A stretch of 41,680 nt of DNA from a virus. The translations under genes were made by a program, and so were the position numbers. The stretch covers positions 1 through 41,680 of the IMG/VR virus record IMGVR_UViG_3300019142_000003; one strand, written 5' to 3'. The notes beneath the pieces were generated by a model. That model was not told the origin of the DNA, did no database searches, and saw nothing but the letters and a program-made list of their open reading frames with translations. Positions 1-41,680 of the stretch are shown one piece after another. Each line of letters begins with the position of its first letter. Positions within the stretch are counted from its first letter, which is position 1.

Positions 1-98
1 GGAAGGCACGGCGTTGCTCGGCGCTCGCCGCGGGGCGCAGGGCGTTGAAGTTGATAAATTCAGCGCCGAAGGTATAGACGGTCTGGTTGAGCAGGTTG
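1..98 (-). pseudogene. Host TonB-dependent-receptor-like gene, C-terminal part, cut by the prophage
   Basis: Read on the minus strand, bases 98 to 1 encode NLLNQTVYTFGAEFINF followed by an Ala/Arg-rich stretch that runs off the window. This looks like the last beta-strands of a TonB-dependent outer-membrane receptor. The bases just beyond the other prophage end (41582-41680) encode the residues immediately before it in the same frame. Joining the two with one copy of TTG gives an uninterrupted coding frame, so this is the downstream half of a host gene split by the insertion. The family call rests on sequence style over a short fragment; the split-gene call is stronger. Confidence 0.6.
96..98. 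repeat. Left copy of the short target duplication (TTG, possibly TTGT)
   Basis: TTG just outside the left terminus matches TTG just outside the right terminus at 41582-41584. TTGT would also match if the element began one base later. Only three or four bases are shared, although Mu-family elements normally duplicate five. Confidence 0.55.
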
Positions 99-139
99 TG
101 CGCGCAAACACGATAATCGAAAACTTTTTTACGCGATAA
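99..139. repeat. Left terminus with two transposase-binding-like sites (L1, L2)
   Basis: TG at 99-100 is followed by ACACGATAA at 108-116 (L1) and ACGCGATAA at 131-139 (L2), with start-to-start spacing of 23 bases. The right terminus shows the same two sites at the same distances in inverse orientation. In Mu the end sites are about 22 bp long and are bound by MuA. Here the role is inferred from position and symmetry. Confidence 0.85.
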
Positions 140-171
140 CGCTTGGAACTCCATATTGACACAGTCAAAAG
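131..171 (+). repeat. About 41-bp imperfect direct repeat shared with the right arm
   Basis: This stretch starts with site L2 and aligns without gaps to 41457-41497, with about 30 of 41 positions identical. The shared part includes CGATAACG, GGAA and ATATTGAC followed by TCAAA. The two copies have the same orientation, unlike the terminal sites. It may be an extended transposase or host-factor binding site or a promoter-like element; the function is unknown. Confidence 0.6.
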
Positions 172-199
172 CGGCGAGCCTGTGCAGCCCGCCGCTTTT
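167..199 (-). terminator. Terminator hairpin at the end of the late operon
   Basis: AAAAGCGGCG at 167-176 pairs perfectly with CGCCGCTTTT at 190-199 around a 13-base loop. For leftward transcripts it follows the last fibre gene and ends in a short U tract. The A-rich other side makes it potentially bidirectional, which would insulate the phage from host transcription. Confidence 0.75.
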
Positions 200-222
200 C
201 CTTACTCTCTCTCTTAATCTAT

Positions 223-2637
223 TTACTGGAAAGCGCGCTTGAAGAAGTCAAGCAGCGCGGTCTTCGACGCCTCAAGTCCCGCCAAGTGGCCACCGGTGGT
301 CGTCGTAACGGTCGACTCAGTCGCCACCCCGTTAATATACGACGCAAAATTGCCGGTGTGCTGCGTCGGATCAACGATGGTGTCGTCCGAGTTCTTGAAA
401 AAGATAAAACGCTTGCCCGCGTAGCTGGCCGTCGCGCGCAACATCGGATCGAAGCCGGCGGTCTTTTCCGCATACGTATGCGGAGACGCGCCCGTGATGG
501 CGTAAGCAACATTCAGCCCGGACGCGAACGCGCCGGAGGAATAGGCGTAACCGAGGTTGAGCACGCAGTCATAACAGGCTGCTGCTTTGAGCCCGGGGAT
601 GCGCGCATCGCCGAAGCTATTCATAGTGGCGACACCGCCCATCGACATGCCGAGCATCCCGACCTTCGTTTCATCGACGTTGAGGTTAGCCGAAGCCCAG
701 GTAATGAGCGCGTAGTTGGCGTCGAGCGCCTGCTGATTGCCCCAGCTATTCGCGCCGCCGAAGTCCGTATGATACTGACTGCTCGCGGCGACGATGTACC
801 CTGCTTCGACTAATGCTCGAACAAGCGCAAAGTGTCCCGCATTGTCTAAGAATGTTCTCTCATCACCGGCTGCCTGATGATTGAGCAAAATCAGTGGCCG
901 GTCGCCGGTCAGTCCCTCTTTATAGACGATGAAATTCCGGCTCTGCGTGGCCGTGATTGGTGCGTAGCCGCCGAGCGGCTCCAAGCCGATATAGCGCCAT
1001 GTCCAGCGATTGTGCCCGCGCAACATCGCCGTGTGCATCGCCACCTCGGCATCACTGGCCGCGCTGCCGAGAATCGCCAGTTGTTTCATTTGGCCGAAAA
1101 AAGGGCCGAGCTTGATCGAAGTGATCGAGGCGAGGTCAGAATTTTCAGGCGTGTATGTCTCGGCTAACACGCCATCAACGAAAAATGAAACCGAGGTCGC
1201 AGAATTCTGCCGCCATGCGAGGACAGTCCATTCCGAAGGGTAGCCAACACCGTCCGTGCCTTGCCCGCCGAGCTTCTTGTAAGCAAACCAGCGGTTGAAA
1301 ATGACGCTGACGAGGTTGCGAGATTCAACATCTGTAGTGGGCGAGTGATTCAGAGCGAAGCCGGCGCTGTAGGGTGATTGCTTGCGAATCGTGAGAAAGA
1401 AAGTGCGGGTCGCGCTCGCCGGCAACGGCACGCTCAAATAATCGCTCGCATCATTCGCCACGAGGTAGGCGCCCGGCGTCTCCGTGTTTATTTCGGTCGC
1501 GTAGTAAGTCGGTCTATCAGCGGCCGTCGCTTGAGTCGCATGTCGCCCGTTGCCTGTCAGGTCGGGTAAGGAGGCGACCGTAGCCCCGTTCAACGCATTT
1601 AATTTGGTTACGTCGTAGAAGTTCGTGAAGCCTGAAAGATATGTCGGCGAATACTCCAGGATGCCCTTACTGATTAAAGCCTTCGTCGCGGCCGCGATGT
1701 CCACGCCGCCTGCACTGAGCGTGCCGCTGACCGTCATGCCGCCGGTCACTGTCGGCGAGTTGATGACGGGCGAATTGAGCGTTTTATTCGATAGCGTGTC
1801 GGTCGTCGCCCTGCCGACCAGAGTATCGGTCGAGGTAGGCAGCGTCAGCGTCCCGGCGTTGACGATTGTGGAGATGACGGGCGAGTTGATGGTTGCACCA
1901 TTGACTGTTGCCGTGTTGAGCGTTGCCAAATTGATCACCGGAGCCGTAATGATCTTATTCGTCAGCTCTGCCGGCGCTGCGTTCTTCGTCGCGTCCGAAG
2001 TGTCATCGACGCTCCCAAGTCCGATGTTTGTGCGCGCCGTCGCGGGGTTCATCAAGTCCGAGAGATTGAGCGAGGGCCGGAGCGGCGTGTAGCCGAGCGC
2101 CGTGGTCACGTTGGCATTCGTCATTGAGGCGTAGACCGCGCTTGAAATCCCGTTGCTCAGTTGCGTCACTGCTGCGCTCGAAGCGAAGGTGTACTGAGCG
2201 GCCAAGTTGGCATCGAGGACTTTGTAGGGTGAGAGATTGATAACCGACGTTGAGAAGGGAATGTCATAGAGTCCTATCAGAGTTTGACCGCCGTTCGCGT
2301 CCGCGACATAAACCTGGTAGTAGGCCACGGGCGAAAGTGAGCGCGACGGGAAGACGGATAAATCGAATTGCCCTTGCGCGTTGAGGGGCGCGGAGACGCT
2401 CGCACCCTTCGCGATCAGCCCCGCGGGGCTCGTCACCTGTTGAGTGAGAATAAAAGTCACCTTGCCGGAGCGCGGCGCGCCTGAGGGGTCGGTGAAGGTG
2501 TCGATGATTCTGACTCGCTGGTTCAAGGCTTGCGACGTGAATGCTTCTGCCGTTCTCACCGTGTTCATGACAGGCAGCGCGGACACGAGCAGGGCGAAGA
2601 CGAGCGTAAGCGAAAGTAAGGTTCTGATAGTTTTCAT
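223..2637 (-). CDS. Tail fibre/spike with signal peptide and C-terminal alpha/beta-hydrolase domain
   Basis: This 804-residue protein is encoded by the last gene of the late operon. Residues 1 to about 32 look like a Sec signal peptide (KTIR, hydrophobic core, AEA cleavage site). About 100-320 is tail-fibre-like sequence (ALGYTPL, NLSDL, repeated INSPVI/NSPTV segments). The middle resembles a LamG/concanavalin fold. About 570-804 is an alpha/beta hydrolase with nucleophile motif GMSMGG (Ser near 665), an Asp in NSDDT near 751 and His in GGH near 784. The ATG at 2637 is preferred over GTG at 2643 because GAGG lies just upstream. The likely role is receptor binding with esterase or deacetylase action on surface polysaccharide; the substrate is unknown. 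A secretion signal on a tail fibre is odd, because tails assemble in the cytoplasm. Confidence 0.8.
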   Translation of the reverse strand: MKTIRTLLSLTLVFALLVSALPVMNTVRTAEAFTSQALNQRVRIIDTFTDPSGAPRSGKVTFILTQQVTSPAGLIAKGASVSAPLNAQGQFDLSVFPSRSLSPVAYYQVYVADANGGQTLIGLYDIPFSTSVINLSPYKVLDANLAAQYTFASSAAVTQLSNGISSAVYASMTNANVTTALGYTPLRPSLNLSDLMNPATARTNIGLGSVDDTSDATKNAAPAELTNKIITAPVINLATLNTATVNGATINSPVISTIVNAGTLTLPTSTDTLVGRATTDTLSNKTLNSPVINSPTVTGGMTVSGTLSAGGVDIAAATKALISKGILEYSPTYLSGFTNFYDVTKLNALNGATVASLPDLTGNGRHATQATAADRPTYYATEINTETPGAYLVANDASDYLSVPLPASATRTFFLTIRKQSPYSAGFALNHSPTTDVESRNLVSVIFNRWFAYKKLGGQGTDGVGYPSEWTVLAWRQNSATSVSFFVDGVLAETYTPENSDLASITSIKLGPFFGQMKQLAILGSAASDAEVAMHTAMLRGHNRWTWRYIGLEPLGGYAPITATQSRNFIVYKEGLTGDRPLILLNHQAAGDERTFLDNAGHFALVRALVEAGYIVAASSQYHTDFGGANSWGNQQALDANYALITWASANLNVDETKVGMLGMSMGGVATMNSFGDARIPGLKAAACYDCVLNLGYAYSSGAFASGLNVAYAITGASPHTYAEKTAGFDPMLRATASYAGKRFIFFKNSDDTIVDPTQHTGNFASYINGVATESTVTTTTGGHLAGLEASKTALLDFFKRAFQ

Positions 2638-2666
2638 AGTCACCTCATTTTGTCCTTAAGTGATGT

Positions 2667-4133
2667 TTAGAAAGAAGAGTGAGCCGAGCGTCGCCAGGTG
2701 TTCGCCGAGACGCAGAGGTAGAAGTAATTCGCATCCCAAGCGATGTCGCCCTGATTGCAGGCTGCGCTTGAACTGACCGGAGTCTTTGCCGTGCGCAGGC
2801 GCAGCGTATCGCTATTGACATCGAGCGCAGCAGTCGGCGAATCAGTGTTGATGCCGATCTGGTTCGTCGTTGAGATGTAAATACCTTGGTTTGCCACCGC
2901 CCCGCCTGTGCTCGAGGTTTGCAATCTCAGCGGGCGCACCGTCCCCGCGCCTGACTTCGTGCTAAACAGGGTGAAGGAGTTGCCGTCCGCGCGGGTGGTC
3001 AAAAATTCATAATTCACGGGGTCGGCGAAGAAGTCCGTATTGAAGATGATGAACTGCGCTCGGATGGAGATACTGCTGCCCGCGCCTTTCGGCACGATGC
3101 CGAAGCTCGTCCCCAGGTTCGTGCCCGCCGAGGACGGATAGAAAGTCAAATTACCTAAGTCCGCCAACCCGAACGGCGAGTTTTTGATTGCGAAGTTCGG
3201 CCCCGCCACGCCGCTTACATTGTTGAGAATGAAGTCGCCCGCCGAATACATGCCTGCGAAAGTGGGCGTCGAGCTGGTCGAGATGGACTGCGGCAATGAG
3301 ATCGTCGGATTGCCGCTCACACCGTCGCCGTTCAAGACGCTGACGTGACCCGCTGTGCCGGTGATAGTGCGAGCAGACGCCGCCCCCGTGCCGGTACGCG
3401 CGATGATGCCGGTTGATGAAAGGCCGGCGATGGCAGTCAGATCGGAGTCGCTCGCCTGCTTCGCACCGAGGTCTGTCGTGAGGTTCGTGACCTTCGACTG
3501 TGCGAGCAGGGGGATGTCAGCCTCGACGAGCGCGCGAAAGGAGGGCGTCCCGGTCGAGCCTGAAGGCGCGGCGAAGACCTTGTTCGCCGTCTGCGTCGCC
3601 CACGCGCCCGTGAGCGTGCCGGTCACGACGACGGGCGAGCCGGTGACTGAGAACTCGGCAGGCAGCGAGAGGCCGACGTTCTCGACCGTGCCGGAGCCGG
3701 CCGAGAGCGTCGCCCAAGTCTGGTCGCCGCGAAGGAATGTGGAGCTGCTCGCCGTGCCGCTCCCGAGGCGCGCAGTGGCAATCGTCCCCGCTGTCATCTT
3801 CGAGGCGTTGAGCGGAGGCAGGTCGGCCTCAACAATCGCGCGGAATGAGGGGAGGCCATAAGAGCCAGTTGGAGAAGCATAGAAAAGATTCGCGTTCTGT
3901 GAATTGCTCGTGCCAGATGAAGACCCACCACTACATGTGACTATGGCCGTCCTGCTAGAGAACGTCACACATCCCACTGGGAATCGCAGTTCGTTGATAC
4001 CGTTGAAACTCTTCTGGCCGTCACTTACTTTCAAAGTTGGCGAGGCCGCACTACTGACGGACGCGCCTCCCTGGGCGAATGCCATGAACGAGAAAAGAAA
4101 TATCAACAATGAAGAAATGAGAACTTTGCGCAT
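2667..4133 (-). CDS. Tail fibre protein with N-terminal signal peptide
   Basis: This 488-residue protein is rich in Ser, Thr, Gly and Ala. Residues 1-21 form a clear signal peptide (MRK, hydrophobic run, AFA-QG). Two fibre-type repeats follow (SPTGSYGLPSFRAIVEADLP and PSGSTGTPSFRALVEADIP). Near the C-terminus is an IGINTDSPTAALDV motif common in fibres before a trimerisation or chaperone tip, but no S74 peptidase domain is seen. The start ATG directly follows the stop of the upstream gene. It probably forms a fibre with or beneath the hydrolase spike encoded next. The signal peptide is shared with that neighbour and is unusual. Confidence 0.8.
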   Translation of the reverse strand: MRKVLISSLLIFLFSFMAFAQGGASVSSAASPTLKVSDGQKSFNGINELRFPVGCVTFSSRTAIVTCSGGSSSGTSNSQNANLFYASPTGSYGLPSFRAIVEADLPPLNASKMTAGTIATARLGSGTASSSTFLRGDQTWATLSAGSGTVENVGLSLPAEFSVTGSPVVVTGTLTGAWATQTANKVFAAPSGSTGTPSFRALVEADIPLLAQSKVTNLTTDLGAKQASDSDLTAIAGLSSTGIIARTGTGAASARTITGTAGHVSVLNGDGVSGNPTISLPQSISTSSTPTFAGMYSAGDFILNNVSGVAGPNFAIKNSPFGLADLGNLTFYPSSAGTNLGTSFGIVPKGAGSSISIRAQFIIFNTDFFADPVNYEFLTTRADGNSFTLFSTKSGAGTVRPLRLQTSSTGGAVANQGIYISTTNQIGINTDSPTAALDVNSDTLRLRTAKTPVSSSAACNQGDIAWDANYFYLCVSANTWRRSAHSSF

Positions 4134-5354
4134 TTAGCTAATCTCCTCGTAAGTAACTTTGAAACGCGGCCGCGGGTCGAAGCTGCCGGTTGAGCCGCCG
4201 AGCGTCTCCCCCTCACTAGCGAAAGTGACGGAGAGAATTTCGGACTCGGCGCTATAGCCATTGCCCCCCGAATCCGCGATGCTGATGTAGATTGTTTGTG
4301 CGAGCTTCACAGGAATGGGCAGGAAGGCGTAAGCGATTCTGTGCCAGATGGCATCTGCGTCATCTGCCACAGCCAAATCTCCGAATGCCAGTCCGCTCGC
4401 GGCCGTCGCCGCCCCTGCTGCGTTGTCTTCGAGTAGCGCGTCGCCGAGCCACAAATCGGCCGTGAGGCCACCAGCCGCGATGACCAGCCTTAGTTTTCCG
4501 CCATCATGTAAATGTGCTGCGCCTCCATTCAGCTTCACTTCATTCCCATCGAATGTAAGTTCATATCGCTTCGCGCCGTCCTCGATGCGCAGCCCAACGC
4601 ATTGTGCTGGCCCCGCTCCATCCGAAGCTGCAACTGATGGGGGATAGAGTTCAAGTGTGAAACCATCCTGAAAGGCATTGGCCGGAAAGGCGTTTTTCGT
4701 GTAGTAAGTTGCGCCGTCCAAGCTATTGCTATTCACACGCCATCCTTCCCCTGCCTGCTCTGTTGGAGCACTGCCAACCTTCGTAAAGCCCGCTAGCGTC
4801 GGGTCGCCTCCAAGCCAGTCAAAGGCTGGATTCAGGGTGCTTGCGCGAGCTATGTCAACAGTGTCACCGAGAGGCATGTTGCCGCCATCGTGAATTTGAA
4901 CGCTCGGATTGATGAGTTGGCCGTCCACCATGCTCTCTGCAATCCTGACCCTGCGCTTGCGGACAAAGGTCGAACTCTTAACGCCGACCGATACGCTGTC
5001 TGCCGTCGCATCGCCAAGCTGTCCGATTTCTGGCGCGTCGGAGATGCGGTTATAAAGGAGGGTGAATTGTGGAGCTTCTTCCAATCGGGAAAAGTCTGGC
5101 GTGCCATCAACGCTGAAAGAGAGGCTGTATATCCTGATATTGCGATCTCTGGTCGGGCTGTGCGGGAAAGAGAATTGCCCGCCCGGCACTGCTATGCCTG
5201 CGAGTTTGGCATCCTTTACCGTCTCGATCTCCTCGTAGTGCCACCAGATTTCCACGTAGGCAGCAGGCGCGGTCGCCTCTGGATACCAAATTTGTGACTC
5301 GCCATCGCGGGCGATAAGGTTGGCACTGGCACTATCTTTTGCTGATAAACTCAT
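4134..5354 (-). CDS. Tail tip/fibre-associated structural protein
   Basis: This 406-residue protein begins MSLSAKDSAS. The ATG at 5354 overlaps the upstream stop (TGATG), which favours it over the longer frame. The N-terminal half has short beta-rich segments (YVEIWWHYEEI, IRIYSLSF). The central region from about 190 to 340 resembles a carbohydrate-binding or LamG-like beta sandwich (FTLELYPPSV, YELTFDGNEVKL, LRLVIAAGGLTADLWL). No catalytic motif was recognised. Its place between the tail hub and the fibres suggests a tip or adhesin-attachment protein. The specific function is unknown. Confidence 0.65.
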   Translation of the reverse strand: MSLSAKDSASANLIARDGESQIWYPEATAPAAYVEIWWHYEEIETVKDAKLAGIAVPGGQFSFPHSPTRDRNIRIYSLSFSVDGTPDFSRLEEAPQFTLLYNRISDAPEIGQLGDATADSVSVGVKSSTFVRKRRVRIAESMVDGQLINPSVQIHDGGNMPLGDTVDIARASTLNPAFDWLGGDPTLAGFTKVGSAPTEQAGEGWRVNSNSLDGATYYTKNAFPANAFQDGFTLELYPPSVAASDGAGPAQCVGLRIEDGAKRYELTFDGNEVKLNGGAAHLHDGGKLRLVIAAGGLTADLWLGDALLEDNAAGAATAASGLAFGDLAVADDADAIWHRIAYAFLPIPVKLAQTIYISIADSGGNGYSAESEILSVTFASEGETLGGSTGSFDPRPRFKVTYEEIS

Positions 5355-5626
5355 CAGCTTGTCACCCGCAAAAGAGACGCACACCATCCATCCGCATCGC
5401 GAACCCAAGTGAAACGAATCGTGCGCCCGGCCGCCACCGGCAGCGTGCCCGAAGCTACGAGACCATTTACATCTGCAATCACATTAGGGAGCGCAATTGC
5501 GCCCGCCCCGGTTGCGGCATCCGCGTCCGTCACATCGCGCACCTGTACAACCGCACCGGGCACGGGGATAGGCTGCGAGCCGTCATTGCGATCTATCTCC
5601 ACGTCGAAGCCTGCGAAATTTGCCAT
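5354..5626 (-). CDS. Small tail-tip protein, function unknown
   Basis: This 90-residue protein begins MANFAGFDVEIDRNDGSQPI and contains VPGAVVQVRDVTDADA, an extended beta-like pattern seen in small carboxypeptidase-regulatory-like or adaptor folds. Its stop overlaps the next start and the hub gene lies 15 bases upstream, so translation is probably coupled. Its position suggests a tail-tip adaptor between hub and fibre. No family was recognised with confidence. Confidence 0.6.
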   Translation of the reverse strand: MANFAGFDVEIDRNDGSQPIPVPGAVVQVRDVTDADAATGAGAIALPNVIADVNGLVASGTLPVAAGRTIRFTWVRDADGWCASLLRVTS

Positions 5627-5641
5627 CTGCTACTTCCTCGC

Positions 5642-7795
5642 TTACAAATAAATAGTGATTCGGTCGTCGTCGTACTCGACATTCACAATGTCGTGCGGCG
5701 ACGGACGCCTGCCCCGTAGCCCACCGGGATTTGTGACAATCGGAGTGCCGACGCGAATGGGCGCTTGCTGCACGTCTTCAAGGTGTTGGTAGTAGTCAAC
5801 CGGGTATGCAACCGTGTCGAGCTTTACAGTCAGGTCAGACTTTTCATCGAGCGTCTGAATGCGAAAATACTCGAAGCCGCAACGGTCAAGTTTCTTGGAG
5901 ACGATTTTGATTACTTTGTAGGGGTGAAGGTCGAGCGTATCTATGAATGACGCCTGAAAATTAGCCTGCCGATTATTCTTCAGCCCGCCCTTATCGAACG
6001 CTCCTAAATCCAAAATCCGATTCCCACAGCGCACCGCCTGCCCGAAATCAGTAACGCCGAAGAGCACTAATTCATCTTTAATCACGCGCCGCGACTTATC
6101 GCCGTGGGCAATCCCGGCAGTCCATTGCGCCTCCTCGTCTTGGAATATGAGAGGGCGTTGAATGTAGTCATGGGCTTTATCGTAAAACTTGACCAGCAGA
6201 TAGTTGGTCAACTCGCCTTCTGGCTTCGCCTTTGGGGTACGTAGCGTTGATTGCATCCCCTCGAAGAGAATCGGTCGAACGGTTGGATCGCGCGCAATCA
6301 GGTCGAGGTCATCAGTGAAGACCGGGACGTTGCTCAAGTCTTCTTTCCTGAGCGGCATGATTCGTTCCTTCCCTTGAAACGGGAAGGGCAACGTCAGGAA
6401 GCTAAACAGACAGGCATCATCAATCTGCTGTTGGGTAGAACGCTCAAGAATCTCCGCGCTGAAACTCGCCCGCGTGGAGGTGTAGTGAACGCCTGCGGCG
6501 TCTTGAAAGCCCGCCAGAGCGTTATGCCACGCTGCGGCTTCGATCCAGTCCTCGATGACATAGCGTGCGTGGTCGCGTCCGTCACCCCAGCGTTTGTTCG
6601 TCAACATCTCCAGAATCCAGTAGGCCGGAATCATGGTGAACTGCTTGACGTAAGTCTGCGGGTCGCTGTAGACGCGCACATCGCGATAACCTTTAATTCG
6701 GCAGGAAGGACGGAATGTCGAAGCGTTGGCATTACGAAAGTCCCCCTGCACAACACCATAGAAGTGCGCGGTGTAAGAGTAGTTGTTGACGCTCTGGCTG
6801 AAGAAAGTAGCTGACTGCCGATACTCGCCCAGGCGCAGGTTTCGATGCTCAGGCGTGATAAGCCTATCGGCCAGCGTTGGCTCGCTCAGGGATTCGACCG
6901 GCCCTTCACCCGCGTCGGCCAGCACTCGCGCGCTACCCTTGTCCGGGTACTTCGTGTTTGGCTCGGTCAGCCATGCGAGCACATCCATTTCGCGAATCTT
7001 CCACTCGCCCGCAATGACGCGACGGGACTGCGAAAGATTAGACTCATTCCCTTTTGTCGTGGCTTGGAGGTTCGGCCCCCTCGTCTGGCTAACGGTTACA
7101 GTATCGGTGGCCGTGTCTCCACCGCCGTACTCAAGCGTGTCGCCGATGCGCTGCTGGCAGCCGGTTGTCGTCTTAGGACAAGAGCGGAAGGGTTGCCCGT
7201 TTTCATCAAGGAGGCCATGAGTGCCGCCCTCAATTTGCCGGTCATAACGGCAGGGATTCTCGGCGAGCAATTGGGGGTCTTTAATTAAGCCGCCGAAAGG
7301 AAACGGGCAACCCGCTCCGACCGGGCGATTAGGCAGCGAAAGCTGAGAGGAGCGGAAGCCGAACGAGGCTGGCACTGTGGTCATACTGCCGCCCACATCT
7401 GAGGGCGTGCCCAGATGCCCGAACCAATTACGCTTGATGAGCAAATCAACTTGCGGCAGGTAATGCCATAGCTCGACACGCACGCCTTCCCCGTGGAGAT
7501 CGCAGAGGCGCGCAATCTCGGCGTCATCATCTATGAAGTTGAGTGTGATTGATGAATCGGCAATGCTCGAAGAGTTCTGAAAACTCTGAAAGACCTGCGC
7601 CTCGAAGCGCGCCTCTATAGGAACGAGCGTTAGTCCCTCATATTCCGGCAATTCATCATACTTCGCCTGCGCGTAGTAGATCGTGCCCGTCGGCGCAGGC
7701 CAATGGACAGCTATCAACTCGCCAACCTGTACACCTCTGAGCGAGCGCAGGGCGGCGAGCTTCGCCTGAATTGTCGGGTCGAGTTCGAGGAGCAT
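5642..7795 (-). CDS. Tail hub protein combining gpL-like and gpJ-like parts
   Basis: This 717-residue protein begins MLLELDPTIQ. Residues about 1-215 resemble tail proteins of the lambda gpL/DUF2163 type. They include four cysteines (about 163, 182, 206, 213) placed as in the Fe-S-binding part of gpL. A central segment (AYWILEMLTNKRWGDG, about 395-410) matches the NP-ALYDILTN-RFG pattern of gpJ-like central fibre/hub proteins. The C-terminus is beta-rich. The gene follows the tape measure and a distal tail gene, which is the usual place for the hub. A fused L/J arrangement is inferred from these motifs only. Confidence 0.7.
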   Translation of the reverse strand: MLLELDPTIQAKLAALRSLRGVQVGELIAVHWPAPTGTIYYAQAKYDELPEYEGLTLVPIEARFEAQVFQSFQNSSSIADSSITLNFIDDDAEIARLCDLHGEGVRVELWHYLPQVDLLIKRNWFGHLGTPSDVGGSMTTVPASFGFRSSQLSLPNRPVGAGCPFPFGGLIKDPQLLAENPCRYDRQIEGGTHGLLDENGQPFRSCPKTTTGCQQRIGDTLEYGGGDTATDTVTVSQTRGPNLQATTKGNESNLSQSRRVIAGEWKIREMDVLAWLTEPNTKYPDKGSARVLADAGEGPVESLSEPTLADRLITPEHRNLRLGEYRQSATFFSQSVNNYSYTAHFYGVVQGDFRNANASTFRPSCRIKGYRDVRVYSDPQTYVKQFTMIPAYWILEMLTNKRWGDGRDHARYVIEDWIEAAAWHNALAGFQDAAGVHYTSTRASFSAEILERSTQQQIDDACLFSFLTLPFPFQGKERIMPLRKEDLSNVPVFTDDLDLIARDPTVRPILFEGMQSTLRTPKAKPEGELTNYLLVKFYDKAHDYIQRPLIFQDEEAQWTAGIAHGDKSRRVIKDELVLFGVTDFGQAVRCGNRILDLGAFDKGGLKNNRQANFQASFIDTLDLHPYKVIKIVSKKLDRCGFEYFRIQTLDEKSDLTVKLDTVAYPVDYYQHLEDVQQAPIRVGTPIVTNPGGLRGRRPSPHDIVNVEYDDDRITIYL

Positions 7796-7797
7796 CG

Positions 7798-8277
7798 TTA
7801 AAGTTGGGAGCCGCCCTCGCCGAGCGAACCGTCTTCGAGCGTAGTCACGCCGGGCACGCGCACGTAGCGGAGTTTGAGTTGCGAACTGTAGAGGCGGGTC
7901 GCGAACAGTTCACGCTCGTATGTCCAGCCCTCGGATACCACTAGGAAACGCTTGTCAGTCGCGAGGTCTCTGATAACGAAGGGGCGATCTATCTCCACAT
8001 ACCCGGTCTTGTGACGGCAGAAAAATTCCCAGAGGTAAGTTGCCCTCGCTTCGATGGTTGCCGGATTCCGCTCGACCGGACTGTCCAACGTATCGGGCAA
8101 GACTTTGTAAACGAGATTCCAATAACGATTACCGGCGCGCGAGCCCGTCAGGATGGAGCGGTAGAAGCCCGCGCCCTGGTTATGACGGATGCCTTCGATC
8201 AGAATGCCTTCGACAAGCCCGAAGTCGCCTGTTAATTGCAATTCTTCGTATGGGAGGTCGTTACTGAGCAGTTGCAT
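7798..8277 (-). CDS. Distal tail protein candidate
   Basis: This 159-residue protein sits three bases from the tape measure stop and two from the hub start, the slot of distal tail or lambda gpM-like proteins. It carries aromatic-rich beta segments (RYWNLVYKVLP, ATYLWEFFCRHKTGY, RFLVVSEGWTYERE). The IEARATYLWEFF and PFVIRDL pieces resemble small minor tail proteins that cap the tube. The assignment is by gene order and fold impression, not a firm family match. Confidence 0.6.
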   Translation of the reverse strand: MQLLSNDLPYEELQLTGDFGLVEGILIEGIRHNQGAGFYRSILTGSRAGNRYWNLVYKVLPDTLDSPVERNPATIEARATYLWEFFCRHKTGYVEIDRPFVIRDLATDKRFLVVSEGWTYERELFATRLYSSQLKLRYVRVPGVTTLEDGSLGEGGSQL

Positions 8278-8280
8278 GGT

Positions 8281-11200
8281 TTACACCAGCCCCAGGGTCT
8301 TTTGGAGGTCTTTTTTGCCGTGGCCTTGTTTGGCCGACGTGTTGACCGCGTCCATCGCGGCGCGCGGATTTTTCTTGAGCGTGCGCGTCAACAACTGGTC
8401 GCCGTCAACTCCCTCGATGCCTTCGAGCGCATTGGCGACACGATTGAGAATTGCCTTTGTTTCTAGGTCGAGTGCTGCCCGCCCGCCGCCACCAGACCCG
8501 CCGCTGCCGGTCGAACCGGCGCGAGGCGAAGAGATTGTGATCGGAGCGCGTGCGCTCTCTCTTTCGGCCTCCATCCTCGCGCGAAGTTTCTCCCGCATGC
8601 GTCGCCACATGTTGTTCGAGACAATGCGCGCACGTCCCTCATTTAGCTCCTCAAACGACTGCGCGCCCTCGCGCCGCACGGTCGCCGTGGTGTTGACGAA
8701 CTCCCCGCCGTCCAACAGCGCGCGGACATGGTCATAGCCTCGCGTGCCGCCGGGCACGATGCCGCCGTCCAACCTTCTAATGAATTGGTTTTGCGCGCTG
8801 TTTGGGTCTTGGAGTTCGCGGTTGGTGGTCAGCCCCTTCGCTTTCTGACCCGTGCCCTCCGCATACGCGCTAAGGATTTCCTTCGCCGCATCCAAGCGGA
8901 TGGTTTCCAGCAGGTGTTTGCTAACTTGCCCCTTGCCGAAAGATTGCTCTCCGACCTGCTTGATCTGCTTAAGCGTCGCCATGTCCTTCACTTCAATCTG
9001 ATACTCAGATTGAATGGACTTGCGCAGTTTCTTCTCAGTGCCGTTTCGGAAGTGATTCCAGAGCAACAAGCCGCCAACGACGGCCCCGGCCGCGACGGCC
9101 GTCCACGGGTTGGTGAAGAACGCCCCCATTGAAGCCATCGTCGAACCGCCACCGGCAGCCGCGCCGCCAGCCGCTCCCCCGCCGCTCAATGCCGCAGCAG
9201 CCGAACCCGAACTGACTCCGGCAGCCGTTCCTGCGGCAGTAGCTGTGGCTGCCGCGCCACCCATCATCGCCGCAGCACTCGCGCCCGTACCGAGGCCAAT
9301 AGCCGCGTTGCTCGCCATGCTTGCCGCTGGCGACGCGCCCCCCGCGAAGCCGCCAGTGAGTGCAGAACCAGCGCCCCCGTTGCTGCCAAAGCCGAGAATG
9401 CCTTTAATGCGGTCACCGAAGCTGCCGCCACCCCCGCCAGAATTTCCGCCGCCCCCAAAGAGTTTTTTGAAACTGTTGGTTAGGTTGCCGAATAGATCGC
9501 CAGAGCCGCCCCCACCTTCCGCCCCGCTTTCAGGACGGAAAAGCGACATCAACTTTTCTTTAAGTTGTGACTTAATGAGTTCGCGGACGATGCTCTTAAA
9601 CAGGTCAATGAAGCCCTGCTCGACTGACTTCAACACTCCATCAATCGTGGCTTTGGACTCGACAATACTGTCGGCGAAGATGCCAGCTATGTCATCTGCA
9701 TAGCCCTCCATCTTTTGCAGGTACTCAACAAGGGGCTGCTCACGAATCTCCTGCAATCTGTCCTGGTGGCGTATCTCTTCCAATTCAAGACGCTCATTAA
9801 AGAGTCGTTGAATTTCTGCCACTTCCTCCGCGCTCTTCTTGGTGAAATCAATATCGAATGCTGCCGAGATACGCTCAAGATTTCTGAGGTTCAATGCGTT
9901 TTCAGCATCAATCGCACGGCTCAGTCTCTCCTGTCTCAAGTAACGCGGATTCGCTCCTAATCGCTCCTCTCTATCAAGTCGAGCGTCGCCGATGTCAGTC
10001 GCCATGCGCGCATTCTCATCCGCGAGGGCGCGGATTTCCGCCCTGTACCTTTTCAGATTGTCTAGGTCGCGCTCGCGCCCGGCTGCGATGCTTCGTCCGG
10101 CGGCCTCTTGTATTGAAACCTGCTGTTCGGTCAACAATTTGATTTTGTCGTTGATGCGCTCGCGCTCTTCGACGTTATTGATGTTCGCCTGCTCTTCGGC
10201 GCTGAGAAACTCCAAACGTCTGTTGAAAGCGGCGGTGTTGATTGCGAGGATTTCTCGCTCCGCATCTTCATAAGAGAGGCCGCGCTGGTCAGCCATCTCA
10301 CGAATAATCTCAATTTCCCGGCGGTCAATTTCTTCGCGAAGGTTCAACTGCTGCTCGACTCGCGAGCGGAGCGCATCGGTTTCAACCTTCTGTGCATTGT
10401 CTTTAATGCGCTGAATGTTGATGGTCGAATCGCTAACAATCTGCGCCTCCCTTTCCGTGATCTCTTTTAATTTAGTCTCGCGCGCTGTGCTCTTACTGAG
10501 TTTCAAAGCCGCATCGCGCTCGCTCTGCAATGCTTGCACCTTGAAAGTCTTAAGAGTTTCTTCTGCCGCGATTTGTTTGGTTACGAAGTCCTGCAAAGCA
10601 ATCTGGCGCAGGTCGTATTCGCGTTGTGCCGCCGTGGTCGCTTCTTTGTAGAGACGCTCTGCGCTTCTGGCATCAATCTCGGATTGCTTGATAGTGGCCT
10701 GAGCGGCCTGGTCTGCCGCAGAGACGCGACTTCGGGCTGCTCTGCCGCCGCCTTTGGGACTGTCATCGAGTGCGCTGAGATTGCCCTTAACTCTCTTCTG
10801 TGTTTCGAGAGCTTGCTTAAGGGTTGGGTCGTTCGCCACCTGCTGATTAAAGAGTTGTTTGGCTTCCTGCGTGTTTTTCCCCTGTTCCGCGGCCTTCCCT
10901 TTAGCCACGTCAATAATTAGATTCCGCGTGGAGGCGGCTGCATCCTGAGCGGCTTTCAAGTTTTTCAGTGCTTGCGTTTGCTCGGCAATTTGGTTGGTCG
11001 CGTTGCCGTGCGCTTGAGCATTGGCATTCGTGGCAGCGGTGTTGCTCTGGGTGCTGCCTGTCACCCTGTCATAAGTGCTGCCGAGAAGTTGAAGTTGCTG
11101 CTCGGTGAAACCGGACGTGCGGAAGAACTCCATCATCTGCTCGCGCGAATAGCCGAGGCCGCGCGCGACGCCTACGAGTTTCGCGGCGTTATCTGCGAGT

Positions 11201-13047
11201 TGAGGATTTAGCTCTTTAATTTTATCTTCGGCGTTACTAATGGCCTGTGCGTATCTGGTTATCGTAAAACTGGCTTGGTCTTGAGTGATGATTCCCCGCG
11301 CCAGATCGGCCTGCATGTTGTTGATTGCTTGTTTCGCCGTCTCGGTAGTCTCTTTCTCCTTTTCAATCGCCCGCGTGGTCTCCAAGATGGCCTGAGCGAA
11401 TACGACCGCCCGCGCTTCGAGTGCTATCTTTTCAGTCTCGACTTTAGCCCGCACCGCATTAGTCACGGCGATGACTTGCTGCTCTTCATCTTTCAGAGCA
11501 TTGATGTAGGTTTGCGTTGTTGGATCGAGTTGCCCGAGCACGGCGTTGAGCCGTCCGTGCTCTTCGGCCGAGCGGTTCTGCGCGCCCGCCACGACCGCAA
11601 TATCAGCAGCCATCTGCCTCGACTTTGCTAACGATTCCCCTTGCGCATTGACTTGATCAAGCGTGACCTTCGTAGCTTTTTCAGTCGCGGTCTCATACTG
11701 GTAAAGCTGATATAGGAGAATGCCGACAGCGATAGCCAGCCCCGCCCATCCCGCCGTCGCAGTCACGGCAGTCTGCACATCGGTAAGCGCAACTCTGAAA
11801 TTAACCATCCAGAAAATGACGCTCTGAATGCCTTTAATTAAATTCGGGATGCTGGTCGCAGCACTCAACACAATCTGCGTGTTATAGAGAGCATGCGCGG
11901 CGGCAAGACCGGCGACGGCGACGAAGGCCGCGCCGAAGACGGAAGGATATTTATTGACGAGGCTGAGAGTGCCAGTCAGGAGAGGCTCGACCATTAAAAA
12001 AGTCTTTATGAAGCCTCTCTCAAAAGCCACTTTCATTTCATCGGCCTGCGCTCCGAGAGATTGCCGCTGTTTCTCGAATGCGACCTCGACAGTGCCCGAT
12101 GCTGCGGCGACGCCCTGCAAATCGCTGGCGAAGGTCTTCGCCTGATTGCCGGTCACGGACATCACGAAATTCAGAGCCTGCACGTCGCCGAATAAAGTAG
12201 TCATCTTCGCGGCGTTGCCGCCGGTCGCAGTTGCAACTTCATTCAGAAAGCCCGCCAGCCCCTTTGCCTTCAAAGCCTGGGCGTCGAACTGAATACCCAA
12301 TTCTTGCGCTAAATCTTTGGCCTGCTCGCTTGGCTTAAGGACATTAACGAGAGCTTGGCGCATGCCCTCTATTGCAGTAGCCGGCCGGTTGGTGCGCGAG
12401 GCCGTGGCAATGGCGGCGAACATTTCATTGACGCCCACGCCACTCTGCGCGGCGATGTTCGAGACAAGCCCGATGCCTGACGCGAGTTGTGAGAACTCGA
12501 CTTTCCCGCGCTTCACTGTCTCGAACATCTTGTCGTAGATGTCCGTCAAATCTTCCGACTTCAATCCAAAACTCGCCATCACGGACGTGCCCGCGTCAAC
12601 CGTCGTGAAGGTGTCGGTGAGTCCGGCGCGCGCTGCCTTCGCCGAGGCTGTAATAGCGTCGAGCGCATCTTCCGCCCCGACGCCCGAACTGATGGCCTGA
12701 TACATGCCGCGCGCGAGTTCGCTCGTGCGGCCGAGCGCGGGGTCGAGTTCGAGGATGCCATCGCGGTAGCCGCTCAGGCTCGCGCCGTCATCGAGTAGGG
12801 TGTTGAGGTTGGAGAGTTCGCGCCCGAACTGGAGATACTCGCGCGCCGCCTCCATCACCTCGCGGGTCGCCATCGCGATAGCCCGCGAAGTGAGGTCGGC
12901 CTGAATGAAGGCGTTGCGCAGGCCGCCAGTGCCCGCGCGTTCCGCCGTCTGGTCGAGGTGGGAAAAGGCGTTCGTCAGTCCTTTGACAACTTGTTCGGAG
13001 TTGCCGTCGGATACTGCGATAACTATGGGTACGAACCTTTGCCCCAT
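8281..13047 (-). CDS. Tail tape measure protein
   Basis: At 1588 residues this is by far the longest gene in the window. The N-terminal region (about 100-330) matches the TP901-type tape measure core (ARGMYQAISSGVGAEDALDAI, GVGVNEMFAAIATASR, LFGDVQALNFVM). Hydrophobic segments occur near 370-395, 430-450 and 1400 (WTAVAAGAVVGGLLLW). Long helical, Lys/Glu/Arg-rich stretches form the central half, and a Gly/Ala/Ser-rich region precedes the C-terminus. Tape measure length sets tail length, so this predicts a long flexible tail. The start ATG lies 17 bases after the chaperone stop. Confidence 0.93.
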   Translation of the reverse strand: MGQRFVPIVIAVSDGNSEQVVKGLTNAFSHLDQTAERAGTGGLRNAFIQADLTSRAIAMATREVMEAAREYLQFGRELSNLNTLLDDGASLSGYRDGILELDPALGRTSELARGMYQAISSGVGAEDALDAITASAKAARAGLTDTFTTVDAGTSVMASFGLKSEDLTDIYDKMFETVKRGKVEFSQLASGIGLVSNIAAQSGVGVNEMFAAIATASRTNRPATAIEGMRQALVNVLKPSEQAKDLAQELGIQFDAQALKAKGLAGFLNEVATATGGNAAKMTTLFGDVQALNFVMSVTGNQAKTFASDLQGVAAASGTVEVAFEKQRQSLGAQADEMKVAFERGFIKTFLMVEPLLTGTLSLVNKYPSVFGAAFVAVAGLAAAHALYNTQIVLSAATSIPNLIKGIQSVIFWMVNFRVALTDVQTAVTATAGWAGLAIAVGILLYQLYQYETATEKATKVTLDQVNAQGESLAKSRQMAADIAVVAGAQNRSAEEHGRLNAVLGQLDPTTQTYINALKDEEQQVIAVTNAVRAKVETEKIALEARAVVFAQAILETTRAIEKEKETTETAKQAINNMQADLARGIITQDQASFTITRYAQAISNAEDKIKELNPQLADNAAKLVGVARGLGYSREQMMEFFRTSGFTEQQLQLLGSTYDRVTGSTQSNTAATNANAQAHGNATNQIAEQTQALKNLKAAQDAAASTRNLIIDVAKGKAAEQGKNTQEAKQLFNQQVANDPTLKQALETQKRVKGNLSALDDSPKGGGRAARSRVSAADQAAQATIKQSEIDARSAERLYKEATTAAQREYDLRQIALQDFVTKQIAAEETLKTFKVQALQSERDAALKLSKSTARETKLKEITEREAQIVSDSTINIQRIKDNAQKVETDALRSRVEQQLNLREEIDRREIEIIREMADQRGLSYEDAEREILAINTAAFNRRLEFLSAEEQANINNVEERERINDKIKLLTEQQVSIQEAAGRSIAAGRERDLDNLKRYRAEIRALADENARMATDIGDARLDREERLGANPRYLRQERLSRAIDAENALNLRNLERISAAFDIDFTKKSAEEVAEIQRLFNERLELEEIRHQDRLQEIREQPLVEYLQKMEGYADDIAGIFADSIVESKATIDGVLKSVEQGFIDLFKSIVRELIKSQLKEKLMSLFRPESGAEGGGGSGDLFGNLTNSFKKLFGGGGNSGGGGGSFGDRIKGILGFGSNGGAGSALTGGFAGGASPAASMASNAAIGLGTGASAAAMMGGAAATATAAGTAAGVSSGSAAAALSGGGAAGGAAAGGGSTMASMGAFFTNPWTAVAAGAVVGGLLLWNHFRNGTEKKLRKSIQSEYQIEVKDMATLKQIKQVGEQSFGKGQVSKHLLETIRLDAAKEILSAYAEGTGQKAKGLTTNRELQDPNSAQNQFIRRLDGGIVPGGTRGYDHVRALLDGGEFVNTTATVRREGAQSFEELNEGRARIVSNNMWRRMREKLRARMEAERESARAPITISSPRAGSTGSGGSGGGGRAALDLETKAILNRVANALEGIEGVDGDQLLTRTLKKNPRAAMDAVNTSAKQGHGKKDLQKTLGLV

Positions 13048-13064
13048 GCCTGCGACCGTTCCCC

Positions 13065-13448
13065 TTATCGTGCGGCTGTCATTTGCACCAGCACTTGAAA
13101 CATGCTCGCCACCCGCGCCTGATGCGCACGCTGATGAGCGGCGTGGGCTTCATCCCAGATGAGCAATAATTCCCACTCCACAGATGAGAGCTTCGACAGG
13201 TCGAGCACCCTCTTCGAGTCGCGCTCGCGCGCCAGTCGCTCGATGCGACTGAGCGCGGCATCCACCTCTTCGTTGTCCCGCGTGGGCTTCGTCGGCAGCA
13301 GAGGACATAATTCGCATGCTTGGCATTTGGGAGGGGCGGCGCGTTGGAAGATGCCGCAATCATCTTCCCCCGGACACCGCTCCTCATCTTTCGACTCGTC
13401 ATAGAGCCTCGACACCCGCTCGAAGATGGCGGGCGTGAGGCGTTCTAT
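13065..13448 (-). CDS. Tail assembly chaperone T-domain, reached by -1 frameshift (GT product)
   Basis: This frame lacks a convincing start of its own and overlaps the end of the preceding gene in the -1 frame. After the slip at 13448-13454 the fused protein continues as IERLTPAIFERVSRLYDE and gives about 380 residues in total. The extension contains a Cys cluster (CPGEDDC, CQACELC) that could bind zinc, then a helical ERLARERDSKRVLDL region. It lies directly upstream of the tape measure, exactly where lambda-like phages place the T part of G/GT, which recruits tail tube subunits to the tape measure. An independent start further upstream in this frame (at 13553) cannot be fully excluded. Confidence 0.78.
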   Translation of the reverse strand: MERLTPAIFERVSRLYDESKDEERCPGEDDCGIFQRAAPPKCQACELCPLLPTKPTRDNEEVDAALSRIERLARERDSKRVLDLSKLSSVEWELLLIWDEAHAAHQRAHQARVASMFQVLVQMTAAR

Positions 13449-13454
13449 TTTTTT
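13445..13454 (-). promoter_or_regulatory. Programmed -1 frameshift site of the tail chaperones (A AAA AAA then UAG)
   Basis: On the transcript the upstream gene ends GCA AAA AAA TAG. The heptamer A AAA AAA (13448-13454) is in the right phase for simultaneous -1 slippage, and the stop follows immediately. Re-reading one base opens the downstream frame up to the tape measure gene. A -1 slip at this gene position is widely conserved in long-tailed phages. Confidence 0.78.
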
Positions 13455-14206
13455 GCGTCGGACTTGATCTGCGTGCGGAAGTGCCGCAGGGCAACGGCCA
13501 TCTGGTGATGAAGGGGCACGCGCTCCGTATAACCCTCCGCCTCGACCTTGCACTGGCGATAGAGCTTGCCGAGTCCTTTCGCGCGCGACGGGATGCGCTG
13601 GTCGGTCTGGCCGAACGCCGTGCCCTGAACGAGCAGGGCGCGGCTCATCAGACCGTTGAACTCCGTAATCTCTTCCGGCGTGGCGCGACGAAGCGTGTGC
13701 TTCAAATTCACGGGGCTGCCGTTGAACAGGGCGCGCATCGGATAGGCCGACGTATCGTCATCGTCCGGCGGACAAGCCTCGTCGGTCGAGGCCACCGGCA
13801 GCGGCACGAACTCGATGGCGAGCACTTGGTTGATGGCGAAGACCTTGTCGCCCACCGCGATCTCCTTTTGCCAGTCGCCTTCCGGGTGTTTCAGCGCGTA
13901 GTTTTCGACTTTGGGCACGCGCGTGTCCCAGAGGGTGACGGCGGCATCCGACGTTTTGCTGGTCATCGCCAGGGCGTCTTGGGCGTCCGACTCGCTGGAG
14001 TCCGCGTCGGACAAGCGCACGTCGCGCGAACGCTCATAGGCGATGATGTCGTCTTCCAGAATCGGGTCGACGACGTGAATGACGCCGTAGAGCTTGCCCC
14101 GCCGCTCGACCTTGAAAGCGAGGCGCTGTTGCGCGGCGGCGTCATACAGGGCGGGGGCGGGAGTGTTCGGGGTTTGACCGTTCTCGGTCGGCTGGGTAGA
14201 ACTCAT
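13445..14206 (-). CDS. Tail assembly chaperone G-like protein
   Basis: This 253-residue protein begins MSSTQPTENG. The start at 14206 is supported by GAGGAAAG upstream; the longer frame to 14272 would read through a hairpin. It has a Pro/Ala-rich N-terminus, then a mixed alpha/beta domain with KLYGVIHVVDPILEDDI and, near the C-terminus, helical segments (TPEEITEFNGLMSRAL, MAVALRHFRTQIKS). It lies between tail tube and tape measure and ends at a slippery A7, so its minor product is the GT fusion. Family identity rests on position plus the frameshift. Confidence 0.75.
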   Translation of the reverse strand: MSSTQPTENGQTPNTPAPALYDAAAQQRLAFKVERRGKLYGVIHVVDPILEDDIIAYERSRDVRLSDADSSESDAQDALAMTSKTSDAAVTLWDTRVPKVENYALKHPEGDWQKEIAVGDKVFAINQVLAIEFVPLPVASTDEACPPDDDDTSAYPMRALFNGSPVNLKHTLRRATPEEITEFNGLMSRALLVQGTAFGQTDQRIPSRAKGLGKLYRQCKVEAEGYTERVPLHHQMAVALRHFRTQIKSDAKK

Positions 14207-14236
14207 CTCTATCTTTCCTCCAAAATTTATTTGATT

Positions 14237-14276
14237 GTGGATGGCGAATGGAGAACCCGCTCCATTCGCCATCCAC
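14237..14276 (-). terminator. Perfect 17-bp stem between tail tube and chaperone genes
   Basis: Bases 14237-14253 (starting GTGGATGGCG) pair perfectly with 14260-14276 around a six-base loop. For leftward transcripts it follows the tail tube stop by about 11 bases and precedes the chaperone ribosome-binding site. It lacks an immediate U run, so it may attenuate transcription or protect the 3' end of the abundant tube mRNA rather than stop transcription fully. Confidence 0.7.
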
Positions 14277-14287
14277 GGCTGCGCCGG

Positions 14288-15379
14288 TTAAGCGGTGTAA
14301 CTGACGACTTTGTTAATGAGTTCGATGGAAGCGGCGTACTCACTCGCGGCATCGAAGAACAGTTTGGGCTTGAGTTGAACCGTGACGATCTTATTCTGCT
14401 CGCCGAGTTCGACGGCCTCATACTTGACGAGCGGCGCGTGGATGCGCAGTTGATAGTTGAAGGCGGTGGCGTCAATCTGGCCGCCGATTAAGAGGATTTC
14501 GATGTCGAGTTTCTTGCGCGAGCGGAGCGCGGCCAACTCCTGCGATTGGCTCGCGAGGCGGGCGGTCAGGTTCAGCATGAACTCCTGCGACTCGATGAGG
14601 CATTCGGAGCGGAGCGCGCCGCTGTCCGGGTCGTTGGCCGTCTGATACAAGGCCGCGCCCGGCACGTAGCCCTCTCCCAGCAGCAGATTGTTTTTCAACT
14701 CGAAGCCCCAATTGTCGAGCCGGTTCGCCGCGCCGTACACCTGATCATTGTCGAGCGTTCCGGTGTCGGCGATGGTCAGCTTGACCTGCGAATTGGTGAA
14801 GCAGTGCAGCCCGGCCAACTCGACCACGTCTTCGGCGTCAATGCCGCTCGGCGTCGTCACCTTGCCAGAACCGCGCAGGCTCAAACTCTCCATGACGCGC
14901 TTCACGCCTTCGCCTTTCAGACTGAAGCCTTCGGCGACCATCGAGGGGAACAGCCGATTGATGGCCGCGCCGACGATTTCCACGAGAGTGATGGCCGGGC
15001 CTTGCTTCGACTCTCCCAAATTCTGCGGCGTGAATTTGTGTTGCCTAACGGTCGGAGCACCGCCCGCGTCCGGCTGCGACACGGTGTCCGCACCGAAGGC
15101 GAGCAGGAGGTCGCGGCCGATTTCTTCCGCCGAGATCGCCATCTCGAACTGGCGCGAGGTGTCGCATTCGGTGACGTAGCTTTCGGTCGCCTGAAAGTGG
15201 CCGTGCGACTCTCCCTTGTTGTCTTCCTCGCGCACCTCGACCTTCGCGAGATTGCTATCCTGCACGAGCAGTTCAACGATCTTCGTCGGGTCGGTCACGG
15301 TGGTGGCCGTCTGGTAATTCGCTTGGGGCACTTTGCTTCTCGCGAAGCGCCGCTCTTGTTTGTGCGTAGCCTGTGCCAT
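14288..15379 (-). CDS. Major tail tube protein
   Basis: This 363-residue protein begins MAQATHKQER, with a GAGGAG site upstream. The N-terminus (RSKVPQANYQTATTVTDPTKI) and GHFQATESYVTECDTSRQFEM resemble tail tube proteins. The rest alternates beta strands (FSLKGEGVKRVMESLSLRGS, QLRIHAPLVKYEAVEL, IVTVQLKPKLFF). It stands between the tail terminator/neck genes and the chaperone/tape measure genes, the normal tube slot. A strong hairpin follows the gene, in keeping with high expression. At this length it probably has an extra surface domain. Confidence 0.75.
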   Translation of the reverse strand: MAQATHKQERRFARSKVPQANYQTATTVTDPTKIVELLVQDSNLAKVEVREEDNKGESHGHFQATESYVTECDTSRQFEMAISAEEIGRDLLLAFGADTVSQPDAGGAPTVRQHKFTPQNLGESKQGPAITLVEIVGAAINRLFPSMVAEGFSLKGEGVKRVMESLSLRGSGKVTTPSGIDAEDVVELAGLHCFTNSQVKLTIADTGTLDNDQVYGAANRLDNWGFELKNNLLLGEGYVPGAALYQTANDPDSGALRSECLIESQEFMLNLTARLASQSQELAALRSRKKLDIEILLIGGQIDATAFNYQLRIHAPLVKYEAVELGEQNKIVTVQLKPKLFFDAASEYAASIELINKVVSYTA

Positions 15380-15451
15380 GTTTCAACTCCTCAATGTGTG
15401 AACTGCCTGTGATTGATAGCGGGTGTTTTGTGCTCGCTCTACTTACTCTGT

Positions 15452-15745
15452 TTACTCGCCGGCCGAACCCGCGCCCTCCGTGCCAGCACCGGCATCCCCG
15501 GCTTGCTCTTCATCGGGAGTCTTCCCGCCCTGCCCGTTGTCTCCAGACTGCTGGCCGTCCGTGAGTTTGGCGGCAAGCTTCTCAGGCACAAGCTCCAAGT
15601 CCTGAGACCTGCGAGCCACCCGCCACTCTTCGGTCGTCAGGTCGAAGGGCTGCTCGGCGCGGTTGAAAACGCGGCGATAATTCCCGTTCGCGATCTCCAC
15701 CTGCTGCGACTCCGAGTCGGGTGTGAATTGGACTTGCTTACTCAT
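15452..15745 (-). CDS. Small tail-region protein with acidic Gly-rich tail, unknown function
   Basis: This 97-residue protein begins MSKQVQFTPDSESQQ and overlaps the end of the tail terminator gene by eight bases, which suggests coupled translation. The first 60 residues could fold (YRRVFNRAEQPFDLTTEEWRVARR). The last 30 are disordered Gly, Ala, Asp and Glu residues. It sits between tail terminator and tail tube. No family was recognised. Confidence 0.6.
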   Translation of the reverse strand: MSKQVQFTPDSESQQVEIANGNYRRVFNRAEQPFDLTTEEWRVARRSQDLELVPEKLAAKLTDGQQSGDNGQGGKTPDEEQAGDAGAGTEGAGSAGE

Positions 15746-16211
15746 AAAAACTTCGCTCCTCTTCGAGTTGTTGACCTGTCGAATTGACTATCAACGGCAG
15801 ATTGACTACGGCGTAGAAGTCGCCCTCGGCCATCGAGTCATAACCAGTTACCGCCCGTCGCATGATGGTGTCGCGAACGCGCCCGCCGAGCGTGCGGTCG
15901 TTATGAATGCGCATAGCGACGGCGAACCATAGTGCCCGCGCCTTGTTGCGCGCCGCCTTCCGATCCGTCTTGTCAGTCCCCTCGATGCGAGCGAAGAAAC
16001 AGAGTGGGAGAAAAGCGTCGAACTCGGCCATCTCCGCGCCGCCCGGCAGCGGCGCGGCGTCCGAACTGCAATCGCCGAGGCGGACGCCGAAATCTTTCGT
16101 GATGCTCAAATAGACCGTGTCCTGATTCTCGGCCTCGAACAACACGTCCCCTTCGCCCGCCGCATCAATGGCCTCTTGAATAAATTCGTGGACGGCGTCT
16201 TCGATGGTCAC
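15738..16211 (-). CDS. Tail terminator-like protein
   Basis: This 157-residue protein starts at a GTG overlapping the upstream stop (GTGA). It opens with a helical MTIEDAVHEFIQEAIDAAGEGD segment, then beta strands and a C-terminal GDFYAVVNLPLIVN strand. That alpha-then-beta layout and the gene order (after a gp10-like protein, before the tube) fit lambda gpU-type tail terminators, which cap the tube at the neck. The sequence match is weak, so position carries most of the weight. Confidence 0.55.
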   Translation of the reverse strand: MTIEDAVHEFIQEAIDAAGEGDVLFEAENQDTVYLSITKDFGVRLGDCSSDAAPLPGGAEMAEFDAFLPLCFFARIEGTDKTDRKAARNKARALWFAVAMRIHNDRTLGGRVRDTIMRRAVTGYDSMAEGDFYAVVNLPLIVNSTGQQLEEERSFYE

Positions 16212-16816
16212 GATTTGCCCCCCATGAACTCGCCCAAGGCGCGGTCGAAGATTGGCTGCACTTCATTGTCGAGGCGCGCGGCGGCGCGCTGGTCGAACAG
16301 GTTGGGCTTCCTGCCCTTCATAAAGCGACGCATGATGAATAATTGCGACCCGTCAGAGATATAAGGCACTGGTCGGCCGTTGAGCGTCGGCACACTCGTC
16401 ACCGGCACGAGCAGAGCCTTTGCTTTCTTTGGCCTGATGACCTGCTGCGGGCCGAATGCGCCGCCGGTCGAGTAGACGCCCGTGCCGGTGGCGACCGCCT
16501 CGGCATAGTCGTATGCGGGCGTAGCACGCAGTGTGACTTCTTTGGTCTTTCCACTTGGCAAATGAAGCGTTGCTTTCCGCCGCGCCTTCCGACCCGTGCG
16601 CGCCGAGACGATAATGTCGCCCCGCATCACGCGCCCGACTTTGACATCAGACGACACCCCTTGCTCCAAGTTGTGAGTGACCTTCGGAACTTCGGCGCGG
16701 ACAAGCTGCTCGCCGCGCTCGGTCAGACGGCGTAGCCCAACCTCTGCCGCCCGGCGATAGTTATCTCCGAGATTCAGGACTTGCAGGATGTCGGCTTTGA
16801 CAGTTACTTGCGCCAT
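16208..16816 (-). CDS. HK97 gp10-like neck/tail completion protein
   Basis: This 202-residue basic protein has a helical start (YRRAAEVGLRRLTERGEQLVRAEVP), then strands (DIIVSARTGRKARRK, TPAYDYAEAVATGTG) and IRPKKAKALLVPV. It ends with a helix containing FMKGRKPN. This order, including the YA..VE/ATGTG and RP..AKAL pieces, is typical of gp10-family proteins at the head-tail junction. Start and stop overlap both neighbours (TAATG and GTGA), so it is in a tightly coupled neck cluster. Confidence 0.72.
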   Translation of the reverse strand: MAQVTVKADILQVLNLGDNYRRAAEVGLRRLTERGEQLVRAEVPKVTHNLEQGVSSDVKVGRVMRGDIIVSARTGRKARRKATLHLPSGKTKEVTLRATPAYDYAEAVATGTGVYSTGGAFGPQQVIRPKKAKALLVPVTSVPTLNGRPVPYISDGSQLFIMRRFMKGRKPNLFDQRAAARLDNEVQPIFDRALGEFMGGKS

Positions 16817-17253
16817 TACTCTGTGACAACGAACTCGGCGTCGGGCGTTCCGTCCGTGAGCATGTAAGGCCGCGCGATTTCTTCGGCCTGTTCGAGATAA
16901 GTCTGCGAGAGCAGACGAACGTCAGCGGGTTTCAAGTAACTGAGGATGACGGGCGCGCCCGCCGCACCGCCCTCCCTCCGAGTCGTGAGCACGCCGCCTG
17001 GAGTGACTGGGTTGTTCAAGCCGGGCAGCGCGAAGTGCATCGCCAGTGCGGCTTCGGCGTTTTCCAAATCAGCCTTCCGCAATGCGTCTGTTGGCGAGTC
17101 CGACAAAGCGTCTGTGTAAACCGCTTCGCCGACCCACTTCCTGAGCCGCCGCGAAGCCGCGCCAACGTGCGGCGTCAACCGGGCATCCTTGATGTCCTTG
17201 CTGATGTCGTAATAGTCGCGCAGCTTCGCGGCGGTCATGAGTAGGTCGGCCAT
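16816..17253 (-). CDS. Head-tail connector protein
   Basis: This 145-residue, mainly helical protein (LRDYYDISKDIKDARLTPHVGAASRRLRKWVGEAVY, LENAEAALAMHFALPGLN) matches the look of gp6/gp36-type adaptors that bind beneath the portal. It is the first gene after the capsid gene and the tandem hairpins, and its stop overlaps the gp10-like start. The ribosome-binding site is weak, so translation may be modest. The exact family cannot be fixed by eye. Confidence 0.62.
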   Translation of the reverse strand: MADLLMTAAKLRDYYDISKDIKDARLTPHVGAASRRLRKWVGEAVYTDALSDSPTDALRKADLENAEAALAMHFALPGLNNPVTPGGVLTTRREGGAAGAPVILSYLKPADVRLLSQTYLEQAEEIARPYMLTDGTPDAEFVVTE

Positions 17254-17275
17254 TGGTTATTACAAGTAAAAAGTT

Positions 17276-17324
17276 GGGGGCGAAGAGCGCCGCCCCCGTT
17301 GCGCCGCAGGGGACGACCCCTGCG
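17276..17324 (-). terminator. Two tandem GC-rich hairpins after the major capsid gene
   Basis: GGGGGCG at 17276-17282 pairs with CGCCCCC at 17291-17297, and CGCAGGGG at 17305-17312 pairs with CCCCTGCG at 17317-17324. They fill the 97-base gap between capsid and connector genes. No U tract follows the stems directly. They may act as an attenuator or an mRNA 3'-end stabiliser separating highly expressed capsid from low-copy connectors. Confidence 0.65.
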
Positions 17325-17349
17325 CTGTCGCGGTTGCATGCCGACGTTA

Positions 17350-18600
17350 TTAGTCTTCCTCATTCCACGGCTGCATCCAGTCGGGGAAAGGGGCGTCCTC
17401 GATGTTCAGCGTCGGGTCAACGACCACGCGCGCGTTGCGCTGGACGTTGACAAAGCCGGTATAGATGGAGGCGTAAGTACCCTGAATCTGCTTGCTCGCG
17501 ATCTTCTCGACTTCGAGCAGCAAGGGCTGCGCGGTGATCTGCACGAGCGCGATGCTGGAATCCTGAAAGACGAGCTTCCTGCCGGGTACTTTCGGGCTGA
17601 GGAACAAATCCTGCATTGTCGGCAGCGGGACTTTCACGTTCGTGGGCAGCAGCGCAGAGCCGGTGTTCTGCCTGTTTTTAACCTCCGGCAAGTTGAGGTA
17701 GGCGTTGCCGGACAGGGCGTTGCCGATGATGGACGTGGACATGCGACCGAGCATCGCGAGTTGAATCCAGATGCTCGTGATGTCCACGTACTGGATGCCC
17801 AGTTCCGTGTCAATGACACCGATGACCGCCGCCGCCTCCGAGCCGTTCTCCTGGTCGCCGACAATGATGACCTGAACGCACTCATTGTTCAGGCCGTGGC
17901 CGAGTTGCTTACCGAAATCGAGGAAGTAAACGGAAACGAGGTCAAGCGTGTTGAACATCAGCGACGCGTAGGTGTACTTGATGCCTTTCGCTTTTTTCTT
18001 GGCCGTCACTTTCTTGTCGCCGTACTTGACCGACCCCTCCTCGATGGTGACGCCCTCTTCGCTCTCCATCAGCTTGGCGTCGGAGAGGTCGAGTAACGGC
18101 ACTGTGACCGTGGGCTGGGGCACCGAAACCTCGCGGATGATGAGATCGGGATAGAACACCGACTGCACTGCGCCGCGCGAGACCGGGTCGAGAAAAACTT
18201 CCGGCGTGATGAAGTTCGTGCCCGTGCCGCCTTGAATCGTGCCCATCGAACCGGCCTGAGAGGCGATGCCCTGTCCGCCGGTCAACATCTGGGTCATCAA
18301 AGCCTGACGAAGCTGCTCCTGCCGCTCGCGCTGGGCGATGCCCATGCCCTGAAGCATGCCGTCACGCATGACTTCACCCATCAAGTAAGACTTGTCAGGA
18401 TCGGACATCAACTGCTGCACTGTTGTGACGCGCGGGTTGATGCCGAGTTCGTGATAAAACTTGCCCGGCGTCATCCCGTCGAACTGCTCCGACAGGTAAC
18501 TGCGCAGGCCGATATTGCGCGGCTCGGTCGGGTGCTCGCGCTGGGCCTGCATGCCCATCACGACTTCTTTGACTTTGCCCTTCACTCCGGTTGTGCTCAT
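17350..18600 (-). CDS. Major capsid protein
   Basis: This 416-residue protein has a helical N-terminal arm to about residue 110 (QRERQEQLRQALMTQML), then a domain with conserved-looking capsid features: FITPEVFLDPVSRGAVQSVFYPDLI, VSVPQPTVTVPLL and EEGVTIEEGSVKYGDKKV. A C-terminal strand follows (IYTGFVNVQRNARVVVDPTLNI). This matches HK97-fold major capsid proteins, including the IPR/EEG-type E-loop region. A clear GGAG site precedes the ATG. It follows protease and decoration genes and is followed by strong hairpins. The N-terminal arm may be a scaffold-like delta domain cleaved during maturation. Confidence 0.85.
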   Translation of the reverse strand: MSTTGVKGKVKEVVMGMQAQREHPTEPRNIGLRSYLSEQFDGMTPGKFYHELGINPRVTTVQQLMSDPDKSYLMGEVMRDGMLQGMGIAQRERQEQLRQALMTQMLTGGQGIASQAGSMGTIQGGTGTNFITPEVFLDPVSRGAVQSVFYPDLIIREVSVPQPTVTVPLLDLSDAKLMESEEGVTIEEGSVKYGDKKVTAKKKAKGIKYTYASLMFNTLDLVSVYFLDFGKQLGHGLNNECVQVIIVGDQENGSEAAAVIGVIDTELGIQYVDITSIWIQLAMLGRMSTSIIGNALSGNAYLNLPEVKNRQNTGSALLPTNVKVPLPTMQDLFLSPKVPGRKLVFQDSSIALVQITAQPLLLEVEKIASKQIQGTYASIYTGFVNVQRNARVVVDPTLNIEDAPFPDWMQPWNEED

Positions 18601-18670
18601 CTCTAATTGCTCCTCGAAAGAAATTTGTGAATTGAAGGGCAGTGTCCGGCCCCCCGTGCTTGCGGCCTTG

Positions 18671-19084
18671 TTAGTAGAACAAGACCTCGCCCGTCGTGCC
18701 GTCCGCGCCGCCGTTCCAGCAGATGCCGCAGATCAAATCGGCGGTGTCGCCCGTCGCCACGCCTTCGCCGTCGAAGTCCTGAGCGACCCACTTCTTCACG
18801 CGCTGGTTCCCGTCACCGTCCGCCGCCGCCATCTTCACGCGGTCGCCCGCCGCGACTGCACCGTCGAACTTGATTTCGGCCAAATAGCTGAAGCCTGTCT
18901 CGATTGAGCCTTTCCCGTTGACAGCCGTGGCGGGCTTGAAAACTCGCCCAACAGGAATGGAGCCCGCTCCAGCTTTGTTGACTGTGCGGTTGCCGGTGAT
19001 GGCGACGATTGTGTTTTCCGCGAGCACCGCCGCGAAGACGGCTAGGATGCCCAGCAGATTGTTAGTTCTCGATCTCAATTTCAT
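18671..19084 (-). CDS. Capsid decoration/stabilising protein, DUF2190-like
   Basis: This 137-residue Gly/Ala/Val-rich protein carries the features of DUF2190-type capsid cement proteins: ENTIVAITGNRTVNKAG, IPVGRVFKPATA, AAGDRVKMAAADG and a short C-terminal strand. The first 22 residues are hydrophobic (LLGILAVFAAVLAEN), but this is also how the family's strand-rich N-terminus can look. The gene is one step from the capsid gene. In related phages these trimeric proteins bind the capsid surface and strengthen it. Confidence 0.72.
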   Translation of the reverse strand: MKLRSRTNNLLGILAVFAAVLAENTIVAITGNRTVNKAGAGSIPVGRVFKPATAVNGKGSIETGFSYLAEIKFDGAVAAGDRVKMAAADGDGNQRVKKWVAQDFDGEGVATGDTADLICGICWNGGADGTTGEVLFY

Positions 19085-19143
19085 TGCATTCTCCTCGTCA
19101 GAATCATTTGCCTACGCCGACGCTCAGAGCTTTCGGCAACTAT

Positions 19144-20427
19144 TTAGCTGTGCATCGTGTCGGCTGCGCTGCCATGTGACAACTTTCGGGTCTGTCCAGC
19201 ATCCGGCAGACCGGCGCGTTCTTCGACCGAAGAGCGGCCTTCGGTCTTCGTGCCACAAGACTGGCAAGTGTGCGGGAATCGGCTCTCAGCCTTCGCGCTG
19301 TACAGCTTGATGAGACCTTCCAGATCGTCGCCCTGCGATGCGTTGATGATCTTGGCGAGCGTCGCGTCGAGTTGCCCGTCGGCAGCACCGCATTCGGCGA
19401 GAGTCGCCACGCGCAAACACTCCACGCGGCGCGAAGTGGTCAAGGCCGCGCCGACCGCCGCCTGCGACACGAGGCCATCCACGATTGAGAGCACCTGCTC
19501 ATCGGGGAACTCCTCACCCTCAGCGGTGATGCCCAACCCCTGTTTTCGTAGCGCATTTAACTTCACAGTCTTTCTCTCCTCTCTCGTATCCGGGCTTGCG
19601 CCCATTCTTTTCTTGTCCCGCATCCCTAGCTCGGCTTCGTCATCGGTCACAACGTCATCCGGTATGCTGGGTGTAGCGGGCTGTTGTTTGTTCTCTTCCT
19701 GCGCGCCCTGAAAGACGAGCGAGATTTCCCAATAACCGAGAATGACCGTCACGACGAGGCGGACGATCTGGCCGTCAACCTCTTCGCCGAGCAGATGCCA
19801 GAAGCGTCCCTGCTCAACCAGTTCAGGGTGTGAGAAGTCGAACTCGAAAAGCACTGTGACAGAGCAGGAGTGAATTGCGGGCGGCGACATCGCCACCCCG
19901 CGCACGAGCATCGGGTCTTTCTTGGCGTCCAGCTTCAGCCGCGCATTGATCCCGGAGATTCCACCAGCGTTCTCGCCCTTCGCGTCCCACGACGCTTCAC
20001 TGACGACACCCACCCAACCATCGACCGAATGAAAGTAGTGGTCTTTATAGACCGTCTGCCCTTTCAGCTTTTCGACTGACGCTTCGAGAACACCGGGTTT
20101 CGAGAAGTCGAGGCCGTAGCACGGGGCGAGCGTGGCGCTGATGGCGCGATAGTCTTTGTAGTAGTAGTCGGTCTCTTTCGGCAGAAGCTCATCAACGGTC
20201 TCAAAGTCGATGGGCGCAGGTTGCGCGCCCCATTGCGATGAGACGCCAACGGCAAGGCTCTCCGTCTGCTTACCGACTTCGGTGGCCGCTAACCTGATCT
20301 CGGCGAGCAGGGCTTCGCGCATCGCCGCTTCGAGCGATAGTTGTGTGCCGCCGAAGGGCAGCATCATCGTGAATTGCGCCTTGCCGCCGGTCAGTGACAG
20401 GCTTGTAAACTTGAACTTATTCTTCAC
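19144..20427 (-). CDS. Prohead maturation protease with C-terminal scaffold-like region
   Basis: This 427-residue protein starts at a GTG overlapping the MuF stop (GTGA) with AAGGGG upstream. The longer TTG start is less likely. Residues about 100-210 look like a Mu gpI-type protease: YKDHYFHSVDGWVGVVSEASW, GISGINARLKLD, LVRGVAMSPPAIHSCSVTV. The HSCSV segment is the likely Ser nucleophile region and the earlier His is in the DHYFHS stretch. After residue 250 the sequence becomes charged and helical, like a fused scaffold, and ends in a Cys pair and a disordered tail. Mu gene I has a similar protease/scaffold layout. Confidence 0.72.
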   Translation of the reverse strand: MKNKFKFTSLSLTGGKAQFTMMLPFGGTQLSLEAAMREALLAEIRLAATEVGKQTESLAVGVSSQWGAQPAPIDFETVDELLPKETDYYYKDYRAISATLAPCYGLDFSKPGVLEASVEKLKGQTVYKDHYFHSVDGWVGVVSEASWDAKGENAGGISGINARLKLDAKKDPMLVRGVAMSPPAIHSCSVTVLFEFDFSHPELVEQGRFWHLLGEEVDGQIVRLVVTVILGYWEISLVFQGAQEENKQQPATPSIPDDVVTDDEAELGMRDKKRMGASPDTREERKTVKLNALRKQGLGITAEGEEFPDEQVLSIVDGLVSQAAVGAALTTSRRVECLRVATLAECGAADGQLDATLAKIINASQGDDLEGLIKLYSAKAESRFPHTCQSCGTKTEGRSSVEERAGLPDAGQTRKLSHGSAADTMHS

Positions 20428-21362
20428 TTGTCGATTTCCCCTTCCACACGAGTGCGGCAACGTGGATGAAACGGCGGAAAGCCGCGCCCCTCTGCAACTA
20501 AGTCGTCATCAATCAGGCCGTCCTCGTTAATCCGATCTTTGACGTAGTTGACCGGGTCGCTCGCGAATGCCCGCCCATCCTTGTCCTTGTAAAGCTCAAG
20601 CGCGTAGTCGCCCGGCTCCAACTGTGTGAGCCGGTCAATCGTCTCTGCGGCGATGCCGATGTTGATGAATTTGCCGTTGAGATAAATGCAGATTTCGGAG
20701 GTTCGTTCATCGATGATAGCGACGATTTTTCCGCGCTTGATTGCTGCCTGCCGGAGAGAATTGATGTGCGCGTAGTTGCGGATGCGCTGAACTGAACTAA
20801 CTGCGATGGTATCCACAGCCCGGTCGTTAAGCGCATCCAATTTGCCACCGGCTGCGGCGCGAAAATCATCAAGCGATTCTTTCGTTCCGCGTCCGAAGAG
20901 GGCAGCACCTTTCTCCAGATATTCTTCCCGGAGAAAGTCTTTGAGCTCGTCGCGCTTGTTATTGACGAAGGTGCTGAAATAGAAATGGTCGAGCTTCTTA
21001 AAGAAGTTGACGCTTCGAGTGTCGGGCGCTCCAAACTTAAGCCGGACAGGAGAATCTCCAGCGAATGGCGTGGAGTCTCTGAGTCGATAAAAGGAGTAAA
21101 TGTCCTTTGTGGTTCGCCCGATGATTGTGCGAGTGCGCTGACTGTCGAAGACGGCTTTGTAGGCGTCTTCGATCTCGTCCGAGAGCCGGTCAGCGAAATC
21201 ATCAGCAGAAGAAAAGTTGCCAGCAGAGCTATCGCGCAGAAAATCGCGAAGCCGATCCACTGCTTTGGCGCGTGCGGCTTCGCCGAGCGGCTTTGCGAAT
21301 TTGAGGTAGCGGGAAATGTACTTGTCGAGAAGCGCGTCGATTTCATCTTCAGTTAAGCCGCC
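20424..21362 (-). CDS. MuF-like minor head protein, probably made as a portal fusion
   Basis: The protein ends with GRGFPPFHPRCRTRVEGE, the hallmark C-terminus of Mu F-type head morphogenesis proteins. It also carries AIIDERTSEICIYLNGK and RNYAHINSLRQAAIKRGKIVAI. The only ordinary start in frame is GTG at 21260 (278 residues), but about 34 clearly protein-like residues precede it (GGLTEDEIDALLDKYISRYL). These connect by a -1 shift to the portal end at an A10 tract. A full fusion would be about 816 residues. MuF proteins link DNA and portal and can carry effectors; none is visible here. Confidence 0.8.
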   Translation of the reverse strand, partial: GGLTEDEIDALLDKYISRYLKFAKPLGEAARAKAVDRLRDFLRDSSAGNFSSADDFADRLSDEIEDAYKAVFDSQRTRTIIGRTTKDIYSFYRLRDSTPFAGDSPVRLKFGAPDTRSVNFFKKLDHFYFSTFVNNKRDELKDFLREEYLEKGAALFGRGTKESLDDFRAAAGGKLDALNDRAVDTIAVSSVQRIRNYAHINSLRQAAIKRGKIVAIIDERTSEICIYLNGKFINIGIAAETIDRLTQLEPGDYALELYKDKDGRAFASDPVNYVKDRINEDGLIDDDLVAEGRGFPPFHPRCRTRVEGEIDK

Positions 21363-21372
21363 TTTTTTTTTT
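21353..21372 (-). promoter_or_regulatory. Candidate -1 frameshift site at the portal/MuF junction (A10 then G)
   Basis: The portal transcript ends CAA AAA AAA AAG GCG GCT TAA. It contains A AAA AAG (21362-21368), the dnaX-type heptamer, in the correct phase inside a run of ten A. A one-base backward slip joins the portal to the MuF frame with no intervening stop. A homopolymer sequencing error would give the same picture. Confidence 0.6.
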
Positions 21373-22873
21373 GAGAAGTCACTTGGGCGAATTTATGAAC
21401 AGGGATAAACGTATCCACTTCGACCGACTCGCCGGCGAGTTCGACCCTGGAGGAAACGAACCGATAACGCTGTGCGCTCCGGTCGAAGTGGAAGGTAGCC
21501 GTCGCTCTGTTATGCGCGCGCCCAGCCCCCACCTGCGCACGCAAAGCTCTGGCTGCCTCTGGATGTGTAGATAAAAGTTCGGGGTCAAAAGCCGAGTCAT
21601 AGCCCAACTCCTGAGCCGCTTGGTCTGGCGAGATAAGTCCTTCCTTCGCCTTCTCAATCGCCATCGTCTGGCGAATCTGGTCGGCCTGCGCCTCTTCGAG
21701 CGGTTTGAGGGAGTTCGCACGGTTGAAACTAAGAGAGAGGCCGTCAACCTCAATGCCCGCCATGCGCAGATCGAGGCGATAGGTAGATTCGCAGCGGCGT
21801 TTTGGAAGCCTTTGAATGTTAGCGACGCTTGAGGTAAGGAGGTTGTAAACCACGCCCGCGTATGTTTCCGTAGTCGAATCCGTGCGACCGAAGAAGGCGG
21901 GCGGCATCCCTAATCCGCTCATGACCTGCTCTTCATTGATGCGCCACACGTCGTATGCGCCGCGCGCGTCGGAGGCCACGTTGGAATGGGTGATTTGTTG
22001 ATCGCGGAAGTGGACGAGCAACCCCTTGACGAAGTTGCTATCGAAAACTTTCCTGACGCGCGACAGATAAACTTGCGAACGGGTTTTCCATTCATCCTCT
22101 GTCTCGTTCGGCTTTCTCGGTGGTGGCGTGCAGGCAACGGAGACGAGACCGAGAATCCCAAGTTTCTTCGCGATATACTTGATGTTATCAAGCATGTCGG
22201 TCTGCGGGCCCGTAATCGCGTTAACTGCCGCCGTGCCGGGCGGGACAGCATAGGGACTGTTTTCGAGAGTGTTGAGAGCGTAGTAGTGATAGGTCTCAGG
22301 ATTGAGAGGAATCATTCCCAGCGGAGAACGCATAAGCAGCCCTGCGCCGCCGTGAGGTTGTTGATGAGGGATATATTGCCCCTCAAGAAAACGAAATCGA
22401 ATCTCCTCAACGGGCACGAGGACAACCCGCTCGACTCTGCGCTGGGCGAAGTTGACGACATCTTCACTTGAGAGAGCGCCCGACCAGGCGACCTGCCTGA
22501 TATAAGCATTGATAAGCCCATCGACCCCTGCGCCATTGGCATATATTCGAGCGGCAGATTCGTTGATTCGTTTTAGAGCCTGCTCCGCTCGCTCAGGACT
22601 GGCCGCATCAACTGTTATCTGATGGCCGGTGTTGCCGAGATTGACTGTGTTCGCGATGTACTGGGAAACGTCCGGGTTGAAAATCGAAAAGAGTTTCAGC
22701 GCACGCAACATCTCGAAATCAATAACAGGGGAGACGCTGCCGAAGGCATCCAGCGCGAGGCCGATGCGCCCCGATAGCGTGCTCTCGACAGAACTGCGCC
22801 CGTCATCCGGTAACTCCGTACCGCCGACACGTCGCATGGTCGCCCACCATCTTTTGACTGTTTCCCTAATCAT
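21353..22873 (-). CDS. Portal protein
   Basis: This 506-residue protein forms the ring through which DNA enters and leaves the head. It shows a portal-like order. Helical N-terminal parts are followed by the core (VVLVPVEEIRFRFLEGQYIPHQQ), a GPQTDMLDNIKYIAKKLGILGLVSVA helix-strand unit and the QQITHSNVASDARGAYDVW segment. Next come GLGMPPAFFGRTDSTTETYAG, typical of portals (GVPPxLLG), and a C-terminal IRQTMAIEKAKEGLISPDQAAQELGY. It follows terminase across a 134-base gap and ends in Lys codons on an A10 tract. No good ribosome-binding site is visible. Confidence 0.85.
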   Translation of the reverse strand: MIRETVKRWWATMRRVGGTELPDDGRSSVESTLSGRIGLALDAFGSVSPVIDFEMLRALKLFSIFNPDVSQYIANTVNLGNTGHQITVDAASPERAEQALKRINESAARIYANGAGVDGLINAYIRQVAWSGALSSEDVVNFAQRRVERVVLVPVEEIRFRFLEGQYIPHQQPHGGAGLLMRSPLGMIPLNPETYHYYALNTLENSPYAVPPGTAAVNAITGPQTDMLDNIKYIAKKLGILGLVSVACTPPPRKPNETEDEWKTRSQVYLSRVRKVFDSNFVKGLLVHFRDQQITHSNVASDARGAYDVWRINEEQVMSGLGMPPAFFGRTDSTTETYAGVVYNLLTSSVANIQRLPKRRCESTYRLDLRMAGIEVDGLSLSFNRANSLKPLEEAQADQIRQTMAIEKAKEGLISPDQAAQELGYDSAFDPELLSTHPEAARALRAQVGAGRAHNRATATFHFDRSAQRYRFVSSRVELAGESVEVDTFIPVHKFAQVTSQKKKAA

Positions 22874-22944
22874 TGGTTTCGAGTGTTGCGTTTATTCACC
22901 CTGTATGAGCGTGTCCGCTTCGCACGCCTCCACAGTACCTATTT

Positions 22945-22980
22945 GGTGTCCCAAACCCCGCTGGGACGCTCTGGGACACC
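22945..22980. repeat. Inverted repeat in the terminase-portal gap
   Basis: GGTGTCCCA at 22945-22953 is perfectly inverted as TGGGACACC at 22972-22980, with a further TGGGACG between. It lies in a 134-base gap without a gene. It could be an attenuator or a 5' leader structure of the portal mRNA. No U tract is present. Confidence 0.55.
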
Positions 22981-23006
22981 CTAGCCAGCCTGTTTTGGTG
23001 TCATCC

Positions 23007-24779
23007 TTACCTTGCATATCCGGTCTCCGGCATGATGCCCATGAAACCCGAGTAGTTCCCCATCAACGTCCGCGCCACGAACCAACCGATTGCGAGCGCC
23101 ATAAAAAGATCGTCCTCGTAACCTGAGAGCGCACTAAAGGAGCCGCCGTCTTTCCACACGACCGTCAACGCCTGGTCGCAAAATGCCTGGCTCGACAATC
23201 CGAGTTCGCCGGTTCTGAGCGCCTCTTCGAGCGCGAGACCTGCGAGCGGCTTGTTTGCCGTGTCGGTCGGAAAGCCGTACTGCGATTTTTCTAGCGCCTC
23301 TTCAACGGAGATTCGTCCGGCATCGAGGGCACGTCTGGTCGGTGCGTCGATGTGTTTGTAGAGCACATCCTCATAACCGAGTTCGACCAGCTTGAGGGTC
23401 GTGGCATAGCCGGTGTTATTGCGCTCTGGCACGATATAGGCGCGGTTGTAACGGTCGCTGATTTTGGCGACGCGCACGGCGAGCAGATCGGGCGAGAGTT
23501 TCAAAGTCTCCTCGAAGACCTGCGCGCCGCTCAGGAGGTCGAGCACTTGAATGGCGGCCGGGTTGCCGCGCTCCGTGCCCGCGCTTGTATCAACCGCCAC
23601 AAGGTACTGACGGCCTTCGAGCGGGTCTGCCGGCTGGCAAGTCACCTTCAGGAACTCTGCGCGCACGACCGGGCGTCCGGTCTGCTCGAAGCAATCCTTA
23701 TCGTTTTCGGGATACTCGATGAGGAAGGTCTGCTCGCCTATCTCCTGAATCTTGGCTCGACGCCATGCGAGATACTCGGCGACTTCCGACGCATGCCACT
23801 TCGTACCCTTCGGGACATAACCGCGATTGATGAGGTGGAGCAGGATGCGCGCCGCAACTTTGCGCTCCGCACTGGTGACAACCGGCTTTTCTTTCGGCTC
23901 AGGCTTGCCGGGGTTGATGATGAAGTAACGGCCATCGAGTTTGATGAACCGTGCCCCCTCGACCCGGCAGCTTCGCCTCCACCACCATTGATAGAAGTGC
24001 GAAGTCCAACCGCCCCGGCCTTTCTTTCCCTCGCTGTAAAGCGAATGAAAGAACTCGATGCCCCCCGCCGTTGACTCGACCGTGATGTCTGCGTCGGCCG
24101 CGCACGCCTCAAGAATGGCCGTCGCCGCCTTCCGCGCGTCGCCGCGCATGAAAGGCACTTCCGTCACCAGCACGTCAGTGATAGTGTCGCCGCGCGGGCT
24201 ATCCTCGAACCCCGGCTGCACGCCCGTCGTGGTGACGATGCTGTCAACCGTACCCTTCGCCATGTCCTGAAATTCGATAACTTCCGGTGTGAAAGTAATC
24301 GTCTCAGGTCTGAGGTGTTCAGGCAGATTCCGGTACATCGTGCGCACGTCGCGGCGGAACTTTCGTTCCGTCTGCGGGTTGTGCGCAAAGATGCGAACAT
24401 TGCGACCTGAAAGCACCACGGCATTGGAAAACTTAATCGCCGTGAAAAGGGCGGACGAGCCGCCCTTACGCATTTTCAGAACAACATCCTTGCCGGTCAG
24501 CTTCCCCCAGATGTCGTCCTGCATGTCGTTGAACTTGAGCAGGACGAGCTTATTCTTGTCGAAGGCATCGCGAACGTAGATGAAGTTTTCAATGAACAGT
24601 CGGCGGATTGCTTTATCCGCCCATCGCTCGCGCCACCACGAGAGCGGCACGGTGCGAATATCAACAGTCAGTTCCTCGCCGCGCTGGCGTGCGAGCCGGG
24701 CGCGCGCGCCATCAGCGGCAGCGCGTGCCCGCTCAAGATTTAGTGCCGCCGTCGGCTGCTGAACTTTGTTCTTCGCCAT
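23007..24779 (-). CDS. Terminase large subunit
   Basis: About 590 residues from ATG 24779 (an upstream TTG is less likely). The N-terminal ATPase part has a Walker-A-like KMRKGGSSALFTA and an acidic Walker-B region DTITDVLVTEVPFM, followed by ITVESTAGG (coupling motif). The C-terminal nuclease has LVAVDTSAGTERGNPAAIQV with metal-binding Asp, YIVPERNNTGYATT and GYEDDLFMALAIG, the usual RNase H-like triad. It packages DNA into proheads. Transposable phages package host-flanked genomes by headful, which fits this enzyme. Its start overlaps the small subunit gene by about 47 bases. Confidence 0.9.
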   Translation of the reverse strand: MAKNKVQQPTAALNLERARAAADGARARLARQRGEELTVDIRTVPLSWWRERWADKAIRRLFIENFIYVRDAFDKNKLVLLKFNDMQDDIWGKLTGKDVVLKMRKGGSSALFTAIKFSNAVVLSGRNVRIFAHNPQTERKFRRDVRTMYRNLPEHLRPETITFTPEVIEFQDMAKGTVDSIVTTTGVQPGFEDSPRGDTITDVLVTEVPFMRGDARKAATAILEACAADADITVESTAGGIEFFHSLYSEGKKGRGGWTSHFYQWWWRRSCRVEGARFIKLDGRYFIINPGKPEPKEKPVVTSAERKVAARILLHLINRGYVPKGTKWHASEVAEYLAWRRAKIQEIGEQTFLIEYPENDKDCFEQTGRPVVRAEFLKVTCQPADPLEGRQYLVAVDTSAGTERGNPAAIQVLDLLSGAQVFEETLKLSPDLLAVRVAKISDRYNRAYIVPERNNTGYATTLKLVELGYEDVLYKHIDAPTRRALDAGRISVEEALEKSQYGFPTDTANKPLAGLALEEALRTGELGLSSQAFCDQALTVVWKDGGSFSALSGYEDDLFMALAIGWFVARTLMGNYSGFMGIMPETGYAR

Positions 24780-25305
24780 ACTCAGCGGCGGCCCTTTCAA
24801 GCACGGCGTCGGCTACCTTCAACAACTCGCTCGCGGCGCGGGCATCTATCTCAGGCAACCAGTCCAACAACCGTTCCCAGAACGTGACAAAGGCAGTTAA
24901 GGTGTCGCTTCTGGCCTGCAACTTCGTGCGCGCCTCAATGATGAGTTTGCAGAGGTCACGAAACTGCCAGACGAGATCGCGATCTACGCCCTCACCCTTC
25001 GCCCCCTTCGCATCGAGTTGCGCCTTTACGCGCTGGCGTACCTGCTCGACATCGCGGATGAGTTGTTCGTCTGCTGTCAGCGTGCCCTGCTCGGTGCTGA
25101 GAGCGAGCTTCTGCTTGAGAGCGGCTTCCCATCCGTACTTTTCAATCCAGCCGATTTTCTCTCCTCGGCTGTAAAGGTTCTGCTTCGACCAGCCCGGCCA
25201 AGTCCGGCGCATCTCCACCTCGATGCGGTCGTGCTGCTGGCCGTTAAAGCGCAGGTAAAGTTGAAGACAGGCTTCGATAGCTTCAGACGGATAGCTGAAC
25301 GGCAT
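24733..25305 (-). CDS. Terminase small subunit-like DNA-binding protein
   Basis: About 190 residues beginning MPFSYPSEAIEACLQLYLRF. The upstream in-frame extension covers the previous gene and is rejected. The N-terminal 60 residues look like a helix-turn-helix of the phage terminase/DUF1804 kind (MRRTWPGWSKQNLYSRGEKIGW). A long helical middle follows (LIRDVEQVRQRVKAQLDA), then a C-terminal helix near the large subunit overlap. Gene order directly before the large subunit supports the call. The small subunit recognises the packaging start site. Confidence 0.75.
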   Translation of the reverse strand: MPFSYPSEAIEACLQLYLRFNGQQHDRIEVEMRRTWPGWSKQNLYSRGEKIGWIEKYGWEAALKQKLALSTEQGTLTADEQLIRDVEQVRQRVKAQLDAKGAKGEGVDRDLVWQFRDLCKLIIEARTKLQARSDTLTAFVTFWERLLDWLPEIDARAASELLKVADAVLERAAAEYGEEQSSAADGGTKS

Positions 25306-25307
25306 CG

Positions 25308-25595
25308 TCAATCCTCGATTTGAGGGGCGGCCTGTTGCGCTTCCAACTCCTGCACGCGCCGTTTCAACCTTCGCGCCTCGCGCCGCCATCGCAACTTCTG
25401 TTGCTCCATCACAGCGCGCACAACATGGCGGACAATCACGTCGAGACCTTTGCAGAGCAGGCCGACGAGAATCGAAGCGAGCACCGGATTCATGAGCGTC
25501 GAGAGCATCGCCCACGTACCCGCCAAAAAAGACAGCGCCACAATCGGGGCATTCACGCCCATCCCACTGCTATCCATGTGTACTTCCCCGTTCAT
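25308..25595 (-). CDS. Small membrane protein, holin candidate
   Basis: This 95-residue protein has one or two hydrophobic segments (APIVALSFLAGTWAML, PVLASILVGLLCKGLDVIV), followed by a very basic and then coiled-coil tail (RRLKRRVQELEAQQAA). This fits small holins, with a charged cytoplasmic C-terminus. It lies two genes after the endolysin. An alternative ATG at 25577 has a better GGGGA site and would remove six residues. Holin function is inferred from size, topology and neighbours. Confidence 0.6.
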   Translation of the reverse strand: MNGEVHMDSSGMGVNAPIVALSFLAGTWAMLSTLMNPVLASILVGLLCKGLDVIVRHVVRAVMEQQKLRWRREARRLKRRVQELEAQQAAPQIED

Positions 25596-25616
25596 GTCGC
25601 TGCTGGCTCCCGATGG

Positions 25617-26489
25617 CTACTGTTGCTGGGGCGAGGTTGAACCCTCCTCGCGGAGTTCGGGCGCGGTTGGATCAAGCCGCTGGAGGTCTTCACGTAGGCG
25701 CTGCGTCACGCGCTTATATCGTTTCTCCGCTCGCGCGAGGATGCGCTTGGTCTCCTCATCAACGGGAATCGAAACGCCATCAGCGAATCGCCTCTCCAGG
25801 TCAGCTTGCAGAAAGGTCAATCCAACCTTGCCACTCCTCAGACTCATGAAGACGTACAGTTGAGTTTTGGGATTCTTGATCTGAATGATTTGGTCACTGA
25901 GTAGTGAATCCAGCGCGCCGGTGAACTCGCCGATGAGCGATGCGATATTGCCCCGCTCGGCCTCGTCCATGTTCTGCACTTTCAGGAATCGACTCGTGCC
26001 CTCTTCGCCGATGCGATTCGCTTTCAAGAGATGGCGCGTCGCCGCTCGCGCGGTCTCAGGCTTAATCGCCTGCGCGGCGTCGAGATCGTGAAAGGTGTTT
26101 GCCGCCTCTTCGATTCCAATCGCCGTGGCGTCAAGTGCGTTCGCAGTGTTGCGCATCTTCTGCACGATCTGGGCGCGCACGTCCGGCTTCCCGGCATCTT
26201 CGCGAGAGACCTTCGGACAGCCGGTCGTGACGATGGTCAAGGCTAAAACCGGCACGAACATGAAGGCCAAGCCGTAAAACCGCCTGTCGAAAACCTTCTT
26301 GCTCGGATGTAACAGGGCTCTGCCCAGGGCGGCAGCGACCGCGCCGATTGTGAGCGCGACGACCCGCGCATAGGGATGTCCCTCGAAGATTGCCGGGTCG
26401 AGCGTGCTGATAACAACGACGACCAGGCCGAGAAGCGTGATAGCTCGCGAGCGCGAGAAGCCGTTGAGCAGTGACGAAAGTTTCTTCAT
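25617..26489 (-). CDS. Membrane protein of the lysis region, function unknown
   Basis: This 290-residue protein has three hydrophobic segments in the first 92 residues (ITLLGLVVVVISTL, VVALTIGAVAAALGRALL, YGLAFMFVPVLALTIVTTG). The third ends at a Cys (TTGC) that only weakly resembles a lipobox. The remaining 200 residues are helical and soluble (NTANALDATAIGIEEAANTF, FTGALDSLLSDQIIQI). AGAGGAAA precedes the start. Position between endolysin and the small membrane protein suggests a role in lysis, perhaps holin- or spanin-like. No family was recognised. Confidence 0.6.
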   Translation of the reverse strand: MKKLSSLLNGFSRSRAITLLGLVVVVISTLDPAIFEGHPYARVVALTIGAVAAALGRALLHPSKKVFDRRFYGLAFMFVPVLALTIVTTGCPKVSREDAGKPDVRAQIVQKMRNTANALDATAIGIEEAANTFHDLDAAQAIKPETARAATRHLLKANRIGEEGTSRFLKVQNMDEAERGNIASLIGEFTGALDSLLSDQIIQIKNPKTQLYVFMSLRSGKVGLTFLQADLERRFADGVSIPVDEETKRILARAEKRYKRVTQRLREDLQRLDPTAPELREEGSTSPQQQ

Positions 26490-26503
26490 AAATTTCCTCT
26501 TCG

Positions 26504-27007
26504 TTATTTGCGCAAGAACTCCTGCGCGAGCGTGATGAGTTGGGCGAGGTCAACACCCGAGCCGGGGCAAGTTTTCCCACGGCGTATTTCGTAGTGCGCG
26601 ATGACGTGTTCGCGGTCGAGCGTGATTCTCCAGCGCCGGGAAATGTCAGCGAGCAATTCTGCCGAGGCTTTCAGTTGCGCTTGTGTCAGCGCGTCGCCGC
26701 TCCGGCCTTCGTGCTCGATGCCGATGGTGTAAAAGTTCGGATTGACACCCGCCTTGACGAGCTTCCGCGACGGGCGGTCAACCACTCCTGCGTGCTGTGC
26801 GGTGTGCCTCTCATCAACGTGTTGATGAACCTCTCCGCGTTTGCCCACGCTGTAGTGAGCAGAGACTTTCGAGTCCCGATTCGCGAACCATGCATCTGTG
26901 CCCGCGAGCGTGCCGTCCATGATGTGAATGACAATCAACTCCGGCTTATAGCCATTGCGGGAAGATGTGAAATTCGGGGAAGGTTTCTGGATGATCTTCA
27001 TTGCCAT
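26504..27007 (-). CDS. N-acetylmuramoyl-L-alanine amidase endolysin (Amidase_2 type)
   Basis: This 167-residue single-domain enzyme cuts the bond between muramic acid and the peptide stem. Visible family features are LIVIHIMDG with zinc ligand His28, SAHYSVGKRGEVHQHVDE, the substrate-groove segment TIGIEHEG, and HYEIRRGKTCPGSG with the second His (about 138) and a Cys (about 147) in the third ligand position, as in T7 lysozyme. No signal peptide or binding domain is seen, so a holin must let it through. The start overlaps the HD-GYP stop; an ATG at 27001 with a 4-base overlap is an equal alternative. Confidence 0.9.
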   Translation of the reverse strand: MAMKIIQKPSPNFTSSRNGYKPELIVIHIMDGTLAGTDAWFANRDSKVSAHYSVGKRGEVHQHVDERHTAQHAGVVDRPSRKLVKAGVNPNFYTIGIEHEGRSGDALTQAQLKASAELLADISRRWRITLDREHVIAHYEIRRGKTCPGSGVDLAQLITLAQEFLRK

Positions 27008-27573
27008 TCAACTTTGGGAATTGATTTGAACGCCCCTACGACTTCGGGGTCGAACTGATGCCCGCTTCCATCCACGATTTCATGCAGGGCGACCGCATAG
27101 GGAGCGCCAGCCCTGTAACACCTGTTGCGCGTGATGGCATCGAAGGTGTCGGCCACCGCGAAGATGCGAGCCGCACGGGAAATCGACTCACCCTCCAGCC
27201 CGCGCGGGTAGCCCGTTCCATTTAAGCGTTCGTGATGCTCTTCAACCACGAGCACAGAGGCTTCAGGGAAGCCGAGCGAGCGCAGCATTTCCGCTCCGAT
27301 TACAGGGTGAGTGCGCATGTGCGCCCACTCGTCTTCCGTCAGGCGACCCGCCTTGCAAAGAACAGAATCCCGAATACCGATTTTCCCGATGTCGTGCAGT
27401 GCCGCGCCGAGTTCGAGGGCGCGCATATCTTCCGCGTTCAGCCCCATCGTGCGACCCAGGCGCAACGAATGGTCTGTGACGCGCGCAACGTGGTCGCCGG
27501 TTTCAAGGTGCCTTGCACGGAGCGCGAGGAGCAGGGCTGATGTCTGTGCGCGCAGGACGCTTTCGTCGCTCAT
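26998..27573 (-). CDS. HD-GYP domain cyclic-dinucleotide phosphodiesterase
   Basis: This 191-residue protein is a bare HD-GYP domain with no receiver or sensor part. Catalytic features are intact: HDIGK at 60-64, HP near 89, HHERLNGTGYP at 113-123, ARIFAVADTFDAIT at 135-148 and the C-terminal GSGHQFDPEVVGAF. HD-GYP enzymes hydrolyse c-di-GMP, and some hydrolyse 3'3'-cGAMP. GAGAGG precedes the ATG. It sits between the Gam-like and endolysin genes in the late operon. It may alter host biofilm or motility state, or blunt a cyclic-nucleotide defence; both are inference. Confidence 0.88.
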   Translation of the reverse strand: MSDESVLRAQTSALLLALRARHLETGDHVARVTDHSLRLGRTMGLNAEDMRALELGAALHDIGKIGIRDSVLCKAGRLTEDEWAHMRTHPVIGAEMLRSLGFPEASVLVVEEHHERLNGTGYPRGLEGESISRAARIFAVADTFDAITRNRCYRAGAPYAVALHEIVDGSGHQFDPEVVGAFKSIPKVEWQ

Positions 27574-27585
27574 CTCTGCCTCTCC

Positions 27586-28077
27586 CTACTGCTTTCCGAA
27601 GCGCACCGTATGGTTGCGCTTGGCGTGCGCCAATTCGTTGACACGAGTGCCCAAAAACATCTCGGCTTTGCCGACGAGCGTTTTGAAGCACGACCAGAAG
27701 GCAGCGGAGCGTTGCGACTCCGGCACAGCATTAAAGAAGGTTTTGGTGTCTATCTCGCGCTCGGTGCGCGTCGCGACTTCAACGATGGCGGTGGCGATAG
27801 AGACCCGGTTGATCTTGATGACGCCTTTCGCGCTAATGCCCGCCATCATCGCGGCCGTGATGTCATTTTCCAGTTGGGAGATTTGCTCTTGGAGAGGTTC
27901 TAATTTCCGGTTGGCACGTTGATGAATGGGAGCGCATCGTTGCTCGAATCGCGCTCGAATAGGCTCGATTGTTTGGTCACGTTCAGCCTCGATGCGCTCC
28001 CGCTTCCCCTGCAACTTCGACCATTGCAGGAGTGCCTTTGCGATTGATTTTTGTGTCGGCTCAACCACGAGTGACAC
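27586..28077 (-). CDS. Gam-like protein (host nuclease inhibitor / DNA-end binder)
   Basis: This 163-residue protein has a long coiled-coil first half (LLQWSKLQGKRERIEAERDQ, PIHQRANRKLEPLQEQISQL), then a beta-containing part (GVIKINRVSIATAIVEVATR) and a final helical part (FFNAVPESQRSAAFWSCF). The helical hairpin followed by strands is the layout of Mu Gam, a Ku-like dimer that protects DNA ends from exonucleases. The start is a GTG after a G-rich site. It is the first gene downstream of the 9-bp repeat array. The similarity was judged by eye and is moderate. Confidence 0.55.
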   Translation of the reverse strand: MSLVVEPTQKSIAKALLQWSKLQGKRERIEAERDQTIEPIRARFEQRCAPIHQRANRKLEPLQEQISQLENDITAAMMAGISAKGVIKINRVSIATAIVEVATRTEREIDTKTFFNAVPESQRSAAFWSCFKTLVGKAEMFLGTRVNELAHAKRNHTVRFGKQ

Positions 28078-28110
28078 ACTACCCCCGCTACGGAGATAGC
28101 GTGAGCCTAG

Positions 28111-28200
28111 TTGTCCGCACTTGGCTGAATTGTCCGAATTGTCTTAATTGTCTGGTTTGTCCGATTTGGCAGGGTTGTCCGCACCTGTCCAACTTGGCAA
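28111..28200. repeat. Ten 9-bp tandem units related to ATTGTCCGA upstream of the late operon
   Basis: Starting at 28111, successive 9-base units read TTGTCCGCA, CTTGGCTGA, ATTGTCCGA, ATTGTCTTA, ATTGTCTGG, TTTGTCCGA, TTTGGCAGG, GTTGTCCGC, ACCTGTCCA and ACTTGGCAA. All keep the TTG(T/G)C core or a near form in phase. They fill the gene-free stretch (28078-28240) just upstream of the leftward Gam-like gene. They may be an operator array for a late activator, or a simple-sequence expansion. Confidence 0.75.
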
Positions 28201-28240
28201 GGTTTTTCGATATGTTATGTGACGGGTGCGCTTTGAGATT

Positions 28241-28480
28241 TTAGGGGATGGATTGATAGACCTCTGGCTGATGGGCGCGAACCCACTGCTTGAAGGAATC
28301 CTCATAGACGAGCCAACCAGCCTTCGTCTTCTTTCCCTCAAGTGAGCCATCCTCAATGCTGCGAATGAGAGTGCGCCGGGAAGGCACAGGATCGAGGATG
28401 CGTGTCTGTTTTAGGATGTCCTCAATGCGGGAGAGACGCAAAGATGGACGAGTCGTAAAGCCGAAATCGTAACGAACCAT
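28241..28480 (-). CDS. Small helix-turn-helix protein (excisionase/MerR-like), possible late regulator
   Basis: This 79-residue protein reads LRLSRIEDILKQTRILDPVPSRRTLIRSIEDGSLEGKK and then TKAGWLVYEDSFKQWV. That is the pattern of short winged helix-turn-helix proteins such as excisionases and MerR-N-terminal folds: the S-RTL-R-IEDG helix pair followed by a G-W-VY-DSF wing. It lies just upstream of the repeat array and the late operon, so a late-gene activator role (the position of Mor in Mu) is plausible. No clear ribosome-binding site is visible. Confidence 0.62.
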   Translation of the reverse strand: MVRYDFGFTTRPSLRLSRIEDILKQTRILDPVPSRRTLIRSIEDGSLEGKKTKAGWLVYEDSFKQWVRAHQPEVYQSIP

Positions 28481-28590
28481 GTTAGGGGAATCTCCGTTGC
28501 CAGTTTTTGGGGGGCTGGGAACGAGACGCCATGCGCGTCATGTTGTGAGAATACATTGCCGCCATAATGGTTGCAACGTATAAATGCTGA

Positions 28591-28623
28591 GGCGGCGAGA
28601 TTATGCGAGATAATCTTGCCGCC
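28591..28623. terminator. Strong hairpin separating the repressor operon from the late region
   Basis: GGCGGCGAGATTAT (28591-28604) and ATAATCTTGCCGCC (28610-28623) are inverted copies with one mismatch and a five-base loop. It lies in the 172-base gene-free gap after the last repressor-operon gene. No U run follows in either direction, so its strength as a terminator is uncertain; it may also be a regulatory site. Confidence 0.6.
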
Positions 28624-28652
28624 TTCGAAAGTCTCTTCAACCCATTCGAGAA

Positions 28653-29114
28653 TCAATTTACATATAACATCGTAACCATTGAAATGATGTCTGTGTAATC
28701 CATCTTTTCGTTTGAACCCTCTGGGATTGCTCTATTCGCGCCTTCCATTAACTCTAACAAAGTTACTTCCTTTCCATATTTATCGCGAGCCAATTTCTGA
28801 GCGTTAAATGTAGTGTCAGCAATCTGCTGTTTTGTATTCGTCGTCTTTCGTTCTAATGAATCAAGTAAGAAGCGAAAGCGCGTCACGGTAATATCATCTT
28901 GAGCAACGTATCCACCTTTGTTGAGCGTCGCTAACTGATATTCAATAGGCGTGGGCGTAGCTGTTGTTCGACTAGATGATGGGCTAATTGAATTATTTAA
29001 CGATGAGGTGTTTTCAGAGATTGTTGACGGGGAGCGGTATGGGTGGGAAATATAGATGAAACCCAACACGAGGAAAATGAATAGCATCAGACCCAAAATG
29101 TGTGAGGTGCGCAT
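28653..29114 (-). CDS. Membrane-anchored protein in the lysogeny operon, function unknown
   Basis: This 153-residue protein has one N-terminal transmembrane segment (ILGLMLFIFLVLGFIYI), then a Ser/Thr/Pro-rich linker (about 27-57) and a helical domain (RFRFLLDSLERKTTNTKQQI, AQKLARDKYGKEVTLLELME). It is AT-richer than the structural genes. It is cotranscribed with the repressor genes and so probably made in the lysogen. A cell-surface role such as superinfection exclusion fits topology and context, but there is no family match. Confidence 0.6.
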   Translation of the reverse strand: MRTSHILGLMLFIFLVLGFIYISHPYRSPSTISENTSSLNNSISPSSSRTTATPTPIEYQLATLNKGGYVAQDDITVTRFRFLLDSLERKTTNTKQQIADTTFNAQKLARDKYGKEVTLLELMEGANRAIPEGSNEKMDYTDIISMVTMLYVN

Positions 29115-29135
29115 ATCTACTCCTTACATCCGTTC

Positions 29136-29552
29136 TTATATCTTATGAATAACATGTGTCACAACTCCCCAAATTGAGAAATTATCTTTGGCACGCAGAC
29201 GACGCTTCTGATATTTGATATTTGCAGGTACGAGGTAAAGGCTACGGTCTGATTGCCTCAAGAGCTTGACTGTATATCCACTGGAAACTGATGCAATAAC
29301 AATATCGCCAGATGCAGCAGGCCGCCCGCGGTCAACCACCAATAGATCGCCGTCATAGATGCGAAGATCAATCATCGAATCGCCAGTTACACGCAGGTAG
29401 TAGATCGCGTCAGACCCGCCCTGAACATACTCATCTAAATCAATCCATTCGACAACTTGCTCGACATCAACAGGATTACCAGCGATGACTGGAATGGTCA
29501 TCATCGGCCTCTTCAGTTCAGCACTCTTGCGAAAGTAAAGCTGTAAGCCCAC
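29136..29552 (-). CDS. UmuD-like S24 self-cleaving peptidase
   Basis: At 138 residues it has the length of E. coli UmuD (139). The catalytic Ser59 lies in VTGDSMIDLRIYDGD and Lys96 in GYTVKLL. The likely cleavage pair Ala24-Gly25 falls at the position of Cys24-Gly25 in UmuD. The C-terminus IWGVVTHVIH also matches the family. It has no DNA-binding domain. The gene begins (GTG) five bases after the stop of the helix-turn-helix gene. Together they look like a LexA/cI repressor split in two, or a phage UmuD sensing RecA-ssDNA. The start is embedded in AAGGTG, so coupling to the upstream gene is likely. Confidence 0.85.
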   Translation of the reverse strand: MGLQLYFRKSAELKRPMMTIPVIAGNPVDVEQVVEWIDLDEYVQGGSDAIYYLRVTGDSMIDLRIYDGDLLVVDRGRPAASGDIVIASVSSGYTVKLLRQSDRSLYLVPANIKYQKRRLRAKDNFSIWGVVTHVIHKI

Positions 29553-29556
29553 CTTA

Positions 29557-29955
29557 TTACCCCGCTTTCTTCTCTTCTGTCGTTGTTAAGTCTAAGCCAA
29601 ACGAAGGCGCACCGTTTATATGCCTTAGCTCTTCACGAGCAATTCTTCGCACGAATTTCTCTAAATTTATTCGGTCAAGAATCTGTTCCTCTGCGGCTTT
29701 TAGCTCGTCAATTGTCTGTGGCCCCTGTCCTGTCAATAACCAGTGAAGTGAACTACCAGTTGAGATCGCGATTTTCTCTAGGTTCTCAATTCCGGGAATC
29801 TCACCTTTCTCCCATTTACCAACCGCCGTCTCTGAAAGGTCTACTTCCCGCGCAATAACAGCTTTTGCGCCCCGCCCAGGACTGATTCCGAAGGCAATAC
29901 AAATTCGATTGAAAAAATCAGCTTTCTCAATCATAGGTTGAGAATTTATTGACAT
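29557..29955 (-). CDS. Helix-turn-helix repressor (cI/XRE type)
   Basis: About 132 residues. The XRE fold is clear: FFNRICIAFGISPGRGAKAVIAREVDLSETAVGKWEKGEIPGIENLEKIAISTGSSLHWLLTGQG. The recognition helix lies around SETAVGKWEKG. After it comes a helical linker (LKAAEEQILDRINLEKFV) and a charged tail, but no peptidase domain, which is encoded separately by the next gene. The start is uncertain: GTG at 29967, ATG at 29955 or ATG at 29934; none has a good ribosome-binding site. It is transcribed away from the Ner-like gene and probably keeps the early promoter off in lysogens. Confidence 0.82.
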   Translation of the reverse strand: MSINSQPMIEKADFFNRICIAFGISPGRGAKAVIAREVDLSETAVGKWEKGEIPGIENLEKIAISTGSSLHWLLTGQGPQTIDELKAAEEQILDRINLEKFVRRIAREELRHINGAPSFGLDLTTTEEKKAG

Positions 29956-29977
29956 TTCTAAACCCACGGTTTACCAT
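29949..29977 (+). promoter_or_regulatory. Rightward early promoter
   Basis: TTGACA at 29949-29954 and TACCAT at 29972-29977 are separated by 17 bases, a good -35 spaced from a fair -10. It points at the Ner-like gene starting at 30012 and overlaps the 5' end of the repressor gene. Confidence 0.6.
29959..29973. promoter_or_regulatory. Palindromic operator inside the early promoter
   Basis: TAAACC-CAC-GGTTTA is a perfect inverted repeat with six-base arms, lying between the -35 and -10 of the rightward promoter. Its place is ideal for repressor or Ner binding. Confidence 0.55.
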
Positions 29978-29983
29978 CGCTGA

Positions 29984-29999
29984 CGTTAAGAATTTAACG
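29984..29999. promoter_or_regulatory. Second palindrome before the Ner-like gene
   Basis: CGTTAA-GAAT-TTAACG is a perfect inverted repeat just before the AAGAGG ribosome-binding site of the Ner-like gene. Its sequence differs from the other palindrome, so it may be the site of a different regulator. Confidence 0.5.
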
Positions 30000-30011
30000 C
30001 CAAGAGGCAAT

Positions 30012-30269
30012 ATGCCACTAACACCCCATCGCATCAAGTTTTTGATTTACGAAGCAGGCCATAGTCCCGCCAGCTTGGCCGAGCGTTGGGGCTACAACGA
30101 CCAAGAGTTTTCGATGTGCATCCACTTCGTTCCCGGCCGGGTCTACCCAGAATTAAGAATCCTTATTAGCAACTTAATTGGTCTCCCGGTTGACCACGTT
30201 TTCGGGAGTCACCCGTTGACGACGGAGTTGCTTGCGAGCCGTGAAGAAAAGCAACGGAGCGTAGCCTAA
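30012..30269 (+). CDS. Ner-like DNA-binding regulator
   Basis: This 85-residue protein starts at an ATG preceded by AAGAGG; the longer frame to 29949 overlaps the promoter and is rejected. It has a helix-turn-helix with SPASLAERWGYNDQEFSMCI followed by YPELRILISNLIGLPVDHVFG, the pattern of Mu Ner/Nlp proteins (LS-LSRQFGY ... I-NALE-KPEVIWPSR). In Mu, Ner shuts down repressor and early transcription. It is the first gene of the rightward early operon, diverging from the repressor. Confidence 0.75.
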   Translation: MPLTPHRIKFLIYEAGHSPASLAERWGYNDQEFSMCIHFVPGRVYPELRILISNLIGLPVDHVFGSHPLTTELLASREEKQRSVA

Positions 30270-30332
30270 AAAATTTTTACCTTTTTTGTGAATTGCAATC
30301 AGCGCCCGCGATTGCAGAGCAGGGAAAAGAAC

Positions 30333-30788
30333 ATGATTGACCCAAACGAATTGATGAGATTGTTAGTCCCTGAAGGCAGGGTTAAAGAGGTCGCCAAGCT
30401 AACTGGCATCTCGTCTTCTCTTCTTTATCAAGAACGCCGACCGGCGGGCGAGGCCATCACCGACACGGGCACGCGCAACAGTATAGGTCGCCTCGACATC
30501 ATCTGTGAGTTGGCTCTAAGTCACAATCCAGAAGCCGTCAGGATGTTGGGTCAACGATACCTCGATGTCTATGCCAGCATGCTCGGCTTCCCACCGCAGA
30601 AGGGCACTAAGGAAGAACTCGACAGAGTAACCGCGCAAGCATCGCAGTCAATTGGGCAAGCAATCGCAGACCTGGTGCGCGGCGCAGATTTTTCCACTTG
30701 CAGCATCAGTGTCGAGAAAGCCGTGCTGAACCTCCAGCGCGCTCTGAAAGTTCGCGAGATGTTGGAGGAAAATGAACATGTCATCTAA
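30333..30788 (+). CDS. CII-like phage regulatory protein
   Basis: About 151 residues from the ATG at 30333 with AGGGAAAAG upstream; the longer frame is unlikely. It has a KEVAKLTGISSSLLYQERRP helix-turn-helix, then RLDIICELALSHNPEAVRMLGQRY and a long helical C-terminus. This resembles the CP76/CII-type regulators common early in transposable and P2-like phages. Its end overlaps the next start. Confidence 0.55.
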   Translation: MIDPNELMRLLVPEGRVKEVAKLTGISSSLLYQERRPAGEAITDTGTRNSIGRLDIICELALSHNPEAVRMLGQRYLDVYASMLGFPPQKGTKEELDRVTAQASQSIGQAIADLVRGADFSTCSISVEKAVLNLQRALKVREMLEENEHVI

Positions 30789-31236
30789 TCCTTCTCGCAC
30801 CTCCGTCTCTCCCAAAACGAACGCGCAAACGCGCCGCATCTTCGGCCTCGCTCGCACGCGCGGGTTAGAGCAAGAGGAGCTTCATGCTCTCGTTAAAGAG
30901 GCAACCTCCCGAAACGGCAAAGGCGGCAAAGCATCAATCGCTGCTCTCAACATCTCTGAGGCCGATGCCGTGATCGTCAGGCTCGGAGGTGAGCCGCTCG
31001 CCGCTCGCCGCACTATTCAACACCGCCGACGCAATGCCGGTGTGCAACAGGTCGTAGGTCAGGCTCAACTCCAATACATCGCCGCGCTCGCCAGCCAACG
31101 CAATTGGAGCGCGGAGACGCTTAGAGACTTCTGCATCAAGCTGTGCAAACACTTCCCACTGCGAACGACCAGCGATGCCAACAAAGTTATCGAAGCCTTG
31201 AAGTCAATGAATCAGCGGGAGGATTTGTGGACGTAG
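30778..31236 (+). CDS. GemA-like (Mu gp16) early regulator
   Basis: About 152 residues. Its N-terminal half, TRRIFGLARTRGLEQEELHALVKEATSRNGKGGKASIAALNISEADAVIVRLGG, follows the DUF1018/GemA pattern (I-ARRLGLDE-YR-LL ... S-LSEAEA--V---L). Its C-terminal half, AQLQYIAALASQRNWSAETLRDFCIKLC, repeats a similar helical motif. GGAGG suits the ATG at 30778; an ATG at 30772 is too close to it. In Mu, GemA modulates host gene expression. Confidence 0.65.
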   Translation: MSSNPSRTSVSPKTNAQTRRIFGLARTRGLEQEELHALVKEATSRNGKGGKASIAALNISEADAVIVRLGGEPLAARRTIQHRRRNAGVQQVVGQAQLQYIAALASQRNWSAETLRDFCIKLCKHFPLRTTSDANKVIEALKSMNQREDLWT

Positions 31237-31793
31237 CCTCGCAAACATCATTTCATTTTTGGTCTCATCCCGGCGCGTGTAACCAGTGCTGGGATTCGAC
31301 GCTCCTGTGGATACCGGGTCAAGGCGTGCAGCGTTGCTCGCCGTGCATTCAATCGCAGATCACGCTCTCCCCCGCCGCAAAGCGCCTGGCCGAAACGGTC
31401 TGGTCGCGCGTCGAGCGCAATCAGGAAGTCCGGCCGCAAGTCTTGCTCACGGCGCGTCTGTTGATTCATTCAACCGTAGATGCGCCGGTCAGCGGCATCT
31501 CCCTTCAAGGCCAGCTTAGATGTACCGAGCGAGAAGTGAAGACCGTCGCGCAGGAGCTACGCCGTGAATGGTTGCTGCCTATCGGTTCGAGCCGTCGCCC
31601 GCCGTTCGGCTACTACTGGATGCACACGGCCGAAGATTTTCTCAACTGGTCACGCGTCTATCGCTCACAGGCAATTGACGAGTTAGTCACCCTCTACAAA
31701 TTGCAGCGGGCTAACTTCGCCGAACTCGCTGGGCAGCAGCCCCTTGATTTCATCAACCTCATTCATACGCAGATGGAGGAAGCAATCAAATGA
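31227..31793 (+). CDS. Zinc-ribbon protein with C-terminal helical domain, unknown function
   Basis: About 188 residues from a GTG at 31227 with GGGAGG upstream, overlapping the GemA-like stop; the longer frame runs inside that gene. It has a zinc ribbon at Cys18, 21, 37 and 40 (CX2C-X15-CX2C). A middle domain looks like a winged helix (SGISLQGQLRCTEREVKTVAQELRREWLLPIGSSRRPPFGYYWM) and the C-terminus is helical. It is probably a DNA-binding protein used in replication or early regulation. Confidence 0.6.
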   Translation: MDVASQTSFHFWSHPGACNQCWDSTLLWIPGQGVQRCSPCIQSQITLSPAAKRLAETVWSRVERNQEVRPQVLLTARLLIHSTVDAPVSGISLQGQLRCTEREVKTVAQELRREWLLPIGSSRRPPFGYYWMHTAEDFLNWSRVYRSQAIDELVTLYKLQRANFAELAGQQPLDFINLIHTQMEEAIK

Positions 31794-32110
31794 GCGAGAA
31801 CCATCGGTCGCCGCGCTCTGAAGAAGACTATCAACTCGACGTTCTACGCCGTGGGCTGAAAGTGCTCGAAGCTCTGGAAGGCACAAACTTCGAGCCGGTT
31901 TCAATCCAGCGAGTCTCTGAACGCTCCGGCCAGTCATACGACTTTTGCCGCAGGGCACTCCTGACTTTCAAGCTGGCTCACTATGCCACGCAAGCAGATC
32001 GCGGCTGGCAGGTGGGGCCGAGGCTGCTCAAGTTTTCGACGCGCTTTAACGACCTCTGCGTCGCTGCTGTTACGGCCGAGAGTTCCGCCACGGCGGAACG
32101 CAAATCTTAA
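31790..32110 (+). CDS. Small winged-helix protein with IclR-type DNA-binding domain
   Basis: This 106-residue protein overlaps the previous stop (ATGA). DVLRRGLKVLEALEGTNFEPVSIQRVSERSGQSYDFCRRALLTF, followed by LAHYATQADRGWQVGPRLLKF, is the IclR N-terminal winged helix (S-ALRVLEAL ... LAE-TGL-KS-V-RLL-TL ... Y-LG-RLL-LG). The effector-binding domain is absent, so it is a bare DNA-binding module. A perfect palindrome lies within its last codons. Confidence 0.7.
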   Translation: MSENHRSPRSEEDYQLDVLRRGLKVLEALEGTNFEPVSIQRVSERSGQSYDFCRRALLTFKLAHYATQADRGWQVGPRLLKFSTRFNDLCVAAVTAESSATAERKS

Positions 32111-32164
32111 TTTTTATTGATTTTGCTTGGTTTAGGGAGATCGGAAATTCCGCCAACGGAATTT
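32082..32164. repeat. Two related palindromes flanking a gene gap
   Basis: GTTCCGCC-AC-GGCGGAAC (32082-32099) and AAATTCCG-CCAA-CGGAATTT (32145-32164) are both perfect inverted repeats and share the core TTCCGCCA. The first is followed by AT-rich sequence (TTAATTTTTATT) and may terminate transcription. The second lies just upstream of the GAGGAG site of the next gene and may be an operator. Confidence 0.5.
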
Positions 32165-32178
32165 TGAGGAGAAAAACG

Positions 32179-33021
32179 ATGGGCAAGAATCTCAATGATG
32201 AAATTGCAAATGGCAAAGAGGCAATCGCCAAAAAAGCGACGGCCAAACTAGAAACCTCACAAGAACAAAGGCGAGCGATTCAAGCCGCCGAACTGCTAGG
32301 CGGCATCAAGACGGCGAACGCTATCGCCAGAGCTTTCGCCGATACAGTTACCTCTCAATCCTTCCGTGCGTTGCAGCAGTTCAGAGACACCAAAGCCTAT
32401 GAGGCTTATGGCTTCACCCGCTTTGATGATTTTCTAAATGACTCAGACTTTTCTCCGATGACCAAGCACGAGTTTTACAACCGTGAAGCTCTCATCGAGA
32501 AAGAGGGCGACCAAGTTTTCGACGTCCTTAACGGCCTGCAATTATCGTTGAAAGCTCGAAAACAACTTGGCACTGGCAGTTTGAAAATCGAAGGGAATGA
32601 GGTTGTCATCGGCGATGAGCGCATTCCTGTTTCCGACTCAGCCCGCGTCAAAGAAGTAATTAAGAACCTCGCCGAAAAGACTTCTGAGCAGGCGCGCACC
32701 ATTGAGCGCGGCAAGAAAGAATTAACTTCCGTTAAGAAAGAGCGGGACACCTATAAGTCCGGCGCGAAGTTTCAGGCAGGCGGGACACCTTTCGAGCAGG
32801 CACAACTCAGCCTGCTCGCGGCGTTCCATTCTCTCACCAGTGAAGCGCGAAAACTTCCAGACGAGCAGCTAGAGGCTGTCCGCCACAACACGCTCGCTCT
32901 CATCTCTGAACAACGCACACAACTCGAAGAGGCTTTAGGTTTGGCCGCTCCGCATCTGCGCGACGCATCAGCCTCAGCCGTCTCTGATGACGATCTGGAT
33001 ACGCTCGGCGAGTTGATGTAA
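32179..33021 (+). CDS. Early-region protein with helical/coiled-coil domain, unknown function
   Basis: About 280 residues from an ATG with GAGGAG upstream. It has an Ala/Lys/Glu-rich helical start and a central KAYEAYGFTRFDDFLNDSDFSPMTKHEFYNREALIEKEG segment that could be a DNA-binding fold. A Lys/Glu-rich coiled coil follows (VIKNLAEKTSEQARTIERGKK) and then an acidic C-terminus. Regularly spaced early genes and its place before groES suggest a replication or host-takeover role. No family was recognised with confidence. Confidence 0.6.
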   Translation: MGKNLNDEIANGKEAIAKKATAKLETSQEQRRAIQAAELLGGIKTANAIARAFADTVTSQSFRALQQFRDTKAYEAYGFTRFDDFLNDSDFSPMTKHEFYNREALIEKEGDQVFDVLNGLQLSLKARKQLGTGSLKIEGNEVVIGDERIPVSDSARVKEVIKNLAEKTSEQARTIERGKKELTSVKKERDTYKSGAKFQAGGTPFEQAQLSLLAAFHSLTSEARKLPDEQLEAVRHNTLALISEQRTQLEEALGLAAPHLRDASASAVSDDDLDTLGELM

Positions 33022-33031
33022 GGGGCAAGCG

Positions 33032-33250
33032 ATGCACGAATTTTTTGACGGTCAAATTCTTACCGGACATGAAAGCCAGCCGTGGAACTGGCTCAACCGG
33101 CTCGCAACTTTAGTTCACGGCGCACGCTCCGTCTGCCATAAGCGCGCCGTGACGGGAGTGGCCAACGGGGGGCGGCTTATGCTCGGCGACTCCCGCTCAA
33201 TCTCCCATGCACGCCCAGCCCGAAGAAAGGAGGATATGCCTAGAGACTAA
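33032..33250 (+). CDS. Small protein of uncertain reality
   Basis: This 72-residue frame has AAGGGG upstream of the ATG and Trp-rich content (SQPWNWLNRLATLVHGARSV). It is basic, ends in a disordered tail and has no known domain. The gap it occupies (33022-33342) otherwise holds only a hairpin, so a gene is plausible but not proved. Confidence 0.4.
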   Translation: MHEFFDGQILTGHESQPWNWLNRLATLVHGARSVCHKRAVTGVANGGRLMLGDSRSISHARPARRKEDMPRD

Positions 33251-33267
33251 ACAATCCTGTGGACTCC

Positions 33268-33304
33268 GCCTCCGCGAGCGGCAACAAAGACTGCTCGCGG
33301 AGGC
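33268..33304 (+). promoter_or_regulatory. 12-bp stem hairpin in the groES leader
   Basis: GCCTCCGCGAGC (33268-33279) pairs perfectly with GCTCGCGGAGGC (33293-33304). It sits about 38 bases before the groES start and is followed by A/C-rich sequence, not a U run. It may be an attenuator or leader structure. Confidence 0.6.
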
Positions 33305-33342
33305 CAACAACAATCAACTTACTTTGAAGGTGGAGAAACGAC

Positions 33343-33660
33343 ATGGCTACGAACATCAAGCCGCTACATGACCGGATTTTGGTCAAGCGGATTAAGGAAG
33401 GCGAGCAGATGCGCGGGGGCATCATCATTCCTGAAACGGCGAAAGAGAAGCCGCAGGAAGGTGAAGTGCTCGCGGTTGGGGAAGGCAAACGCCGAGACGA
33501 CGGCACACGCCAACCGCTCGACGTGAAGGTTGGCGACCGCGTCCTCTTCGCCAAATACGGCGGCTCGGAAATCAAACTCAACGGCGAGGAAGTTCTCATC
33601 ATGCGCGAGGATGAAATCCTCGGCATCGTCACGCGCGCAGGCGTTGCGGGCGGCAAATAG
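33343..33660 (+). CDS. groES: GroES-type co-chaperonin
   Basis: This 105-residue protein is a full-length chaperonin-10. It has [15 protein letters not shown] at the N-terminus, a mobile loop of GroEL-binding type ([21 protein letters not shown]), then [23 protein letters not shown] and [23 protein letters not shown] precedes the ATG. No groEL is nearby, so it would work with host GroEL. Phage co-chaperonins such as T4 gp31 help fold large capsid proteins. Here it is in the early arm, before the transposase. Confidence 0.95.
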
Positions 33661-33683
33661 GTTCGCAAACAACTGGAGGTTTT

Positions 33684-34412
33684 ATGTCGGCACAAGCACC
33701 AATGACAGAGACAACGACACAGGCCAAACCAAGAAGGCCACTGACGCTTGAACAGGAGCAAATCCTGCGCGAGTTCACAGAGCACTACGGCTTGGAGCGC
33801 AAGCAAATCGGCTTCGATGGCGACCGCGCCGAACCAATTTTCGATGTTGACGCGCTCTCACAACTGGCTCTCGAACTGAGCGACATTCCCAGCATCATCA
33901 TCGAGCCGGGCAACATTGACTCATCAGTCGGCATTGTCACTTCATCGTGCGAAGTGAAGTTGGCTGACGGGCGCATGCGCACCGTTCATGGGAGCGCGCT
34001 GCTGGGCGAAGAGATGCACGACGGCGGAATCATCAATGACATCAAGCAGGCGCTTGATGTGTCGGCAGCGAGAGCACTCCGTAAGGGTTTCCGCGCCGTT
34101 GGATTTGACCCGGTGAAAGCACACGAGAAACGGATTAAAGGTCAGGACTTATCGCTCTCGCTTTCCAGTGAAGCAGAGCAACGCAACAGGGAACTGGCTG
34201 AGGCTCACAAACTCGGTGAGGAACTCGGCTACATCTTCGGCGACAACAAAGTCGCCTGGTCGAACCTCGTCAACTCTTACTTCCCCGGACATACATCGTC
34301 GGGGACACTCAACAGCGTGCAGCGCGCTCAATTCCTGAGCATGCTCAGAGCTTGGAAAACTGCTCGCTCGCGCACATCTGAATTGGCCGCGAGTCTTACG
34401 CATGGCTCATAA
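33684..34412 (+). CDS. Early protein, possible single-strand annealing-like domain
   Basis: This 242-residue protein has GGAGG upstream of the ATG. A central segment (IVTSSCEVKLADGRMRTVHGSALLGEE, then ALDVSAARALRKGFRAVGFDPV) resembles the strand pair and A-TRALRRAL helix of Rad52-type annealing proteins. The C-terminus is helical (SVQRAQFLSMLRAWKTARS). That comparison is by eye and weak, and no recombination partner is adjacent. It could instead be an unrelated early protein. A hairpin follows the stop. Confidence 0.5.
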   Translation: MSAQAPMTETTTQAKPRRPLTLEQEQILREFTEHYGLERKQIGFDGDRAEPIFDVDALSQLALELSDIPSIIIEPGNIDSSVGIVTSSCEVKLADGRMRTVHGSALLGEEMHDGGIINDIKQALDVSAARALRKGFRAVGFDPVKAHEKRIKGQDLSLSLSSEAEQRNRELAEAHKLGEELGYIFGDNKVAWSNLVNSYFPGHTSSGTLNSVQRAQFLSMLRAWKTARSRTSELAASLTHGS

Positions 34413-34423
34413 CTCAAACAGAA

Positions 34424-34455
34424 AGCCGCGCTGCCTTTGACAGACCAGCGCGGCT
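34424..34455 (+). terminator. 10-bp stem hairpin before the transposase gene
   Basis: AGCCGCGCTG (34424-34433) pairs with CAGCGCGGCT (34446-34455) after the previous stop and before the transposase ribosome-binding site. Pyrimidine-rich sequence follows (CTCCATCTTCT). It is probably a partial terminator limiting transposase expression. Confidence 0.6.
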
Positions 34456-34492
34456 CTCCATCTTCTAACCATCAAGTGAGGCCGTTACCCTC

Positions 34493-36175
34493 ATGCCAAA
34501 GTTTACATTAGGCACTTCTGACATTCAAGAGATTCGCGCGGCTATGCACGGTCTGCGAGGCGCGCAGGCAAAGGCTGAGGCCGTGCGATTAGCATCTCAT
34601 CACCGTTGTTCTGTCTCGCGCGTTTACGAAATCACAAAGGGTTTGCGCCCGGCACGCGCTACGCGCTCTGACAAAGGGCAACGCCGCGCAGACATCCTGA
34701 CGCACCCCGGCCTGTTGCTCGCCACTGAGCAGATCGTGACGCGCAACCTCGACCCTGACCTTGCTCTCGAATTGGCAGAAGCAAACGGGCACGAGATACC
34801 AGTCTCGCTCGCCACCTTCCGCCGTCACTTACGCGAGCATGGCATTAACCGCTCCGCTCTGCGGCACGGCCGACGCCCACATCGCAACTTCGAGGCGGAA
34901 ACTCCCGGCGACATCTTCCAGCTTGATTTCTCAGCGGTGAAAGAACGCTGGGTTGACATCAAGACCCGCCGCATCCTTCACGTCTCTACGCTCGAAGTCT
35001 CAAAAAACCATCCGAACACAAACAACTCACGCAGGCCGCTCTGGAAGTTCTCATTGGTTGACGACAAGTCGCGCTTCAAATACGTGCGCTTCGTTGACTG
35101 CCCGCGCCCCAATTCGATGTACGTCATCGAATTTCTTCTCGAAGCCTTTCGCACGATGGGCATCCCGCGCGTGCTTTATTCCGACAATGACTCGGTTATC
35201 AAATGCGGTCGCATGCGCCGCGCCGCTTCGATTCTCGACCGCGCGTTTAAAGACTCGGGCGGCTTCAAGTTGGAGCAACACCTGGCTGGCAATCCGCAGG
35301 CAACCGGCAAGGTAGAAGTCGGCCACCAGATGGTTGAGAAGTATGAGAAGTTAATCGGCTGTCTCGAAGAAAAGCCCAGCCTCGAAGGATTGCAGAAGTT
35401 CGTTGAAGACCTCTGCGACCGTTACAACTGGCGCGAGTGCCGGGCGACGGGCGAGAAACCGGCTCTTAGCTTTCGCGCCACGACAAAGCCTCTACGCATC
35501 CCACCGCCTGCACTGCTCGACTCCGCATTCATGGCGGATGAGTTCCCGCAGAAAATCAAACCCAACCTCACAGTCAGCTTCAAAGGCGAGAGCTATCAAC
35601 TGCCGCGCAAGCGCCCCTTCGTGGACTTCATCGGCACAGAGATCATCGTCGTCTGGCCCCCCGAAACCGACTATTTCATTCTCGTCGCCGCAGACGGCAC
35701 AGAGTATGAAATTGAGCGCAAGGCCGCTCGGCCTGATATGGCTGGCGAGTTCAAGACCCCTGAAGAGTCAATCCAGCAGCAAACCATCAAGCGCGTAAGG
35801 GCGTCCGCCGCCGCACGCAAGCAGGCCAACCGCGAGGCTGGCGAGACCCTGAAAGTGCCGGGCTTTCACGTTCCGCTCAAGAAGGGCGCGGAGCGACCGG
35901 CTGTCATGCCTCAAGCGAAGCAGGAAACCAAGCCAGAACTGCTCGCCGCGCTCGGCGGCGGGGTAGTGCCACCTTCCGCGACCGGCGGTCGATTCGTCAC
36001 CTACTGGCAAGCATTGGAGACCTTCATCGCAGAGGAACTTTTACAACCGACTCCCGCAGACAAGGCGTGGCTCAAAGTCATTTTCGCTGGTCGTGAAGAG
36101 ATGCTCGATACAGACCTGCGCTCTGAGATTGAGGCGCGCAAACCATCCAGCATTGAGATTCAGAGGAGGGCTTAA
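34493..36175 (+). CDS. MuA-like DDE transposase
   Basis: This 560-residue protein should catalyse strand transfer of the phage ends. Residues 1-60 contain a helix-turn-helix (AVRLASHHRCSVSRVYEITKG), and another lies near 100-120 (VSLATFRRHLREHGINRS). The catalytic core gives Asp145 (IFQLDFSAVKERW), Asp231 (VLYSDNDSVI) and Glu275 (ATGKVEVGHQMVEKYE). A beta-barrel-like domain follows (TVSFKGESYQLPRKRPFVDF). The C-terminus is basic, then acidic, and is the likely contact for the ATPase. Its stop overlaps the ATPase start. Together with the inverted terminal sites this defines the element as transposable. Confidence 0.92.
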   Translation: MPKFTLGTSDIQEIRAAMHGLRGAQAKAEAVRLASHHRCSVSRVYEITKGLRPARATRSDKGQRRADILTHPGLLLATEQIVTRNLDPDLALELAEANGHEIPVSLATFRRHLREHGINRSALRHGRRPHRNFEAETPGDIFQLDFSAVKERWVDIKTRRILHVSTLEVSKNHPNTNNSRRPLWKFSLVDDKSRFKYVRFVDCPRPNSMYVIEFLLEAFRTMGIPRVLYSDNDSVIKCGRMRRAASILDRAFKDSGGFKLEQHLAGNPQATGKVEVGHQMVEKYEKLIGCLEEKPSLEGLQKFVEDLCDRYNWRECRATGEKPALSFRATTKPLRIPPPALLDSAFMADEFPQKIKPNLTVSFKGESYQLPRKRPFVDFIGTEIIVVWPPETDYFILVAADGTEYEIERKAARPDMAGEFKTPEESIQQQTIKRVRASAAARKQANREAGETLKVPGFHVPLKKGAERPAVMPQAKQETKPELLAALGGGVVPPSATGGRFVTYWQALETFIAEELLQPTPADKAWLKVIFAGREEMLDTDLRSEIEARKPSSIEIQRRA

Positions 36176-37656
36176 TGCAGCGACACCCATCACCATACTT
36201 AGCGAGCCTCGACCCCGAACCGGATCGCGTCGAGTTCGGCAAACGTCTTGAAGAGTTTCGCCTGCGCCATGAACTTTCGATACGAAGCATGGCGTCTATT
36301 TGCGGCGGGGATAAAATCACACTTCACAAATCAACTTTATACCACCTCATCAGAGCCACTGGCTCACGCAAACTGGCTCACAAACTCCAACCTCTGGTTG
36401 CCGCAAGCCTGAGAAATTTCCTAAGTCAGAAGGAACTCACAAGCGCCCAAATTGAGGCCGAACTCAAAGGCATCGCCGACATCAACATACCGCTCTTTTA
36501 CGGGAGTGAGTCCGTAAAACTCGCTGAGGGAAAGACGTGGGGCGAGCGTTTGGAAGCGTTTCGTCTCTCCATGAATCTGAGCTACCGGCAACTCTGGTTT
36601 GCATGCGGCGGCAAGGATGTCATCACGCAGAACACCATCATGCACGTCTGCAAGCAGGGGCGCATTTACAAAGAAGAGTACGTTAAATCACGTCTCTCCG
36701 AACATCTGCGCAATTTTCTTATGCGCCTCGGCAAACAACCTCAGCAAATCGAACAACTGCTTACCACCATCTTCAACGGAGAGGACACCATGATTGCACC
36801 GAGAGCATCCCTACCAATTGAAACGCAGCAATTTTTTGGTCTCCGTCGTGACCCATTCACGGGCGACCCACGTTCGCGCTCGGAAGTATTCACCACGCCC
36901 CAACTCGACCGCGTTGCCGCGCAGATTGAAGATGCCATCAATTATCAGGGCTTCACGGTCGTGACCGGCGAGATCGGCTCAGGCAAGACGATTCTCAAGC
37001 GACGTATCGTTGACCATGTGACGAACTCTAACGGGAAGCTGAAACTATTCTGGCCTGAGTTCTTCAACATGGATCGCGTTCATTCCGGCAGCATCGTCTC
37101 TTTCCTACTGAGCAGCTTCGAGCAAACTATCCCGTCAGACCTTGTTGCGCGAGCGGCGAAGCTCAAGCGCATTCTCGCCAACGCCTCGGAAAATGGCGTG
37201 CGCGTCGCCCTCGGATTTGACGAGTGCCATCACCTTCACGACCGCCTGCTAACTGCTCTCAAGAATTTCTGGGAGATGGGGAACGGCGGTTATGACCGCT
37301 ACTTGGGTGTGGTGTTATTCGGCCAGCCTCAATTCGAGGGGCGTCTACAGGATTTCCAGTTCCGCGAAATCTGTGAGCGCATTGATGTGGTGCGCATGCC
37401 CTCTTTTGAGAAGTCCGCTGCCGACTACATCGCACATCGCATCAAGCTCGCCGGTGGCGACGCCGAGAGAATCTTCGACCGAAGCGCCATCAAGCTCTTG
37501 TCGAAGCAAGCCACAACCCCGCTCGCCATCGGGAATCTCGCCAACGCCGCCCTGCTCAAAGCTCACACTCTCGGCGAGCGCAAGGTACTCGCCGATTTCC
37601 TCAAAACTGATGATGACGAACCCCGCGTGCGCGCTGTCCGGCGCGTCGCCAGCTAA
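36175..37656 (+). CDS. MuB-like AAA+ ATPase with duplicated N-terminal helix-turn-helix
   Basis: This 493-residue protein starts in the transposase stop. Residues 20-85 (FGKRLEEFRLRHELSIRSMASICGG...LRNFL) and 122-183 (WGERLEAFRLSMNLSYRQLWFACGG...LRNFL) are two related helix-turn-helix units. The C-terminal part is an ExeA-type AAA+ domain: FFGLRRDPF, Walker A GEIGSGKT at 265-272, Walker B GFDE at about 347-350, then CHHLHDRLLTALKNFWEM and a GQPQFEGRL sensor segment. MuB-type proteins bind target DNA, stimulate the transposase and give target immunity. The doubled helix-turn-helix is unusual. Confidence 0.88.
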   Translation: MQRHPSPYLASLDPEPDRVEFGKRLEEFRLRHELSIRSMASICGGDKITLHKSTLYHLIRATGSRKLAHKLQPLVAASLRNFLSQKELTSAQIEAELKGIADINIPLFYGSESVKLAEGKTWGERLEAFRLSMNLSYRQLWFACGGKDVITQNTIMHVCKQGRIYKEEYVKSRLSEHLRNFLMRLGKQPQQIEQLLTTIFNGEDTMIAPRASLPIETQQFFGLRRDPFTGDPRSRSEVFTTPQLDRVAAQIEDAINYQGFTVVTGEIGSGKTILKRRIVDHVTNSNGKLKLFWPEFFNMDRVHSGSIVSFLLSSFEQTIPSDLVARAAKLKRILANASENGVRVALGFDECHHLHDRLLTALKNFWEMGNGGYDRYLGVVLFGQPQFEGRLQDFQFREICERIDVVRMPSFEKSAADYIAHRIKLAGGDAERIFDRSAIKLLSKQATTPLAIGNLANAALLKAHTLGERKVLADFLKTDDDEPRVRAVRRVAS

Positions 37657-37667
37657 GGAGGAAGCTG

Positions 37668-37853
37668 ATGCAGATTAAAAGCTATGAAGTGACTATTACC
37701 GTTAAGCAAGAGGGTTCCAGCGGAACAGATCGAAAGTTCTCAATTCTAATTCCTGACGGCATTACTGACGCTCATCAACTATGCAGTGTGATGGAAGAAG
37801 CCGCCAAGAAAGAAGTCAAAACGCACATAGAAGGCAAGACTAGAAAGGGATGA
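37668..37853 (+). CDS. Small conserved-style protein, unknown function
   Basis: This 61-residue protein follows an excellent AAGGAGGAAG site 11 bases after the ATPase stop. It begins with a beta hairpin (KSYEVTITVKQEGSS, KFSILIPDG) and ends in a Lys-rich helix (LCSVMEEAAKKEVKTHIEG). No family was recognised. The strong ribosome-binding site supports a real gene. Confidence 0.65.
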   Translation: MQIKSYEVTITVKQEGSSGTDRKFSILIPDGITDAHQLCSVMEEAAKKEVKTHIEGKTRKG

Positions 37854-37856
37854 CTT

Positions 37857-38114
37857 ATGTGGCCTGTAACTGACCGGCAATGGCAAGACGCCGTGGATGC
37901 CGCAGACTTCATGCTCAGGATTGAAGTAGCTCGTCTCTATGGTCTCGCAAGCGGAGGAGTCGAGGTAAACATTGAACTGTGCGAGGCCATCATTTCGCAG
38001 GGGCGGACGCTCGGCTTCACGCCCTCTGTTAAAGCAGTTCCGGCACTGGTCGAAGAAATGCAAACCCGCACCACAACAGAACCGGCGCGGCTGAGGGGAG
38101 TGAGCCGGTCATGA
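37857..38114 (+). CDS. Small helical protein, unknown function
   Basis: This 85-residue protein begins MWPVTDRQWQDAVDAADFMLRIEVARLYGL and is mostly helical with no known motif. An AAGGGA site precedes the ATG, and its stop overlaps the start of the exonuclease gene, so the two are probably translated together. Confidence 0.6.
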   Translation: MWPVTDRQWQDAVDAADFMLRIEVARLYGLASGGVEVNIELCEAIISQGRTLGFTPSVKAVPALVEEMQTRTTTEPARLRGVSRS

Positions 38115-38704
38115 TTATCTATGACATTGAAATTCGCAAAGCAGTGCCGCCCAACTACGGCGCTCCCCTCGCAGACGTTGAATACTGCGATGGCTGGAAT
38201 GACCACGCAGGCATGGGTGTAGCCGTACTCTGTGCCTATGACTACAAGACCGACCGCACACGCGTCTTCTGCTCTGACAATCTTGTCGAGTTCGGCAACC
38301 TGATAGCGTCTCAAGAGTGCGTCGTCGGCTTCAACAATCATCGTTTCGATGACCGCATTCTTGAGGCTGCTGGCATCCAGATCGCGCCTGGCAAGTCTTA
38401 CGACATCCTTCAAGAGATTTGGCGTGCCCTTGACCTCGGCCCCGACTTCCGCCCGGCGACGCATGGCGGCTACAGCCTCGACGCACTATGCCGCGCCAAC
38501 TTCAATACCTCGAAGCAGGGCGATGGCGCGGACGCCCCTGTCAGATGGCAGCGCGGCCAGATTGGCAGCGTCATTGACTACTGCCTGCATGACATCCACC
38601 TGACCAAGAAGCTGCTCGACCGCATCATCCGCGCTGGCGTGCTCGCCAACCCGAAAGACCGAGAGCGCACCATCTATCTCCGCAAACCGGGGGCGCAGCA
38701 ATGA
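38111..38704 (+). CDS. DnaQ-like (DEDDy) 3'-5' exonuclease domain protein
   Basis: This 197-residue protein has Asp5 and Glu7 in MIIYDIEI (Exo I), Asp80 in GFNNHRFDD (Exo II), and Tyr157-X3-Asp161 in DYCLHDIHLTKKL (Exo III). That is a complete DEDDy set, as in RNase H-fold proofreading-type exonucleases. Start and stop overlap both neighbours by four bases. A role in phage DNA repair, end processing or host DNA degradation is possible. The substrate cannot be read from the sequence. Confidence 0.75.
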   Translation: MIIYDIEIRKAVPPNYGAPLADVEYCDGWNDHAGMGVAVLCAYDYKTDRTRVFCSDNLVEFGNLIASQECVVGFNNHRFDDRILEAAGIQIAPGKSYDILQEIWRALDLGPDFRPATHGGYSLDALCRANFNTSKQGDGADAPVRWQRGQIGSVIDYCLHDIHLTKKLLDRIIRAGVLANPKDRERTIYLRKPGAQQ

Positions 38705-39000
38705 ACGAGAAAATTTTACAACTCGCAAATCTATCTCGACAGGCCAGAGGCTTGGTCTTTGTCAACCAGTACGCCAACGTACACCAAATAGATTTACAGA
38801 CCGCTACGCTTGCCGATTTATTAGTCGCCGAAAATATCAGCGACGAATGGGTCTCTTATCACACCAAGAAAGATGCAAAGGCCGTCGCCCAGGCGTGGAC
38901 TAAGGCACTGCCGGATGAGTTCGGCAACAGCTATTCAAACAACCTACAGGGCTTCTGTGTGCGTTTACCGCAGGTGCTACGCGACTTTATGAACTCATAG
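38701..39000 (+). CDS. Small protein, unknown function
   Basis: This 99-residue protein overlaps the exonuclease stop (ATGA). It has a helical beginning (KILQLANLSRQARGLVFVNQ), then QTATLADLLVAENISDEWVSYHTKKDAKAVAQAWTKAL. No family was recognised. Operon position suggests it is linked to the exonuclease. Confidence 0.62.
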   Translation: MNEKILQLANLSRQARGLVFVNQYANVHQIDLQTATLADLLVAENISDEWVSYHTKKDAKAVAQAWTKALPDEFGNSYSNNLQGFCVRLPQVLRDFMNS

Positions 39001-39015
39001 ATTTGAGGCTAGCCG

Positions 39016-39447
39016 ATGAGACTTATCAAGAACCGCCGTCCGATGCCGGGAGAGGTTAAATCGGGACTCCCGCCAACAGGGATTATCCGAACCTTGCCCT
39101 ATGGGGCGAACCATGATGATGAGGCGATGAGGCGCGCATTCCAAAAGATGATGAACGGCCTTAACCGCCTCAACCGCTCCGATTCTGCCTATGTCCTGAT
39201 TGGCATGCAGCAACAACCCAAACTCGACGTTCTGCATTGCTACCTCATCTGCGAGGGCAGAATCATCGGCAGGGCGCGGATCGCAGGCTATCAGGACGGA
39301 GAAAAACAAGGCGCGGTTTCCTGTTGGGACGGCTCGACTCGCAAGCATAAAGTTTGGGCAATCCTCTCTGCGCCGTTCGAGCCTGCTCCGGCAACCATCC
39401 TACGCCGAGGGTTTCAGGGGTTCAGATACACGATCCATCTCTGGTAG
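39016..39447 (+). CDS. Hypothetical protein of the early accessory region
   Basis: This 143-residue basic protein starts soon after the previous stop. It contains a helical RRAFQKMMNGLNRLNRSD segment and a beta-rich middle (SAYVLIGMQQQPKLDVLHCYLICEGRIIGRARIAGY). The layout resembles a small alpha/beta fold but no family was recognised. The next gene starts 15 bases downstream. Confidence 0.6.
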   Translation: MRLIKNRRPMPGEVKSGLPPTGIIRTLPYGANHDDEAMRRAFQKMMNGLNRLNRSDSAYVLIGMQQQPKLDVLHCYLICEGRIIGRARIAGYQDGEKQGAVSCWDGSTRKHKVWAILSAPFEPAPATILRRGFQGFRYTIHLW

Positions 39448-39462
39448 AGGAGCAAACATGCG

Positions 39463-40350
39463 ATGAAGTTTTCAAAGATTCGATGGACAGGATTTACTTG
39501 GAATTTCTTCACCGGCTGCGATGAAATCAGCACCGGCTGTCTTCATTGTTACGCCCGCGTGATAGCGGAGAATCCGCGTTTTGCATCCGCGTTCCCCAAC
39601 GGCTTCAAGCCAACATTCAAACCTCACAAACTCCGCGACCCCTACAAGGTCAAAGAGCCGCACTTCTGTTTCGTCAATTCCATGTCCGATTTCATGCACA
39701 AAGATTTCACTGATGAGATGCGCGACCAGGCGATGGAAGTGATGCTCCAATGCGACCGCCACATCTATCAAATCCTCACCAAGCGAGCGCAGGCACTCCC
39801 GCGTTACGTCAACGGCTGGCTCAAGCGCAAAGGTCTCGCGGCCGTTCCCAAGCATATTTGGTTTGGCGTTTCCATTGAAACCAATACCTACACCTTCCGC
39901 GCAAACTTCCTTCGCGAAGTGCCCGGCGTTCGTTTCATCTCCGCAGAACCCTTGCTCGCGCCCCTTTCCACGTTAAGCCTAGAAGGTATTCACTGGCTTA
40001 TCGTCGGCGGCGAGAGTGGCAACGGCTCGAACAATTATCGCCGGATGTCATCCACATGGGCTGTCGAACTCCTGATGAAAGCCCGCTCGACGTTCTTTGT
40101 TGATTCGCTTCTGGGGAAGATGACCTCACCCGCTTACTACTTCAAACAGTCGAGCGGCATGCGAACTGAGACCGGGATTGAACTCATTGGCGAACGGTTT
40201 GAGGAATACCCGTTCTATCCCAATGCGCTCTCTCGCGAAGAGTATCTCGCTATCCAGGCCGACCTGGCCGAGCGCGCGGCTGAACGGAAAGTAGCCCGCG
40301 CCGCTCGAATCTCACAGGCGACTATCCAACAGGTTTTGACGGAGCGATAA
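39463..40350 (+). CDS. Gp37/Gp68-type DUF5131 protein with radical-SAM-like Cys motif
   Basis: This 295-residue protein has KIRWTGFTWNFFTGCDEISTGCLHCYA at the N-terminus with Cys19, Cys26 and Cys29 (CX6CX2C), typical of DUF5131 phage proteins and likely to hold an Fe-S cluster. HFCFVNSMSDFMHKDF, IYQILTKRAQ, HIWFGVSIET and RFISAEPLL with IHWLIVGGESG are the other family hallmarks in order. Members occur in many phages and bacteria, but their reaction is unknown. A late helix-turn-helix-like tail (KVARAARISQATIQQVL) is extra. Confidence 0.85.
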   Translation: MKFSKIRWTGFTWNFFTGCDEISTGCLHCYARVIAENPRFASAFPNGFKPTFKPHKLRDPYKVKEPHFCFVNSMSDFMHKDFTDEMRDQAMEVMLQCDRHIYQILTKRAQALPRYVNGWLKRKGLAAVPKHIWFGVSIETNTYTFRANFLREVPGVRFISAEPLLAPLSTLSLEGIHWLIVGGESGNGSNNYRRMSSTWAVELLMKARSTFFVDSLLGKMTSPAYYFKQSSGMRTETGIELIGERFEEYPFYPNALSREEYLAIQADLAERAAERKVARAARISQATIQQVLTER

Positions 40351-40361
40351 CGAACAAGGTT

Positions 40362-40901
40362 ATGATTGAGGAAGGCATCAAACTCCAACTATCAAACGGG
40401 CAGCACGCCCTTGTGTCCGTCGAAGATTACCCGCGCCTGCGTGACGGCCACTGGATTATGACAACCGTACATGGGAAGCGCCTCGCCTACAGGCGTGCGA
40501 CTTCGGGGCCGTGCGTCCACGAGCAACATTGGCCGGGGCGAAAGCATGTTGTCCGGCTGCGACCGCGCATCTACCTTCACCGTGAAGTGCTCGGCTTGAA
40601 GCGAGGAGATGTAGCTCGCGTCTCATTCCGCAACGGGAACGGTCTCGACTGTCGCCGCTCGAATCTCGAAATTAAGATGGGCGGCACTGTGGTACTAGAC
40701 AAGCAGATCAAGGGTCGCAAGCCTTTCAGGGCAACTGTCTTCATCAAGGGGCGACCTGTCCATCTTGGCTGCTGGCCTTCCCGCGACTCCGCCGAGTACG
40801 TGCGCGATCTTGTCGCTCCGCTCGCTCACGAACTCCGCGCCTCCGACCTTTCACACGCGAAGATCAAGAGGGCACTGCAACAGGCCGCAGGGCTGAGGTG
40901 A
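40362..40901 (+). CDS. HNH/AP2-type DNA-binding protein with degenerate nuclease centre
   Basis: This 179-residue protein follows the HNH_3-AP2 homing-enzyme layout. It has KLQLSNGQHALVSVEDYPRLRDGHW, an IYLHREVLGL His near 73, then RVSFRNGNGLDCRRSNLEIK at 86-105, and an AP2-like KGRKPFRATVFIKGRPVHLGCW unit. Active members have VDHxNGDGLDNR at 87-98; here the Asp-His pair is Ser-Phe, so cleavage is unlikely. It is therefore more probably a DNA-binding regulator derived from such an enzyme. Confidence 0.72.
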   Translation: MIEEGIKLQLSNGQHALVSVEDYPRLRDGHWIMTTVHGKRLAYRRATSGPCVHEQHWPGRKHVVRLRPRIYLHREVLGLKRGDVARVSFRNGNGLDCRRSNLEIKMGGTVVLDKQIKGRKPFRATVFIKGRPVHLGCWPSRDSAEYVRDLVAPLAHELRASDLSHAKIKRALQQAAGLR

Positions 40902-40904
40902 ACC

Positions 40905-41120
40905 ATGAGCGAAGAAACTTGCACCTGTCCATGCCATAGCCACCCCGGCTCTTACTTTTGCGAGCCATGCTCCGTTTGCGGCCACTATAACAGTCAGGGC
41001 GAATGGCGTGGCTCGCTCCCTTACGGACGCTGGCATAAGACACGATACACGCACAAGGAAATTCTTGATGCGCTTGAAGAAAAAACCAGCAAAGATAGTC
41101 GCGGAAAAAAAGTGAGATGA
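40905..41120 (+). CDS. Small Cys-rich zinc-binding protein
   Basis: This 71-residue protein has Cys at 6, 8, 10, 19, 22 and 25 with nearby His (CTCPCHSHPGSYFCEPCSVCGHY), then a basic helical C-terminus (THKEILDALEEKTSKDSRGKK). It starts three bases after the previous stop and its own stop overlaps the next start. A metal-binding role is likely; the partner is unknown. Confidence 0.65.
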   Translation: MSEETCTCPCHSHPGSYFCEPCSVCGHYNSQGEWRGSLPYGRWHKTRYTHKEILDALEEKTSKDSRGKKVR

Positions 41121-41428
41121 AGGACAAAACCCGAACTGCTCTCATAAAACTGGCACAGGCCGCAGGCGCGACGCAGATCAATTTCTGCCACGGCGCTCTG
41201 CCGAGCGAGCCGGAGGCCACCGCCACTTCATTCTGCTATATTTGCCGGGCTTACTACGTAGACGAAACCGGCCGCGAGCCATGCCCCGCATGCGAGGTTC
41301 ACTCTTCTCCGTTTGTCTTCGGGGTTCATTGGGGAGACAACGACTCGCCAACTATCTATGTTGCAGAGCGGGGGCTTCATGGGCTGATGATTTCTGAAAA
41401 TTTTTTTCGCGGCGGAAAAACCAGTTGA
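41117..41428 (+). CDS. Zinc-ribbon protein, last gene of the right arm
   Basis: This 103-residue protein has Cys40, 43, 56 and 59 (CX2C-X12-CX2C) and an extra Cys24. It has a helical start and a beta-rich end (SPTIYVAERGLHGLMI). It overlaps the previous gene (ATGA) and ends 29 bases before the right-arm repeat, so it is the last gene before the terminus. No family was recognised. Confidence 0.65.
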   Translation: MKDKTRTALIKLAQAAGATQINFCHGALPSEPEATATSFCYICRAYYVDETGREPCPACEVHSSPFVFGVHWGDNDSPTIYVAERGLHGLMISENFFRGGKTS

Positions 41429-41456
41429 GTGCTGCACACATACTTGAATGCCACTC

Positions 41457-41497
41457 ACACGATAACGACCGGAATTCTATATTGACTCTATCAAACT
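41457..41497 (+). repeat. Right-arm copy of the about 41-bp repeat (third end site, R3-like)
   Basis: It begins with ACACGATAACG (41457-41467), identical in its first nine bases to the terminal sites, and aligns without gaps to 131-171 (about 30 of 41 identical). It points toward the end, opposite to R1 and R2. The stretch 41498-41540 shows nothing further. Confidence 0.6.
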
Positions 41498-41540
41498 TCT
41501 AATCCCATGTTGTACTACCCGCGTACTAAAATTCCTACCA

Positions 41541-41581
41541 TTATCGCGTATAACTAACATTCCTTATCGTGTATCCCCTCA
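41541..41581. repeat. Right terminus with two transposase-binding-like sites (R2, R1)
   Basis: TTATCGCGT at 41541-41549 (R2) and TTATCGTGT at 41564-41572 (R1) are the inverse of L2 and L1, with the same 14-base spacing and the same nine-base offset to the terminal CA at 41580-41581. Confidence 0.85.
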
Positions 41582-41584
41582 TTG
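41582..41584. repeat. Right copy of the short target duplication (TTG, possibly TTGT)
   Basis: It matches 96-98 at the other junction. Merging the two copies restores the host codons GAC AAC CTG. Confidence 0.55.
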
Positions 41585-41680
41585 TCGATCTCAAGGTTGG
41601 GACGCAGGCGCAGGCGTTCCGACAAACGAAACTCGCGCGTGACATTCACGTCGAAGGTGAAGAGAGCGGGGCCGCGCCCG
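41582..41680 (-). pseudogene. Host TonB-dependent-receptor-like gene, upstream part, cut by the prophage
   Basis: On the minus strand this reads LFTFDVNVTREFRLSERL and ends RPNLEIDN at the junction. It is a beta-strand pattern typical of C-terminal barrels of large outer-membrane receptors (DVNVTREF, RLRPNLEI). In the intact gene it continues directly into the sequence at 98 to 1. The family call is from style only. Confidence 0.6.

Follow-up and report, generated by a model that had tools for sequence, protein, structure and literature searches.

A stand-alone HD-GYP domain gene at the head of a Mu-like phage lysis cassette, and a possible role in removing c-di-GMP at lysis

Why would a phage carry, between Gam and its lysis genes, a cyclic-dinucleotide phosphodiesterase domain that has no sensor? 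The question is raised by an IMG/VR virus record of 41,680 bases, the whole of which was analysed and is called the window here. Its + strand encodes a Mu-like transposase (A protein; 34493..36175, phrog_310 6.2e-34), which marks the element as a transposable phage, and a Mu B-like transposition ATPase (36175..37656; PF13401 and phrog_296), while repressor-like genes, Gam, lysis genes, terminase, portal, head and tail genes lie on the − strand. Since the closest relatives of its terminase in cellular genomes, searched with the large subunit (23007..24800, −), are prophages in MAGs of Pyrinomonadaceae and other Acidobacteriota, we infer that the host is acidobacterial.

The gene in question (26998..27573, −) starts with ATG, encodes 191 aa and lies among co-oriented and closely spaced lysis genes. 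It begins 12 nt past the stop of a gene for a Gam-like DNA-end-binding protein of the Mu Gam family (27586..28077, −, GTG start; weak matches to PF07352/phrog_491, below the Pfam cut-off), and its own stop overlaps, as ATGA, the start of an N-acetylmuramoyl-L-alanine amidase, the endolysin (26504..27007, −; Amidase_2 1e-28, PHROG lysis families), given an alternative amidase ATG at 27001. Next come a probable membrane or secreted protein of the lysis cassette (25617..26489, −, 290 aa), so called from its place and hydrophobic N-terminus and without a confident match in the database comparison, and a small membrane protein (25308..25595, −) whose homologues in L010 and L095 are also close to HD-GYP genes. 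The probable small terminase subunit (24733..25515, −) lies upstream of TerL and is kept in relatives, the listed start of its reading frame being probably too early. On the other side, upstream of Gam, is a conserved 79-aa protein (28241..28480, −) of a family present in nearly all relatives; this family has no Pfam match, and L002 has two copies of it and L083 three. A scan for promoters and terminators gave sites no more numerous than in shuffles.

The 191-aa product matches Pfam HD_5 (E=4.5e-32) and HD, and the Pfam scan of it found no receiver, PAS, GAF or other domain; its reading frame opens just 12 nt before the ATG, and PHROGs holds no family for it. The preliminary description of this DNA had therefore been right to call it a stand-alone HD-GYP protein without a sensor domain, and right to place it beside Gam and lysis genes. 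By sequence its PDB matches are V-cGAP3, PmGH and PA4781. An AlphaFold2 model (pLDDT 91.2) searched with Foldseek matched 4mcw, 4r8z and 9rbz (E about 1e-10, query TM about 0.81-0.85), with PmGH the closest solved structure and PA4781 and DvhD the other best fold matches.

Residues were mapped by a phmmer alignment to PmGH of Persephonella marina (PDB 4MCW; query TM 0.81) and read with the PmGH mutational data (PMC4159591). All eight PmGH metal-ligand positions are kept (E185, H189, H221, D222, H250, H276, H277 and D305), the H...HD...H...HH...D metal motif being H28, H60-D61, H89, H113-H114 and D142 in the window protein, and E24-T25-G26 corresponds to the E/D-T-G signature of the trinuclear HD-GYP subfamily. 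The GYP loop is G121-Y122-P123, the K225 position is K64, the D308 and R314 positions are also kept, and Arg154, likewise basic, stands at the K317 position; in PmGH, R314 and K317 contact guanine (PMC4159591). The two proteins differ in that PmGH has an N-terminal regulatory (GAF) region, whereas the window protein is a bare domain with His22 at the D183 position. The earlier statement that all catalytic motifs are intact is thus correct for the motifs it named but not for this position, which is catalytically important, a D183A mutation abolishing PmGH activity (PMC4159591). Because this essential position is a histidine, enzymatic activity of the window protein is likely, not certain.

The same slot is occupied by an HD-GYP gene in two diverged relatives, L010 (49% identity) and the Pyrinomonadaceae prophage L083 (50%). 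The order in L010 is Gam, HD-GYP and M15 peptidase, with a TGATG overlap between the last two genes, and in L083 a Gam remnant fused in frame to HD-GYP is followed, with an ATGA overlap, by a small membrane protein. In the fused frame (L083:4538-5278) about 50 codons resemble the start of Gam and the remaining Gam is missing; since Gam is mostly gone there and HD-GYP is kept, HD-GYP has outlived Gam in this prophage. Homologues of Gam stand in the same place in L002, L009, L010, L013, L014, L023, L086 and L087, and with the Gam protein alone as query no relative was found in viral contigs or deposited phages. In relatives without HD-GYP, such as L009 and L086, Gam is directly followed by the endolysin or the lysis cassette. 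The slot is filled in three of about 16 phages of the group in which it can be read, L016 and L091 being near-copies. Since about 13 relatives with a readable slot do not have the gene, it is, judged from gene content, dispensable to the group, and the slot reads as a place of optional insertion precisely at the junction of Gam and the lysis genes. One of these HD-GYP-less relatives, L009, has a stand-alone receiver domain (6975-7484; Response_reg 2e-17) between its lysis and terminase genes.

A single-sequence HD-GYP query gave no match in IMG/VR viral contigs, presumably owing to the stringency of exact peptide patterns, and the further IMG/VR copies came from alignments used as queries. Five more phage contigs, from quite different phages, carry a stand-alone HD-GYP. 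It follows an Rz-like gene and a small membrane protein and precedes Gam in L092; it comes after two small membrane proteins in L095; in L152 and L157 it lies after an Rz-like gene or a small membrane protein and before TerL or a similar large ORF; and in L093 it is near a small membrane protein and before TerL.

A second phage group carries receiver-HD-GYP or PAS-HD-GYP proteins; Pfam detects a receiver in L154, L155, L158, L159 and L162, PAS in L164, and nothing besides HD domains in L160, L163 and L165. Many of these HD-GYP genes adjoin an endolysin or a membrane protein: the gene follows an amidase in L155, precedes a membrane protein and a GH25-like ORF (a label read from the sequence, not from a profile) in L156, and precedes small membrane proteins in L158, L160, L162, L163 and L165; the 419-aa HD-GYP of the 156-kb contig L226 (4293-5552) lies between a membrane protein and ORFs that are lipoprotein-like and M15-like, the latter label having no profile match, and that of L229 lies between two membrane proteins. 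The pattern was not seen in L159, L164, L166, L168, L096 or L098. Several of the five receiver-HD-GYPs are in or near lysis or packaging modules, and the receivers of L154 and L158, read by eye, keep the phospho-acceptor region, so host kinases could act on them. L164 holds two HD-GYP domains from different tree branches (5647-6606 and 7432-8004) on one viral contig.

An automated count found a small membrane protein close by on the same strand for 9 of 17 HD-GYP genes, compared with 25 of 397 control genes from viral contigs (6.3%; binomial P about 2e-7, kinship ignored). Simple hydropathy was the basis for calling the neighbours membrane proteins, few of which match any PHROG lysis family; the automated gene calls also miss several of the lysis-type neighbours seen by eye, those of the window included. 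Among deposited phages the matches were 29 unannotated scaffolds from human faeces, of which the two opened carry the mark UNVERIFIED, and a record of a Microcystis phage with coaD and secE among the neighbours. These matches look bacterial and were dropped as phage evidence; they stayed in the first tree as outlying rows.

In a maximum-likelihood tree of 70 sequences all eight stand-alone copies from phages fall into a single clade (support 100/98), which persisted (99/97) when Thermus, Deinococcus and Methylobacterium sequences were added. Thermus plasmid HD-GYPs, with up to 51% identity, fell outside it. The clade is nested within acidobacterial REC-HD-GYP response regulators of the RpfG type, the closest cellular sequences being L120 (53% identity), L102, L105 and L121-L123; these are set in chromosomal frames of 379-460 aa, L105 has a receiver, and its C-terminal ending VPREDW resembles the IPKVEW of the window protein, whereas the phage clade has no receiver. 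Across 396 Acidobacteriota genomes every relative at E<=1e-65 lies in a frame of at least 356 aa, and the only one scanned with Pfam, L105, is REC plus HD_5, so the bare domain appears to be a phage form. The receiver/PAS phage HD-GYPs (9-10 sequences) form a separate clade (100/100 in the 70-sequence tree, 99/97 in the enlarged one), and it thus seems that lysis cassettes acquired HD-GYP on two or more occasions. Beyond Acidobacteriota sampling is thin, and wider sampling could still change the single origin of the stand-alone clade.

The reading that we favour, while giving it somewhat less than an even chance, is that the gene encodes a phage-adapted c-di-GMP phosphodiesterase derived from a REC-HD-GYP protein, made late and lowering c-di-GMP at lysis. 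The phage would have acquired an acidobacterial response regulator's output domain; loss of the receiver would have left this domain without built-in regulation. Since the gene heads the lysis cassette and its translation is probably coupled to that of the first lysis gene, its product would be made late. Its substrate would most likely be c-di-GMP, hydrolysed probably with the help of a third metal site like that of PmGH, and the host pool would be drained as lysis begins. The phage might gain from a lower output of exopolysaccharide or adhesins, which would let virions escape more easily from soil cells embedded in matrix; alternatively, the timing of lysis might be tuned.

The preliminary description had raised another role, the disarming of cyclic-nucleotide defence; the enzyme would degrade a cyclic-dinucleotide alarm (3'3'-cGAMP or similar, as in CBASS) and so protect the phage. 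Some HD-GYPs do cleave 3'3'-cGAMP (PMC8177086), one of the sequence matches of the window protein, V-cGAP3, is a cGAMP-specific HD-GYP, and presence in some relatives and absence from others is common for defence-related genes. Among known systems the phage anti-CBASS enzyme Acb1, compared by its description in the literature, would resemble the window protein as a phage enzyme that removes a cyclic oligonucleotide. Of 119 sampled Acidobacteriota, however, just 8 have SMODS cyclases, and none was found in G001, which harbours the L083 prophage, with the reservations that draft genomes may miss genes and that SMODS covers only part of the CD-NTases. GGDEF domains, on the other hand, are abundant in the three acidobacterial genomes checked (8-15 in each, with 15 in G001). 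Moreover a defence gene does not require a place in the lysis cassette, and no residue specific to the window protein favours cGAMP over c-di-GMP. Because the guanine-contact positions are kept, GGDEF domains are abundant, and SMODS is rare and was not found in G001, removal of c-di-GMP at lysis is favoured over CBASS evasion, which is possible but less likely; nor would a general counter-defence gene need the recurrent association with lysis genes. The idea would also not be a new kind of counter-defence, as had been suggested, since the HD-GYPs of jumbo phages have already been predicted to be counter-nucleotide defences (PMC7824862). Those proteins resemble the present one as phage-encoded phosphodiesterases expected to act on a cyclic nucleotide; they differ in being predictions for jumbo phages, and the passage on them mentions no placement in lysis cassettes.

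Rather unlikely is a role in lysogeny or lifestyle, whereby c-di-GMP would be lowered in the lysogen or early in infection, altering motility, adhesion or the choice between lysis and lysogeny. The element is temperate and Mu-like, its repressor-like genes (29136-29967, −) lie upstream on the same strand as the HD-GYP gene, and for phage VP882 lower c-di-GMP shifts the lysis-lysogeny outcome on surfaces, raising lysogenic conversion (PMC11315295), which makes an effect on lifestyle a serious alternative. Stop/start overlaps with lysis-type genes in three phages (the window, L010 and L083) argue for the lysis step instead, and the other phage HD-GYPs sit in quite different genome plans, whose shared feature is mainly the lysis neighbourhood.

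Could the protein instead have given up catalysis, binding c-di-GMP to sense the lifestyle of the host and timing lysis through protein contact? A non-catalytic HD-GYP receptor exists, DvhD (PDB 9RBZ; PMC13090378), which shares the fold of the window protein (query TM about 0.84) and a c-di-GMP pocket, and the phage copies do vary at the active site. The D183 position is replaced in three of the eight (His in the window and L092, Ser in L083), the E185 carboxylate is gone in four (L010, L095, L152 and L157), and the H276 position is Asn in L010. No copy has lost D183 and E185 together, both of which are present in all nine acidobacterial relatives compared. The positions of H189, H221, D222, K225, H250, H277, Y285 and D305 are invariant in all eight copies, as is the GYP loop, whereas DvhD is inactive and has lost both HD and HH, which the window protein retains. 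We consider a receptor role improbable, given that almost every metal ligand is invariant, which is not the case in DvhD. From the alignment, the phage lineage looks to be changing at two active-site positions with the rest of the metal centre held, and catalysis in the clade may be retained but possibly altered. The chance that this is a recently captured bacterial gene without function for the phage is very small: the gene is absent from most relatives and its family is common in bacteria, but relatives whose copies are 49-50% identical have it in the same slot, the frames open and the site residues conserved, and its phage-only clade spans very different phages.

Removal of c-di-GMP at lysis may extend beyond this phage. 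It is possible, though we hold this more tentatively than the reading for the window itself, that HD-GYPs were recruited into lysis cassettes at least twice, once as bare domains and once with a receiver or PAS domain, and that c-di-GMP removal is a regular and sometimes signal-controlled step of lysis or virion release. Phage HD-GYPs as such are not new; the lysis-cassette lineage appears to be, and the literature searched, which covered few subscription papers, gave no account of an HD-GYP gene placed in a lysis cassette. If the reading is right, phages take control of the main lifestyle signal of bacteria at the moment when they lyse the cell, a coupling for which the same literature yielded no paper, and there would be a testable reason for a dependence of phage release on the state of biofilm or matrix among soil bacteria. 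The phage clade would then mark a family of small phosphodiesterases without built-in regulation. These considerations also temper the reading of every phage cyclic-nucleotide phosphodiesterase as an anti-CBASS factor.

Two further features of these phages were observed. At the right end of the window phage a DUF5131 protein (39463-40350, +; Pfam 3.3e-56) adjoins a weak HNH-like ORF. The gap preceding Gam contains degenerate direct repeats with a 9-nt period in several phages (28111-28168, −, in the window; 292-364 in L010; 4295-4323 in L009; about 6370-6410 in L002). The repeat unit varies among phages, being CGGACAANN-like in some and TTATCAANC-like in others, and is followed by a common TAGTGTG at the start of Gam; the repeats are possibly a regulatory array.
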